NCBI GenBank assembly: GCA_038373885.1
Contig: JAWZYV010019520.1
Coordinates: 372,001 to 436,000, forward strand
Length of the DNA stretch: 64,000 nt
Source: Cheiracanthium punctorium
Lineage: Eukaryota; Arthropoda; Arachnida; Araneae; Cheiracanthiidae
Direction of reading: 5' to 3'
Numbering within the stretch: position 1 is the stretch's first letter; each line of letters begins with the position of its first letter. The position numbers and the translations under genes are program-made. Of this stretch, positions 1 through 64,000 are shown piece by piece. The notes beneath the pieces are model-generated. The model was not told where the DNA came from and ran no database searches. It worked only from the letters and a program-made list of their open reading frames with translations.

Positions 1-922
1 TTAAAATATCAATTTTTTTTAATTTAAACAATTTTTTTTTGTATTATCTTATCTTTGGTTATCTTTTTCTCTAAATTTCCTATATATTATTATACAGTTA
101 TGTATTTTGAAGATTTCGGGAAAATCCCGTCAAACAATCGTTTCCATATCTAAGTAGAAAAAATTATTTGACAATATACTCATAAATTGACCATAATGTA
201 CAATTTGACAATATACTGATTTAGAAACGTGATATCTTAAACATCCATAAGATAACATGTTTCTGTATTCCTCTCAACAAAATACTTTCTGAAACGTTAC
301 ACAATTAACATTTTTCTGTTCATTTAATTTTTTATTTTATTTCAATTTTTTTATTTTATTTCAATTTTTGTGTGTATGTTTTTTCTTCCCAGGATCAGTT
401 TTCTTAGAAAAATAATTAATTATATAAGCTCATTGTAAAAAAAAAAAAAAAAAAAAAAAAAACTGATTTGGAGAATGTTAGGGGAACACTGTTATAAATC
501 AGGTGCTACTTACGAGTAAATTTGTATCCTCCACTGAATATTATTAAAATAATGCAATTAGAACCATAATTTCTAAACATTATTAAAAACAGCAAACCCT
601 TGAAAAAAAATTAAAAGTGAAATTTAGAAGAACGTTGATTTTATGAGAATATTGCTTACACTTTGAATTTAAATTTTTGATTTCTTTCTTTTTTGTACGA
701 GACAAACATTTTAAGAGTTATGTACTATATATAAATAGGAACTTTTATTTCTTCTGTGTACATAAATTCCACATAGCATTATAAATTATAATTCAGTAAC
801 CTAGCAGGCTATTTGCAGGACCCTAAAATAGTGTAACGTATAGGAGCCAACTGTTCTCAGATTTTTCTTGCCGTCATAGTATGCATAATGTATAAATCGT
901 ACATATATACCTTTTGCAAGTA
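1..922. other. AT-rich non-coding DNA
   Basis: No gene is recognisable. The stretch is strongly AT-rich, with a long poly(A) tract at about 438-461 and several shorter A or T runs. No inverted-repeat element ends were found. Confidence 0.6.
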
Positions 923-965
923 CAGTGAAATTCTCCCAATCCGGACACCTCTCAAAGTCGGGCAA
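923..965 (+). repeat. Solo end of a pogo-like MITE
   Basis: After a TA dinucleotide the sequence begins CAGTGAAATTCTCCC and continues with a CCGGACACCTCTCAAAG block. This is the same type of end as in the pogo-like elements at 59,756 and 62,515 (CAGTGGAACCTCTC, then CACCTCTGAAAGTTGGACAC). No opposite end was found nearby, so this looks like a truncated copy. Confidence 0.5.
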
Positions 966-2549
966 TATCTGAGGTAAAGACGCAGCCAAAAGGTTGGCTC
1001 AAAGAGCCCGGGCGACTTTCAAAATTTGAATTTTTGTTAGCAAACTGATAATAATCAAGCCTTTTTGTGAGAATTTTTACTTTTCCACTTTGAGCCACCC
1101 CACCCCCCAATTTTTTTTTCTATCTACGTTCCTGGTCTATGGAAAACGCATGAGCCGGATTTGCTCTCTTTTTTTTTTTAAATAAATAGAACAATAAAAA
1201 ACTATTCTACTTTCCCCAATGAAAACCCTATATCCTTTAACGACTGCTCACAATTAGTAAACTTTCCTAAAAACGAAGATAATAGATATAAATAATTCAC
1301 TAATGCGTGCAAAGTAAATTCATTGCAATTTTAATTGGTAGAATTCATATGTTGAACCATTGTTCTGCTATAAAAGAGAGCAAATATTAATTAATATATA
1401 TTAGTATATTACCAATATATATTAATACAAGGGGAAGTAATTAGATTTATTTTGTTCATACAGATAATAGAATTCTAAATCAAATTTGAAATTATTGTAT
1501 TCAGCTTAAACCTATCTACAGTAATTAAACATAAGTTAAATTGTCTTATATCAACGATGAATATTGCTTCATTTTGTATCAATATTATTGAAAGATAAAA
1601 ATTACAAAAATTAGAGTGACATTCCTGGAGTTAAAGTTTTGCCAATGAGTGGCAACACAACTGATATCTACTGATATAAATTGCTTTCTGATATCTAAAT
1701 TTTAAGCACATTAACAAAAAACATCAAATATTTAATTTTAAAAATCTTTTTTGGTACTATATTTTTTTCTCTAAAATGATAGTGTGTATAATGCAATTAT
1801 TAAACTTGTAGCATACACACAAAAACAATTCCGAATAATAAATTGACTTATTCGAATTGTATTATTTTATAAAAATGTTGTGCTGACAAATCTACTGTCA
1901 TAAAAAAAAAATCCATCATGAGAAAAAAAATCAGAGAGTAAACATACAATTCAAAATAACAGAAATTTATTGTAAGACATTATTAAATAACAAGAAATTA
2001 CAATTTTAAGATTTTATATTGGATTAAATTACTAATTTTAAATTTTTGGGGTTCACAGCATTTTTAGTTTTTTCTTTCCATACTTCGTTCCTCTATCAGG
2101 ATTTATATCCGCTAAGCATCTGCAAAAGAAAATATATCTTACATTTCAAGGAGAAAAAAATATTATACACTTCAATTACAAATGAAATTAAAACAGCAGT
2201 AGTATCTCTCTTATAAGTACATTATTATCTGACATATATGTTGTAATGTGGTTATAGATTCTGATAATACTGTTGCCTGTACTAATATTTGCTGTTGACT
2301 GTACTTAAATACATTTCATATAGCGTAATTCCAATGCATTTAATAAAAAGTTACTCCAAACGTAGATATATCTTTATGATGAGATTAAATTAAAATTACT
2401 GAACAATATTAGTATATTGATTTTAAACTGATGGTTATATTGATATCAAAGGCAAATTTTAATTTCAAGAACTTAAAAAATTTTAGAGTAATTTTTTGTA
2501 ACTGTGTTAAATTTAGAAAAATTGTTTAGCGAAATGACTGCCACATATA
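966..2549. other. AT-rich intergenic DNA
   Basis: No gene is recognisable. A C-rich run lies near 1,090-1,108. The rest is A/T-rich with homopolymer runs. Confidence 0.55.
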
Positions 2550-3364
2550 CAGACGTCCCAAAAAGATTGAAACGCTCTTTACTTTTATTCTTGTTAAAGA
2601 TAAGTGATCAGTGTAAATTGAAAAAAAAAAAATGTTTAAAATAAAGTAGGAATTAAGGTTACTTTAATGAAATATTCCTATCATTCATTTTCAAAAAGTT
2701 ACAAATTTTAATTTTGGCTCTTACACAAATTTCGTCAATCAGAAAATTGTTGTGTTTAATTTGGAGATATCATTTTAAAAAACCGCATATCTGTATAACT
2801 GTATCTTTAAAATGTACTGAATCACGTTGAAAGAAAAAATCTGACTTATGCCACTTTTCCGTAAAATAGAGACCATAAACTGACGGTAAAAATTTTATGA
2901 TCAAAAATATGCTAATGTGTGTCGACAATTTTTACCACATGAATCTAAATGAAGTATGGCACAGAGATCCTATAAAGCAGTCGTACTCCTTATGGGGCCC
3001 ATGAGCTGCATATGGCTAATATCATCCAGTTCTATCTTTTTTTGTGATACGTCAAAAAATATCATTTCCCCTGTGATAGATGGTCCCCATTCACAGTATT
3101 AGGGACTCACAGTGTTGGACAAACATAACTTCTTCAGTTTTAAAAATACAGATGTGCGGTTTTTAAAATCATTCTTATGTGAGTCGAATAATATTTTTCT
3201 AATTCAAAAAGTGCAACATTTTGAAGATTGGTGAGCGTTATAATTACAATTTTGTAAACTTATTACTTTATTTTCTACCTTAATTTAAACATTTTTGTAA
3301 TTTACACCACTTACTTTTATTGCTAAAAAAATAAAGCGTGTTTCAATCTTTTTGACACATCCTT
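2550..3364. mobile_element. Non-autonomous mariner-type element
   Basis: The left end (CAGACGTCCCAAAAAGATTG) and the reverse complement of the right end (AAGGATGTGTCAAAAAGATT) form imperfect terminal inverted repeats. A TA dinucleotide flanks each side (2,548-2,549 and 3,365-3,366), the target duplication used by Tc1/mariner. The CCCAAAAAG block resembles the ends of several mariner lineages. The 815-bp interior has no transposase frame. A related single end lies at 16,346-16,500. Confidence 0.7.
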
Positions 3365-4859
3365 TATAATGCTTTGTTTCTTAATTTTTAAACAGAGTAA
3401 TTACATAAAATAAAAATATACATGGAAATACGTTTGCCTTGTTAATTGGTGTAAATTAAGTAATTTTAAATCACAATAAAGCAATAAATTCATTATACTG
3501 CAAAGTGAAAAAGAAGAAAAACGTTTCTTTAAACTTAGGGGACAAACTGTAAATTGATAAAAGTTAAATAATGATCTATTTATTTGAAAAGACAATTAAA
3601 CGCCTTCAAATTCGTGAAATTAAAATTTTACTTACCGAAACTTACACTTAGAGATATGATTTTATCTTTTTAATTTTGGTTCTTAGACACTAAGCAACAT
3701 ATTCTAAATATTAGTGATAGGAAAAGAGGGACCACATAAAAATTAAATTTCGTATTTTAATATACCGTACTTTGTGAAAAATTGCAGTGACGTGTTTATT
3801 AATTTTCAGAAAACGAATGAGATTAATACAGGAATTAATTAGTATTCATGGTATCAGATTGTTGAAAGCTAAATAATAAGTTAATTATTCTACAAATGAA
3901 TGCTATCGAGCTAGGAAAAAAGGGGGTAAATTAAAAAAAGAATAATAATAATAATAAATGGAGTAATAACGCATATGAAAAAATAATCTTGATGTTGTCA
4001 ATCCATGCTTCCAGTGTACATTTAGGGCAACAAATTAGCTTATTCATGTTGTAAAATATCCCTGTGATATGCATACTACTAAGCATAGAAAATTACACAA
4101 ACTACATTTATGATGAATATATAAAAGGAAAAGAAAGAAAAAAGGCACCATTTACCGTTGTATAAATTCCAATTATAGGGGTATTCTTGAAACAGCACCG
4201 ACGAAATTTTTTGTCCGCTTTACAGGAACCTTGTCCATGAAAATGATGAAGTCGCTTGCTGCAAAAATTGAACCACCTGAATGTAATAAATTTTTAATTA
4301 AAATTAATGTTTTGTTAGAACGAATACAATAAATTTTATATGAAATTTATAAATCTGAAAGTGAATAAACAAATTTATAAATAAACAAGTTTATTTTTCT
4401 CAAGTTGATAACTACCAAGTTTTGGGCTGATTGGCCTTAATAAGTAACAAATAACTTGTTAATAGTCCACAGGGGAAACGATCACATTTACTCACACAAA
4501 TTCCTAAAAGGTTAGCGCTCGGTTTTCTCTCTGTAAATCAGCTGAACTTGTTTGTATCTTTTGAGTGCTAAACCCCTACCACGAAGACACTATACAGAAT
4601 TTGTGCTTCAAAATGTATGGTAACAAGGTACCATGTGAATCAAGTGTTATACTCATTTACTTTATTAAACATACAGTCATCAGCTATTATGTAAGTTTTA
4701 AGTTCATACAACACGATTATATTACTTTAGCGATATAAAACGTAAGCATCAAATTTAATTTGTCAAATAACTTACTTTGGCAATCTAAATAATAGTAGTC
4801 CATCTGTTTTTCAGGAATATAAAAGGACTGCAAAAAAAAAAAAAAAAAAAAAAAAAAAT
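3365..4859. other. AT-rich intergenic DNA
   Basis: No gene is seen. There is a short (AAT)n tract near 3,943-3,957 and a poly(A) tract at about 4,831-4,858 that directly precedes a SINE fragment. Confidence 0.55.
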
Positions 4860-5060
4860 GTGTGTGTGTGGGTTTATAGCAAAGTTACTCGAGGGCTATC
4901 TACCAAAAGGCGATGCCTCGGGCGGAGGGCATTTTAGAGGGTTCTATAATATTACAGGAATTCCACTAAATTTTCTATCTAGAAAAGGGGAAAAAGGAGC
5001 ATTTCTGACGAAAAAAGGACCATTTTATAAACAATTGTTTTTAAAGAGGGATAGGCTTAG
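4860..5060 (-). repeat. Truncated tRNA-derived SINE fragment
   Basis: The block reading GCAAAGTTACTCGAGGGCTA, followed by a GATGCCTCGGGCGGAGGGC-like segment and AGGGTTCTA, matches the tail half of the SINE family seen in fuller form at 40,165-40,396 (minus) and 58,790-59,031 (plus). The promoter half is missing. Confidence 0.45.
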
Positions 5061-5204
5061 GAGATGTCTGGGATTATAGTCTTCTTTTTTTTAAGTGCTA
5101 TACAGGGATAATGCGTGGGATTTGAGAAAATCCGGGATTATTGAGGGTGGTTCAAATTCAGAGGTTCCAGACACCATTGAAGAAAAGTGTGTAGTGTAGA
5201 GTGT

Positions 5205-5525
5205 AGTGTGTTTAGGGCAAACCTCCACATCAGGTATCTGCAGAAGGTGGGGTGCCTTGGGAAGAGGACTTTTTAAAGGGTTCTAATGCTCATGGGCGAG
5301 GGGACACATCCCTCCAATATTTTGCCTTACTAATGATAAAATTTTAATGATGATTGAGAAAAAAGAGCATGTTTTGTTCTCCACCCCCTCCCCTCCACAA
5401 TAATCAGCAGCTTGCGATGCTTATGTTAATTTATGTGACATATGGAGAAAACCACCCGAAACGCCAGAGCATTAGATCAACAGCCATGCGGTTAGCCAGA
5501 GAACCACTTCAGCCATCTATCATTT
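5205..5525 (-). repeat. SINE copy with internal insertion
   Basis: GGGCAAACCTCCACATCAGG ... GGGTGCCTTGGGAAGAGGAC ... GGAGAAAACCACCCGAAACG ... GCATTAGATCAACAGCC follow the same order as the SINE at 40,165-40,396. The copy is interrupted at about 5,300-5,430 by unrelated pyrimidine-rich sequence. The short open frame across it is accidental. Confidence 0.6.
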
Positions 5526-6647
5526 CCAATACTTTATGCAATGGACCATTGTGGGGTCTGAAGAGAAGTGGAGAGCTATTTTTCAAAGCTCTACAGAAGA
5601 CTGATACTACATGTCGCAACATTCTAAATAGTTTGTTCTAAATTGTTCAAAGTAGTTTAGGGTGTCTTTGCCTGGGACATCTGTAACGGGGAAAATTTTT
5701 CTGCAGAAAGGGGATAGACCTTCAGTATGTAATGTTAAGCATCTTCTAAACGTCAAAATTATTTCTGAACTTTCGTGTTGTAACTTTTATGATGTCATCA
5801 TAACAAACAGTCATGTCTAATGAAAAATGCAACTAAATAAATAAAGTTGAATATTCCAGTAAGGTAAGATTTTTAATTTACTTTATAAAATAATTTTTAA
5901 AATGCTGTAAAATCTCATTAGAATAAACTAAATTTTTATTAATATTTCCGATTAACGAATAAATATTTTTATTAAAGAAAATCATTAGAACTAATTAAAT
6001 AAATGAAATTTCCCTTTAATGAATTTTCCAGAATTACCAGTTCAATTTTCTCTTTAAATTCGTTGTAATGAAATTATACTAAAGACCCCACAAAAATATG
6101 TTTTGTCCTCGTTTGGCCTTAGAAATATATGGCAAGCCTAAACAGGGATGCCTTTCAAGAAAACCAGAAAAAGATGAAATCACATGTGAATCAAAAAATA
6201 GCAATATATATGTAATTATGCATGACGTAAAGTTTGCGACATTATTGATAATTATTCGTAAAGTAATTTAAAATAATAATTATATATAATTAATGCATAA
6301 TGCAATGCAGAAAATTTCTTACATTGAAATTAGTGTTATATCACAACTATGTAATATAACAAACACTGATTACAACATTTATATATTGCATAAAAATGGC
6401 AAATGTTTCAAAAGTTTTCCAATAAACCTGTTGCATGAATATTAAAAATGAATATCTAAATAACATATTTTTCCAGGATTAAAAAAATATTTGAAAAATT
6501 ACTAACAAATACTACAAATTGTAAAATTCCGTATATTTAGATTAGTAAAAAAATTTCTATAAAATATAATCATTTTTTTACTTTTAGTGTTTGTTTTGGA
6601 AAACATCTTTCATATATATATATAGGAGTATATACATACACACACCC
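5526..6647. other. AT-rich intergenic DNA
   Basis: No gene is seen. AT content is very high between about 5,820 and 6,600, with short (TA)n tracts near 6,612-6,624. Confidence 0.55.
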
Positions 6648-6825
6648 CAGTGGCGTAGCCAGAAATTTTTCATGGGGAGGGCGGTTACGACTACTTCAAC
6701 TCATATATACCTATACGCGTGTGTGATAAGGGAGTGAAGAATATACATTTTGTAAGGCAAAAAATTCCTCATAGGGGGGGGGGAGGTTGTGACCCCCTAT
6801 CCCCCACCCTTTGGCTACGCCACTG
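6648..6825. mobile_element. hAT-type MITE, 178 bp
   Basis: The ends are near-perfect inverted repeats: CAGTGGCGTAGCCAG on the left and the reverse complement of TTGGCTACGCCACTG on the right. CAGTGGCGTAGCCA ends are common in hAT-derived MITEs. The flanks (ACACACCC and ACACACAT) agree at six of eight positions, which fits an aged 8-bp target duplication. The interior is purine/pyrimidine-skewed with a run of G. Confidence 0.75.
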
Positions 6826-8283
6826 ACACACATTCATAGTAGAATTGTTTTAATTCTTTTTTTCCTTTAAGTAATTATGCAGAAAAATGAAATCTTACGA
6901 AACATTGCAATTGTTATTCAAAACAGTAAAGCAATTATCACTTATGGATACGAAAACATAAAAGAATGTCAAAAATATTTTCTGTTCAAACATAAAACAC
7001 CTAAAAAACATTGAAAACTTACAACACAGGATATTTTAAGCAGATGTATTAAAGCATACTGAGATTAGGGCTCATAAATGTAAATTACACCTTAATATTA
7101 TTAAAATATGTTAAACTAAATACATATTTCTAAAAGGAAAGCTTAATAAAGTAACTTTCATATTATGAAAATATATAAATATTAAGCAAATAATTTATAC
7201 GATTCTAAATACATTAGTTGTCCCCCCCCCCCCAAAAAAAAAGCAACTTTGCCATAGAGAAGAGCAGAATATCTGAAAAGCAGTTACAATATCTAGAATA
7301 TTTTTTCAAAGAAAGGTAAAAGTTTTTAAAGGTTCTGTGAGTAATTGCAAAGCTTTTATTTATTTTTTTAAATTCTAGAATGTTAAGTTTATTTCTTGTT
7401 TGCTTTCATAAATATTTTTAAACTAATCAGAGTATTCTTTGTTTCAACTTTTAATTCCTTTGCTTTTTTTTTTCAATCATATCCAAATCTGTACTCGAAG
7501 TGAAAAATTTTAAATGATTTTTTTTTTTGGGGGGGGGGGATAAGGTTAAAAAATTAATTTTTAATTAAAGTAGGTATAAATTTTCACTCTCATGGGATTG
7601 TAGGTTAAAAAAAACAATGCTAAAGAAAAAATATTTATTCTGAAGAAGGAATGGAAAAAACTGAAATTAGTCATCAAAAACTTTGACCTCAGATTTTGGT
7701 CTACATCAATAATTATTTTTAAAAAATTATTATTTAAAAAAAATCTTCTTTAGTGAAGACCAAATAGTAATTTCTTTACAATTTATTCGTTAAGATTTAG
7801 AGTTGCACACTTCTTAAAATTCCATTTACTTTACCAGACCCTAAAATTTGACTTTTAATTTGCAGCATAGCAATTCAAGTGCATGAGAAAATTTAAAAAA
7901 AAATCAACTGAGTAATTTTTAAAAGCAATACACTACAAATTATTTCTGAAAATAAGCCAAATAATCAAATAAAAATGTACAGTTTACTAACTTCATTTAA
8001 TATTTAAGGTATTAGGCACTTAGCTGCATGAACAAAGTAATAAATAAAATGATCAATTATCTACATTATTAAAAAGTTAATATTTTAGTATACATCAATA
8101 ACATTTAAGAATTCTAAATTTCAAATGAAATATATTCTTTATGTGATTTTGGAACCAAAGGAATTTTTTATAAAGTGAAATAGCCTTCTTATATATAATA
8201 TATAAGCCAACCATCAGTATCAAAAATAGAATGATTTGCTAATAAAACATAATTTGGCAGCTGAAATTGAGAAATTTTTTAGT
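6826..8283. other. AT-rich DNA with mirrored C/A and T/G homopolymers
   Basis: No gene is seen. The notable structures are a C12A9 run at 7,222-7,242 and a T11G11 run at 7,518-7,539, about 290 bp apart in inverted orientation. The rest is A/T-rich. Confidence 0.55.
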
Positions 8284-8291
8284 ATAATGAA

Positions 8292-8576
8292 CAGAGCCTG
8301 ATTATTACACGGGCATGCGGGACTATAGGCCCTGGGCCCCAGAAAAATAAGGGCTCCCAAATCTCCCGATTTATTGTTATCATGATTTATTACATATTCA
8401 TAAATACTGCAATAATAAAATTTTTGCAACTAAATTTCCTTTGTAATATCTATAGCATAATTTTTGACAATAAATGGACTTAGGGATTTATTTACTGTTC
8501 TTCTAATTCAATGGTCTTTAAGACTCATGGATCCATAAACAAGAAGTTAGGAGTTTTTGGAAACGTATGGTATGGC

Positions 8577-8647
<71 letters not shown>

Positions 8648-9037
8648 GCTTATTACAAAATATCCATCAGTTAACATTTTTTATTTCATGATGAAGTAAA
8701 GAAAATTTCGAACATTTTGGTGTATGAAGAAAATTTTTTTGGAGTGAGGAACTTTGCTCGCGTGCCTCGTAATTGCCATTCCTTGAATTATCGCACCTAA
8801 TGATACAAACGGGCTAAAAAAAATATTAAAATCGCTTTTAAATGCATAATCTTGTTCTAAATAAGTATAAATAAATAGGTAATTTTTAATTCAATTTTAG
8901 TATTCTTTAAAAATGTTTTATTTTTATGTCGGGAAAATGCAACAGCAAACAAAAATAAGTTAAAATACTTGTGACAGTATAGGGGGCCTAAAATAACCTC
9001 TTTCCCCGGGGTCCCGTCCACCTATGATCAGGCTCTG
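8292..9037. mobile_element. Non-autonomous hAT transposon, 746 bp
   Basis: Terminal inverted repeats begin CAGAGCCTGAT on both sides (the right end reads ATCAGGCTCTG). They are bounded by a perfect 8-bp direct repeat ATAATGAA at 8,284-8,291 and 9,038-9,045, the hAT signature. Subterminal GC-rich patches (GGGCCCC-type on the left, CCCCGGGG on the right) also pair. The interior has no transposase frame and holds a CA/TA microsatellite. Confidence 0.85.
8579..8646. repeat. (CA)n(TA)n microsatellite
   Basis: About 20 CA units pass directly into about 14 TA units inside the hAT element. A short open frame across it codes only for alternating residues and is an artefact. Confidence 0.9.
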
Positions 9038-9045
9038 ATAATGAA

Positions 9046-12000
9046 AAACATTCTTATAAAAAGTATTAGTGCAAGATATTTATGTAGCTAAAAAAAGTGT
9101 AAAGTTAACTTACTTTGTATGGGTGAATATAGTAGAGCAGAACAGACTATCCTCTCTCCTCCAGACTCTCAGCAGATTGATGCCGCTGCCGCTTTACCGT
9201 GGAGGGGATCTTCGAGAACCTGTCCCCTTTTCTTAGAAAACGGGGTCTGGCTGGACACCACATGCTGTGAGATGGCAATACTTCTTTTTAACATTCCCAC
9301 GAACAGTAGAGGGGCAGTTTCGAAAATCGCTAATTACATTTTGACGAGGCCGGCGCTTTGGGGAACAGGAACACAGTACGTGTTTGGAGAGGCACACAAG
9401 ATGGAAATTAATACTATAGTCACACGATCTCTTCAACATTAAAAAAATGTGTTGTTAAAACAGTTTTTAAAAAAGATTTAGCTCAAAAATTTTCAGAACT
9501 TAACCATTTTCCTATTTGCCCCACCATGTCTCCCTATTTTTACGGTCCTATATATGTTTACAGTTTCTAGTCATTTTACTTTAGTTATAGTTATAAAATT
9601 TTAGGCATAGCTTTAGGCATAGTTATAAAATTTTAAATCGTATAAAATATGCTTTCTTTGTTATTTTCTACTTTTATGAGCAATTTATTTTTTAACACAC
9701 AATAAGTGTGTTAGTTTTATTGTTGGGTTATTAATTCATTATACTAATATTGTCCATTTTACTTTTGTGTCCTTTCATTCTTCTTTCTTTTCTTTTAATT
9801 TTTAAAATTTTTAAAAAGGTAAATATCATACGGAAGAATAAATTACAATAAAGAAAAATAATAATTTGTCATTTATGTGTGGTAATCATAAATGAGATCT
9901 TAAGACCACACATAAATTGCTTGACATAGCACGTGCAGCCAGTTTTGAAAAACAAAGGAGGACTAATAAAATTTTAAAAGGATTCAGAAATATTGCTTTC
10001 TAATTAAATTAATTTCCTCTCATATTGGTACCCTTTTTCCCTTACATTCAACAAAATTATGTGTATAGTTCCACTTAAAGTTAGTATTATTGTTAGCTAA
10101 ATGAATGTTTTTTTTTTTTTTTTAATATTTCGAGAAATGTGATTTGAACCCCTCCATCTCATACTCTTGCAATGTAAATTTTTCTAGAATGGGGCTGAAA
10201 TTTTTGTAGGAAAGGCTTAGTCGCCCCCCCTCCCCCAACTCAGCAGAACCCAGTCAGGAAGAATTATTTTTCGCAACCCTTGCTCATATACGTCAATGAT
10301 GGCCATAAGAATATATGTTCTTTATTTTATTTTCAATATTTCTTGCTTGTTTTCCAGGACAGAGAAAAACACTGAAATGTGTCGTTTGAAGCAACTTGCA
10401 TTTTCCAATATAATTTACTCGTCAAAATATGAGGGACTTCTGAATATTTGCATCCCTTGGAAACTGCTAGCGACAGTCAAAAAGACTTTCGGAATCACGG
10501 ATTTAACTTGCACGTACGCCGCATGTGCACGATGGTCTTAAGTGGTGGGTCGAAATCGGTTACTTGTTTGACGTATTATCCACTCACTACCTCGTGTGAA
10601 TATTTGTCGATGGTTTCTTTTATTTTCTGAATATAGATGAAATCGAACAGGAAACCTTTTTATTCTACTTAAGGGTGCAGTTCGAAAAAATAAAATCTCC
10701 CTCACGGTCTAAGTACACAAAACAGAATAAGCTAATTGCACCAGGGGCTCGAAAAAATTCAGGAGGATTCTTTCTAAGCTGTATTATCCACCGCAATAAA
10801 AGAAATAAAGGTGCCTTTTATAAAACTTTCGGAAAAAATTCTTCAACATGGAATTCCACGGCAAAAAAAATTTCGAAAAGTGGCATATCCTGCTAAATTT
10901 TCGATTTTTAAGAAATTTTCCTTAAAGTTTCGCTACTGATACAGGTTTATCTTTTATTACAGTGTATAATGCACATTATAAAAAGATATTCTAAAAATTT
11001 TGAAGTGCATTACATAATTAGTTTATTTGTATTTATGTACCAAAATCCCATGGTTTTTTCGAACTACACCGTTAACTGTTTGGCGAGAGGCGAACCAGAA
11101 TCCTGAATCAGGCAGCAGTATGCTCATGGATGTAGCAAACAAAGTTCTTACATTAACATTTCCCATAATTTTATATCTATTATTTTTGTATGTACCGGGC
11201 GCGTATAATGTGCATACACATGTTCTTATAAGTTTTATAGAAATAAAGTTTTCTTTAAAAGTACGAGTGTACTGTAATAAAATTTGATTTATTCTTTCTA
11301 TATCAGAAAGAAAAGAAAATATTTTTAGAAGCAAGATAATATTTTTCTTTCTTGTGACTTCATTATAAAACAATCTTAAAATTATCTGTACATAAAATTT
11401 TTCTTAATCACTATTTTATAAAATTATATAATGATCAGTAATTAAATATCGTCCAAAATATATTTTTAACTTCGTTGTCCTTTTTCATTGGCACTTTCCT
11501 TCTAAATTGTAAAAACTTCGTACGAAACCCACTTTTGTAATAAACCACTATAATTCAAACTATCCCCAATCCACTTCCTCGTTTCCTTCAAGCGGTAATT
11601 GTTCCGACGTCTTTAGACCCCCCAGAGCTTTCTCGGAAAACCGGATGGGCTTTCCCGCCAGTAAGGGCCAAATTCTTGATATACGGAAAAAGTCCTGGAA
11701 TCTGATAATACGGAAAGTTTCCGTAAAATTTCCAGGAAAGTATCCAGTGAATTTACGGTTATTTTTTAGAGTGTACATTTTTACGCCATCAACGCATTTC
11801 ATGTATTCCACAATGCTTGTCAACCTATACACAAAATGAGGGATGATTTCCACAAAACAGTTCGATTTCACGCAGGAAGCGATGTCATATTTCACACGAG
11901 CGTACTCTTTCCCTTCCCCCCTCCCCCATTCTTCTGTGCCTTTCATTTCTTGCTCTCATTTACTTTCAACATTCGGTCTAAAAGAGCTGGTAAAAGGCAA

Positions 12001-12631
12001 AATAACGAAAAAAAAAAAAATTTGAAAAAGAAACGGTAGTCTCGCTCTTGTATGTGGAAGTGTCGCGTTTCCCTTCGCCTGCCCTTTTCCATTTCCTTAA
12101 TTAGAGGATCGAGTAATTATGAGGACACGGCGGACATTTTTAGGCGCATGCACGAGCGGGGAGGGCAAGGAGGTGAAAAAAGTGCGCATGGGGGGAGGGG
12201 AGGGTATGAACAAGGCTTTTTCATGCGCGCCACTGTAATTATAATGTGGCATGGAATTAGGAAGGTGGTCTGATAATGATGCCTTGTGAAATAACCGGTC
12301 CAGTTTCGAGCTCATTTGCATTTTGCTAAAAGACGGCCTGTGCAATTTACTTTTGGAGAACAAAAAGAGGTTGCGGCAATTAACTCTGTGTGTGACGGCT
12401 CAGGCGCCAAATTTCACTGACTGACCTCCAGTTTTTCCTGCAGTGCATCTGAAATTGCTAAGCGAAAAAAAGAAATTTCTTTCGTTTAAATGCTAATTTT
12501 TTTTTTTTTTAGCCAAATGACGTAAATATAATAAAAAATATTCTATGTCTGAATAAAAATCGAAAAGGGCGTCTTAGACGACCAAAACAGATTCATTTAC
12601 AATCGTTCTGTTAATGTTAAACAATGTACAC
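9046..12631. other. Mostly unique intergenic DNA, possible regulatory patches
   Basis: No gene is recognisable. Less repetitive, GC-richer patches at about 9,110-9,440, 10,370-10,870 and 11,560-12,420 stand out from the AT-rich background and contain TAAT-type homeodomain sites (for example CGCTAATTACATTTTG near 9,330). They may be cis-regulatory DNA. The frames inside them have no family I recognise. Confidence 0.4.
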
Positions 12632-13266
12632 CAGTGGTTCTCAAACTTTGTATCCCACGGAACCCTTTTCTTACCGCATGTTTGCCAACGGAACCCTTGA
12701 ATAAATATTACTTAAGGAGAAACTAAGGGTCTATTATTTATCACTGATTAGTCAAACATAAAAACTAAACAATATAAAGCAGTATAAAAATGTAGATATA
12801 ATACTTACAAAAGGTGACGTGCAGGCATGAAATTTGTAATGAATTAATATGGTAAATGGATGAAAAGTATCAATGGGATGAATGGCTTTACTTTTGACTG
12901 TCACAAAGATCTTCAAAATTTGGTTGCATTGAAGAAGTTTTGTTTTCATATCATGTTCCGCGTCCCAATTATTCCGGTGTTTAGTTTTCTATGATGCATG
13001 CAGAAAAATGCCGTGGAAAACCCTCACAAAAGGACATCTGTTTTGAGAGTACATAGGTAAGGGAGGAATTTTCGCAAATACGGTGATTCCGATAGCCGGT
13101 TTTAGTCCAAAATATCTCTGGAACTCCCGTAATCCCGCCGTCGCTAAAAGGTTAATTCTATATAAGAGCATGGTGAAAAATTAGCTTAGAAAATTAACTT
13201 ACGGATTTTCTTTAAAATTTCTCGCGGAACCCTAAGGTTCCGCAGAACACAATTTGAGAAACACTG
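12632..13266. mobile_element. Non-autonomous hAT element, 635 bp
   Basis: The left end CAGTGGTTCTCAAACTTTGT and the reverse complement of the right end CAGTGTTTCTCAAATTGTGT are the widely shared hAT terminal motif. The flanking 8-mers ATGTACAC and ATGTGCAT agree at six of eight positions. GGAACCCTT/AAGGTTCCGC blocks lie just inside both ends. No transposase coding remains. Confidence 0.75.
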
Positions 13267-13634
13267 ATGTGCATATACCCTTAAAAATAGAATTCTTATA
13301 TGCAGAGCCTAACTAAAAACACTGGTAATATGGGACAGCTGTCCATGACCCCCAATCGGAATGGACCCCCAAAGTCAAGAAATTTCACTTATTGTCGCAC
13401 AAATATGTGCATAGTTTGTGTGTTACGCATGTGGGCACATAGGCAGAGGCCTACACAAGGCGGGTAGGTCCGGATCCCCCGCCTACTTTTAAAAAGAGCA
13501 CTTCGATATCTATTATTAGTGGTTGCAGGTAAGATTAGATATCAATTAGAATTGTTAACAAATGCTTCTTTATAACGAGTTCAAAATTGCTCACTACAGA
13601 ACAATCTTAAAATTTCAATAGACCAATGCCAAAC
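13267..13634. other. Intergenic DNA between hAT elements
   Basis: No gene. The C-rich segments at 13,355-13,375 and 13,460-13,490 look like remnants of further element ends, but no paired ends could be matched. Confidence 0.4.
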
Positions 13635-13795
13635 CAGAGACGGCCCGAGGGGCGTGCGGGGCCCCAGGCGAAGCGCAAGAGCGGTGCCTCTTCTCTATCA
13701 TGTCGTATGAGATAGCAATAAAATGGAGCGGGGCCTCTATAAGCGCGGGGCCTTAGGCGATCGCCTACATTCGTACCCCCCTTGGGCCGGCCCTG
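13635..13795. mobile_element. hAT-type MITE, 161 bp
   Basis: Imperfect inverted ends: CAGAGACGGCCCGAGGGG on the left and CAGGGCCGGCCCAAGGGG on the right (reverse complement), a common hAT terminal motif. A 7-bp direct repeat GCCAAAC lies immediately outside both ends (13,628-13,634 and 13,796-13,802). The interior is GC-rich and itself partly self-complementary. Confidence 0.75.
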
Positions 13796-14072
13796 GCCAA
13801 ACAATAATGTTCCCAAAACCAGGAAGAATGAAGAACAACCCTAATCATCTTAGCAAAAATCTTATGTCTGCAGTTAAAATTAACAATTATTCAATTAAGC
13901 ATAATTTAGTACTAAAATAATTAGGAGTTCTGATTGCCAATAAATTAACTTGGCTCTCCCATTTGAAATACAAAAGAATTCAGATCCTAAAGATAACACA
14001 GAACTTTCTAAATTCACTTCTCCTGTTGGAGAGGTCTCAAAAGATATTCTAAATGTGTGATATCTATGGATA

Positions 14073-14342
14073 ATTGAGCCCGTTATAAAGCCCAAATGAT
14101 GTAACTCCATTTTTTGTTTGTTTGTTTGTTTTATTGGGTTAGAGTCACAGAAGTGTTCAACACAGGTCATTCTATTTAAAAGCACAAATTATGTAAGTTG
14201 TATCTCCCTTACCAACCGTGTAGGTAGCAACACAATAGTTGCCATGTAATGCTGAATTTACAATGATAACCCCAATGAAATCTTTAAAATATCAAAACTA
14301 GAAAAAAGTGAGTTGCACTATTTGGGCTTTAAGGGGCTCAAT
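14073..14342. mobile_element. Inverted-repeat element of unknown superfamily
   Basis: The left end (ATTGAGCCCGTTATAAAGCC, then CAAATGATGTAACTCCA) pairs with the right end, whose reverse complement reads AATTGAGCCCCTTAAAGCCC, then AAATAGTGCAACTCAC. The arms are about 40 bp and diverged. A clear target duplication could not be assigned, so the superfamily is open. Confidence 0.55.
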
Positions 14343-14861
14343 TGAACAGATATTGATAGCCCTTTGGTTCTTGAACTTTTCAGCAACCTATAAAAATAAT
14401 TTCTTACTTTCAGTACAGATACCCTCATTATTATTAATATCCAAAGAATATGGGAACACTTCCACAGTCGCCCTTCAAGTCTTATAGGGAATATGTCCCT
14501 TGGATATCACATTGGGAAAGTAGTGTGAATTAGCGCTAGTAGGATTAAGTGTACATACAATATACACAGCCTCTGGAGAGCAGCTCACCTTTTTGGCTTG
14601 GAGCTACTATTACTCTCGGAGGACTTCGACTCCATCCACAGTAGCATATTAGAGTTTATTACAAATATATGTGAATATACAGTTATTTATGAAAGACATA
14701 AAACAGAATAATATAAATTTAGAATAGGAAACAAACATAAGGCCGAAAATTTGATGCTAAAGTATGTTGTCACCCGAATATTTCTAAACGGAAAGAGCTT
14801 AGTCATGAAATTAGGGTCCAGGTATAAGTATTGCCATGCGCTATTCAAGGAAACCATGTAA

Positions 14862-15380
14862 AGCGCCACCTAGCGGCTAAATTAGGAGTTAGCGTTCTTG
14901 TAGATACCGGAGAAAAGTCAATTACAAAGTTGGTCAGCATTATCAATTTAGTAAGATAAAACACCTTAATTTGCACATCATGCTTATTAATTCGCACAAT
15001 AATGCTACGAACAGAAGACCTAAAGCGCAATTTTTTTCGCATTTATCTGATCGACTCAAAACTGCACTAACCTGACACTAATTTCATTTATCCTTCATGC
15101 TAAAAGTGATTTCCGTAAACAATAATACACATCTGGAGGCTGGTCTGCTATTTCCACGGGAAGTTGTACAATGTGGCTGGTGACACGCTGGTAAAAGTAT
15201 CAGTAATCCACTTTTAAGCCTTAAATTTTACGGCTTCAATTTTTCACATTAATGTGCTCAAGATGTCTTTTCTTGATAAATCGGTAATGCTGAACAACTT
15301 TGTAATCGGCTTTCTCCCCCTATCTCGTAACGGTTTTGAGATAAGAACGCTAACTCCAAATTTAGCCACCAGCGTGGCAC
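14862..15380. mobile_element. Inverted-repeat element, about 520 bp
   Basis: The left side (GCGCCACCTAGCGGCTAAAT, then TAGGAGTTAGCGTTCTT) is repeated in inverted orientation on the right side (AAGAACGCTAACTCC, AAATTTAGCCACCAGCGTGG). Similarity continues inward for about 130 bp through an ATTACAAAGTTG.TCAGCATTA block. No transposase is encoded and no target duplication is certain. Confidence 0.55.
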
Positions 15381-15756
15381 TGTAAGCAGCGTTTTTCGAG
15401 TAGCGCATGTCAACTTTACTATACCTAGACCCCATTTTTATGACTATAGCTCTTACCTTTCAGAAGTGATTTGAGTGACAACGGACTTGGGCGGGCACAC
15501 TGATATATACATGTAAATCGAAACTAGAAAATTGCTCACACCTAATTTTTATGATTTATGTTAGTTATAAATAAGTCTAGAAGATTTAAACAAGCTGAAG
15601 AAACCAAAATAAGAAACAATTAAAAATTCCGACAATTTTTTAGTTAAGTATTTACAACTTCACTCCAATAATAAAAAAAAAAAAAGTAAATATTTAGTCA
15701 TTTAACATAATGACATAAATGACATTTAGAAAGTGATTGTATCAACCTTTTCAAGT

Positions 15757-16038
15757 ATATTAGGCAAGTTGGAGTGTTTAGGTTGATTAATTTTTACCAA
15801 CTATGCGAAAAATTCCAGAGCTGGGGGTCGAACCCAGGACTACCGCTTAACGTGCGGGTGCTCTACAAATGAGCTACTCTGGGACGATTCCCAGATGAAA
15901 TTTCTCGCTTTTGAATCGTTTGCATTTATCATCTTCCTCTGCAAACCCCAGATGGAACAGATATTGACCCCCAGCTCTGGAATTTTTCGCATAGTTGGTA
16001 AAAATTAATCAGCCTAAACACTCCAACTTGCCTAATAT
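15757..16038. mobile_element. Inverted-repeat element enclosing a tRNA-like sequence
   Basis: Two 73-bp arms (15,757-15,829 and 15,966-16,038) are inverted copies with one mismatch seen. The outermost bases are ATATTAGGCAAGTTGG and CCAACTTGCCTAATAT, so a TA target site is possible. The arms contain the 3' quarter of a tRNA-like sequence; the rest of it lies just inside the left arm. The spacer is 136 bp. Confidence 0.8.
15814..15883 (-). tRNA. tRNA-like sequence, apparent GTT anticodon (probably not functional)
   Basis: Read on the minus strand, a 70-nt cloverleaf can be drawn. The acceptor is CCCAGAG against CTCTGGA (six pairs, C1 opposite A72 mismatched). The D arm is GCTC/GAGC, the anticodon stem CCGC/GCGG with loop ACGTTAA, and the T arm CTGGG/CCCAG with loop TTCGACC. 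The B box GGTTCGACC is perfect. The loop would place GTT (Asn) as anticodon, but position 33 is C instead of the near-universal T, and the body does not resemble an ordinary Asn tRNA. Because it is embedded in an inverted-repeat element, a tRNA-derived pseudogene or SINE part is more likely than a working tRNA. Confidence 0.55.
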
Positions 16039-16345
16039 AATGACTTTTTTTTAAACTTTTTGTACAGTGAAAAAGTTGTGCCACGAATTAAGGTTCGTAA
16101 AGTTAATATGAAGAAATTAGGTAGACTGTGAATATTTGAGTTAGAGAAAGATTCAAATTTAGAAAACGTATCTGATTTAGAAAACAACAACAACAACAAA
16201 AAATAACAACCATGCAATCGAGATTTACAACTTGTAAATTGATTATTTTATCATGAATAAGAATGACTTGAAACCTCGCTAAAACAAGATATAAATAACA
16301 AAAAACATTCAAAAACAAACTGGTGTTAAAAGATGAGATAAATAA

Positions 16346-16500
16346 AGCGTGTCCCAAAAAGGTGGCGACGATCATTGATTCTTTATCTATTACAGATGTG
16401 GTCAGTGTAAATTCAAAAAATGTTCAAAATGAGGTCGGAAATAAGACTAAGTTAAGAAAAAATTCCTCTTGTTCATTTACAAAAAGTTACACTTCTTAAA
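16346..16500. repeat. Solo mariner-type element end
   Basis: GCGTGTCCCAAAAAGG, then CAGTGTAAATTCAAAAAATG and CATTTACAAAAAGTTACA, follow the same order as the left end of the mariner-type element at 2,550. Only one end was found. Confidence 0.5.
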
Positions 16501-16863
16501 TTTGTATACGACCCCCGTACAATAAGTCATTTTTCGAATGATGAAGATCTGTCGTTTTTCTCATTCTACTGCGCATTGAGGGTAAATTTCGCATGGAGAG
16601 TGTTAGCATAAATAAGATGTGGAACCCGCACACTTTACTTATGATAAGATTCTCATTGCGTGTTTCGAAGGTTATAAACACAGGATTTTACTGTTTTACA
16701 GTAGCATTAGGAGAAACTCAATTGGCCAGAGTGTGTATAACTAACATTTCAGTTCTTCAACTTCACCAGGAGCGCAAAAGTGAAAGTGACAAATTTATTA
16801 GGTTATGCATTTTTTATAAGATGACCAAAGCTATAAAATGTCCTTATATTTAATTTGCAAATA

Positions 16864-18261
16864 CACTCTATAAGAAAAAAATCGACGCACCAAGAAACTC
16901 ATCCGATTGCTTTGAAATTTCGTATGCATGAATGTTTTGAACAGATATGCAAATGATTCAAATTTGGTGTCCAATGAATGAATAGTTTGATCTCTAGCGC
17001 ATCGGAACTGCGCATCCAGCAGACGTATATAAGGAGCAGTTCTTCAACGGTTGTTAAAACTTTCTGTTTGATTGCGATTCAGATGACCTTTCAACAACTT
17101 AAAAAATGCCTCGCTTCAGGATTCGTGCTCATTACGAGCAACTGTCAGAGTTTGACAGAGGTCGTATCATTGGATTGAAAGAGGCCGGTTGGACTAATCA
17201 GAGAATCGCTCCTCATTTGAGTCGAAGCGATGCGACGATTCGAAGATGCTGGCAAGGATGGGTGGAAAATGGCAGAGTGCAGCGTCAGGATGGTAGCGGT
17301 CGACCTAGGGCTACAACAGATCGTGAGGACAGAGTGATGGACCGATCAGCTGTCACAACGCCTTCTTCATCTCTATCAACCATCAGACGTTCAACCCAAA
17401 CACTAGTGTCCATCATGACCATTCACAGACGGTTGAGAGAACGAAATCTACGCTCGCGCCGACCGTTATGCCACCTGCCACTCACGCCTGCACACTGCCG
17501 AGCCAGATTACAGAGGTGCAGGGCTCGATCAGGTTGGAATGATGCCGACTGGGGACGTAAAGTCTTTAGCGACGAGTCCCGCTTCCAACTGTGTCCTGAC
17601 GATCATCGAAGGCGTGTTTGGAGACGCACAGGGCAGAGGGGGGATCCTGCTTTCACTATTGCACGCCACACCGGCCCTCAACAAGGCATTATGGTCTGGG
17701 GTGCCATTTCCTTTGACAGCCGGACCCCTTTGGTCGTCATTAGAGGTACACTTACTGCACAGCGGTACGTGGACGACATCCTAAGACCTGTTTTGCTACC
17801 GTTCCTTTTGCAGTGCCCTGGGCTGGTTTTTCAGCAGGACAATGCCAGACCACATACGGCTCGCGTTGCTCTTAACTGTCTGCAAGCTTCTCAAACTCTT
17901 CCTTGGCCTTCCAGATCGCCAGATCTCTCTCCCATCGAGCATGTCTGGGATATGATGGGAAGGCGATTGCATCTGGCACGGACTGTTGATGACCTCGTTC
18001 GACAATTGGAGCGAATTTGGCAGGAAATACCGCAGGAGACCATCCGGGAGCTTTATCGGTCTATGCCACGCCGTGTGGCAGCTTGTATCCAGGCTAGCGG
18101 CGGGTCAACACCTTATTGAACTACTGTAACTCTGAAATAAATTATTCAATTGTTCTGAAATTTTAATCATTTACTATTCTGTACATTGTCTTCCTATCCA
18201 GCAATTTTCGTCTCAATCGGACACCCCCTTCTTGGTACGTCGATTTATTTGTTATAGAGTG
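16864..18261 (+). mobile_element. Full-length Tc1-like transposon, 1,398 bp
   Basis: TA dinucleotides flank both sides (16,862-16,863 and 18,262-18,263). The ends are inverted repeats of about 33 bp: CACTCTATAAGAAAAAAATC, then GACGCACCAAGAA, on the left; CACTCTATAACAAATAAATC, then GACGTACCAAGAA, on the right (reverse complement). The single open frame fills most of the interior. With both ends, TA duplication and an unbroken frame, this is a young copy that could be autonomous. Confidence 0.93.
17106..18119 (+). CDS. Tc1-like transposase, intact 337-residue frame
   Basis: The enzyme would bind its own element ends, excise it and reinsert it at TA sites in the nucleus. The N-terminal region (about residues 13-56) is a helix-turn-helix of the kind that reads the ends. 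A GRPR AT-hook-like motif sits at 65-68, and a second basic helix-turn-helix spans about 85-120. The catalytic triad is visible: D156 in FSDESRF, D245 in QQDNARPH and E278 in SPDLSPIEH. 32 residues separate D245 and E278, against 34 in standard Tc1 enzymes. The length is normal and there are no stops. The start lies about 240 bp inside the left end. AATAAA follows the stop at 18,136-18,141. From memory the C-terminal half resembles transposases abundant in spider genomes. Confidence 0.95.
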   Translation: MPRFRIRAHYEQLSEFDRGRIIGLKEAGWTNQRIAPHLSRSDATIRRCWQGWVENGRVQRQDGSGRPRATTDREDRVMDRSAVTTPSSSLSTIRRSTQTLVSIMTIHRRLRERNLRSRRPLCHLPLTPAHCRARLQRCRARSGWNDADWGRKVFSDESRFQLCPDDHRRRVWRRTGQRGDPAFTIARHTGPQQGIMVWGAISFDSRTPLVVIRGTLTAQRYVDDILRPVLLPFLLQCPGLVFQQDNARPHTARVALNCLQASQTLPWPSRSPDLSPIEHVWDMMGRRLHLARTVDDLVRQLERIWQEIPQETIRELYRSMPRRVAACIQASGGSTPY

Positions 18262-18263
18262 TA

Positions 18264-21030
18264 TAAGGAAGAGCATAAAAACAGTTCAACGGTTTTTTTT
18301 AACATGAAATTCAACTGCATACGTACACTTTCTTTGCAGGCAAATTGACTAATTTTTCTCAGTAAGTACGTTGCATAATTTAAAAGAGTCAGTAATTCAT
18401 TCTTTAAAAAAAAAAAAAAAAAAAGAAGATTTTGGAACACAATAAATATCACATTTTATTTTTTTAAAAATAACTTATCTTGTCATGCAATATTTATTTA
18501 TTTATTTTGATTTATACGGGAGAGAGAAATCAAAATACGAAAAACATAAAAAAACTTGATTTAACAATATGTTTTATTATAAAACGTCAATTAAACGCTT
18601 TTATGAATGACGGTGAATTTAATTCAGCTTATGCATTTGGCGCACAATTCGTCGCCAAGGAGCACATTTCCCGTTCAGAAACAAATAAAAACTCAGTATG
18701 AAGGGAAATAAAAAGAACGAAATACAAAATAAAAAAAAAAAAAGAAAAAAGATTCAAATTAAATAAAATCAGGCTGTGTAAACTGAAACTATCGTCTTTT
18801 CACCGCCATTTGAATATGCAGCGCATAAAAAGTAAAATAAAATGCCTAAGGAGCACGACACGAAATAACGCAAATGGTTATACTGCTAAAAGAAAGTGCT
18901 CATAAAAAACGAGAACTAGAAAAAAAATTTCAAACACCGCAAAGAATCTCGCTTATGTAAGAGTATAAAATTCCTGTAGAAAAAAACTGTATTAAAATAC
19001 CGCATTCTAGTGAGATGTAATTCGTCATTATTTCTGAGACGATTTGTTAGCGACGGATCCGGTTTCAACATCATTAAAATTCGCGTATATGCGATGGAAT
19101 TTTTTCTCCTTTATCAGTGGTATTTCAATAATAAAATTCTTTCCTCCCCCCACCTCTCTTGTCTCTTCTTTTTATCGGTATTTTTTTTTTTAATATTATT
19201 TCAGGTATCGAATGTTATTTATTCAGCACAATTGTAGCGTCTTCGGCGTGGCATCCCCCCCCCCTCTTCCCCAGTTGTTACTCTCCGGTTTTGTAAAGGA
19301 GTCGGGGGTGGTGGCAATACAGCGTTATCGGACTTTTAATGGGTAAAGATTAAATAAAAGCCTGGATGTGCAACGAGGTGTTTTGTTACTCGGTTACCGT
19401 GAAATAATGTACCTTTTCGCTGCAAAAACCATCCATCTTAACGTCCGTTGATTTGATCGACGGCGGAAAAGCAGAGGCGCCTTTGGCGGGAATGTTGCCA
19501 ACAGGAGGTTTTTCTTTTAAATAAGTTACCTCGGTCTGTAGAAGGTCTGAGAAAATTTTTCGAGTGCATTCAATAAAGATTTTATGCTGAAGAATTCAGT
19601 TAAGAATGTTTTTAAAGATCTAGCACAATTTGCAAGCAACTTTTAAAGGAATCTAACTTCTTCAAAAGACTTTAAAATAATATTCAATAAAAATCAGAAT
19701 GGCTTTTTATAAATTGTACTCGCACACGCCAGAACGATCAAGCTATAAGAGTTATAAAAATTCCAGGAAAAAATCTTAAACATTCAGCTTTTTCGATAAG
19801 TCAGCAAAATATTTTGTCCCATTATGGGTCCCATCATGGAATAATGTTGAAGTCCATCCTAACTTTAATCAAAGAATCGTGCGTAACTTCATCCGCAATT
19901 TTGATCGTGAACGGTTACACATCATGAATAATTCTGTTGCAGAAAGAAAATTTAAGATGACAATAGAGATGAGCAGAAGGAAAGGAAATTAAGATGTCAG
20001 AAGGGGAAGGAGGAAGATGTAGAAAGGAAATTAAGATGGCAGTAGTCTCATCCACATCCGCCTTAGGGATAGATGCGAGACGAGACGAGGAAGAAATTTG
20101 CAGCTTTTATGTAAGACGAGCCAGACTTTACATCTCTAATCCCAACAATAACATTGCAGAACTATCTGGAGAAAGCTATGTATATACATTTATATGTACA
20201 GCTATGGGGGAAAAAAAGGCCCACTTGCTTTTTATTTGGTCATTACTCGTCGTACTGCAAAGTTATATATACCATTCGTTTGCTAATAACGTTACTTTAA
20301 TTTACTAGTAATTTAATTTGCATAAGGGGCCATCTTCATATTTAAATCTGCATCAACTTCGTTTTTTTCCATGGCAACATACTACTTTGACTTTATTAAA
20401 CGAAATAAAACCTTCGAATTACCCAAAATATCAATTTTCACTAATTTTCTACGATTATTTCCGTAGATATTGCGAATTATTTTTTGCGCGTTTTTAAAGG
20501 ACTTTCTGCAAATTGAGAAACGCTATTTGTAGGTTCCGAACTTTTCGCCTTTCATTCATTTCGCTCGCTAGAGTTAAAAGAAATAAATATTATTTTCAAG
20601 GAAAATATTGTTTCTAGTCTTAAAGTTTTTTGTACTAAGAATATCAGGTGTAGAATTTAGAATATTTAGTCAATGGTCTAAATGACCCGTGAGTCCATGA
20701 CTTCCTTGGTTCGTACACATGATTTAAAGGAAAAATGCAAAACGACTTCTCACGATTTTAAAAATCTTTAAATTGTTGAGTATTTCTCTTGAAGGTTCTC
20801 TTAGAAAGGTGAAATGTTGCCAGTAGTGAGAGGCTGTTCTCTGCTCTTCTGACTACAATCATGAATGTTACTCATCTACGGTCGAACTTGAAGAATAGTT
20901 TCATGATTGAAAATAATTTATTTGTTTGAATTTCATGCAAAAAATGCAATTACTTTTTTGCCGACCCAATATTATCAATGTGTTTGTTGTTTCACATTCT
21001 TCATTTAATATTATCGTCTGCAATGTGCAA
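18264..21030. other. Intergenic DNA with less repetitive patches
   Basis: No gene is recognisable. The patches at 18,580-18,690, 19,370-19,520 and 19,980-20,300 are less AT-rich and look unique. One contains a GCCTTTGGCGGGAATG block of E2F-site type at about 19,480. They may be regulatory; nothing in the sequence proves it. Confidence 0.4.
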
Positions 21031-21149
21031 TCTATATAAATAAAATTAGACTTTAGTCTGTACATTTCTTGGAATTCAAAAATTTTGCGATTTCTATCCG
21101 TTTCAAGTACCCGGGAATCCGATGCGACCTTCAAAAAAAAAAGTTTGTC

Positions 21150-21196
21150 TGTCTGTCATTCTGTCCTTCTGTCGTTCTGTCATTCTGTCCGTGACG
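21150..21196. repeat. Short CTGTC-type tandem tract
   Basis: Repeated TGTCTGTC/ATTCTGTC units follow the Helitron 5' end, as is common just inside arthropod Helitron left ends. Confidence 0.6.
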
Positions 21197-21210
21197 CTTT
21201 TTTTGTTTAA

Positions 21211-22229
21211 GCATCACGTACAAACGACTGAAGCGATTGAAATGAATTTGAGTGTCATGATAGGTAGTCACTCAACTTAAAACATAGGCGTCGAATTTTT
21301 AAAAAATCTTGATTAGATTTTGAGATTTTGTGAAAATCCTTTCAAACTGCGTAAATTTGTGTTCGAGCATCACGTATCAACGACTGAAGCGATTGAAATG
21401 AAATTTGGTATCATCATTGGTGGTCACTCAACTTAAACATTAGGCAGCGTATTTTTAAAAAGATCTTGATTAGATTTTCAGATTTTGCGAAAATCGTTTC
21501 AAACTCCTTAAAATTGTGTTCGAGCATCACATAAAAACGACTGAAGTGAATGAAATGAAATTGGTTGTCACGATAAGTGGTCACTCAACTTAAAACATTG
21601 TCGTCGAATTTTTAAAAAATCTTCATTAGATTTTGACATTTTGCGAAAATTGTTTCAAACTGCGTAAATTTGCGTTCGCGCATCACGTAATAACTGCAAA
21701 GGTGAAACAATGGTATTTGGTGAAATGATAGATGGTCACCTTAAACTATAAGCATCTAAAAAAAAAAATCGATCATATTTTGGGATTTTGCGAAAATCGT
21801 TTCAAACTGAGTGAATTTTTGTTCACGCAGTACGTAATAACGACTAAAGCGAATGATATGAAATTTGGTCACATGATAGGTTGTTGCTCAACATAAAGTA
21901 TAGGTGTCTAATTTTTTGAATATTTTTATTAGATTTTGAGATTTTGTGAAAATTCTCCAAAAAATCTGCTTCATTTCTTCAAGCATCGCGTAATAACGAC
22001 TAATACGAAATTTGGTGATATGATATAGGTTGTTACTAATCTTAATTTATAGGTGTTGAGAGAATTTTTAAAATATTTTGATTACATTTTGAGATTTTGT
22101 GAAAATCGTTTTAAAATGCTGAAATTTTTGTTCCAGCATCACGAAATAAAGACTGCAGGGAATGAAACGAAATTGGGTGGCAGGATAGGTTGTCACTCAA
22201 CTTAAATTCTAGTCTTCCAATTTTTCAAA
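21211..22229. repeat. 156-bp tandem array in the Helitron, left part
   Basis: Units begin with GCATCACGTAA-like sequence at about 21,211, 21,367, 21,524, 21,680, 21,827, 21,983 and 22,136, a spacing of 147-157 bp. Each holds a GAAATTTGGT-type block and a GATTAGATTTTGAGATTTTG-type block. An eighth unit start is at 33,791, beyond the nested insertion. Confidence 0.85.
22224..22229 (+). repeat. 6-bp target site duplication, left copy
   Basis: TTCAAA immediately precedes the left arm of the palindromic element and is repeated immediately after the right arm at 33,723-33,728. Confidence 0.85.
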
Positions 22230-22414
22230 AGTAGGGAAGAAAGGAGAGTTCTGCTCATGCGGTGCCATGTTAATTCTGCGGTGCTGCCTGGATGAGTGCG
22301 TTCCCTATGCTGAGCGGGGAAGGGGGGCGTGGTCGGACCGGATGTTGAGATCGGATGCTAAGACCGGATGTTCAAAGGACTGATAAGAATTTTTTTCCTT
22401 TTTTTTCAAATAAG

Positions 22415-22600
22415 GGGACTTGTAATTTTTTTCAGATTGTGACATATTTTTCAAATAAGGGGACTTGTAATTTTTTCAGACTTTAAGATATTTCTGAAAT
22501 AAGAGGACTTGGAAAAAATTTTCAGATTGCGATGCATTCTCTCATGAAAAATAAGGGACTTTAACATTTAGTATCAAAATAAGAGACTTTGACATAATTT
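22415..22600. repeat. Tandem repeat in left arm, about 45 bp x 4
   Basis: Repeats of CAAATAAGGGGACTTGTAAT followed by TTTTTTCAGATTGTGACATA. Later units degenerate. The inverted copy is at about 33,352-33,537. Confidence 0.7.
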
Positions 22601-23149
22601 TAAATAAGCTATATGAATTAAACCTGAAATAAAAAATATTATTATAAAATGAGGACCCACCAGCCGCCCGGTAGAACGTCTACCGCCTCATTTCAAATAA
22701 AAATTCTTACTGTGCCTTTCCCCATCACGCTAGCCTCGCATGAATGGAGACAGGGCGTAGCACAGAGGATGCGTTGTTGTTTTTGTTTCTTTAAATAATA
22801 ATTAACTATGTGGAGCAAAGAAATGAACAACATCCCCAGGAGGATTTAGTTTTCTTTACCATTTAATAATAGAACCAATGCAAATTGAATAAATGCTGCT
22901 TAATACATACTTCTAATTTTTGTATACCGTTTAAGATTATAGCATATATTTAATAAGTAACAGTTTACTAGAATATTAAAGTAGGGTTTAGGATACCCAT
23001 ACATTTTCTACAAATTTCTTGTACTGTTAGGGAAGTGAGAAAATTATACCATAGAACGATTTTAGTACCTATAGTTTTTACAAATAATGATTTAGATAGT
23101 GTATGAACTTTTTTATCTAAACATTTTTTTTCTTAAGAGATTTTTACCC

Positions 23150-23455
23150 AAGTTTTAATTTTAAGTTAAATAAGTAATTTTACAACAAATATTTTTTTAA
23201 CCAACAGTTTTAATTTTAAGTTAAATAATTTTACAACAAATATTTTTTAAATTAATTTTACAACAAATATTTTTTAATCAAGAGTTAATTAATTTTTTAA
23301 CCAAGTTTTAATTTTAAGTTACTAATTAATTTTACAACAAATATTTTTTTTAACCAAGTTTTAATTTTAAGTTATATAATTTTACAACAAATATTTTTTA
23401 ATCAAGTGTTTTTAATTTATCAAGAAAAAAAATTTAATCAAGTGTTTTAATTTTT
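23150..23455. repeat. AT-rich tandem repeat in left arm
   Basis: Five or six units built from AACCAAGTTTTAATTTTAAG and TTTTACAACAAATATTTTTT. The inverted copy is at about 32,497-32,802. Confidence 0.75.
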
Positions 23456-23619
23456 TGTATACCGTATTTTTGTTAAGTAGCCGTTTAACATTAAAGTAAG
23501 GTTTAGGATACCCATACATTTTCTACAAATTTAATCTACTGTTAGGCAAGTGAGAAAATTATACCATAGAAAGATTTTACAAATAATGATTTGGATATAG
23601 TCTTAGATTCTGTTGCGAG

Positions 23620-23775
23620 AAAACCACTTTAGCCATATATCCCAAAAAACTCAAGTTTTTGTATACGAAATGCATGAATACGCGTTAGATCCCCTTAGAA
23701 AGTTCTCCTTCCAAGGCACCCCTCATCCTAGGCAGATACCCCCGCGTGCAGGTTTGCCTTAAAACACAAACAAAC
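23620..23775 (+). repeat. SINE fragment in left arm
   Basis: GATTCTGTTGCGAGAAAACC, GCGTTAGATCCCCTTAGAAA, CCTTCCAAGGCACCCCTCAT and GTGCAGGTTTGCC match the SINE family seen at 40,165-40,396 and 58,790-59,031. The same fragment is mirrored at about 32,178-32,332, so it was in the arm before the arms were duplicated or was copied by conversion. Confidence 0.65.
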
Positions 23776-26329
23776 AAAGTATTTATCTAAACATTTTTTC
23801 TTACCCACACATTTCTGATAGATTTTAGGCAGCGATTATACTAGTTTATATTTTCTATAGATCAATTAGAGAAAAAATTACATTTTTAGTAATCCTACAA
23901 AATATTTTTACTGTATATCACAAGTAGTATAACTTGATTTATAGAATTTCAATACGATACGAGTTAGATTATTTATGTGCAACACTCATTTCACTTTGAC
24001 TATGAAAGCATAATTTTATACATGAATCAACCTTTTTAGAGGTATGCACTTAACCTATTTTATAGAAAGGTGAGCATAACTAGCACAAACTTTTAAACTA
24101 GATAGTACTATTGTTAGAAAGTTGAACTATTGGAAATAAAAATTGAAGATCCGTTTTAGCACAGTTGTATACTGCATGTACATAAAATATCTTTCAATAC
24201 TTAGATAGTTTTAATCGCAAATCATTACTTGAACTAAAAAATACAAGGTTTTTACTTACGTGAAGCCACATCTTGCGAAATCTTCTAGTCTCTGGACAAA
24301 GTACCAACATCCATACGGCTAGCAAGTACGAAAAATAGAGTAATGATTTAAAATACATTAACTCTAAGTTCCGTCCCAGCTGACCAATATCAAGACATTA
24401 CTTCTTTTTGTCTTCATATGCTGAAATAGGTATATTATTTTGACACTAAAAACAAAACACATTTGAAGATATTAAACGCTTTAAAAGTAGTTTTTTTTTT
24501 TTTCTTATAACAATTTACCAGATTCATAATACTATTTTATGTAGGATAAAATTAGTTAGCAAGCGAAAATTTAATCTTAGTTAGAATTTACTGAAATACA
24601 AATACCATGCATGCCTTATTTTCTATTAGGAGAAAGCCCTCAAACCCCAGTTTTTTTATACAAACTGCATAAAGTACTTCTACCGATAATGCTATTAATA
24701 TTAATTACACTGGATTACCAACTTAAAATTTCGCAAAACACCAAAATACAGAAAAACATACATTAACAGTAACCAAAAAAAAAAAAAATCACACTTAAAA
24801 GTACAACACATCAAAAGTGGAAAATATAATTACCACATAATTATTTTCAATTAGAATTACGGTATAAACTTATATGTAACTAAAATAATAGAAAATATTA
24901 CACTTAACCTGTACTTGTACACGCGAGAGGCGAAAATAATAAAAATACTCACATAATTAACAAAAGAATGATTGAAGTAAAATCCACGTGCATATCCCTA
25001 GTACAGCTGATAAGAAATTTAGAGATAAGAAAGTGCCTTGAGGCTCTACAGAGCCGGCTAAATAACAGTAGGCCAGTTTGCCGATAAGATAAAACCAGGG
25101 AGGGTGCTAGGGGAATACCGAATTGTGGGGACACGTGTTTCATTCTACGTTCAAAAATGGGGACTTATGGATTAAGATGTTTACTACTTAAAAACATAAT
25201 CTAATTTTTACAAACGCATTGGAACTTTGTAAAGGATATCTATTGAACACGTATTAAATACATTATGATTATTCTTCTGATCGACATTATATCCTAAATT
25301 AAAATATCAAAGTTAAGCTACAACGATTAATATATTTTACGTAGTTTAGGAAACTAATGAATCATTAAATTAATTTCTGTGAAACAATTAGCAAAGATCA
25401 TTATACTAAAGCAAATTATTTTTGTTAAGTTTTGATAAATAACAGTAATAAATTATAGGCATTGCAGATGAATGAGTATTCACGTATAAAATAGGTATTA
25501 AAATTATTGTTTAAAACAATTTTTAGAATAATAAACTAAAATTTTTATTTAATAAAGTCATAAACTAAAATTATTAATGAAAACTTGTTAATAAATTAAA
25601 CATATCAAAATTTTTACACTCAGTATTTTTATATACTTAAATTTTACAAAGATATCCTTTTAATAAATGCATAAACTAAAACAATTTTTACAATAATAAA
25701 CTAAAATTTTTATTTAATAAAGTCATAAACTGAAATTATTAATGAAAACCTGTTAATAAATTAAACTGATTACTCTAAAAGATAGCTAATCACAACATAT
25801 ATCAGAAAAAATATAAGCAATTATAATACCTGAAAAATACCGGACAACACTCTTGTTACATGCGGACAAAACATCTGTTTGCACGGCTAAAGAATTCTTA
25901 GGTGCCCGTAGCAGGAGACCTTACCTACGCCCAACCTACAAACTCTACAAATTTAACGGCAACTGGTTTTCTCTTATCAGGTATCACAGATCAGATAAGA
26001 GATAAGGAAGTGACATGCGCAGAAGACACCTGATAGTGACGTGTGCAAATCTATGTTGATTGAATATCCGCTAGGTTCGTTGGCAGGATGTACATTGAGT
26101 GGCAACTCTCTGTAACAGGCTAATACAAGTTAGATGATGTAATATCTACTGGGTTGAGAAAGTTTTAAGGTAGAGGGCGCTTGGGTAATCACGTGATTTT
26201 TTTTAAAGAACCAGTAAAGACATTTTAGTTAGATAAAATGGCCAGGTGTGTGTTGCGAGACTCCCTTTGCACTGTGTGCGCCTATACTTAAGACGTGTGT
26301 TTTAATTGATTTTTCGCCGAGTTTCAAAA

Positions 26330-26452
26330 ATGTCTTTGCTTGAATCAATTGAAAATAACTTTAACATTCAATACACTCCCGAGTTTTATACTCAAAGTGA
26401 TGCGGATGTGTTGCTGCAAGAAATAATACAATTGCCTATATCAAAGTTGTAA
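26330..26452 (+). pseudogene. Mirrored 5' fragment of the central gene, 40 codons
   Basis: ATG at 26,330 opens the same first 36 codons as the central gene. The mirror ends at 26,437, and the frame then runs four more codons into the spacer and stops at 26,450-26,452. The upstream sequence (CTATACTTAAGACGTGTG and TTCGCCGAGTTTCAAAA before the ATG) is identical to that of the real gene, so the same promoter should fire here on the plus strand. The product would be a 40-residue peptide lacking every recognised domain. It is best read as a by-product of the inverted duplication, not as a gene with its own job. Confidence 0.8.
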
Positions 26453-28074
26453 CTACTAAAAAGAAATAAACAAATTAATATATTATTTAAAAATATTTGA
26501 TATTACTTAAAAATATTACAACTTTGATAATTTTTAAGAACGGTATTTAAAAATATTTCCAAGCATGTTTAGCAAGTTACTAGCTTGCTATTTGTAAAAA
26601 ATTCTAAGTCCGTTATCTTGCAAGAGTAACTAAAATGTACTAAGTTGCATAATTCAATGTTTTTAAAAAGACAATTTCACATATCTAGCACTTCAGAAAA
26701 AATGTATCAAGTTCGTAACATTCGAAAAATACCAAAGTTCAACACTTCAATAAAATTTTCAAAGTACAGATCTGTTAGTTTATTTAAAGAACATATTCAA
26801 CGACTTATCAGAACATAAAATATACCAATGTGCAAAACTTCTAAAAGAAAAAAAATTACAACTTACAATCTATTAATGCAGTTTACTAAGTATTTTGTAA
26901 AATCCTTTACTTGATAATTCTGAAAAATAGTCTAAGTCTCTCACTTTGTATAGGCATAAATTATATTACTTTTAATTAGTTAAGGTTTACATAAAGATAA
27001 GTTTATACATCTATGCTAAAATAACTGATTATTTCTATACCAAATTTAAATCCATTTTATTAAAAACATGTTAAGCATACTACTTCTACAAAATGTACAA
27101 AGTTCTAATAGCTAAGTTCCTTTCGAGAAATAATTTCATAACTTATGAGAACTCATAAACGTCTGCAAATCAAAAGTATACTTAGTTTGAACAAGTAACA
27201 TGTATAAAAGTAAGAGCATATTTATTTAAAATTTGTAAGCATAACCATCTTAATCAGTAAAATGTGTAACATGTGCACTTAGTTGATATTTCTTATAAAA
27301 ATATTCAAGCCCATTACTTAATAAAAATATGCTAAGTTAATACTCTGATGTTTTAAAAACATAGTGTTTGATTTAAAATATTCTGTTACTTCAAGTAAAA
27401 TGTGGTAAGATCTTTACATTAAAGAATACCTCAAAAAATCTTTATTTAAAAATACTAAGTTTCTTTATCTCACTTAACTTTATTTTGAAAAACCTGTAAA
27501 ATCGATTGAGTTATAAAATTATGCAGACAAACTTTTTTAGCTAAGTTCATTTTATAAAAAATTAGTACTTTGTGAATTCTCAGGTAATGCAGTTTTACCT
27601 ATCACACTTAAGTTTATGATTTTAATCAAAACATTTTATTTCTATGTAGTAGATTAATGTTTCCATAGTACATGCTTCGATAAAATTTGTTAAATTTGTA
27701 ACTTTTTACCTTGTAGTGTATAAAAAAGATAAGTATAACATGAGAATCTTAAAACATGTCTAACTTTACCACTTTTTGCTTCAGTAAAATTTCATAGATT
27801 TTTATTTTGCAAGTAATCAACACACACATACACATAAAGAAAACACAGAAAAGTTTTCATATTTAAACTTATTTATTTACAAAAATATATTTTAAATTAC
27901 ACAAACTATTTACACAATTAAGAAAATAATAACTTTTCAATGAGTATTCTATAACTAAGCATGCACAAGTCAGTAAAATCTTACTGTTGTAGAAGCAATC
28001 ATGTCTTTTCCACATAATCACAATGGTTTTAATATGTTTTTTACAATCGCAATACTAGTTATACACCAATAACG
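26438..28074. other. Central spacer, AT-rich, degenerate short repeats
   Basis: No frame of note. The stretch is unique to the centre of the palindrome. Loosely repeated blocks such as ACTTC, AAAATGTAC, AAGTTC and GTAAC recur every 30-40 bp, suggesting an old decayed minisatellite. On the minus strand it would form the 3' flank of the central gene. Confidence 0.5.
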
Positions 28075-29623
28075 TCACATAATTACACATGTTTTGTCAT
28101 CCTTGGAATTAGCAAAATATGAAAACGGTTGAAAAAATGAATTAAATAGCTCATTTTGAAGATACTTCATATAGTCTTCAATGAAAATGTTTGAAAAAAA
28201 TTCTCCGTCATAATGACAAGTGCATTTGTTCTCGCATATCTCTCTTGCAATATACGGCATGTCAACCGTAAACCATGCTTTACTACTTATAAGACCCTCT
28301 CGCTCATCAATATGTGTTCTATTCGAACAGGCATGTATCCTTTGCGAAGAATGATCCTGAACCCGGCGTATGTTTTTAAAAATTTCCTGATGTACTATAT
28401 CCATTAATTGTTGTTTCGCCTCATCATAATTACAATGGGGTTCACAGTTACATTTTCGCGGCTTTAATTTTAAAATTAAATGAGGTAGGGTCGTCGTATA
28501 TAGCGTTTTTAAAATGCATTCCAATATTTCATTTCTCATTTCGCAAAGTTTTAATACTTGATCATTTAAATGTGTTAAGGAAATTGGATTTAACGTAAAT
28601 GAATCTCCGGTTTTGTAAATTTGTTGTAAGATGCATTTTCCATCATCATTAAATACAGATAATTGATTATTACAAATAAAAGAGCTATTGTTATGACATA
28701 TATTAAAATCTAATAGTTTTACAATAAATTCGATCCATGTGGAAGGGTTCATCACGACTCCCTGACCGGTTGGTATATAGTCTAATTGGACATTCTGAAT
28801 AAATTGTCTAATATGGATCTTCAAGTCAGTTCTTTCATCGTGAAGTGAAACGTAGATAAGTCTTTCCAAGTGCCATGTACTATTTACAGAAGCATATAAG
28901 CTATGGTAAAGATCGTCCGTCCAATTGTCCAACTTTGCCCTTTTCGGGGAAGGCTCATAAATGTACATTTTGGCAAATGTAAGGTTAATGTGCGGGTCTG
29001 TCACATAAGGTTCAGAAGGAATACCATGCGTTAAAAGTTTGTTGGTTGGGGGATATATCTTACACATTGAGCCATGTTCTAATTTAATGGTAGCGGTTTC
29101 ACAGTTCGCTGGTTTAAAATCCAAAGTTCGTTTAGATCCAAAACTTAGAATGCATACACCTGATGATAGATCTAGATTAAAATCTTCGTAGTTGCCGTCT
29201 TCAATTTTAGGTTGTTCTTCAGAGCCAAAGTTCACTTGCACCATATTAAATTCATAATTTGTCACTTTCTGTAGATCTTCACGTATTTTTTGCAAAATGG
29301 GTATCCAAGAGTAAACAGAGACTGTTGCTCCAGGTAAACTGTAATTGATTCCTTCATCAGCAAAAGTAATTACTTTACGAGTCAAGGAAATTTTCTTTTC
29401 ACTACTTTGCAGGGGTAATTGAAACAATTCTTGCTGTAATACATCAACATCACTTTCAGTATAAAACTCGGGGGGAAATTTTCTTTTCAATGCTTTGCAA
29501 AGGCTTTACATCTAAAGGCAATTGTATTATTTCTTGCAGCAACACATCCGCATCACTTTGAGTATAAAACTCGGGAGTGTATTGAATGTTAAAGTTATTT
29601 TCAATTGATTCAAGCAAAGACAT
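28075..29623 (-). CDS. ALKBH2-like pseudoenzyme with PC4-like segment, frame broken once near its N terminus
   Basis: The main open part is 28,075-29,490 (471 codons from a TTG). The likely true ATG is at 29,621-29,623 inside the right arm; the two frames are offset by one base across a six-C run. Numbering on the 471-codon part, residues 20-175 follow ALKBH2-type DNA dioxygenases: SWIPILQKI, FNMVQVNF, ILSFGSKRTLDF, LEHGSMCKI, LLTHGIP, HINLTFAKM. The usual HxD iron motif is replaced (G99, Y101) and only H155 of the ligands remains. Both co-substrate arginines are changed (H167, A173), so catalysis is unlikely. PKRAKLD at 182-188 resembles a nuclear signal. Residues 205-262 resemble the PC4 single-stranded-DNA-binding domain (IHIRQF...PTGQGVVMNPSTW). 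The rest has Cys/His clusters (346-353, 419-426). Role unknown; nucleic-acid binding is my inference. Confidence 0.7.
29470..29475 (-). other. Six-base C run where the reading frame shifts
   Basis: On the coding strand the upstream frame enters the run after an AAA ATT codon pair and stops at TAC TGA. The downstream frame reads through for 471 codons. A one-base length difference in the run separates them. This may be a mutation, a sequencing or assembly error, or slippage; the sequence alone cannot tell. Confidence 0.75.
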
Positions 29624-32600
29624 TTTTGAAACTCGGCGAAAAATCAATTAAAACACACGTCTTAAGTATAGGCGCACACAGTGCAAAGGGAGTCTCGCAA
29701 CACACACCTGGCCATTTTATCTAACTAAAATGTCTTTACTGGTTCTTTAAAAAAAATCACGTGATTACCCAAGCGCCCTCTACCTTAAAACTTTCTCAAC
29801 CCAGTAGATATTACATCATCTAACTTGTATTAGCCTATTACAGAGAGTTGCCACTCAATGTACATCCTGCCAACGAACCTAGCGGATATTCAATCAACAT
29901 AGATTTGCACACGTCACTATCAGGTGTCTTCTGCGCATGTCACTTCCTTATCTCTTATCTGATCTGTGATACCTGATAAGAGAAAACCAGTTGCCGTTAA
30001 ATTTGTAGAGTTTGTAGGTTGGGCGTAGGTAAGGTCTCCTGCTACGGGCACCTAAGAATTCTTTAGCCGTGCAAACAGATGTTTTGTCCGCATGCAACAA
30101 GAGTGTTGTCCGGTATTTTTCAGGTATTATAATTGCTTATATTTTTTCTGATATATGTTGTGATTAGCTATCTTTTAGAGTAATCAGTTTAATTTATTAA
30201 CAGGTTTTCATTAATAAATTCAGTTTATGACTTTATTAAATAAAAATTTTAGTTTATTATTGTAAAAATTGTTTTAGTTTATGCATTTATTAAAAGGATA
30301 TCTTTGTAAAATTTAAGTATATAAAAATACTGAGTGTAAAAATTTTGATATGTTTAATTTATTAACAAGTTTTCATTAATAATTTTAGTTTATGACTTTA
30401 TTAAATAAAAATTTTAGTTTATTATTCTAAAAATTGTTTTAAACAATAATTTTAATACCTATTTTATACGTGAATACTCATTCATCTGCAATGCCTATAA
30501 TTTATTACTGTTATTTATCAAAACTTAACAAAAATAATTTGCTTTAGTATAATGATCTTTGCTAATTGTTTCACAGAAATTAATTTAATGATTCATTAGT
30601 TTCCTAAACTACGTAAAATATATTAATCGTTGTAGCTTAACTTTGATATTTTAATTTAGGATATAATGTCGATCAGAAGAATAATCATAATGTATTTAAT
30701 ACGTGTTCAATAGATATCCTTTACAAAGTTCCAATGCGTTTGTAAAAATTAGATTATGTTTTTAAGTAGTAAACATCTTAATCCATAAGTCCCCATTTTT
30801 GAACGTAGAATGAAACACGTGTCCCCACAATTCGGTATTCCCCTAGCACCCTCCCTGGTTTTATCTTATCGGCAAACTGGCCTACTGTTATTTAGCCGGC
30901 TCTGTAGAGCCTCAAGGCACTTTCTTATCTCTAAATTTCTTATCAGCTGTACTAGGGATATGCACGTGGATTTTACTTCAATCATTCTTTTGTTAATTAT
31001 GTGAGTATTTTTATTAGTTTCGCCTCTCGCGTGTACAAGTACAGGTTAAGTGTAATATTTTTTATTATTTTAGTTACATATAAGTTTATACCGTAATTCT
31101 AATTGAAAATAATTATGTGGTAATTATATTTTCCACTTTTGATGTGTTGTACTTTTAAGTGTGATTTTTTTTTTTTTTGGTTACTGTTAATGTATGTTTT
31201 TCTGTATTTTGGTGTTTTGCGAAATTTTAAGTTGGTAATCCAGTGTAATTAATATTAATAGCATTATCGGTAGAAGTACTTTATGCAGTTTGTATAAAAA
31301 AACTGGGGTTTGAGGGCTTTCTCCTAATAGAAAATAAGGCATGCATGGTATTTGTATTTCAGTAAATTCTAACTAAGATTAAATTTTCGCTTGCTAACTA
31401 ATTTTATCCTACATAAAATAGTATTGTGAATCTGGTAAATTGTTATAAGAAAAAAAAAAACTACTTTTAAAGCGTTTAATATCTTCAAATGTGTTTTGTT
31501 TTTAGTGTCAAAATAATATACCTATTTCAGCATATGAAGACAAAAAGAAGTAATGTCTTGATATTGGTCAGCTGGGACGGAACTTAGAGTTAATGTATTT
31601 TAAATCATTACTCTATTTTTCGTACTTGCTAGCCGTATGGATGTTGGTACTTTGTCCAGAGACTAGAAGATTTCGCAAGATGTGGCTTCACGTAAGTAAA
31701 AACCTTGTATTTTTTAGTTCAAGTAATGATTTGCGATTAAAACTATCTAAGTATTGAAAGATATTTTATGTACATGCAGTATACAACTGTGCTAAAACGG
31801 ATCTTCAATTTTTATTTCCAATAGTTCAACTTTCTAACAATAGTACTATCTAGTTTAAAAGTTTGTGCTAGTTATGCTCACCTTTCTATAAAATAGGTTA
31901 AGTGCATACCTCTAAAAAGGTTGATTCATGTATAAAATTATGCTTTCATAGTCAAAGTGAAATGAGTGTTGCACATAAATAATCTAACTCGTATCGTATT
32001 GAAATTCTATAAATCAAGTTATACTACTTGTGATATACAGTAAAAATATTTTGTAGGATTACTAAAAATGTAATTTTTTCTCTAATTGATCTATAGAAAA
32101 TATAAACTAGTATAATCGCTGCCTAAAATCTATCAGAAATGTGTGGGTAAGAAAAAATGTTTAGATAAATACTTTGTTTGTTTGTGTTTTAAGGCAAACC
32201 TGCACGCGGGGGTATCTGCCTAGGATGAGGGGTGCCTTGGAAGGAGGACTTTCTAAGGGGATCTAACGCGTATTCATGCATTTCGTATACAAAAACTTGA
32301 GTTTTTTGGGATATATGGCTAAAGTGGTTTTCTCGCAACAGAATCTAAGACTATATCCAAATCATTATTTGTAAAATCTTTCTATGGTATAATTTTCTCA
32401 CTTGCCTAACAGTAGATTAAATTTGTAGAAAATGTATGGGTATCCTAAACCTTACTTTAATGTTAAACGGCTACTTAACAAAAATACGGTATACAAAAAA
32501 TTAAAACACTTGATTAAATTTTTTTTCTTGATAAATTAAAAACACTTGATTAAAAAATATTTGTTGTAAAATTATATAACTTAAAATTAAAACTTGGTTA

Positions 32601-33722
32601 AAAAAAATATTTGTTGTAAAATTAATTAGTAACTTAAAATTAAAACTTGGTTAAAAAATTAATTAACTCTTGATTAAAAAATATTTGTTGTAAAATTAAT
32701 TTAAAAAATATTTGTTGTAAAATTATTTAACTTAAAATTAAAACTGTTGGTTAAAAAAATATTTGTTGTAAAATTACTTATTTAACTTAAAATTAAAACT
32801 TGGGTAAAAATCTCTTAAGAAAAAAAAATGTTTAGATAAAAAAGTTCATACACTATCTAAATCATTATTTGTAAAAACTATAGGTACTAAAATCGTTCTA
32901 TGGTATAATTTTCTCACTTCCCTAACAGTACAAGAAATTTGTAGAAAATGTATGGGTATCCTAAACCCTACTTTAATATTCTAGTAAACTGTTACTTATT
33001 AAATATATGCTATAATCTTAAACGGTATACAAAAATTAGAAGTATGTATTAAGCAGCATTTATTCAATTTGCATTGGTTCTATTATTAAATGGTAAAGAA
33101 AACTAAATCCTCCTGGGGATGTTGTTCATTTCTTTGCTCCACATAGTTAATTATTATTTAAAGAAACAAAAACAACAACGCATCCTCTGTGCTACGCCCT
33201 GTCTCCATTCATGCGAGGCTAGCGTGATGGGGAAAGGCACAGTAAGAATTTTTATTTGAAATGAGGCGGTAGACGTTCTACCGGGCGGCTGGTGGGTCCT
33301 CATTTTATAATAATATTTTTTATTTCAGGTTTAATTCATATAGCTTATTTAAAATTATGTCAAAGTCTCTTATTTTGATACTAAATGTTAAAGTCCCTTA
33401 TTTTTCATGAGAGAATGCATCGCAATCTGAAAATTTTTTCCAAGTCCTCTTATTTCAGAAATATCTTAAAGTCTGAAAAAATTACAAGTCCCCTTATTTG
33501 AAAAATATGTCACAATCTGAAAAAAATTACAAGTCCCCTTATTTGAAAAAAAAGGAAAAAAATTCTTATCAGTCCTTTGAACATCCGGTCTTAGCATCCG
33601 ATCTCAACATCCGGTCCGACCACGCCCCCCTTCCCCGCTCAGCATAGGGAACGCACTCATCCAGGCAGCACCGCAGAATTAACATGGCACCGCATGAGCA
33701 GAACTCTCCTTTCTTCCCTACT
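29516..33722 (-). repeat. Right 4.2-kb inverted arm
   Basis: Inverted copy of 22,230-26,437, with isolated substitutions (for example near 29,836, 30,093 and 31,016). It carries the real start of the central gene at its inner end. Mirrored tandem repeats and SINE fragment lie at about 33,352-33,537, 32,497-32,802 and 32,178-32,332. Confidence 0.9.
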
Positions 33723-33728
33723 TTCAAA
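33723..33728 (+). repeat. 6-bp target site duplication, right copy
   Basis: TTCAAA directly follows the right arm end (CCCTACT) and matches 22,224-22,229. Confidence 0.85.
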
Positions 33729-33979
33729 AATGTTGATTAGATTTTGATATTTTGCAAAAATCATTTCAATATGCGTAAATATTCGTTCACGCATCACATA
33801 ATTACGAATAAAGCGAATGAAATGATATTACTTAGTTACTCTCTAACCTGTAATATTTTAACAATACATAAAAATTATAACTTCGCTTTCTTTACTTTGG
33901 CAACATACTACATCCATTCTCTGTATTCCTACAATGCTGACGAAAGTTCTTGCTTTTTGGAAATTTGCATTCAGTACTA

Positions 33980-34007
33980 ACCCGTCAATGACGGGTACTT
34001 CAGCTAG
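33980..34007 (+). other. Helitron 3' terminal hairpin and CTAG end
   Basis: ACCCGTCA-A-TGACGGGT, a 7-base spacer and CTAG, then T as host base. This structure ends rolling-circle transposition of Helitrons. Confidence 0.85.
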
Positions 34008-34755
34008 TATTCTTATAAGACTTTTGGATTTTAATTTATAGTCAGATGAAAATTTAGACAGAAAAACGTAATTTTGAATGTTTGTTAAATGTTTGATAAA
34101 GTATGGGGAAGTCCAAAGACCTAATGTTTCCAATATTAAAAAAGATCAAATTCATGCCTGGAATGTTGAGGATGTTAGTTTTTCAGAAATAGGACGTTGT
34201 ATTGAAAGACATGCATCTAATGCATCTAATTCTATACACGGAAAACATTTTATTTGGTGGTATATGGTTGCGGACGCAACAATAGACGCTTTATAGAATC
34301 ACCATCAAACTGTAAAAACCTCTGATTTATATGCTTCAAAACTTTATATATATTTTTAATACCACTATCTTTACTGATTTTGCACACAAAAAAAATCGAA
34401 TTTACTTTTATTTTACGCAATTTTCCAAAAATTGTCACTTAATAAATTTATATATGGTCCCTTTACTCAGGAAAATAACACATTTTATTTAATATAAATC
34501 AAACTACTGAACGTAAAAACTTGAAATTTTGCACAGCCATGTAAAATACCTTTTTGCATTTATTTCCATTAAAATTTGGCTAGGTTGCTATTCATACTTT
34601 TTATGAATATTAATTTAATAATTTATAATTCATATTAATATTTTACTAAAAATGATAATAATAGTAAATTCTAATAGTTCGTTATAGGGTCGTTTAGTTC
34701 TAAGAGTACAAATAAAAGTCAGCTTGTTTTATCCGCTCTTATATTAAACGAGGAA

Positions 34756-34794
<39 letters not shown>

Positions 34795-37329
34795 CTCAGC
34801 GATCTCGAAAACTGCTCTAAGGATTCATTTTTAATTTCGTACCTGGGGTTGTTTTGGGCCCCTGAAACGATTGAGCTAGATCACATGATCGAAAAAACTT
34901 TAAAACGCTCAAAATTTAAATTTTAAAATTTTTGGATGGTGGCGCCATCTATTGAGCGTTTGAAAAACCACACTTGATGCAATCTTCCTAAAAGGGACGC
35001 TCAAATAAGTTTGGGGCGGATTAAAAAATACACGTCATCGATATATAATAGTAAAAATTAATTTCACAAAGAAACAAAATAAATAGAACTTGATATCCAT
35101 TACACAGACAAATAAATATTTTAGTAACTAGATATATTACACCTTTGAGCTACATAAATTTTTTTAGAATTAAAAAGTTATTTTTATTTCAAAATATCCT
35201 CCTGGCAACCAGCGAAAGAAAAAGAGAAAAGAATCTTCGTTGCCATCCCCGCAAGCACCTTGATGGAATGTACGTAAATAATTTAATTATTTTTAATTAA
35301 TAGTTATTAATACAAACCTATTCGTAAATCTTATGTGAAAAATTGCCTGAATTTATTACAATTATCCTTTTGTAACTAACGTAAAGCTAAATATATTTTC
35401 GCGTATATACTAAAACAATAAAGATTTTTCAAGCATTTTATTTATCCATATGATGCGAATTTCAAAAGTGCATAAAAGTTTCAGCTTAGCCGAACAATTT
35501 AAATGAAAATGACACCCTTTTCAGTCATTCACAGTAAGAAGAAAGATCCTCTGACGTAACATGAAATTCCATTTCTTTTCTTTTTTTTTTTTAAATAACG
35601 GCACTAGGTTGAATTCTACTTTAACTGCCTTATTCCGCCAAGTTGACGATAAATATATAAATGTAGTTACCCTGACGTTTTTTTTTTTTTTTAAAGGGAC
35701 AACCGTTTATAATGAAACGATCTTTGAAACTCTGATGAAAAAATTTATAATGATACAATCGATTCCTAAATTGGGCTCGCAGCCGATATTTAAATTAATT
35801 TTGCAGGTGATCAGCATTCAGTTTAGTTTTCATTCACTGCAGTTGATGATTTCAACTCATTTATTTTATCATCGTATGGACAACCTTTGAAAAGTTGCGG
35901 GCAGAACTTTACGATATTAACGAACTCCTGGACCTGACTTCAGGATGTTAGCGAAATCGCGGGCCGTATAATTCGGATTTATATGGAAGTTTGAATGTTT
36001 TATATAGGTTTTATACAGGGTTTTGACTTGTTCTGCGGGCTGGTCCCATGCTACATGCGGGCTGGTTCTGGGGCCATGGCGGGCCCCATCCGGCCGCAGA
36101 CTGGAAGTTGCCCATATGTGGAAGCAGTAAATTGGGAGGCTGAAATCTGGTTACTAAGATTTTTTCTAATAAATTTTCGATTCTTATTTAGACGCGGATT
36201 AGACTGTGTTGTTTTGTGTTGTGTACTATCATTAAACTAAAGGATAAAGGCCTTTGTGGAGACAATTACAGCGGGTGATAGAATGTCTACACTCAGAATA
36301 TTTAATATTTACCCACTTAAAATCAAATAACTTCATATTCAATTTTTATTATATATCGAAATTCGAATTGTATAATCTGCAGAAACATTTCGTATTCGAA
36401 ACATTTCGTTTGGTATCAACATCCTCTCCTATACCCATGCTTAATGCATAGAAAGCCATTTTATTTTTGAAAAAAAAAAGTTAAACTGAGTAGTAATTTA
36501 GAAAAGCTATATTAAGCGAATTGGAATCGTAATTTTCCCTCCAAAGCCTGATAACCGTGACTTCAATGTAACGTCAATGTCACTTGCTATATAATTCTGA
36601 CACTCAAATTATTAGCTTTTTTTACTCTCTTAAATGAAATAGAGCTGAAAATACCAAGGAAGAAAAAAAAAACGCTTAAAAATCAGGGAACGGGTGGATT
36701 ATCAGATTTTTTCTTTTTCTTTTTTTTCTCCTTTTTTTTAGATAATAATGGGAATTTTCAGGCTGATCGCACCAACGAACCGTGTAAATTTTAAGTTATT
36801 AGACAATACATTTTTAATCTGTTTGGATGGTAAAAGTTTTATTTTGAGTGGTTGAACTGGAATTGTGACAGAGTCAGGGATCAGCGTAACTATATAGGAT
36901 AGGAGCGATGCATTTTTGATTTATTCGAGGTTAGAAGTCTATTTTCTTCAGTCCATCCATTTGTTCTATTATTGTCAACGTTTAAGTAGTTGTTAGGGTT
37001 GTTATAAAAGAATAATTTTGATCTATTCTGTTTTTGATTTCATGATTTCGAAGTGTCCTTTTGTACTAATAATTTAAATTGCGTTACACTTTTTATTTTC
37101 TTAAGCGTGAGTTTATAAAATAAAATTATGTTTAAAGCATATTTATGTAAGATTATACTTTTATGGCATCTATATTTATGTATCTATAAGATTGAATTTA
37201 CGTTTGTAGAATTTGTTTATGCAAGATGTATTTTCTTTGAATTAGAAAAAAATAAGTATTTTATGTTTGAATTTTGAAGCACTATAGAGAAATTTACAAT
37301 TTCAATCGTAAAGAATTATCATCATAGAT
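34008..37329. other. Intergenic DNA, one microsatellite, possible regulatory patch
   Basis: No recognised gene. A weak helix-turn-helix-like frame lies at 34,078-34,296, possibly a relic of a Tc3/mariner transposase N terminus, but too short to assign. The patches 34,800-35,040 (contains GGTGGCGCCATCTATTGAGC) and 35,540-36,250 are less AT-rich. The second has homeodomain-type TAATT sites and may be regulatory. Confidence 0.4.
34760..34792. repeat. (GT)n microsatellite
   Basis: An uninterrupted run of about 16 GT units. Confidence 0.9.
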
Positions 37330-38340
37330 GTATTATAAAGACGTAAATGCATGAAAATGTAGCTCAAAAACGAGCTGTGGAAACATTTGATCACCGGCAG
37401 CAGCACTTGGCCCAAATGTGTGAACGTGCAGTTCAAACACAAGCAGAGGAAACAGATGATTAGTATTTGGAAGGAGAACGACATAGAACAGCTAGACGTC
37501 AACAAATACTTCGGGTAAACAGTCTAAGTATCTACAAAGCTGCCACAAATGCGGATACTTACTATCATAGTTGAAAACTTTTTAACATGGATTGCATTCA
37601 CCGTGGAGCTTTGCATTTTTCTGAAGAGTAAAAACAAAAATTAACCGAAACCATTTTGGGGACTGTAAGATTGATGTAGGACATTCCGAATTTCCTAATG
37701 AATTGGTGTGGTTTTTTCTTCGATGTCACCCACATTTCAAAGAATTTCATAAAAGAATTTGAAATTTGAAAGCATACTTTATAATGGCTTTGTTCACAGT
37801 ATATGACGAGAGAAACTATTAACGATTTTGGTGTGTACTGCTACGTTGCGAACAGTGTATAACAGACTTGATGAATTTTTTTTATAAACTCATTCATCTG
37901 ATGGTTCAACCAACTCAAATTCTTGATGCTGAATTTGAACGTCCTCAATATGGACAGATATATTTCTGAAGTAATGAAAACGCTGTTAGTGAATGCATCG
38001 CCCAAGATCTTCGCTGATACCCTCGCTCATTTGCTACAGAAGGAAAGGAGGCATCTTACGTTAAACTACTTTTTGCTCAACTCTGATGGCACCGACCATC
38101 GAATATTTAGCATCCCTCTTCAAAACAAAGTATATGCCATTGTAACATTGAATGCCGACCAAAGCTTACCTGATAATGTATGAGTGATCCGACAGCGATG
38201 AAAATCTTTGGCAACCATGAAGATTATTGATACGTGCCAAGGCATTTACGCACTCATTATTTTACACTTAAGGAGCCTTTAGATTCTGAGCATGGCTCGG
38301 TAACCTGGTACTTATCAATATTATATGAGATATAAATTAA
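37330..38340 (+). pseudogene. Decayed coding remnant, possibly Helitron-type
   Basis: Reading the plus strand with frame changes gives a charged Arg/Gln-rich stretch (AQKRAVETFDHRQQHLAQM at about 37,360-37,415) like the N-terminal zone of arthropod Helitron proteins. After stops comes an 86-codon open piece at 37,923-38,183 ending in NADQSLPDNV. The open piece matches nothing I can name. Many stops and shifts show that nothing here is functional. Whether both pieces come from one element is unclear. Confidence 0.35.
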
Positions 38341-39053
38341 AGTATGAAAAAATATTTTAACATAGGGGGAGGGGGATTTTGGGTGTTCATAACTCACTCA
38401 TTTTCAGTTCAAATTTATTGAAAATTGGTTTCAGGGGTTAAAATGAGCTAAATTTTTGAAATATGAAGTGAAATCTAGGAGTTTCTATTGGAGAAAAAAG
38501 TTGGTGCGAATTTTAATATGGAGACTGCTCTTTATGCAATTTTTATGCATAGCAAATTAAAGTATACGCCAATCGTAAACGATTGGTATATGTAACTTTG
38601 CTATTCGACCATCGACGGCTGAATAAAGTACAAGTGGACCTTTTTTTTCCGCAGCTGTACATAACTTTCTCCAGATATATTGCATGTGCTTTTTTTTCAA
38701 CTTAATTAAACATGGAATACCTATATTACGATTAAAAAGGAATTTTTTACATAGTTTTAGCCCTAATTAAAATTAGTTTTATTGATTTCCAGAACCGATA
38801 TTTTATGATCTTGGAAGCAAGTTTTTTGCCACGTAACTATTTTTTAAAAGTTGCGGATTTAGTTTCATTAAACTGTTTTGCTTTTTAAACAAACAAACAA
38901 TATTTTACAGATGTCGCATCAATTAGAATATATTGTTTGAATTGGCAAGAGTGATAGTTAAACTAACCAAATTCGTTCGTTTTTTCACTTTTTTTGATCT
39001 TTTTTTTTCAGTTCAACAAAAACTTTTGTTAATCAAATACAAATATTTCGTGT
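38341..39053. other. AT-rich intergenic DNA
   Basis: No gene or clear repeat was identified. Confidence 0.5.
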
Positions 39054-39320
39054 AAGCTAATTTTGAAAAATAATTTTTTAGAAATGTTTATATACTCTAA
39101 ACGATCCCACATTTATCGTTTATATGTACACATACAACATTCAATCTTAACTCACTTTGAGTCGATAAAGTTAAGAAGAGCCTAAGTAATTTTGAAAAAT
39201 AATTTTTTAGATGGTTGTTTATTCTATACGAGCCCGCATTTATTGCTTATATGTATACATAAACATTTTCTTCCTTTGAGTCTTAACTCACTTTAAGTTG
39301 ATAAAGTTAAGAAGAGCCTA
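39054..39320. repeat. Direct tandem duplication, about 130 bp x 2
   Basis: TAATTTTGAAAAATAATTTTT begins both units (about 39,058 and 39,187), and GATAAAGTTAAGAAGAGCCT closes both. Divergence between them is moderate. Confidence 0.8.
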
Positions 39321-40109
39321 AGTACTTAAATTCAGCTCTGGGCTCATAATAAAATTCCGTTACGGACTCCAGCTTAGAAAGATGCTCAGCATAAAACGGA
39401 TTTAATCTCAATATGCTAACTTCAATAAACTACAAAAATTTCTATCAAAACGACAAAAATTAATCACAGCCTTGAACAGTGTGTACCTTGTTCCATACAC
39501 CAGTAACGAAATTAATATTTCCTCTGCTCCTCGTGTTTAGACATGCCCGAGCCAAGTCCTAAGCCCAGTAGTCTGTTTTTATCGAAACATCTAATCTCCG
39601 GGATGCCGAAATCAACCCACCCCCTCCGACAAATCTGTTCGATCCAAGCTTCAGTTCCCATCCACACAAGGTAAAAGATGTCGAGAGAGCGGAGAAGGGC
39701 TGAAAGGCTTACTTAATTGGGCGCAAATCTCTTCGCATTAGGAGCCACTCTGATTGGATGGGGCTGTTGTAAGAGCCTTAAAACCTCTTTTCTCTCCCTT
39801 ATAACCCCTTCCGAGATTTGGTGACAGGATTAATGGCGGGGGAAACTCCCTTTTTTGTCGCATCTGTGATGTTATACACCTAACACTGGAAAGTAAGCAT
39901 GGATTAATTGAGAGAAAATAAATTTCGAAAGTATTCGGAAGTCAGATTTTTTAGGATCATTACTTTGGTCTAGAATCAAAATCCCGTGAGTGCACGATGC
40001 TTTTCATTGATTTATTTATAAAAATGTACTCTTCCATTTTAAAACTATATTCTTTACCAATATGGCGGATTGCGAAGTCGCGTAATCCAAATTTTGGTGA
40101 ATGATATCA
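39321..40109. other. Unique, GC-richer intergenic DNA
   Basis: No gene. At 39,540-39,850 the sequence is unlike the surrounding AT-rich DNA and holds clustered homeodomain-type sites (TTAATTGGGC, GGATTAATGGCG, TGATTGGATGG). A cis-regulatory element is possible. Confidence 0.4.
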
Positions 40110-40164
40110 TGAATAGTAGTAAGCCGTCCAGGTGCGGTGTAGTGGTAGAGGTTATTATGATTTG
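40110..40164 (+). repeat. Short SINE head
   Basis: GGTGCGGTGTAGTGGTAGAG followed by GTTATTATG resembles the A-box region of a tRNA-derived SINE, similar to the one restarting at about 40,385. The oppositely oriented SINE at 40,165-40,396 seems to separate the two. Confidence 0.4.
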
Positions 40165-40396
40165 TGATTTGTGTGAATATGGCAAAGCTACGCTAGGGAG
40201 ATCTGCCAAGGATGGGAGTGCCTTGGTAGGAGGACTTTCTAAGGAGTTCTAACGCATATTCACGTTACATCTGGAGAAAACCTACCAAAACTCCAGACCG
40301 TTAGATCGACAACCGCGCTATACGACCCGAAATCGGGACCTTCACACTTCGACCGTCTACCAATTTCAGTGACATAACCACTGTGCCATGGTGAGG
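40165..40396 (-). repeat. tRNA-derived SINE copy
   Basis: On the minus strand it begins TGGCACAGTGGTTATGTCAC, with a perfect pol III A-box core (TGGCACAGTGG), and has a degenerate B box. It continues with the shared body AACGGTCTGGAGTTTTGGTA, AACGTGAATATGCGTTAGAA and CCTACCAAGGCACTCCCATC. This is the fullest copy of the family, which also occurs at 5,205, 23,620, 32,178 and 58,790. Confidence 0.7.
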
Positions 40397-40645
40397 TCTG
40401 GTGTAGAGGTTAAGGAACGATTCTATCAGACCTTGGGTCAGGGTTTTAATTCCGGCTAGGGCATGGATGTTAACTAGTCCGTCCTTTCATAGGAGGTAAT
40501 GCTGGCAGCCGACTGGATGCCTCCATAATACACCTCCAGTTATTCGGGCCTTAGTAGTGGCCATGGAGTTAGAGACTCTCTAACTCCATGGTAGTGGCGA
40601 ATGCTTGATGAGCAAGTGCCCGCCCTTTGGGAAAGAAAAGTGTGT
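40385..40645 (+). repeat. Second tRNA-derived SINE type
   Basis: The A box is TGGTGTAGAGGTTAAGG and the B-box region GGTCAGGGTTTTAATTCC, with roughly tRNA-like spacing. A unique body follows with CCTCCATAATACACCTCCAG and a perfect hairpin around CCATGGAGTTAGAGA/TCTAACTCCATGG (40,560-40,592). Confidence 0.6.
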
Positions 40646-41049
40646 GCGTGTAATCTTTACACGCGATTGAAGTAAAACTTCCTTGACGTTTACGACACAT
40701 GTCACTGAAATGATTAAACTTTAACTTAAAATAAATATCATATTATAATTTAATTATATTTATTATTCATGTACTTTACAAACTTTTTATGTATGAAATT
40801 ATAGCTTTGTGGTAATTATAATGTGAAACATAAATTTTACTCTCTAAATTTGCTAATTTTCTTGAAAATGCAGCATCTATCGTTGTACCGAAATGCGTTG
40901 CTGATTGGAATTCAGAAGTATTCATAGCGAGAAGTATTCATAGTTAGATCAAATTTTTCTTTTAAAAAATCAACTGACGGCTGAGATTCTTGATAGCAAA
41001 AATTAACATTAAAATCTCCAGTAAGAATCATCGGTAATTCATGATAATT

Positions 41050-41815
41050 ATTTAGAATCCAGGAAGTGTCCATGTTGTAGTATTATTCTTTAACTGTTTT
41101 CTTATACCATTGTTCCGTCTGGAGTTTGGGTTTGAATGGGGGGAATGTCCATAGTCTAGTATTATACTTTAACTGTGTTCTTTAACTCATGTTTTCCTCT
41201 GTTTGTTGGGTTCGAATGCAGGTAGTGTAAATTTTTATTTTTTTATTTATTTTTTGTGTTTTTCAATCACAGTGTTCTTAAGCGTTGATTTCGTCTGCTG
41301 GTAGGTTTCGAATTATTATTCTGTATCCGTGTTTTTAAACTGCAGGTTCTGTCTATTGTATGGGATTGATTGCAGCCAGGGTCCGTTTCTTTGTGGTGTA
41401 CCATCCCCGAGTTAAAGCGTTGCTCCGTCTTAAGGTTGGGTTAGAATCCACGGAGTGTCCATTTGCTATTCTTTTCTTTTGTTCTTAAACCCTTTGCGGC
41501 CAGTGTTTCTTTGTTTGGTGTTACATACCCGCGTTCTTAAACCGTTGTTCCGTCTGAATATCGGGTTAGCATCCAGGAAATGTCCATGTTGAACTATTAT
41601 TCTTTCACTGTTTTCTTAAAACGTTTACCCGTAGGGTTTGAATGGAGAGAATGTCTTTGATGTGGTATTTTTCTTTAACTGTGTTCCTAAACTGCTTTTT
41701 TTTCTGTCGGTTGGTATCGAATGCACGTAGGGTCTATTATTGCGTTTTTCTATGGCAGTGTTCTTAAACCTTTGTTTTCCTCTGCTGGTTTTGCTCGAAG
41801 TATTATCCTGTTTAA
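41050..41815. repeat. Degenerate satellite with higher-order repeat
   Basis: Units of roughly 90-110 bp share the order AATCCAGGAAGTGTCCAT, TATTATTCTTTAACTGT, GTTCTTAAACCGTTGTTCCG and TCTG...GGGTTCGAAT. At a larger scale the block beginning at 41,056 is repeated at about 41,570 with its internal variants in the same order, giving a period near 515 bp. No coding potential. Confidence 0.75.
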
Positions 41816-43189
41816 AATTTACATTTGGCCCATTATTATAAATAACTCAAAAACACATGAGCAATTTTAAAAGATACAGACAAACAATATTCATGTACAG
41901 ACAAACAATAAAGTACAGACAATAAATTACAGATAAACAATATTGATGTATCATGGCAACCAATCATGTCAAGTTTTAACTCATAATTCCATTAAATATT
42001 GTAATAATGCCATTGAAAACATGTGAGTAAAGCAACGGAGCTTGGATCACGGAATTCACCATTGTGCCACTTTCTGTATTCGGTGCGTAGGCCTTGTTTA
42101 TCGGAGGTGACGGGTTGGGTCGCCGCCTGTAATAACAGTGAGAGACAGTCAGCAGGATCGCCGCCTGTTCAGCGGAAGGCTTCCCACAGTGGCTTTGACA
42201 AGAGCCGGTCCACTTATCCACTGAACAGAGTCATCAGACAAGATCTTGCTTCAAAACAGGTAGGGAGTAATGTTGACGCGCAGGGAGCACAGTCGACGTT
42301 CGCAGGGACGAACGCCCGAGAGCTGTTCCGCAAATGAAGGTAGCAAGGGGGAAAAAGATACGCCACTTCCTTTAATGAGCGTTACTTCCGTCAGAAAAAA
42401 AATCTGAGTTACTCCCTAGTTGCGTCTAAAGAAGTTTTACTTCAAAGAAAGAAAAAAAAAACTAATAGAGGTAATAGATTGCAGTATAAATTATGCCAGC
42501 GTTTCCAGTCATCAAAATAATGAACATAAATTTACATTTTATTGCTTTTATTTTAGCTATGTGTATCCCCTGATGAAAATCACAGCAATCATAAATATTT
42601 CAATTTCATTCAATTCCATTTCATTATTTTTTAATAAATTGTCATTTCTGACGTGTTGGATTAGTACCACGTTGTATGGCTTATTCATTTTAGGACTATG
42701 ACTGTAAGATATGATTTTTAGTCTAATTTTCTACTGATATAAGTACACACACACACACAACACGCTTAAACCAAATATTCGAAATACAATCCTTTTGGTG
42801 TGGAAAGTTAGCTTCTCCTTTCGGTTTTCGGGTTGTTTTTAACGGTGTTATTCGAAAAAATCATGTGATTTTGGTACATAATTACAAATAAACTAATTAT
42901 GCCAGGCACTTCAAAATTTTGAAACTGTCTCTTTACAAGCTGTATTACATACTACGAAGATAGGCCAATCTGTATCAGTTTCAATACTTTTAGAAAAAAT
43001 TCTTAAAAATCGGAAATTTTCGCAAAGCGTGTCACTCTTCGAAAAATCTTGCAGCTCAAATCCATGTTTAGGAATTTTTTCTGAAAATTTCACAAAAGCC
43101 ACAGCATTTTCGCTTATCGTAGTGTGTAAAGCAGCTTATGAAGAACCATCTGGAATTTTTTGGACACCATGGTGCTATTAGTTTATTTC
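41816..43189. other. Intergenic DNA
   Basis: No gene recognised. A GC-richer patch at 42,040-42,420 is unique in the window and includes TAGGGAGTAA/TTACTCCCTA ends about 150 bp apart, perhaps a small inverted-repeat element. The 104-codon frame there has no recognised family. Confidence 0.4.
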
Positions 43190-43279
43190 AATTTGTGTAC
43201 CAAGACTAAAAACAGAGTTCTTTTTTTTTCGAAGAACAGCCTTAACACTTTCCAACAAGAGTGAGATGTGTTAATGATT

Positions 43280-43660
43280 TCGGTTTGTCTGTCTGTCCGT
43301 CCGTCCGTGCTCTAACTCCCGTAAATATGCATCGATTTTTACGAAATTTATATATGTTATTCTAATGTACTGTACCATGTACCCTATTGAAAATGATGTA
43401 TGTAGCATTTATAGTTCTTCTACAGGAGAGCTCAAAAGAATTCCATTACATTGCACTCTATGGAAATAGTCATTCTTTAAAGTGTATTTTAGAGATATTT
43501 GGGTATTTGAAATGAAACAAAATGGATACATGTTATCAAGATATCTTACAAGATAAAGCTCTCCATCGAAAATAGTGCCTGTGTCATTAATAGTTTTACT
43601 ACAGGAGCACTCAAAATAATTCCGATACATTACGTTCAATGGCAGTTTAGAGAAAGGCAT
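43280..43660. repeat. Dispersed repeat with internal duplication
   Basis: A TCTGTCTGTCCGTCCGTCCG tract leads into two diverged copies of a block with ATAGTTCTTCTACAGGAG (43,412) and ATAGTTTTACTACAGGAG (43,591), about 180 bp apart. A relative with ATAGTTTTCCTACAGGGC lies at about 54,075. Class unknown. Confidence 0.5.
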
Positions 43661-43822
43661 TCATTTGAAGCACATATATCACTACGTAATATTGGCTAAT
43701 AGTCCGACGACGATCGTGTGCCTCTCTCAAAAGTTGCGCCAAAAATCGTCAATATGGTGAGGAAAAAATCTTTCGAAAACTGAACCCAGCTTGGCGATGC
43801 TTTCATTATTTCGCGGGAAATG

Positions 43823-43849
43823 AAAAAAAAAAAAAAAAAAAAAAAAAAA
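43823..43849. repeat. Poly(A) tract
   Basis: A run of about 27 A, not clearly attached to any element. Confidence 0.9.
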
Positions 43850-43939
43850 CTAATGTGGTATTATTAAGTTACGATGATTTCAACGGGAATTTTGAAAATT
43901 TATTACTTGTGCTCTAATTAACCGATTTAGCGAGTTGTG

Positions 43940-44025
43940 TTGTGTTAAGACAAAGCTACGCAAAGGCTATCTGCTTAGAAGAGATGTGTGTGTGTGTGTT
44001 TGTGTGTGCGCGCGCGCGCGCTAGT
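43940..44025 (-). repeat. SINE fragment followed by TG/CG tract
   Basis: GACAAAGCTACGCAAAGGCT, then ATCTGCTTAGAAGAG, matches the tail of the first SINE family. It runs into alternating (TG)n then (CG)n at 43,985-44,021, a sequence prone to left-handed DNA. Confidence 0.6.
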
Positions 44026-45096
44026 GTGTTGGAAAGTGTTTTATAATCGATGCGTTTGGCAAAATTCATCTTTCTTGTTTAATCTTACGGCGGAGCAAAA
44101 GAGTTGAATAGTGCAGAAAAACTACCAGAAAAGCTAAAAATTTGAGCCTTTTCGTCTGTAGATGTCACGCATTTCGTCTGTAGGATTCACAGCACTGCAT
44201 GTGTATATGTACGAGTATGAAAATGCAGTCAACCTCTAAAGCGATAAGTATTCAGAGTGGTGATCGGTAACCTACCTCGTGTATAATTTGATAAGTTATG
44301 TATTTGTTCTTCCGAAAATAATTTAGTTATGGATTAAGTATATTCACATCTTTAAAGACGTAACGCTTTAGATGCGATTTCACTTCATCCGGAGTGACTG
44401 ATCACAACTTTCGTTTAGAAGAGTTTGCTAATGTGCGTTGAGTGTAATATACATTCCCTCACGCATTTATTCAACACACGGAATTTTTAACATTTAAATT
44501 TAATATCTGAATGAAGTTTAAAAAAGTCATCTAAAAGAGTGATTCTGGTCATTGACAGGTTTCAAACTCACTCTTTCTAAGCAGTCACACATTCAGAAAG
44601 TTAATTATCTCTTTATGTAAATGTGGTATATTCGAAGATTTCATGAGCATATCCGTATAACTAAATGTATTTCGTTGTTTTGCAGTAATGATTTACACAC
44701 ATAATTTAAAAAAGGAAAAAAAAAATTATCTAATCGAAAATAATCCTTTCAAATAATAAAGAATGTTACTGTAATTAAAAAACTTTGTAAAAAACACACA
44801 TAAGAAGTTAATCATCTCCATCAAACTTCTGTGAAATATTCGATTTTGGTTGAGGAAGGTTAAGAGCTAAAGTTAGACATTAAAAAGAAAAAAGAAGAAA
44901 AAAAGCATGCGTATGCTAATGATATAGACCAATGGCGCACCTAGAATATAGTTTTGGGGGAAGGGGGCTACAAATACAGCTGAACTCGTTCACGCGCGTT
45001 GACAAATCTCTTATACCTTATAACGTCAAAATATTCTGTATCTGTCCTTGATGGAACAGAAGCACACTTATAGAATTACTCAGTCATAGTGTCGAA

Positions 45097-45283
45097 AATA
45101 ATTATCTGGTCTCTTCAATGACGTTATAAAAGAGTTCATCTGTAACTGTTAAGTATTTGTACAACAACAAACCTGATTCGTGGAAAATACTTTTGAATCA
45201 CTGGAAGACAAATTTTAATTTAAAATTTGTCGCTCTGTTGAGGACAGTATATAACGTCATTGAAGAAACTAGATAATTATAAT
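45097..45283. mobile_element. Small inverted-repeat (foldback) element
   Basis: AATAATTATCTGGTCTCTTC, then AATGACGTTATA, on the left pairs with TATAACGTCATTGAAG, AAACTAGATAATTATAATT on the right. The arms are about 33 bp with few mismatches and there is no frame inside. Confidence 0.55.
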
Positions 45284-45414
45284 TCATTAATTTAGTAACG
45301 ATTCTCCATTTTTAAGAGATTTTCACTTCCATTTTTTTACCTTTAGAGGGGAGAGGCGGAATCTCGCCTCTAAAGGTATCTCTCTTATAGTCTCTTCCGT
45401 GAGTGTATCTCTGT

Positions 45415-45602
45415 TCTTGGTGGATCCAGGGGAAGGGCTAGGAGGCTACAGTCTCCCCATCTAAAGCAGGGATATTAAGTTATATAAAAAAGCTCATTTT
45501 ACCTATTGAAATTACGTATTAAAGCAGAATGTTAGCTTATAGCAATATCTTTTTTGGGGGGCGGCGAAGCCCCCTAGACCCCTCCCACTGGATCCGCTAC
45601 TG
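45415..45602. mobile_element. hAT-type MITE, diverged
   Basis: The left GGTGGATCCAGGGGAAGGGC pairs with the right CCCTCCCACTGGATCCGCTACTG. The right end in reverse complement starts CAGTAGCGGATCCAG, like hAT MITEs. The left tip is eroded. Confidence 0.5.
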
Positions 45603-47930
45603 ATTGTATCCTTTGTTTAGTTCAAATGAGATTTTTTAAATCAATTAGCCGCTCTCAAACTGATTTACATTGCTTTAGCGTGACATTTTGCATTACAGTG
45701 CATTTTGTTTACGTCAAACAATGTTTTCTTAAAAAATTAAACGATCTAAAAAGGATTTTTGTATCCGCGGCTAGTTCCAGACAGCTTTACCACTCTTTAA
45801 AAAAAAAAAAAAAAAAGATAAAGGGAATTCAAAATAAATAAATAAATAAATAAAAATAAAATAAAATAAAGATAAATAAATAAAATTCTTAAAACTTCTG
45901 TCAAGTTTTACAAACGAAAAATACTGTATGACATTCGAGTATTTTAGTGAACAGAAAGTGTGGGTGTACGAAAATGAAAACTAAAGTATAGTGAGCGGAA
46001 TTTCGCGTCTCATAGGGGAATCATCCATCAGGCGAGTGACAGTGAACCACAACAGCACTGAACTTAAAACAGTCCGAAAAGGATAGGCCAGCAGCCTTTG
46101 TATGGATGCCTTCTCTTTATATGATGATGGAGTTCTTTTTTGTCTCTCCGACGAGGATATTTCTTACTCCCCTTCCTAATTCTCCCACTCAACCCCATCA
46201 TTCCGTTCAATGAGGCCGTCACACAACACCCACGCGATCAGAGAGCACCGGGAAGGAGCGGGGGAGTTGGGGGGCATGTGCTAAAGACTTGTCAGCGTAA
46301 CACAAACCTCAAATCACGGGTCCCGGCATCGGAGTCAGGTCCACGAAAAGATCCGTGGCCCTTTTAACGAGACTTCGTTAGTCAGGGGAGACGATCGGCT
46401 CTGCTCTCTCTCTACCGCTCCTTCCGACAACCCCTCATTAGAGCGACGGCCTCGGTAAGACGATACCTCAGGTAGAAGCAGGGAGAGAGAGAGGGGGCCA
46501 TTATCCAGGCCTCGATATGAGTCGGCAGCCGATCGGGATTGCTTTTCCAGTTGACATTTTTAAGGAGGGAGGGAGTGTGTCAGATCCTTTCAGGGGTCTA
46601 TGACGTAATCAAAAGTTATTCACCATGACAGAAATCACGATTCTGTTTTCAACCTTTTATAGGTCAGTGTTCCCAATTGGGAACATCAAATTAAAAATAT
46701 ATTGAAAAATTAAATTTTTATCAATATGACTTGAAAAAAATATCAGATATAGTTAAAAGATGACTTGATTTTTGAAAATAGAAGTTGCATTTCTATCATT
46801 AGGGGGAAACTGGATTTAAAATGAAATCATAAAAATAGCGATTTTCATAAATTTTCATAGAGCTATCTGGATGCATCCCCTCCCCCTTCAAATTTAATTC
46901 ATATATATATATATATATATATATCTTTACTTAAATTCATTAATTCTTAATATTTCACTTATTATTTAAAGTACCAATCATATTCGGTTTTTGACACAAG
47001 TGCATATTATAGTCAGAAATGACCCTTGCTCCCAATTTTAAGCACAGTGAAAAATGTATAAAATAATTTTTTCCCCATTTAAATGATTAATATCCTTTAA
47101 CCAACGAAGACAAAATATGAAAAAAAAAAAAAAAAAAATAAATAAATAAATAAAATATGCCTGGATCTGAATTCGGTCTGTAAAAGATTAATACAACAAT
47201 AGAAAGGAAATCGTTAAAAGAAACGGTGGGGGCGTTGATACTCAGAGTGTCCAAGAAATCTTCAGACGCAGTCATGATATTTTTTTCTTTTTCTCCCCCC
47301 CCTCCCCCCACACACAAAGGAAAGAGGCCGGAAAATATGTTACTGAATCCATTGTATAATTTTTGTACCGAATTACATTGCATCGGCAGAGACCGAATTG
47401 AAGAAGCCCCTTCCACGATGCTATGAGTGTATCCGTAACTGATAGTTATCATTTACTGATAGTGAAAGTCTTCAGATAAATAGCCGCGACTCTCCATTTG
47501 GTGCTAGCACTATAATAAATGAAGTGAGAATTTTTATACCTATATACGGTAGTCTCGGAACTTGGACCGATCAACCAATCAAAACACACTGCTTTCTCCC
47601 TGTTTTCTTAAAAGAAGGCCATTGCCTTCAAAAGGGGGTGGGGGACATCGATCAAGGAAGAGGTGTGCTTTTTGATAGGGAGGGAAACTCAAGCTTGCCA
47701 AGGAAAGGGGGCCTTTTGTGGGAGTGCTTAACATTCCATGATATGCACAATAAAAAAACCCATCCATCTTCTACTGTCCGAAATCGGAAAATAGTTTTCA
47801 CCTCCAGCATTTACCCTGTCGGAAAAAAAGCAGTATTATTTCCGATAGTGATTCTAACATCGGAACGATTTCGTCGCAGCACAGAGACATGTTCTTTCAG
47901 CGTGGCTAACGAGATATGCGGGCTGTGGCA

Positions 47931-48075
47931 CTGACATTTTACTTAGACCCCGTTGCACTCGAAGACTCAAGCGACCTAGGGGGTATGACCTAGTATGGCT
48001 ATCTCGTACTAAGATAGTCGCACTCCCTTGGTCACATGACTTATCGAGTTCAAAGGAGTGTGACTAAAATGTCAG
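47931..48075 (+). repeat. MITE-like repeat, copy 1
   Basis: Begins CTGACATTTTACTTAGAC and ends GTGACTAAAATGTCAG, an inverted pair. The interior (GACCTAGTATGGCTATCTCG, then TACTAAGATAG) matches, in opposite orientation, the sequence at 56,739-56,842. Confidence 0.65.
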
Positions 48076-48089
48076 CACTCAGCTCTGCA

Positions 48090-48551
48090 GACTGTCTTTC
48101 TCGCCAGCCATGTCTTTCAGAATTGAAGTCATGAGTGGAGAAGGACTGATTTATCCACTCATGACGGGCGGATGAATCAGATCTTCCCTATATGATGATG
48201 AAAATATATATGATGTTATGGAAAGCTTTCCGATAACATCGTGGTAGGATCTTAGGACTGGAATCCAAGCTGAAGAACACTTCCATTTCATAAATGTAAA
48301 CACATTAATATTTTTCGCATTAAAGTTTATCTATCAGAAAGACTTTTAAAAAAGCCACACGGTCATGTCATACTACCTAAACTCAAATCCGTTAACCAAA
48401 GTAATTTAAAAATATTCCTTAAAAAACAAGCAAACAAATAAATAAATAACAGCGCATTGAAAAAACTGTTTTGTTGAATTTAATAAAATTTTGTTGTCAC
48501 AATTTTGGATGAATAGTTTTCTAAATCCGCGATATTTTTCTTGTTATTTGG

Positions 48552-48582
<31 letters not shown>

Positions 48583-49445
48583 TTGATCTAATAAAATTAT
48601 TTAGTTAAAATAGCACCCACTAAATCTAATAAATTCAACAAAGCTTTTATTTATTTTTATTTTTTTTTTTTTTTTTTTTGTGCAGGTGATCCTTTTTTAA
48701 AAAATAGCTACAATGCCGCACTAAAAAGAAAAAGAAAAGACTTCTCTTTAAAAATTCTCTTTCTCAAGAATAATTTTGTGTATTTTATAAATAATTCTGT
48801 GTTTTTGAGTGTACACGAAATTTTGTACATCAAAGGTAAAAAAAAAAAAAAAAAAAAACTGCATTGAAATCTGTGAAATACACACACACACATATATATA
48901 TAACTTCATTTAAAGATTTGGAAAATTTATGATTAAAAAAACTTTCCTTATGTTATATAGGATAAATTCAGACTTGATAATAGCTTTTTTTTTTAATTAA
49001 AAAAAATTCTCACATATGCTTTACAATATAGTCCCTTTTCCACTGTCCCTTGCTCAGCAATGCTAACATGCATCACCCCCTCCTCAGTTTTTAATCATCG
49101 GCAAGGCGCCCTCGGTGTAAGATTTTATTTGGTAAGTGCCCGAGGCGGTCCTTTTATATGTTTTGTGGGCCCCCTTCATTAGGAAAGCTCCATTCTGTAC
49201 CTCCCTCTTTTCCTATTTTTGCGGCTCATTTGGTTTTCCTTTTGGCCTGTGTATGCGCGCGATCCAGAGTAATTGTGTTTAGTGTCGGGGTAATTTGGTT
49301 ACCCCTGTTGTCGAGCAAGATTGGAAAAGTTTCCCCGCTTCTCCTCTCTGTAACAGATGAATTGGATCGATCGGCAGTCTTCGGATTTGCCGTGCGTTTA
49401 TGTCGGGCGCGTCGTTACCGGATACCGGCACAATGCGCACAGTGT
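48090..49445. other. Intergenic DNA with long T/A homopolymers
   Basis: No gene. Long T runs lie at 48,557-48,580 and 48,660-48,679, with an A run at 48,838-48,857 followed by CA/TA repeats. The patch 49,080-49,440 is GC-richer and unique. It may be regulatory. Confidence 0.4.
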
Positions 49446-49449
49446 TTAA

Positions 49450-49612
49450 CCCTTTCCCAATGCTGAAAAAAGGGCAGCCGTTGCCATCGCTCGACTTAAC
49501 TACCAGTAAGATGGCGGACGATAGAAACGTTCATCGCGTGCCACAGATCGAGAGACACCTTTTTTGACGACAGCTGGCTGTGCCCGGCACAGCCAGCTGT
49601 AGTCAAAAAAGG
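49450..49612 (+). repeat. piggyBac-like MITE, left end and hairpin only
   Basis: TTAA (49,446-49,449) precedes CCCTTTCCCAATGCTGAAAA, the same start as the complete copy at 59,197. The body GCCATCGCTCGACTTAACTA, then AAGATGGCGGACGAT, matches. It ends in a 55-bp palindrome (49,558-49,612; core ACAGCTGGCTGTG/CACAGCCAGCTGT). No right-hand TTAA end was found. Confidence 0.65.
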
Positions 49613-50079
49613 GTGGGGGGGTGGGGTCCAACTTCTAGGTACGTTCCAGATTGTCAAAAATCAGTGATGAAAGAGCTCGTCTTCATTCGATGAAATTCAT
49701 CAAAACTCGCCCCATCTAGTTCTCTAAGAATGCACTACACAGTACAATAGGAAGGAAAGTAACAGTTGTTCAGTTTTGAGAACAAGATGGTGTTTTATGT
49801 TCGCTTTCAGTTCGTTTTTGAAAGTTGAGGAAAACGAGAAAAAAAAAAAAATTCTTAACTTCTGCAATTCTTAATTTCTGCATTTGTGTTTATATCTTCT
49901 TTTTGTACTTACATACATATTTTTCATAAGTTGATCTATTAGGTAAGGTGCTTATACCTGTGACTGCAAGAGAAACATATCTTTATTCTGCATGAATCTG
50001 CAATTGAAGATTTAAGAGCTGCTCTTGCTTAATTAAAGATAATAACTTTGAATCTGTTGACTTATGTCAGTCTGTACGT

Positions 50080-50511
50080 TGGTCCCTTTTTTTTTTTTTT
50101 CAATGCCAAGCCTTCCGATTTAAATAATGTACATAAACGCATTAGCCAAATGACTTGTCATTTAGTACTTGGTGCTTCCATCTTTTGATTTGTATAGAGA
50201 GCATTTACTTGTCTTTGTTTCTGATTTCAAATTGAATTCTTTCATAATTTGTAGCGTTGTCAGTCATCTGCTTTCCCTATTTTTCTTCACAATCCGATTT
50301 AATTTTCTTTGATCACGTTTGGTCATTTTCTTGAGTCTGTGTCCCCTTGATGTTGAAGCTTTTTTGCTATCTTCATTTAAATGTTGTTTCTCATTACTCT
50401 TTTATTTGATATTTTAAGTTAATTTGAAATGTCAGATACTTTTATGCCATTTTGTCGCATAGACACAATCTGCTCTCTTTTAAAGTCCCGAACAGCTTTC
50501 ATTGATGACAT
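50080..50511 (-). pseudogene. Decayed Tc1-like transposase, N-terminal part
   Basis: On the minus strand an ATG at 50,511 opens KAVRDFKREQIVSMRQNG and VSDIS, then stop and LKIS: the first helix-turn-helix of Tc1-like transposases. Later pieces such as HQGDTDSRK and MEAPSTK fit its second DNA-binding region in shifting frames. Several stops and frame changes are present and the catalytic part is absent. It is a dead fragment. Confidence 0.6.
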
Positions 50512-50736
50512 CTGAAAACAAAAACAACCAATTTTACAAAGTTCAAACAATCTTAAATTTGAATATTAGTGTCGTTTACTTTGACAGTTATTTTAGAGAA
50601 AAAGATTAGTGGATGTTTTCTGTAATTACAATTTAAGGGGAAAAATAATCATAAAAAGTGGTAGGTGACAAGTAATTTGGTCACTACCAATTAATACTTA
50701 TTAAGATAATCTGCCATTACGTACCCTTTAGATATA

Positions 50737-51299
50737 TCAGGTTGTAACGAAAGTTCTCCGCCAAATCTGCTTGAATCAGCTCATGCGGCACCCAGCGATT
50801 GAACTTGTACATGAAGTTTATGTGATGCAGAGCATGGCTAATGGGCATGGCATTAATGTCTAACTATTTAGCTAGCCCTCAAGTGGTTAAATACTGATCT
50901 TCTTCCACAAGTTCTCGCAGGTGGCCCTCAGTAAGCAGGCCAGAGAGCTATGCTCCTTGAATGCCATAGACCCTGTTTTTTAACTGTCAGTACCAAACCT
51001 TCACAGTGCCATATGATACAACATTAGAATCTAAATTACACAGATAATTCTTTGACATTCTGTAGCACTTTTTGCAACAGAACTGGAAGTAAATGATGGT
51101 TCTAATCCAGTAACGTGATAGTTCCATTTAAGACACCCTATATTTAATGATAACGATATTTTTTAACAACACAGTGTTCTAAAGTAAGTATCTTTCTTTC
51201 AAATGACGATTATCGTTTGACAAAATATGAGCAAACACACGAACGTGAACTGTTTGCAGGCGATATTTGTGGTGGCGGGAAACTTTCGTTACAACCTAA
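50737..51299 (-). mobile_element. Decayed mariner element, 563 bp
   Basis: TA flanks both sides. The left TCAGGTTGTAACGAAAGTTC and the reverse complement of the right TTAGGTTGTAACGAAAGTTT are good inverted ends of mariner type. On the minus strand the piece just inside the left end (about 50,755-50,960) reads EEDQYLTT, stop, GLAK, then INFMYKFNRWVPHEL, the DNA-binding/linker zone of mariner transposases with its WVPHEL motif. The catalytic domain is deleted. Confidence 0.75.
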
Positions 51300-51301
51300 T
51301 A

Positions 51302-52399
51302 GAACTTCTTAGAAATGAAAGCAGTGATAATTCTGTTCACTTTTTAGTCTTAACAATACCTATATTGTCTTACAATAGTTTTATGATAAAAAAAAATTTC
51401 AATTTTAAAGTAAATAGTTTCAAACACTTTTCATCCAGTTTACGCAAGTCTGGTTTTAGAAACATTATCAATAATCATTGTAGCAAGATTAAATATCTAT
51501 GTTCTAAACAGTTTAAAGCCACCCATTATGAACTTTTATTTCAATCCGCCACTAAATATAACTAACCATCTAAATTTCTAAAGTCTGTTATACATACCCT
51601 ATCTAAATATTCTTTTTTCCCACTGATTTTCGTGAATTTTAATTTCAACCTTGTAAAAAGTTACTTTAGATCATACCTTGATAAAAATTAAATGGTGCGC
51701 TAAGCGCTTCAGGGTCCTAACGAGTTAGCTTCGCCACATTATGCGGACTTCACCCCCTATTTGAATTTAAATCAGAAATACCATTCCATTGATTGATGAA
51801 ATCATTTATATCAGTGAAAATAATCTTATAGAGCTTTTCAGCACCTACTTTTCTGTACCGTGCCATATTTCACATAGGAATAATTGCAAGACAGTAAGAA
51901 GTCCCGACTTGTTTTGCTGTCTCGCGTTTGCGGTTACAGTAAGACGACTTCTCGAATATTTGAGCTAAAACGAGAATAGCCTTAAGTCTCATCTTCTGGT
52001 CTAAAAAAAATATTTTTCCTGGCTATAATTGGAAGCGTATCTCACATAATCAGGGGTACCATGGCATTTTTTTAGCAGCGAAATTTAATCGGATAAGTGT
52101 GTCACTTCAAAATAGGGCGACGTTCATGTGATTACGAGGTCACGGTACGCCACTCGAAAACCAATCATCAAGTTACCGCGACGTCATCGTAAAGTTGGGA
52201 GTGACGCAGCCAACAATAGTCATATTGCATTCTTTTACTAGGTTCGGTCATCTGTCCTCCTGACGTACACCGAAGATCCATTACATGACCACTCTCCTTC
52301 CATAGCAGTGGGCTCGCCCAGCAACAAAACCACTGCGTGTGCGCGGCTGATGCTCGAGTATATAAAGCGCCTATGCATTGTCTTTCCAAACATAGGGTG
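51302..52399. other. AT-rich intergenic DNA
   Basis: No gene recognised. The part from about 52,100 may belong to the 5' non-coding portion of the Tc1 relic that follows. Confidence 0.45.
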
Positions 52400-52401
52400 A
52401 T

Positions 52402-53398
52402 TTGCGACAAGGAAAAGCAGCTGATTTCTCGGACATCGACAAAGGTAAAATCGTTATGGCTTGGCAACTGGGAACATCAATATCAGAAACGGCGCGTTCA
52501 GTGGGCTGCTCACGTGTAGTTTGTGAGCACATATCGAAAGTGGTGTACGGATGGTGCAACAACAAGTCGCTAGATTGCAGTATGTCGTCTACTGCGCATA
52601 GATTCCAGACTAGAGAGGAGACTGCTAGGCATTGTTCGCCGTGACCGAAGAGCTACAACTGCCAAAATCACCACCAGTTACAACAGTGGCGATCCTGACA
52701 GGGTTTCTCAAAACACTGTGCAGCGTACATTGCTGCTTATGGGCCTACGCAGCAGGAGGCCGAAGTTTGTCCCTGTACTGAAGGCACGTCATCGCCAGCT
52801 GCGTCTGCAATGGGCCCAGAATCGGAATTGGAGATTAGAAGAATGGAATAAAGTTGCATGATCCGACGAATTACGTTTTCTGATCCATCACATGGACGGG
52901 CGTGTGCGAATACGCCGATTTCCAAAGGGAACCCTAGCTCCCGGATGCACTGTTGGACGGAGAGAAGCCAGAGGGGGGTGTTATGGTATGGACAATGTTT
53001 TCATGGAGAATATTAAGACCCATAATCCCCATAGAACAATTCATAGCGTTGCTACGTGAACATCGTTGCAGACAAGGTTCACTCATTCAAGACAACAGTA
53101 TTTCCGGCGGGGGATGGTGTTTACCAACAGGATAATACGCCATGTCTTAAGGGTCGAATCGCCAGGGATTGGTCCGAGGAATATTCCAGTGACTTTCAAG
53201 TCCAGCCTTAGCCTCCAAACTCACATGACATTAATCCAATAGAGCATTTATGGTTCCACCTAGAAAACCACCCAGTACTGTTACGCTACCCCTTTGAATT
53301 TTCGGGAATTGTAGGACCAGTTGGTGAGCGCTTGGTACCAGATACCTCAGACTACCCAGTCAATGTCTCGACAGGTGCTGGCAATTTTGAGGGCTAAA
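52402..53398 (+). pseudogene. Decayed Tc1-like transposase, nearly full length
   Basis: The opening frame has DIDKGKIVMAWQLGTSISET and ARSVGCSR, a Tc1 helix-turn-helix. After a frame change come RRDRRATTAKITT, LRSRRPKF and RHRQLRLQWAQNRNW. A stop (52,859) precedes SDELRF, the first catalytic Asp. Further on QQDNTPC and NPIEHLWFHLE carry the second Asp and the Glu. At least two internal stops and several shifts disable it. It is a different lineage from the intact copy at 17,106. Confidence 0.85.
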
Positions 53399-53439
53399 AG
53401 TGATTATTAACACACTGGGAAAAAAAAAGTTATCTCGTA

Positions 53440-53725
53440 TAAATAAAAATTTTGTTAAATAACAAAATTTTCAGGTTGAAATAGCGCCAACCAAATTTTT
53501 GTTAAATTAACAAAATAGTTTTGTTAAAATAATTTGGTTATTTCGACAAAATACTTTGTCAATTTAACCAAACAATTTGGTTAAAATAAACAAATATTTT
53601 GTTAATTCAACCAAACTATTTGTTTAAGTGGTTTATTTGGTTAAAATCAACCAAATTATTTGGTCGAATCAACAAAATTTCTTTGTTAATTTGTGTGTTC
53701 ATGGGTCATTTACAAAATTATTTTG
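53440..53725. repeat. Cluster of AACAAA/TTTGTT short palindromes
   Basis: More than a dozen AACAAA, AACCAAA and TTTGTT, TTTGGTT hexamers alternate, many as back-to-back palindromes such as TTTTGTTAAATAACAAAATTT. The whole segment could fold into a compact multi-hairpin structure. No frame, no matching copy elsewhere in the window. Confidence 0.7.
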
Positions 53726-53959
53726 TTGAATTCGTTATGTTACTTTTTAAAGTTGGTTAAAAATTTCAGAGATAAGGCGAATTAATTTATTTATTCATGA
53801 AAATTTTCATTTTTACTTTCCGAACATGTACCATGTTAGGAAAGTATTGTAATCATGAAAAAATTCGACTTCGAGATTTTGGTGTATTTACACGTTTTGA
53901 GGTCTTTTGAATTCATTTATGCTGTTTTTACGAGATGTATGTGTGTATGTGTTTGTGTG

Positions 53960-54130
53960 TATGTGAGTGAACACGATAGCTTCTAAACGGGGCATTCGAT
54001 TGAGCTCAAATTGGGTATATATATTATAAACCACCGGCGCAAGACCGGTATTGATTTTAGTGTGTATAGGACTTATAGTTTTCCTACAGGGCTACGACAA
54101 AGACTTCTTTTACATTATAGCCTATGCAAG
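53960..54130. repeat. Dispersed repeat, relative of 43,280-43,660
   Basis: CACGATAGCTTCTAAACGGG, then TTCGATTGAGCTCAAATTGGG, and later ATAGTTTTCCTACAGGGC correspond to blocks of the earlier repeat. Single unit here. Confidence 0.45.
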
Positions 54131-54381
54131 GAAATTCTGCCAATTAAGAAAAGAGTGCGTTTCTTGCTGGTGTGTACACGTGACAGTCGGCGCAAAAGGG
54201 CTAACCTAGTTTTTTTATATGCTCTCTTTTATTGGAATACCAACAATCGGTACTTTTTTTTATTAATTTACATATTTCAATCTTTTTTATTTATTTTTAC
54301 ATTTTTTGTTTGCTTTCTAGGGTGTTGGAGACTATTATGATCCCGGAAAACCCAGGAAAGTTTTCCCAAAACGCTCATGAA

Positions 54382-54415
<34 letters not shown>

Positions 54416-54599
54416 ATATTTTAACGGCAATGTTGTTTCTTACATCGGCAAATCATGGGCTAAGAAACTAACTTCACGCTTACTGTTACACTTCTCTTAG
54501 TGCGATTTCCTTCACCGGCAATGTGTCTTTCCAGCATCGATAGTCGGGCAGCAGGGAAAAAACGAAATGTATAACGCCATCATTTGTGAGTTTTATGGT
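54131..54599. other. AT-rich intergenic DNA with long poly(T)
   Basis: No gene. A T run of about 30 lies at 54,380-54,409. Confidence 0.55.
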
Positions 54600-54655
54600 G
54601 TGTTATGGCAAACCTACACGAAGAGTACCTGCCTGGAAGTACCAGGGTGGTTATA

Positions 54656-55259
54656 AAATAAGTATCTCTATTTAGAGCTGTCTGTAGCTTGAATCAATAA
54701 TTCGAATAATACCAAAATCGATACTCTTGCTAATCGAGAGGAGGGAAGAAATATCGAATAATAAAAGAATTAGTTACAGTAATCGTGGACAGGTGGCGCT
54801 TTTGAATGCATAATGTGTAATACAAGAATTAGGAATGAAAACGTAAAACCGGATGGCATACCTAATTTATAGGAAAATGTTGAAGATAATGTGATATCCT
54901 CAATTGCACTGGCTATTTCTTATTGTATGGGGAGAGGTACAAGTTTTTTAGCCCCCCCCCCCTAAATTCACGTAAAGCAGCTGAAGCGCTTGAGCTATTA
55001 ACGTAGAGTAGTTTTTAAAACCAAAGCTTGATCTGGCAAACTAAGAGGCATCTCGTACCACGTTACTGGCAGAAATGACCGCTCCTTGATCTTTTTAAGG
55101 ATTACAACGGAGTTTGCACTGGAAACGCCACCTATCGGCGATTGTTGCAACTATTTTTTTTTTAATTATTCCATTCTTCTTCCCCCTTCTCGATTAGTAG
55201 GTGTATCGATTGGACTATTTCTTCAAGCTACAGGCAGCTCCAAATAGAGATACTTATTT
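54656..55259. mobile_element. Inverted-repeat element inserted beside a SINE fragment
   Basis: The left end AATAAGTATCTCTATTTAGA, then GCTGTCTGTAGCTTGAA, is mirrored at the right end (reverse complement AATAAGTATCTCTATTTGGA, then GCTGCCTGTAGCTTGAA). Pairing extends inward about 150 bp to a CAGGTGGCGC/CGCCACCTATC block. The sequence just left (54,600-54,650, TGGCAAACCTACACG) is a SINE tail. Superfamily unknown. Confidence 0.65.
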
Positions 55260-55423
55260 CATATCCGTCCGGCAGTTCCGATTGCCTCGTTCATTCCTGT
55301 TTCTCGTTAAATCAGGGCACGTTATAAACGAGTTCGACTGCATCACTGGGCACATTTGTTTCCTGTGATAGCGGTCATTTTCCGAAGAATGTCTCTGAAG
55401 AAAACGTTTCCTCCTTCTGTTAA

Positions 55424-55934
55424 CCCTTTGAGGCGAACCCTTTCCCAATGCTGAAAAAAGGGCAGGCGTTGCCATCGCTCGACTTAACTACCAGCAAGAT
55501 GGCGGACGATCGAAACGTTCATCGCGTGCCACAGATCTAGAGACCCTTTTTTTGACGCGGCACAGCCAGCTGTCGACAAAAAAGGGTTTCTAGATCTGTG
55601 GCACGCGATGAACTTTCGATCGTCCGCCATCTTGCTGGTAGTTAAGTCGAGCGATGGCAACGCCTGCCCTTTTTTCAGCATTGACAATCTATCCAGCTGT
55701 TCTCGCATTCTTCCATTTTTCGGCAGATGTCAGTGCTGTTAAAAATAATCGTGACCATTTTTTTTCCGGGAAATGACGTGCTAAAAAAGTAAAGGATGGC
55801 TATGTCACCCGCGGCTATGGGCTATGTCACCCGCAACTATACTTTATAGAAATCAAATCTATCCTTCGTGAGTGGCAACAGTCAAAACGTCAGAGTTTGG
55901 CGTTCCCGGAGCGGACACACTGCGCGTTAAAGGG
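55424..55934. mobile_element. piggyBac-like MITE with internal 235-bp palindrome
   Basis: TTAA lies on both sides (55,420-55,423; 55,935-55,938). The ends are CCCTTTGAGGCG and, in reverse complement, CCCTTTAACGCGC. Inside, the family body runs forward at 55,447-55,557 and again in inverted orientation at 55,572-55,682, making a near-perfect palindrome around GCGGCACAGCCAGCTG. It is related to 49,450 and 59,197. Confidence 0.75.
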
Positions 55935-56239
55935 TTAAGAATCATCGCCTCAGCTCTCTTTCTCGCTCTGGTGCTCTGTCTTTCCATTTATTGTCTGGTG
56001 GTGGTGGTGTGTGTGTGTTCGGAGACATTTTCGTTCGAACAACTCCCTCTCGCTCGCAACAGATCCCATTCATCTTGCTCCTACGGCCTAGGGGCATTCC
56101 CGTCAGAATAGTACTTTTACTTCGACAGCAGCAGTATCGATCGAGAGCAAAAGCTATTGAGTACACGGCAAATAAAATACACATTTCGCCATACGATTGC
56201 ACTGGTAGGGAGGAGCAGCAGTGAAGCTGATGCCAACTT

Positions 56240-56738
56240 AGAAGAATGGTGAGCTACTTTCATATGCAAAGCATTCAGCCATGTTTGCAGCCGGTAGCGT
56301 TATTTTCGTACGCGTCACCACCTATGACGGTTCTTGGACGCGTTTTGCAACACCCCCTCCTTCGCCCCCCTTTTACAATATTTCATAAATCAACGGGCAA
56401 GTATGATAAAAAAAATTAAAATAAATTAGTGCATTATTTGCTTTAACCTGTTCATTTTCCTTTAAAAACGTGCCCATCGTTGCTTTCTGACATGGATCTC
56501 ATTTCATACCTCATTTTATGAATAACTCGTAATGGAGATGGGGAAAGAGAACACATATTTATATGCTTTTATCTTACCAAAAAATGGCGACTGCAACGAG
56601 ATTTCGCAATTCTTTAGAATAGATTGTAGGGCAACGCTTCAATTTTCTTACGTTAATGTTTTTGCGACTGGGATGTCCTTCGACAAAATGCGTCAGGTTA
56701 AAAATGTTCGTGGCTGACGTGATATACAGGCTGCGATG
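56240..56738. other. Intergenic DNA
   Basis: No gene recognised. 56,270-56,370 is less AT-rich (GTAGCGTTATTTTCGTACGC). Confidence 0.45.
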
Positions 56739-56842
56739 CTGACATTTTGCACTCAAAAAGTCACGTGACCAAGGGTGTGTGACCATCTTAGTACAAGATA
56801 GCCATACTAAATAGGTCACACCCCATAGGTCGCATTCATAAC
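56739..56842 (-). repeat. MITE-like repeat, copy 2 (truncated)
   Basis: CTGACATTTTGCACTC, GTCACGTGACCAAGGGTGTG, ATCTTAGTACAAGATAGCCA and TACTAAATAGGTCACACCCC match the reverse complement of 47,931-48,075. The far end is missing. Confidence 0.6.
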
Positions 56843-58789
56843 TTGGAATAGAACTGATAGAAGTGCGCATACATATTATACCGGCTTTGCGTATAAACAT
56901 TTTCAATATTTATTTCCCTGCTGACTAACTATCCATGCTAGAAAAACGCATTGCCGGTGAAGGAACTGGACCCCTTAGAAATGTAACAACACGTGTAAAA
57001 TTTATTTGTGAGCCGATGATGCCAGTTAGTGGCGGATTAATGCAAGTTTGTTGGGGGGGGGGGTTAGTTAGAAGATTGACATATACATCCATTTTATGGA
57101 AGTAAAATAAATATTTACTTGCGTTTTTGAAGACAAGAAGTTTCTCTATTCTTCAGGATCAGAATAGTCATTAACTTCCTGAAAAGCAAACACAAAATAA
57201 ATAAATAAATAAAAATATTTAAAAAGTGCAAGATTGTTGATACTTCAACGAACGAAAAAGTATAAGAAAATTAGATTAAATCAAAAAAATAAATAAAGGG
57301 GGAAAAGAAAAAAAATGATGGAGTGGAAGCAAATTACAATTATCGAAAAGAAATTTAAGTAAAGTATAATAATAAGAAAAGAATAAAGTTAAAGCAGGAA
57401 TTGTAAAGTCAACCCACAAAAGTATAAATGTAGGACTTTCATTTTTTGTGCAAAGTTATTTAATTCTTCTTAATTCCAGTTTTTACATCGTATCGCACAC
57501 GATACTTGGCTGTGTAAATTTTCTAAAAAAGTTAATAAAATAAATTCAATTAAAATAAAAAATGTTTTCTCAGATTTTTTCAGTTTGGCTACATAAAGAA
57601 TAAATACAATCAAACTTGAGGAAAATTCATGAACTTAGAAAAATAACTTTAGAAAATATTGGATTTTGAAGCTAATATAGCACTATAGCGTTGAACATTA
57701 AAAAAATGAATGAATGAATGAATAGTTACTCCCACTTAGGTTAAAAGATTTAAATTAGAGGAAGTGCATATTAGTTATCTCTGGTGCATGCGTTGTATCA
57801 AGTAAGCAGTATTTAAGTGAAAATAGTCGATATTCACTTTATCGAGGCGTAAATTCACAACTTTTTACTCTTATTATACTAACAGTCAGACTGAACACTT
57901 ACTCCTTTAGAAGTTGGCCACTTTGACTCCATCTCACTCCTTATGAATGATTATTGTAATTCTAATCGAAAGGACCGGTTGTAAAACGCATTAGCAATAA
58001 ATAATCATCGGATAATTCATGAGGAAGTTATGCCTGAGCTTATTCGAATGAGCTCAATTAGGGGGGGAAATGTAAATTTAGAAACTATTCATGCGACCGC
58101 AGCAGATGGCCTCTGATGTTTGCAAAAAACTGGAGAAGATTTTTATTTGTCATTTTAAATTTAGCAACAGTCCTTGGTTCCAAGTACATGACCATTCAGC
58201 TTTATAATGCTAATCACTCATTCTGATGTTAAAAATGGTCTCCCATCCATTTCCGCTTGCGTCTTAAATCGTGATCTACAAACGTTCTCGTGTTAAAAAT
58301 CATTACAAGTTGAAAAATGCCATCATGGCCCAATAATTGGAGAAATCATTCTCAATCAAGCCACACGGCTTTGTACTGATTTCTGATTATTGCATGATGC
58401 ATAAATGTTCTCCCCCCCGATAAGTAGCAATTCTCCTTTTCTTTTTTTTTTTCTCAGATTAATAATCTGTTTTCCTCAGGCAGACGAATTTAATTACGAT
58501 CGCAAGCAATTTAACGTGCTGGTTTTTATTTTCCAGAATATTGAAGGGATGTGTTCATGAAAGTGGCAATCATTTGGACAAGACTTTAAGCAAACCTTTC
58601 GTTCTGTTTTATGAAATTTGGATGTTAGCCTACAGTCAGTACAAATTAAAGATAATGAAGTGCTTATACCTTATATGCGTATCACTAAAAGATATTCACA
58701 GATTCACATGCCACATTCATTACTGATTTTCAATTATATTTATGAGCTAACATTCAATTTGTAACTTTTCCTAGATTTTTTCGACCCAC
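56843..58789. other. Intergenic DNA, possible regulatory patches
   Basis: No gene. A hAT-like end with a G run lies at 57,026-57,065. The AT-rich middle (57,070-57,720) is simple sequence. At 57,900-58,110 and 58,370-58,540 the DNA looks unique, with clustered TAAT/GGATAA/ATTATTGCATGATGC motifs, compatible with enhancers of a homeobox gene. Confidence 0.35.
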
Positions 58790-59031
58790 CATAGGCGTGT
58801 GTATAAGACATCGAACATGGTAAGATTGCCAAATTGTGAAGGTCCTACGTTCGATCCTACGCGCGGCTGCCGATCTACTGGTCAGGAGTTCTGAGCGGAT
58901 TTCTCCAGATATAACGTGAATACGCGGCAACAGAACCCATCAGAAACGCCTGCTCCCAAGCCCTCCCCCCCCCCCCTCTGAAGGCCTCTGAAGGCAGATA
59001 CTTCCTGTATAGGCATACCATAACTGAAAGC
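58790..59031 (+). repeat. tRNA-derived SINE copy
   Basis: Same family as 40,165-40,396, in plus orientation. The B box is recognisable (ACGTTCGATCCTACG), then CGGCTGCCGATCTACTGGTC, TCTCCAGATATAACGTGAAT and, after a C run, a GGCAGATACTTCCTGTATAG tail. Confidence 0.65.
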
Positions 59032-59196
59032 ATATACATCCTACATTTTTCCCTATCCGCTTATTCCAATGAGCACTAATTTAGCTCATTCATGCATCAA
59101 CTTACTATGTGCTGGGTAAAATTGGTACAGTTAAAAATATACGTATATATATTTTTTTTAATGACGCTTTTTGAGTTAAAAGCATCCGCTGTTTAA

Positions 59197-59387
59197 CCCT
59201 TTTCCAATGCTGAAAAAAGGGCAGCCGTTGCCATCGCCCGACTTAACTACCAGCAAGATGGCGGACGATCGAAACGTTCATCGCGTGACACAGATCTAGA
59301 GACCCTTTTTTGACCCTTTGTGCCCGGCACAGCCAGCTGCGTCAAAAGCGGCAGTCTCCCAGAGCGGGAAGACTGCGCGTTAAAGGG
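59197..59387. mobile_element. piggyBac-like MITE, complete, 191 bp
   Basis: TTAA on both sides (59,193-59,196; 59,388-59,391). The termini are CCCTTTTCCAATGC and, in reverse complement, CCCTTTAACGCGCAG. TTAA duplication plus CCCTT ends indicates mobilisation by a piggyBac-type transposase. It is the complete family member against which 49,450 and 55,424 can be compared. Confidence 0.8.
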
Positions 59388-59755
59388 TTAAAAAAAAAGA
59401 CACCGAAATTGTGCGTCTTATAAACAAAGCATTTCTGCATTAAAATGAATAGGAATGAATCAGGACTTTACGCATAAATGGCGTATAAATGTAAAAGTAG
59501 TATAAACGTTTTTTTCTGTACTTTCAAAAGGTCTTCTTTTTTTACATAACTCAAATATGCCAACTCCAGACGTCAAAAAGCAGTCGCCTAATTTCCGGCC
59601 AGCAATAAGCAGCTCGTCCTTATACGCTTGAACGGGGGGAAATGTATCTAACGATCTTTTAAGGAATTTTTTTTAATTAATAAATTTCAAGCAGTACCAA
59701 ATTCATGAATCTTTTAAATAGAAGCATATGACTAAAATAAGTATGTTCTATAATA

Positions 59756-60038
59756 CAGTAAAACCTCCCAAGCTGAACACCACCATAAGTTGGACACCTC
59801 TCTAAGCTAGACACATTCCTAGGAACAGAATGTGTCTTTCATATAGAAAGATACCTCTATAAGTTGACACCTCCGACAGTTTGTTCGTTTACCGGGAGAG
59901 GGTAGCTCACGTCACTGAATGTGTCGTTCAGTCTGACGTACGTCCGTCCCGGAGTTTCCTGCCACAATTTGGATCCTCATCAGAGGATGAACACTTTTTG
60001 AGGGAACTGCAGGCGTCCAACTTACGGAGGTTTCACTG
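59756..60038. mobile_element. pogo-like MITE, 283 bp
   Basis: TA flanks both sides. The left end is CAGTAAAACCTCCCAAGCTG and the right end in reverse complement is CAGTGAAACCTCCGTAAGTT. GTTGGACACCTC/GTGTCC blocks follow inside. CAGT-AAACCTC ends occur in pogo/Tigger elements. The 61-codon frame inside is accidental. Confidence 0.75.
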
Positions 60039-60040
60039 TA

Positions 60041-60719
60041 AAAAAGAGAAAAAAAAATTAAAATGACGAGCTGCCACTGATTGTAACATTTTTGTTTTTA
60101 TAGGTTTCAGGAGACCGAAAATTTCAAACAGAGATTTCCAAGCATTTGTAATTGAACAATTTTGTGATGAACTGATTAAGAAAAACTTCAAATTTTTAAA
60201 TGAACTGCATTCTGCTCCCTCTACCTACCCCCACGCCACCCCCCCACTTAAGTGTGAGAAAACAGAAGGAAGAATTCCTGATAGAGAACAAACGTCCTTT
60301 CTCTCGAATATCGAACGACAGAGACGGCTAGCGAAATCAGAGGGGGCACGGTTCGAAACGAAACACTCTAATCTGCACCTTTCGGAAAGGAGGAGGAGGA
60401 GGCTTCGTTTGCAGCATGAATTTAAAATCTCTCCTGCTGCCTTTCGTACACACAATACGCGCGAGACTCTGCCAGATATCCCCCCCCCCCAGTTTATTTC
60501 TTTCTCTTCTCAAAACAGAAAGGGGGGAGGGAGGTGAGCATAGAAGTTCTATGGAGGTGAGGAAGGGGGGCAGGATATTTTTCACAGTGTATCCAGCTTC
60601 CTATTCCTTTATTCCTCGTGACGTCGAGAACAGTCAAGAAAGAAATAAAAGAACCGAACGAAAAGGTGGAACACACGAATATATCCTCGTTCCCTTCTTT
60701 TCCCCTCTTTTCGGCGTAT
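60041..60719. other. Intergenic DNA, purine/pyrimidine-skewed
   Basis: No gene recognised. From about 60,220 the sequence becomes GC-richer with strand-skewed C and AG runs, leading up to the promoter-like patch. Open frames on both strands reflect low complexity. Confidence 0.45.
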
Positions 60720-60960
60720 CCTCACACCTCTCTAAGTGACCTTCTCTCTTGCGGAGACATTCCAGGAGCAGTGCGACCTCGGACGCTGATTGGCACTCAC
60801 GAGTGTGATTGGCAGTGTTGCCATAGTGACGCCTATTCTTGACTCCACCCACGAGATGCAATGATCCACCAATGAGAGGGCGTTCGGGGCCCGTGTCGGC
60901 TCGAGACACCTATCGATAGCCTCCGCCCGCCCCAGAGTTTAGCACTAATAGTTGTGAGAT
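60720..60960 (+). promoter_or_regulatory. Candidate promoter with CCAAT and DRE-type boxes
   Basis: Within 150 bp there are two TGATTGGCA boxes (60,788 and 60,807) and one CCACCAATGAG (60,866), the NF-Y-type CCAAT motif in both orientations, plus TATCGATAG (60,911), the DREF-site motif of arthropod promoters. CG dinucleotides are frequent for this window. It lies about 2.9 kb before the Optix start codon and could hold a distant first exon. No transcript start is visible, so this is inference. Confidence 0.35.
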
Positions 60961-61400
60961 GGGTGGAAGGTTGCCAGCGTTTGGTGCATAATCTCCCTTT
61001 TGGCTACTTTTGATTTAAGTTGTGTTAAGTTCAGTATTGGGTAGAGTTATGCATAATAGGCTGCTGTAGCGTCGGGGATAGAAGGGGGAATGCGCCCCCC
61101 AACTTAAAAAAAATAATAATCTTTTGGTTTAAAACATCTGATGTAAAATTTAAGCGGAACTTCCATTTTCAACTCTTGAATTTGATACATGAACCCTCAA
61201 AAAAAATTTTCGGTCACGCTGCAGCCAAAATTTTATTATTCCTATTCAACAGATTTTAAAATTGGAAACCCTTGCAAAATGCTATTTCCGTCAAAAGTTT
61301 TACTTTAAAAGTTAAAAATTAACACGGAGAAAATAATAATAACATTAATTTGTGTACTAATAAAATTATTAATTATAATAGTTACGTTTTACGCTATATG
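60961..61400. other. Intergenic DNA
   Basis: No gene or clear element. AT-rich beyond about 61,100. Confidence 0.5.
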
Positions 61401-61571
61401 CACCCTCCAAAAAAAGTATTCGAGCAAGAGAGAAATTTCCTATTTTAGATTTGCGAATAATAATTGAGTTTTTGAAAAACCAACACTTGATAAAAATATG
61501 GAAAGTCATATTTATCATAGCCTAATTCATAGGAAATTTCTCTCTAGCTTGAATACTTTTTTTGGAGGGTG
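61401..61571. mobile_element. Palindromic MITE, 171 bp
   Basis: CACCCTCCAAAAAAAGTATT, CGAGCAAGAGAGAAATTTCC on the left pairs with GGAAATTTCTCTCTAGCTTG, AATACTTTTTTTGGAGGGTG on the right: arms of about 42 bp with two mismatches. TA follows the right end and TG precedes the left, so an eroded TA duplication is likely (Tc1/mariner-type). Confidence 0.75.
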
Positions 61572-62099
61572 TACATATAAACATAAGAAGATTTTGAAAG
61601 TGAAAATAAATAAATAAATGTTTATTATTATTATTAAAAAAAAAAATTATGGGAAATAAAAGTACACAAGGAGGATATCGTTTTATCCAGACATGCAGGC
61701 AAAAAACATTTCAAGGAGGTTTAGAGGGTGACTCAACTCATTGAACTCAGCAATATGAACAAACTGTAAAACAAAAATCCCACACTTATTTCACAAAATT
61801 ATGTTTGTTTTAGCTTCACTATTACAGAAACTCATTTCATGTTGATATTTCCGCTTAAAACACGTACATTTTTTCTAGTGTAGCGTAGTTGTGACAGTTT
61901 ATTTATGCATATTTTAAATTGTAAGCCATCATTTTTGCTAGTCTAATATCCTATTATGAGTTGTGTTTAAAAAAAAAATTGCTCTAAATACATTAAAACC
62001 TGTCTTAAACGAATAATAAAGCGAGGAAAACACTTGTACTGATACACTTGATACAGAGAAATTTATCGAGATCCGTGGCTCTGTCGCGTTACCTCAGTT
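61572..62099. other. AT-rich intergenic DNA
   Basis: No gene seen. Contains (AAAT)n and (ATT)n tracts. Confidence 0.5.
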
Positions 62100-62285
62100 G
62101 TTTCTGAGTTATTTATTTACGAGAAAGTATTTATTTATTTCAAAGTACATATTTTCACCACACAATATTTGGACGAACAACCAGGGGATAGATTGGGAAT
62201 CGAACCCACGACCGTGCGCTTGGCGGGGATTAGCGTGGAGTAAGGAGGGCCTTTAACCTCCAAGGCACCGGATCCCCGAGAGAGG
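62100..62285 (-). repeat. tRNA-derived SINE
   Basis: On the minus strand: A box GTGCCTTGGAGGTTAAAGG (62,250-62,268) and perfect B box GGGTTCGATTCCC (62,195-62,207), spaced as in tRNA genes. A body containing CCCCTGGTTGTTCGTCC and an AATAAATAAATA-rich tail follow. The order and tail fit a SINE better than a tRNA gene. It differs from the other two SINE types. Confidence 0.65.
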
Positions 62286-62514
62286 GAAACATTCTCTCAC
62301 TAAATCCAACAAGAGAGTACGGCGAGATATTAGAAAATGCATCCGTTGAAGATTTTGGTTTATTAAGCGGTCCATTTAAAGCAGATTTTATTCTGCTAAA
62401 AATAATCGTTAAAACAAGTGTTAATACAATTTTTACTATAACACCCTTTATTTTCGCTTGGGGCAAGAGTAAACTTAGCCCATGTAATCACAAGGTCATC
62501 GAGTAAGTTAATGC
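62286..62514. other. Intergenic DNA
   Basis: Nothing recognised apart from the minus-strand flank of the SINE. Confidence 0.45.
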
Positions 62515-62654
62515 AGTGGAACCTCTCAAGTTGGACACAGCCATAATAGAAACGTATCCATAGCATGGAAATACACCTCTATAAGTCGGACACCTCTGAA
62601 AGTTGGACACTTTTTAAGGGAACCACAGGTGTCCAAGTTACGGAGGTTTCACTG
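62515..62654. mobile_element. pogo-like MITE, 140 bp
   Basis: The left end CAGTGGAACCTCTCAAGTTG and the right end in reverse complement CAGTGAAACCTCCGTAACTT pair. TA follows the right end and TG precedes the left. It is a shorter relative of 59,756-60,038, sharing the AAGTTGGACACTTTTTAAGG-type interior. Confidence 0.75.
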
Positions 62655-63370
62655 TAATAATAATAATAATAAAGCGTAACTTGGGAAATTTGAAAATTTT
62701 ATCTATCTGGAGAGAGAATAATTCAGTATCTTCAAAAATAGACTCTTAAAAAAATAAATTAATGAATTTTGTAACATTTTAAATAATATAGAAAGAACTA
62801 CGGAAAGTGTAATGATAACTAAGATAATAAATAAGTAAGTAATTAAAAAGAATAATAAGTGTGATTTTCTACAAGTGCATTCATTATACGTATTTTAGTA
62901 AGAGCAAATTTATAAATATTTATTCTTTCGCACTATTAAAAAAAGAGTTTTTTTATGGATAGAATGAAAAAGCCTTCATTAATGCACAGCTGAGCATCGA
63001 AAAATAGCCATCTTTTTAGCGTTCAGGCATCTTTCGTTTCCACACCTGTTAAGTTTTGGCGAACGGCTTCCCGCATCCTTGGCGCAGAGCCGGGGCTATC
63101 GCCGTCGCTTTTTGCGGCAACCCTTGGCAGCGGTGTATGCACGAGGGGACGCGGTGCTAAAAGAGGATCGAACACCTCCTCACTTACTACTGAGGCGAGG
63201 GAGTTGCGGCGACCGGCCATACGACACCCTGCGCACACTGATCTATAGCATCGCTGCCCTTGCATCGCTCTCTGGCATCATAGATGGGGGAGGGCACTGC
63301 TTCGAGGATCGTCTGTTCTTGCCCCCACTGATGCCCAAGCTCCCCTAGCTTCAGGGGCGGAAAAATTTAG
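62655..63370. other. Intergenic DNA upstream of Optix
   Basis: AT-rich to about 63,000, then rising GC. 63,020-63,355 is mixed-composition unique DNA that may be 5' untranslated or regulatory. Frames on both strands here match no family I know. Confidence 0.45.
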
Positions 63371-63775
63371 AGGACTGTCGCTATTTTTGTTCTCGTCTTT
63401 TTTTTTGTTTGTTTGTTTGTGCGCGTGTGTGCATTGATCAGACTGGACGCAAGTTTTTGTTTACTTATTTTTTCAACTGCCATAAAAGAAAAAAAATTTC
63501 CAGAAGAGAGTTTCGACGGGATCGCTTTCAATCTCTTCCCCCTTCTTCTCGACAGTGTTTTTTTCCATCATCGGCCCAGCGTCGGTGCGAAGCGGGAAAA
63601 CAAGACTCCTCTCTCCCCTACGACGGCCATAAAACTGGATGCCTTGTTCGCCGATCCGATCGCTAGTCCGGCCCACCAGACTGGACGGCACGAGAGCCTC
63701 AAAGCCTTGAGGGACGCCCTGGGGCCCCTCGAAAGTCGGGCCCCCACGGACCCGCACGACATCTCGAGGCTGACC
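63371..63775 (+). other. Open leader in frame with Optix
   Basis: The Optix reading frame has no stop from 63,371 (after TAG at 63,368) to the ATG at 63,776, but contains no ATG. From about 63,690 the codons are as GC-rich at third positions as the gene itself ([20 protein letters not shown], then DPHDISRLT). Acceptor-like sites occur at about 63,555 (CGACAG) and 63,579 (CGGCCCAG). Either this is 5' untranslated sequence, or an upstream exon splices into it and the protein is longer. Confidence 0.45.
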
Positions 63776-64000
63776 ATGGCCCTGGGCCTGGGTCCGGCGG
63801 CCGGCACCGGCCCTTCGCCGTACAGCCCCATGTTCGTCCTGCCCACCCTCAACTTCACGGTGTCGCAGGTGGCGGCGGTGTGCGAGACCCTGGAGGAGAG
63901 CGGCGACGTGGAGCGCCTGGGCCGCTTCCTGTGGTCCCTGCCCGTCGCGCACCCCAACTGCGGCGAGCTGAGCCGCAACGAGTCCGTGCTGAGGGCCCGG
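63776..64000 (+). CDS. Optix: Six3/6-class homeobox protein (Optix), N-terminal part, runs off the window
   Basis: 75 codons are visible. After a Gly/Pro-rich start ([18 protein letters not shown]) the SIX domain begins near residue 22: [64 protein letters not shown] followed by [13 protein letters not shown] is characteristic of the Six3/6 (Optix) class rather than Six1/2 or Six4/5. The SIX domain binds co-regulators and assists the homeodomain, which must lie beyond the window edge. The factor acts in the nucleus in anterior head and eye patterning. The ATG has a strong context (ACCATGG) and no other ATG lies in frame upstream to 63,371. Codons are strongly GC-ended, unlike the flanks. A longer N terminus via splicing is possible. 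Confidence 0.9.

What the first reader, a model, noticed from the sequence alone, without database searches (positions are those of the whole stretch)
22230..33722. An 11.5-kb near-perfect palindromic transposon carrying one gene
Seen: two 4.2-kb inverted arms with only scattered differences, AGT...ACT ends, perfect 6-bp duplication TTCAAA, a 3.1-kb centre with one long gene and no transposition genes. Known: 6-bp duplications and AG/CT ends with long inverted repeats occur in Polinton/Maverick elements. Inferred: this is a derived, non-autonomous relative whose arms have grown to three quarters of its length. I know of no described element with this plan.
Basis: partly seen in the sequence, partly recalled or inferred. 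Interest (0 to 1): 0.9.

Follow-up and report, generated by a model that had tools for sequence, protein, structure and literature searches.

The report
Palindromic Polinton-type satellite transposon
This is a damaged copy of an abundant jumping DNA element that reads almost the same on both strands from end to end, carries one gene in two mirror copies, and probably moves by borrowing the machinery of virus-like transposons (Polintons) living in the same genome.

Summary
The structure is real: 22230-33722, arms of 4.21 kb at 99.7% identity, TTCAAA on both sides. Relatives in the same 2.53-Gb genome change its reading. All 8 with both ends in hand have AGTAG..CTACT ends and a perfect 6-bp duplication. 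They are 13.3-16.3 kb long and palindromic from end to end apart from insertions or deletions in one half, with two mirror copies of one gene, tail to tail. The window copy is a deletion derivative: about 2.98 kb of its left half, with one gene copy, is gone. The gene encodes a 515-aa AlkB-PC4-like protein that lost the catalytic AlkB residues, yet dN/dS between elements is 0.03-0.40. In 9 of 9 elements the two arms are each other's closest relatives. The same genome holds Polintons with integrase, 6-bp duplications and AGTAG ends; one carries an AlkB-PC4 gene with the canonical AlkB motif. Best reading: a high-copy palindromic satellite of Polintons, moved in trans, with arms equalised through a snap-back hairpin. 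Trans-mobilisation and snap-back are inferred; no Polinton with matching terminal DNA was found.

The parts
22224..22229 (.). left target-site duplication TTCAAA
   Evidence: sequence; 6-bp length fixed by 8 of 8 relatives
33723..33728 (.). right target-site duplication TTCAAA
   Evidence: sequence
22230..33722 (.). whole element; AGTAGGG..CCCTACT ends; deletion derivative of a 13-16 kb end-to-end palindrome
22230..26440 (+). left arm (4.21 kb), 99.74% identical to the right arm
29513..33722 (-). right arm
26330..26440 (+). remnant of the lost left gene copy: start codon and first codons; stops at the deletion joint
   Evidence: sequence and translation; relatives carry a left copy too
26440..26441 (.). 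deletion joint; about 2,983 bp of the left half missing (left half 4,255 bp, right half 7,238 bp)
26439..26529 (.). central dyad of the palindrome (about 71% self-complementary)
28075..29623 (-). AlkB-PC4 gene, surviving copy; the 476-aa frame 28075-29505 is open, but the N-terminal part (29506-29623, mostly inside the right arm) is out of frame with it in this copy
   Evidence: intact 515-aa relatives
21210..22206 (.). tandem satellite (about 156-bp unit) in the left flank; the repeat resumes beyond the right end, giving the empty site

Best explanation
The window copy is a deletion derivative of a high-copy, non-autonomous Polinton-type element whose full form is a 13-16 kb inverted dimer of a roughly 7-kb unit: end, about 4 kb without long frames, AlkB-PC4 gene, 3' flank, short asymmetric core, then the mirror image. 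SHOWN: 6-bp duplications, AGTAG..CTACT ends, end-to-end palindromy, two mirror gene copies, purifying selection on the gene, arms closer to each other than to other elements, and Polintons with the same kind of ends, the same duplication length and (in one) a related AlkB-PC4 gene in the same genome. INFERRED: Polinton integrase and protein-primed DNA polymerase B act on it in trans. A displaced or excised single strand is self-complementary and snaps back into a roughly 7-kb hairpin with a short loop. Repair or copying of that hairpin makes the two arms equal, while the core cannot pair and so stays asymmetric. The element's own protein, with the AlkB site lost and a PC4-like part kept, binds single-stranded element DNA rather than repairing alkylated bases.
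For: Duplications: 8 of 8 relatives perfect at 6 bp with different target sequences. Ends AGTAGT in 7 of 8, AGTAGG in 1 and in the window; PMC8097293 passages give (AGT)2//(ACT)2 and 6-bp duplications for Mavericks. End-to-end palindromes in 8 of 8, e.g. C15102 with 6,088 bp at 100%. Arms are sisters in 9 of 9 elements; within-element identity 92.7-100%, between-element 89.7-96.2% over 144 comparisons. An asymmetric core half is shared by 7 of 8 centres (read by eye). dN/dS 0.03-0.40 over 41 non-independent between-element pairs of 10 intact genes from 6 elements. 21 tail-to-tail gene pairs among the 89 listed best gene hits on 68 contigs, from 4,107 first-look candidates. Polintons: 34 matches to PF03175 over its cut-off. 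C1077: 14,410 bp, duplication ATCGCC, integrase, ATPase, PC4 gene, AlkB gene. C6745: 15,332 bp, duplication GTTAAA, integrase, protease, ATPase, AlkB-PC4 fusion 39% identical to P0001 and 34% to the palindromic protein.
Against: No Polinton with DNA-level matching ends was found. Beyond the first six bases, 26 of 27 end comparisons were not better than shuffles at the 1% level; one (C6745 versus C3973) was reached by 6 of 1000 shuffles. The apparent match of the C6745 right end was a Polinton nested inside a palindromic element. The AlkB-PC4 genes of Polinton and palindrome are only 34% identical, so C6745 is not a recent parent. Element C11106 has arms only 92.7% alike, within the between-element range. 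Arms could be equalised by ordinary gene conversion. That the Polintons carry PolB rests alone: Pfam and PHROGs scans of the pieces of those frames that I held returned no polymerase. The PC4 part of the palindromic protein is below Pfam's cut-off. The proposed DNA-binding role is not tested, and the structure model failed (pLDDT 30).
Confidence: 0.64

Rival explanations
1. Same element family, but the arms are kept alike by ordinary intrachromosomal gene conversion after insertion, with no snap-back replication intermediate.
For: Long inverted repeats convert readily (recalled). Arm identity varies from 92.7 to 100%. An asymmetric core is expected under this reading too.
Against: C15102 has 6,088 bp of arm identical without a gap, and two of nine elements show 100.0% over the ungapped columns of the outer 4.2-4.3 kb (the second, C10394, does have gaps and mismatches), while elements differ from each other by about 4-10%. 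Conversion would have to act on nearly every copy.
Confidence: 0.4
2. The element is not moved by Polintons but by an unknown DDE transposase that also makes 6-bp duplications; the AlkB-PC4 gene was captured from a Polinton.
For: No integrase or polymerase frame lies in the element. The end similarity to the Polintons read here is limited to AGTAG plus the duplication length.
Against: Both the (AGT)2 end motif and the 6-bp duplication are those of Mavericks and of the two Polintons with both ends measured here. The selected gene is of a family found in a Polinton.
Confidence: 0.18
3. Foldback or Galileo-type cut-and-paste element with expanded terminal repeats.
For: Long inverted arms with internal repeats; Galileo and Foldback elements have unusually long TIRs (abstract starts listed).
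Against: Duplication is 6 bp in 8 of 8, not the 7-9 bp recalled for those families. No element-encoded transposase frame of 120 aa or more in the 8 relatives. The family is palindromic end to end, with a Polinton-type gene.
Confidence: 0.05
4. Assembly artefact: a folded-back contig.
For: Near-perfect palindromes are a known assembly hazard (recalled).
Against: Different flanks and perfect duplications at 9 sites, arms with scattered differences, an asymmetric core, and an empty site that restores the satellite period.
Confidence: 0.02

Closest known systems
Polinton/Maverick self-synthesising transposons (virus-like)
   Same: 6-bp duplications, AGTAG..CTACT ends, similar total length (two measured here: 14,410 and 15,332 bp; palindromes 13.3-16.3 kb), and a homologous AlkB-PC4 gene in one of them
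   Different: no integrase, polymerase, protease or ATPase frame; palindromic end to end instead of having terminal repeats of about 165 bp (C6745) or 543 bp (C1077); AlkB site lost
Foldback / Galileo / Tetris elements (abstract starts seen)
   Same: very long inverted repeats with internal repetition, foldback-capable strands
   Different: 6-bp duplications; the repeat is the whole element including a conserved gene; no transposase frame seen
Snap-back defective-interfering and satellite genomes of DNA viruses (e.g. AAV snapback genomes, start of abstract of PMC8235507)
   Same: inverted-dimer plan, self-complementary strand, proposed dependence on a helper
   Different: integrated at many sites with target duplications in a 2.5-Gb genome; keeps a gene under purifying selection
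ALKBH2-type dioxygenases
   Same: ALKBH2 is the best solved relative by sequence (E 3e-26 by two-sequence profile)
   Different: HxD motif and both arginines absent in the palindromic protein, present in the C6745 Polinton protein; joined to a PC4-like part

Membership tests
Polinton/Maverick (autonomous) | 6-bp target-site duplication | tested here: met
   8 of 8 relatives and the window
Polinton/Maverick (autonomous) | (AGT)2//(ACT)2 or (AG)3//(CT)3 end motif | tested here: met
   AGTAGT in 7 of 8 relatives; AGTAGG, one base off, in 1 and in the window (motif from passages)
Polinton/Maverick (autonomous) | protein-primed DNA polymerase B and retroviral-type integrase | tested here: not met
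   in the window no other frame of 80 aa or more; in 8 relatives no frame of 120 aa or more besides the gene and one inserted transposase-like frame in C5415. Integrase is present in the C1077 and C6745 Polintons, PolB only
Polinton/Maverick (autonomous) | capsid, protease and packaging ATPase genes | tested here: not met
   tblastn of Polinton frames of 110 aa or more from four of the pieces held (L027, L029, L031, L032) against six palindrome pieces and the window half found only the AlkB-PC4 gene region
Non-autonomous Polinton-type element | terminal repeats shared with an autonomous Polinton | tested here: inconclusive
   only AGTAG shared with the three Polinton ends compared; most of the PolB loci were not read
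Non-autonomous Polinton-type element | mobilised by Polinton integrase | not testable with these tools
   needs an experiment
Foldback/Galileo | 7-9 bp duplication with P- or Mutator-type transposase (recalled) | tested here: not met
   6 bp in 8 of 8; no element-encoded transposase frame of 120 aa or more
AlkB 2OG-Fe(II) dioxygenase (active enzyme) | HxD...H metal site and 2OG-binding arginine | tested here: not met
   HxD reads GNY in 6 of 6 intact palindromic proteins aligned and HKY in P0001; the distal His is kept; both Arg lost (residue mapping, sequences; motif recalled)
PC4 single-stranded DNA-binding family | PC4 domain | tested here: inconclusive
   below cut-off in the palindromic proteins scanned (E 0.03-0.16; PDB profile E 0.005) and in the C6745 fusion (E 0.009); over the cut-off in the C1077 PC4 protein (E 2.7e-6), whose homology to P0001 covers 230 aa (20%, E 3e-5)

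The most novel reading that the evidence does not exclude
A DNA satellite of an animal Polinton: an obligately palindromic genome (inverted dimer, about 14 kb) that replicates as a snap-back hairpin on the Polinton's polymerase, is integrated by its integrase, perhaps packaged in its capsid because the dimer matches Polinton genome length, and keeps one neutered Polinton AlkB-PC4 gene, in mirror duplicate, as its own replication or hijacking protein. That would be a virophage-like parasite of a transposon-virus, living at high copy number in its host genome.
Probability: 0.35. Interest if true: 0.93.

Novelty: new variant of a known kind. Interest (0 to 1): 0.8.

Why it matters
Long palindromes are usually unstable (recalled), yet here is a successful family built as one, with both arms evolving in concert and a gene kept under selection. 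It makes two open questions testable. Do animal Polintons really replicate by protein-primed strand displacement? A snap-back satellite would be a direct footprint. And do they support parasites of their own, as large viruses support virophages? It also places an AlkB with the canonical motif, joined to a PC4-like part, inside a Polinton, which suggests single-strand DNA care during their replication.

Tried and rejected
Rejected: that the C6745 Polinton shares its terminal DNA with the palindromes. One search seemed to show this, but searches show the Polinton (own ends, duplication GTTAAA) sitting inside the arm of a palindromic element. Rejected: terminal similarity beyond AGTAG (26 of 27 comparisons not better than shuffles at 1%, over bases 7-40). 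Rejected: a PC4-AlkB fusion in C1077; there the two are separate genes at opposite ends. Tried without result: viral contigs for the gene and for the 19-base end; protein searches, which reach only relatives of similar length sharing short exact words, found one relative, P0001; structure prediction gave pLDDT 30 and was not used. Pfam and PHROGs scans of the PolB frame pieces gave no polymerase, against 79-85 bits for the same places; I could not resolve this. The L032 protein search in the genome did not complete. Rows dropped: of 10 relatives requested, two (L023, L024) ran off their contig ends and were not used. Of 16 gene copies in 8 elements, 10 full 515-aa copies entered dN/dS; the 6 left out are broken, shortened or of another length. 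The C10394 centre was not in the core comparison.

Literature: nine searches of the open-licence PMC library, judged by titles and abstract starts, showed no palindromic Polinton satellite among the papers listed: 20 listed of 155; 5 of 5; 12 of 25; 25 of 26; 25 of 52; 1 of 1; 15 of 38; 2 of 2; 15 of 44. PMC8097293, PMC2836005 and PMC4028283 were seen as passages only; all others as listings. Subscription journals, preprints and Repbase were not searched.
Full report
Observation. Arms 22230-26440 and 29513-33722 are 99.74% identical. The spacer is 3,072 bp, the ends are AGTAGGG..CCCTACT, and TTCAAA lies on both sides. From this copy alone the duplication could be 2, 4, 6 or 8 bp, because flanks and ends are locally symmetrical. 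The left flank is a tandem satellite (21210-22206). Joining the flanks without the element and one TTCAAA restores the unit. There is one long frame in the element, 28075-29505 on the minus strand.

Relatives. A 300-base stretch from the outer arm gave 49 matches from 40 scored of 1,912 first-look candidates. Besides the window's own pair, six +/- pairs lay 13-16 kb apart. I asked for 10 relatives. Eight were readable at both ends; two ran off their contigs. In 8 of 8 the flanking duplication is a perfect 6 bp: GCCGTT, AACGTA, TATTTT, CAAATA, TCTGAG, AACACT, GTTGTT, TGCGTC. Ends start AGTAGT in 7 and AGTAGG in 1. Lengths run from 13,325 to 16,251 bp. This settles the duplication length.

The full form. 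In all 8 relatives most of the window's spacer sequence occurs twice, in opposite orientation, and the halves pair from the ends towards the middle. The symmetry is not perfect in each copy: C5415 has a transposase-like frame inserted in one half (Tc1-like by eye), C15102 lacks part of one half near the centre, and C11106 has extra DNA in one half (read). C15102 has 6,088 bp of arm at 100%. Around the dyad lies a short core, asymmetric over roughly 45 bp each side. One half of that core is recognisable by eye in 7 of the 8 centres compared (window included, C10394 not compared), the other directly in 4; C3973 has a different centre. The element is therefore an end-to-end palindrome with two gene copies facing each other by their 3' ends. 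The window copy has a left half of 4,255 bp and a right half of 7,238 bp. Its 'arm' ends inside the gene: 26330-26440 is the start of the lost left copy, and 26440/26441 is the deletion joint. The surviving right copy is out of frame near its N-terminus (read), whereas 10 of the 16 gene copies in the relatives have one 515-aa frame.

Copy number. A protein search of the genome listed 89 best hits out of 4,107 first-look candidates, the window included. 81 of the 89 show no stop inside the match. 21 tail-to-tail pairs with gaps of 1.1-3.3 kb stand out, and the hits lie on 68 contigs. These are lower bounds and the list is biased to good copies. The family is large; its true number was not measured.

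The gene. The protein resembles ALKBH2 (E 7e-17 alone; 3e-26 as a two-sequence profile), followed by a weak PC4-like stretch (PDB profile E 0.005; Pfam below cut-off) and a C-terminal region of its own. Among about 5.8 billion proteins, in a search limited to relatives sharing short exact words, only P0001 was found (471 aa, 53% identity, on a 1,963-bp contig). In 6 of 6 intact palindromic proteins aligned the HxD metal motif reads GNY and the two arginines are gone; P0001 reads HKY. It is thus unlikely to be an active demethylase. Ten intact copies from six elements give dN/dS of 0.03-0.40 in 41 between-element pairs, which share copies and are not independent. Selection on the protein across copies implies that it serves the element's spread.

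Concerted arms. A tree of 18 arms puts the two arms of each element together in 9 of 9 cases; C11106 has support of only 0.57, and the identical C15102 arms carry no support value. Within-element identity is 92.7-100%, between-element 89.7-96.2% (144 comparisons, ungapped columns). Eight of nine within values exceed the highest between value; C11106 does not. So arms are equalised inside each element, towards but not including the core. A self-complementary strand folded on itself would give exactly this: a stem that can be repaired or copied, and a loop that cannot. Ordinary gene conversion remains a serious rival.

Polintons in the same genome. PF03175 gave 34 matches over the cut-off. C1077 is 14,410 bp, bounded by AGTAGAGGGG..CCCCTCTACT and ATCGCC, with terminal repeats of 543 aligned bp. 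It holds an ALKBH2-like frame with intact HKD about 0.6 kb inside the left end, an integrase (E 4.6e-12), an A32/IVa2-type ATPase, a weak adenovirus-type protease match below the cut-off, and a PC4 protein near the right end (E 2.7e-6). That PC4 protein matches P0001 over 230 aa (20%, E 3e-5). C6745 is 15,332 bp, bounded by AGTAGTGAG.. and GTTAAA, with terminal repeats of about 165 bp, with integrase (E 1.2e-12), protease and ATPase. It carries a 480-aa AlkB-PC4 fusion with HRD and both arginines: 39% identical to P0001 over 475 aa (E 1e-114) and 34% to the palindromic protein (E 3e-90). So the palindromic element's gene belongs to a gene family found in Polintons. A third locus, C11358, has an AGTAGTGGGG end and an ALKBH2-like frame; only its left part was read. 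A result that does not fit: the PolB assignment rests (79-85 bits at C6745 and C1077), but hmmscan of the frame pieces I held there returned no polymerase in Pfam or PHROGs.

A false lead. The right flank of C6745 matched the palindromic ends over 1.25 kb. The left flank showed that the Polinton has its own ends and is nested in the arm of a palindromic element. Beyond the first six bases, the three Polinton ends compared do not match the nine palindromic ends better than shuffles, save 1 of 27 comparisons at 6 of 1000. The direct helper has not been found; most PolB loci were not read.

Mechanism. The best account is a Polinton-type satellite: integrase in trans (6-bp duplication, AGT ends), replication by a Polinton polymerase from two identical ends, and a displaced strand that snaps back and equalises the arms. 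The similar size of dimer and Polinton (13.3-16.3 against 14.4 and 15.3 kb, two Polintons measured) would fit packaging, but that is speculation. The window copy, lacking one gene copy, shows that the palindrome decays by internal deletion once inserted, or that one gene copy is dispensable.

Comparison. It is not a Polinton in the strict sense: polymerase, integrase, protease and ATPase frames were not found in it. It works like a non-autonomous Polinton derivative and, in form, like a snap-back defective genome. Foldback and Galileo elements share long inverted repeats but not the 6-bp duplication (theirs recalled as 7-9 bp) or the gene. I found no description of such an element in the nine searches listed under Tried and rejected; several of those listings were capped, and they cover open-licence PMC papers only.

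Noticed in passing
window 17103-18119 (+): A 338-aa open frame that reads like a Tc1/mariner-type transposase (classification recalled, not scanned).
   Followed up: no
window 23675-23770 and mirror; 40168-40262; 5206-5289: A stretch of about 95 bp inside both arms also occurs twice elsewhere in the window at about 77-81% identity, perhaps a dispersed short repeat that entered the arms.
   Followed up: no
window 22938-23064 and 23458-23579 (and mirror): A module of about 127 bp is duplicated inside each arm around an AT-rich array.
   Followed up: no
window 28078 region and relatives L009, L014, L016, L017, L019, L021: The protein ends in KTCVIM in the window copy and in 6 of 6 intact relatives aligned, which looks like a CaaX prenylation box (recalled); P0001 lacks it.
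   Followed up: no
L034/L032/L033 (C6745:149100-170740): A Polinton with AlkB-PC4 and integrase genes is inserted into the arm of a palindromic element.
   Followed up: yes
L027:3264-3764 and L031:3456-4037: Polintons of the C1077 type carry a stand-alone ALKBH2-like frame near one end; in the C1077 copy the match stops at a lysine run from an A tract.
   Followed up: partly
L029:1-1935 and L033:2-2023: Frames scored as DNA_pol_B_2 give no polymerase family in Pfam or PHROGs scans of the pieces; unexplained, perhaps very divergent polymerases lost by the scan's filters.
   Followed up: partly
intact relatives, N-terminus of the gene: A diverged tandem duplication of about 36 codons (PEFYTQSD.. 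/ PEFYTESD..) is part of the intact gene and is absent from P0001.
   Followed up: partly
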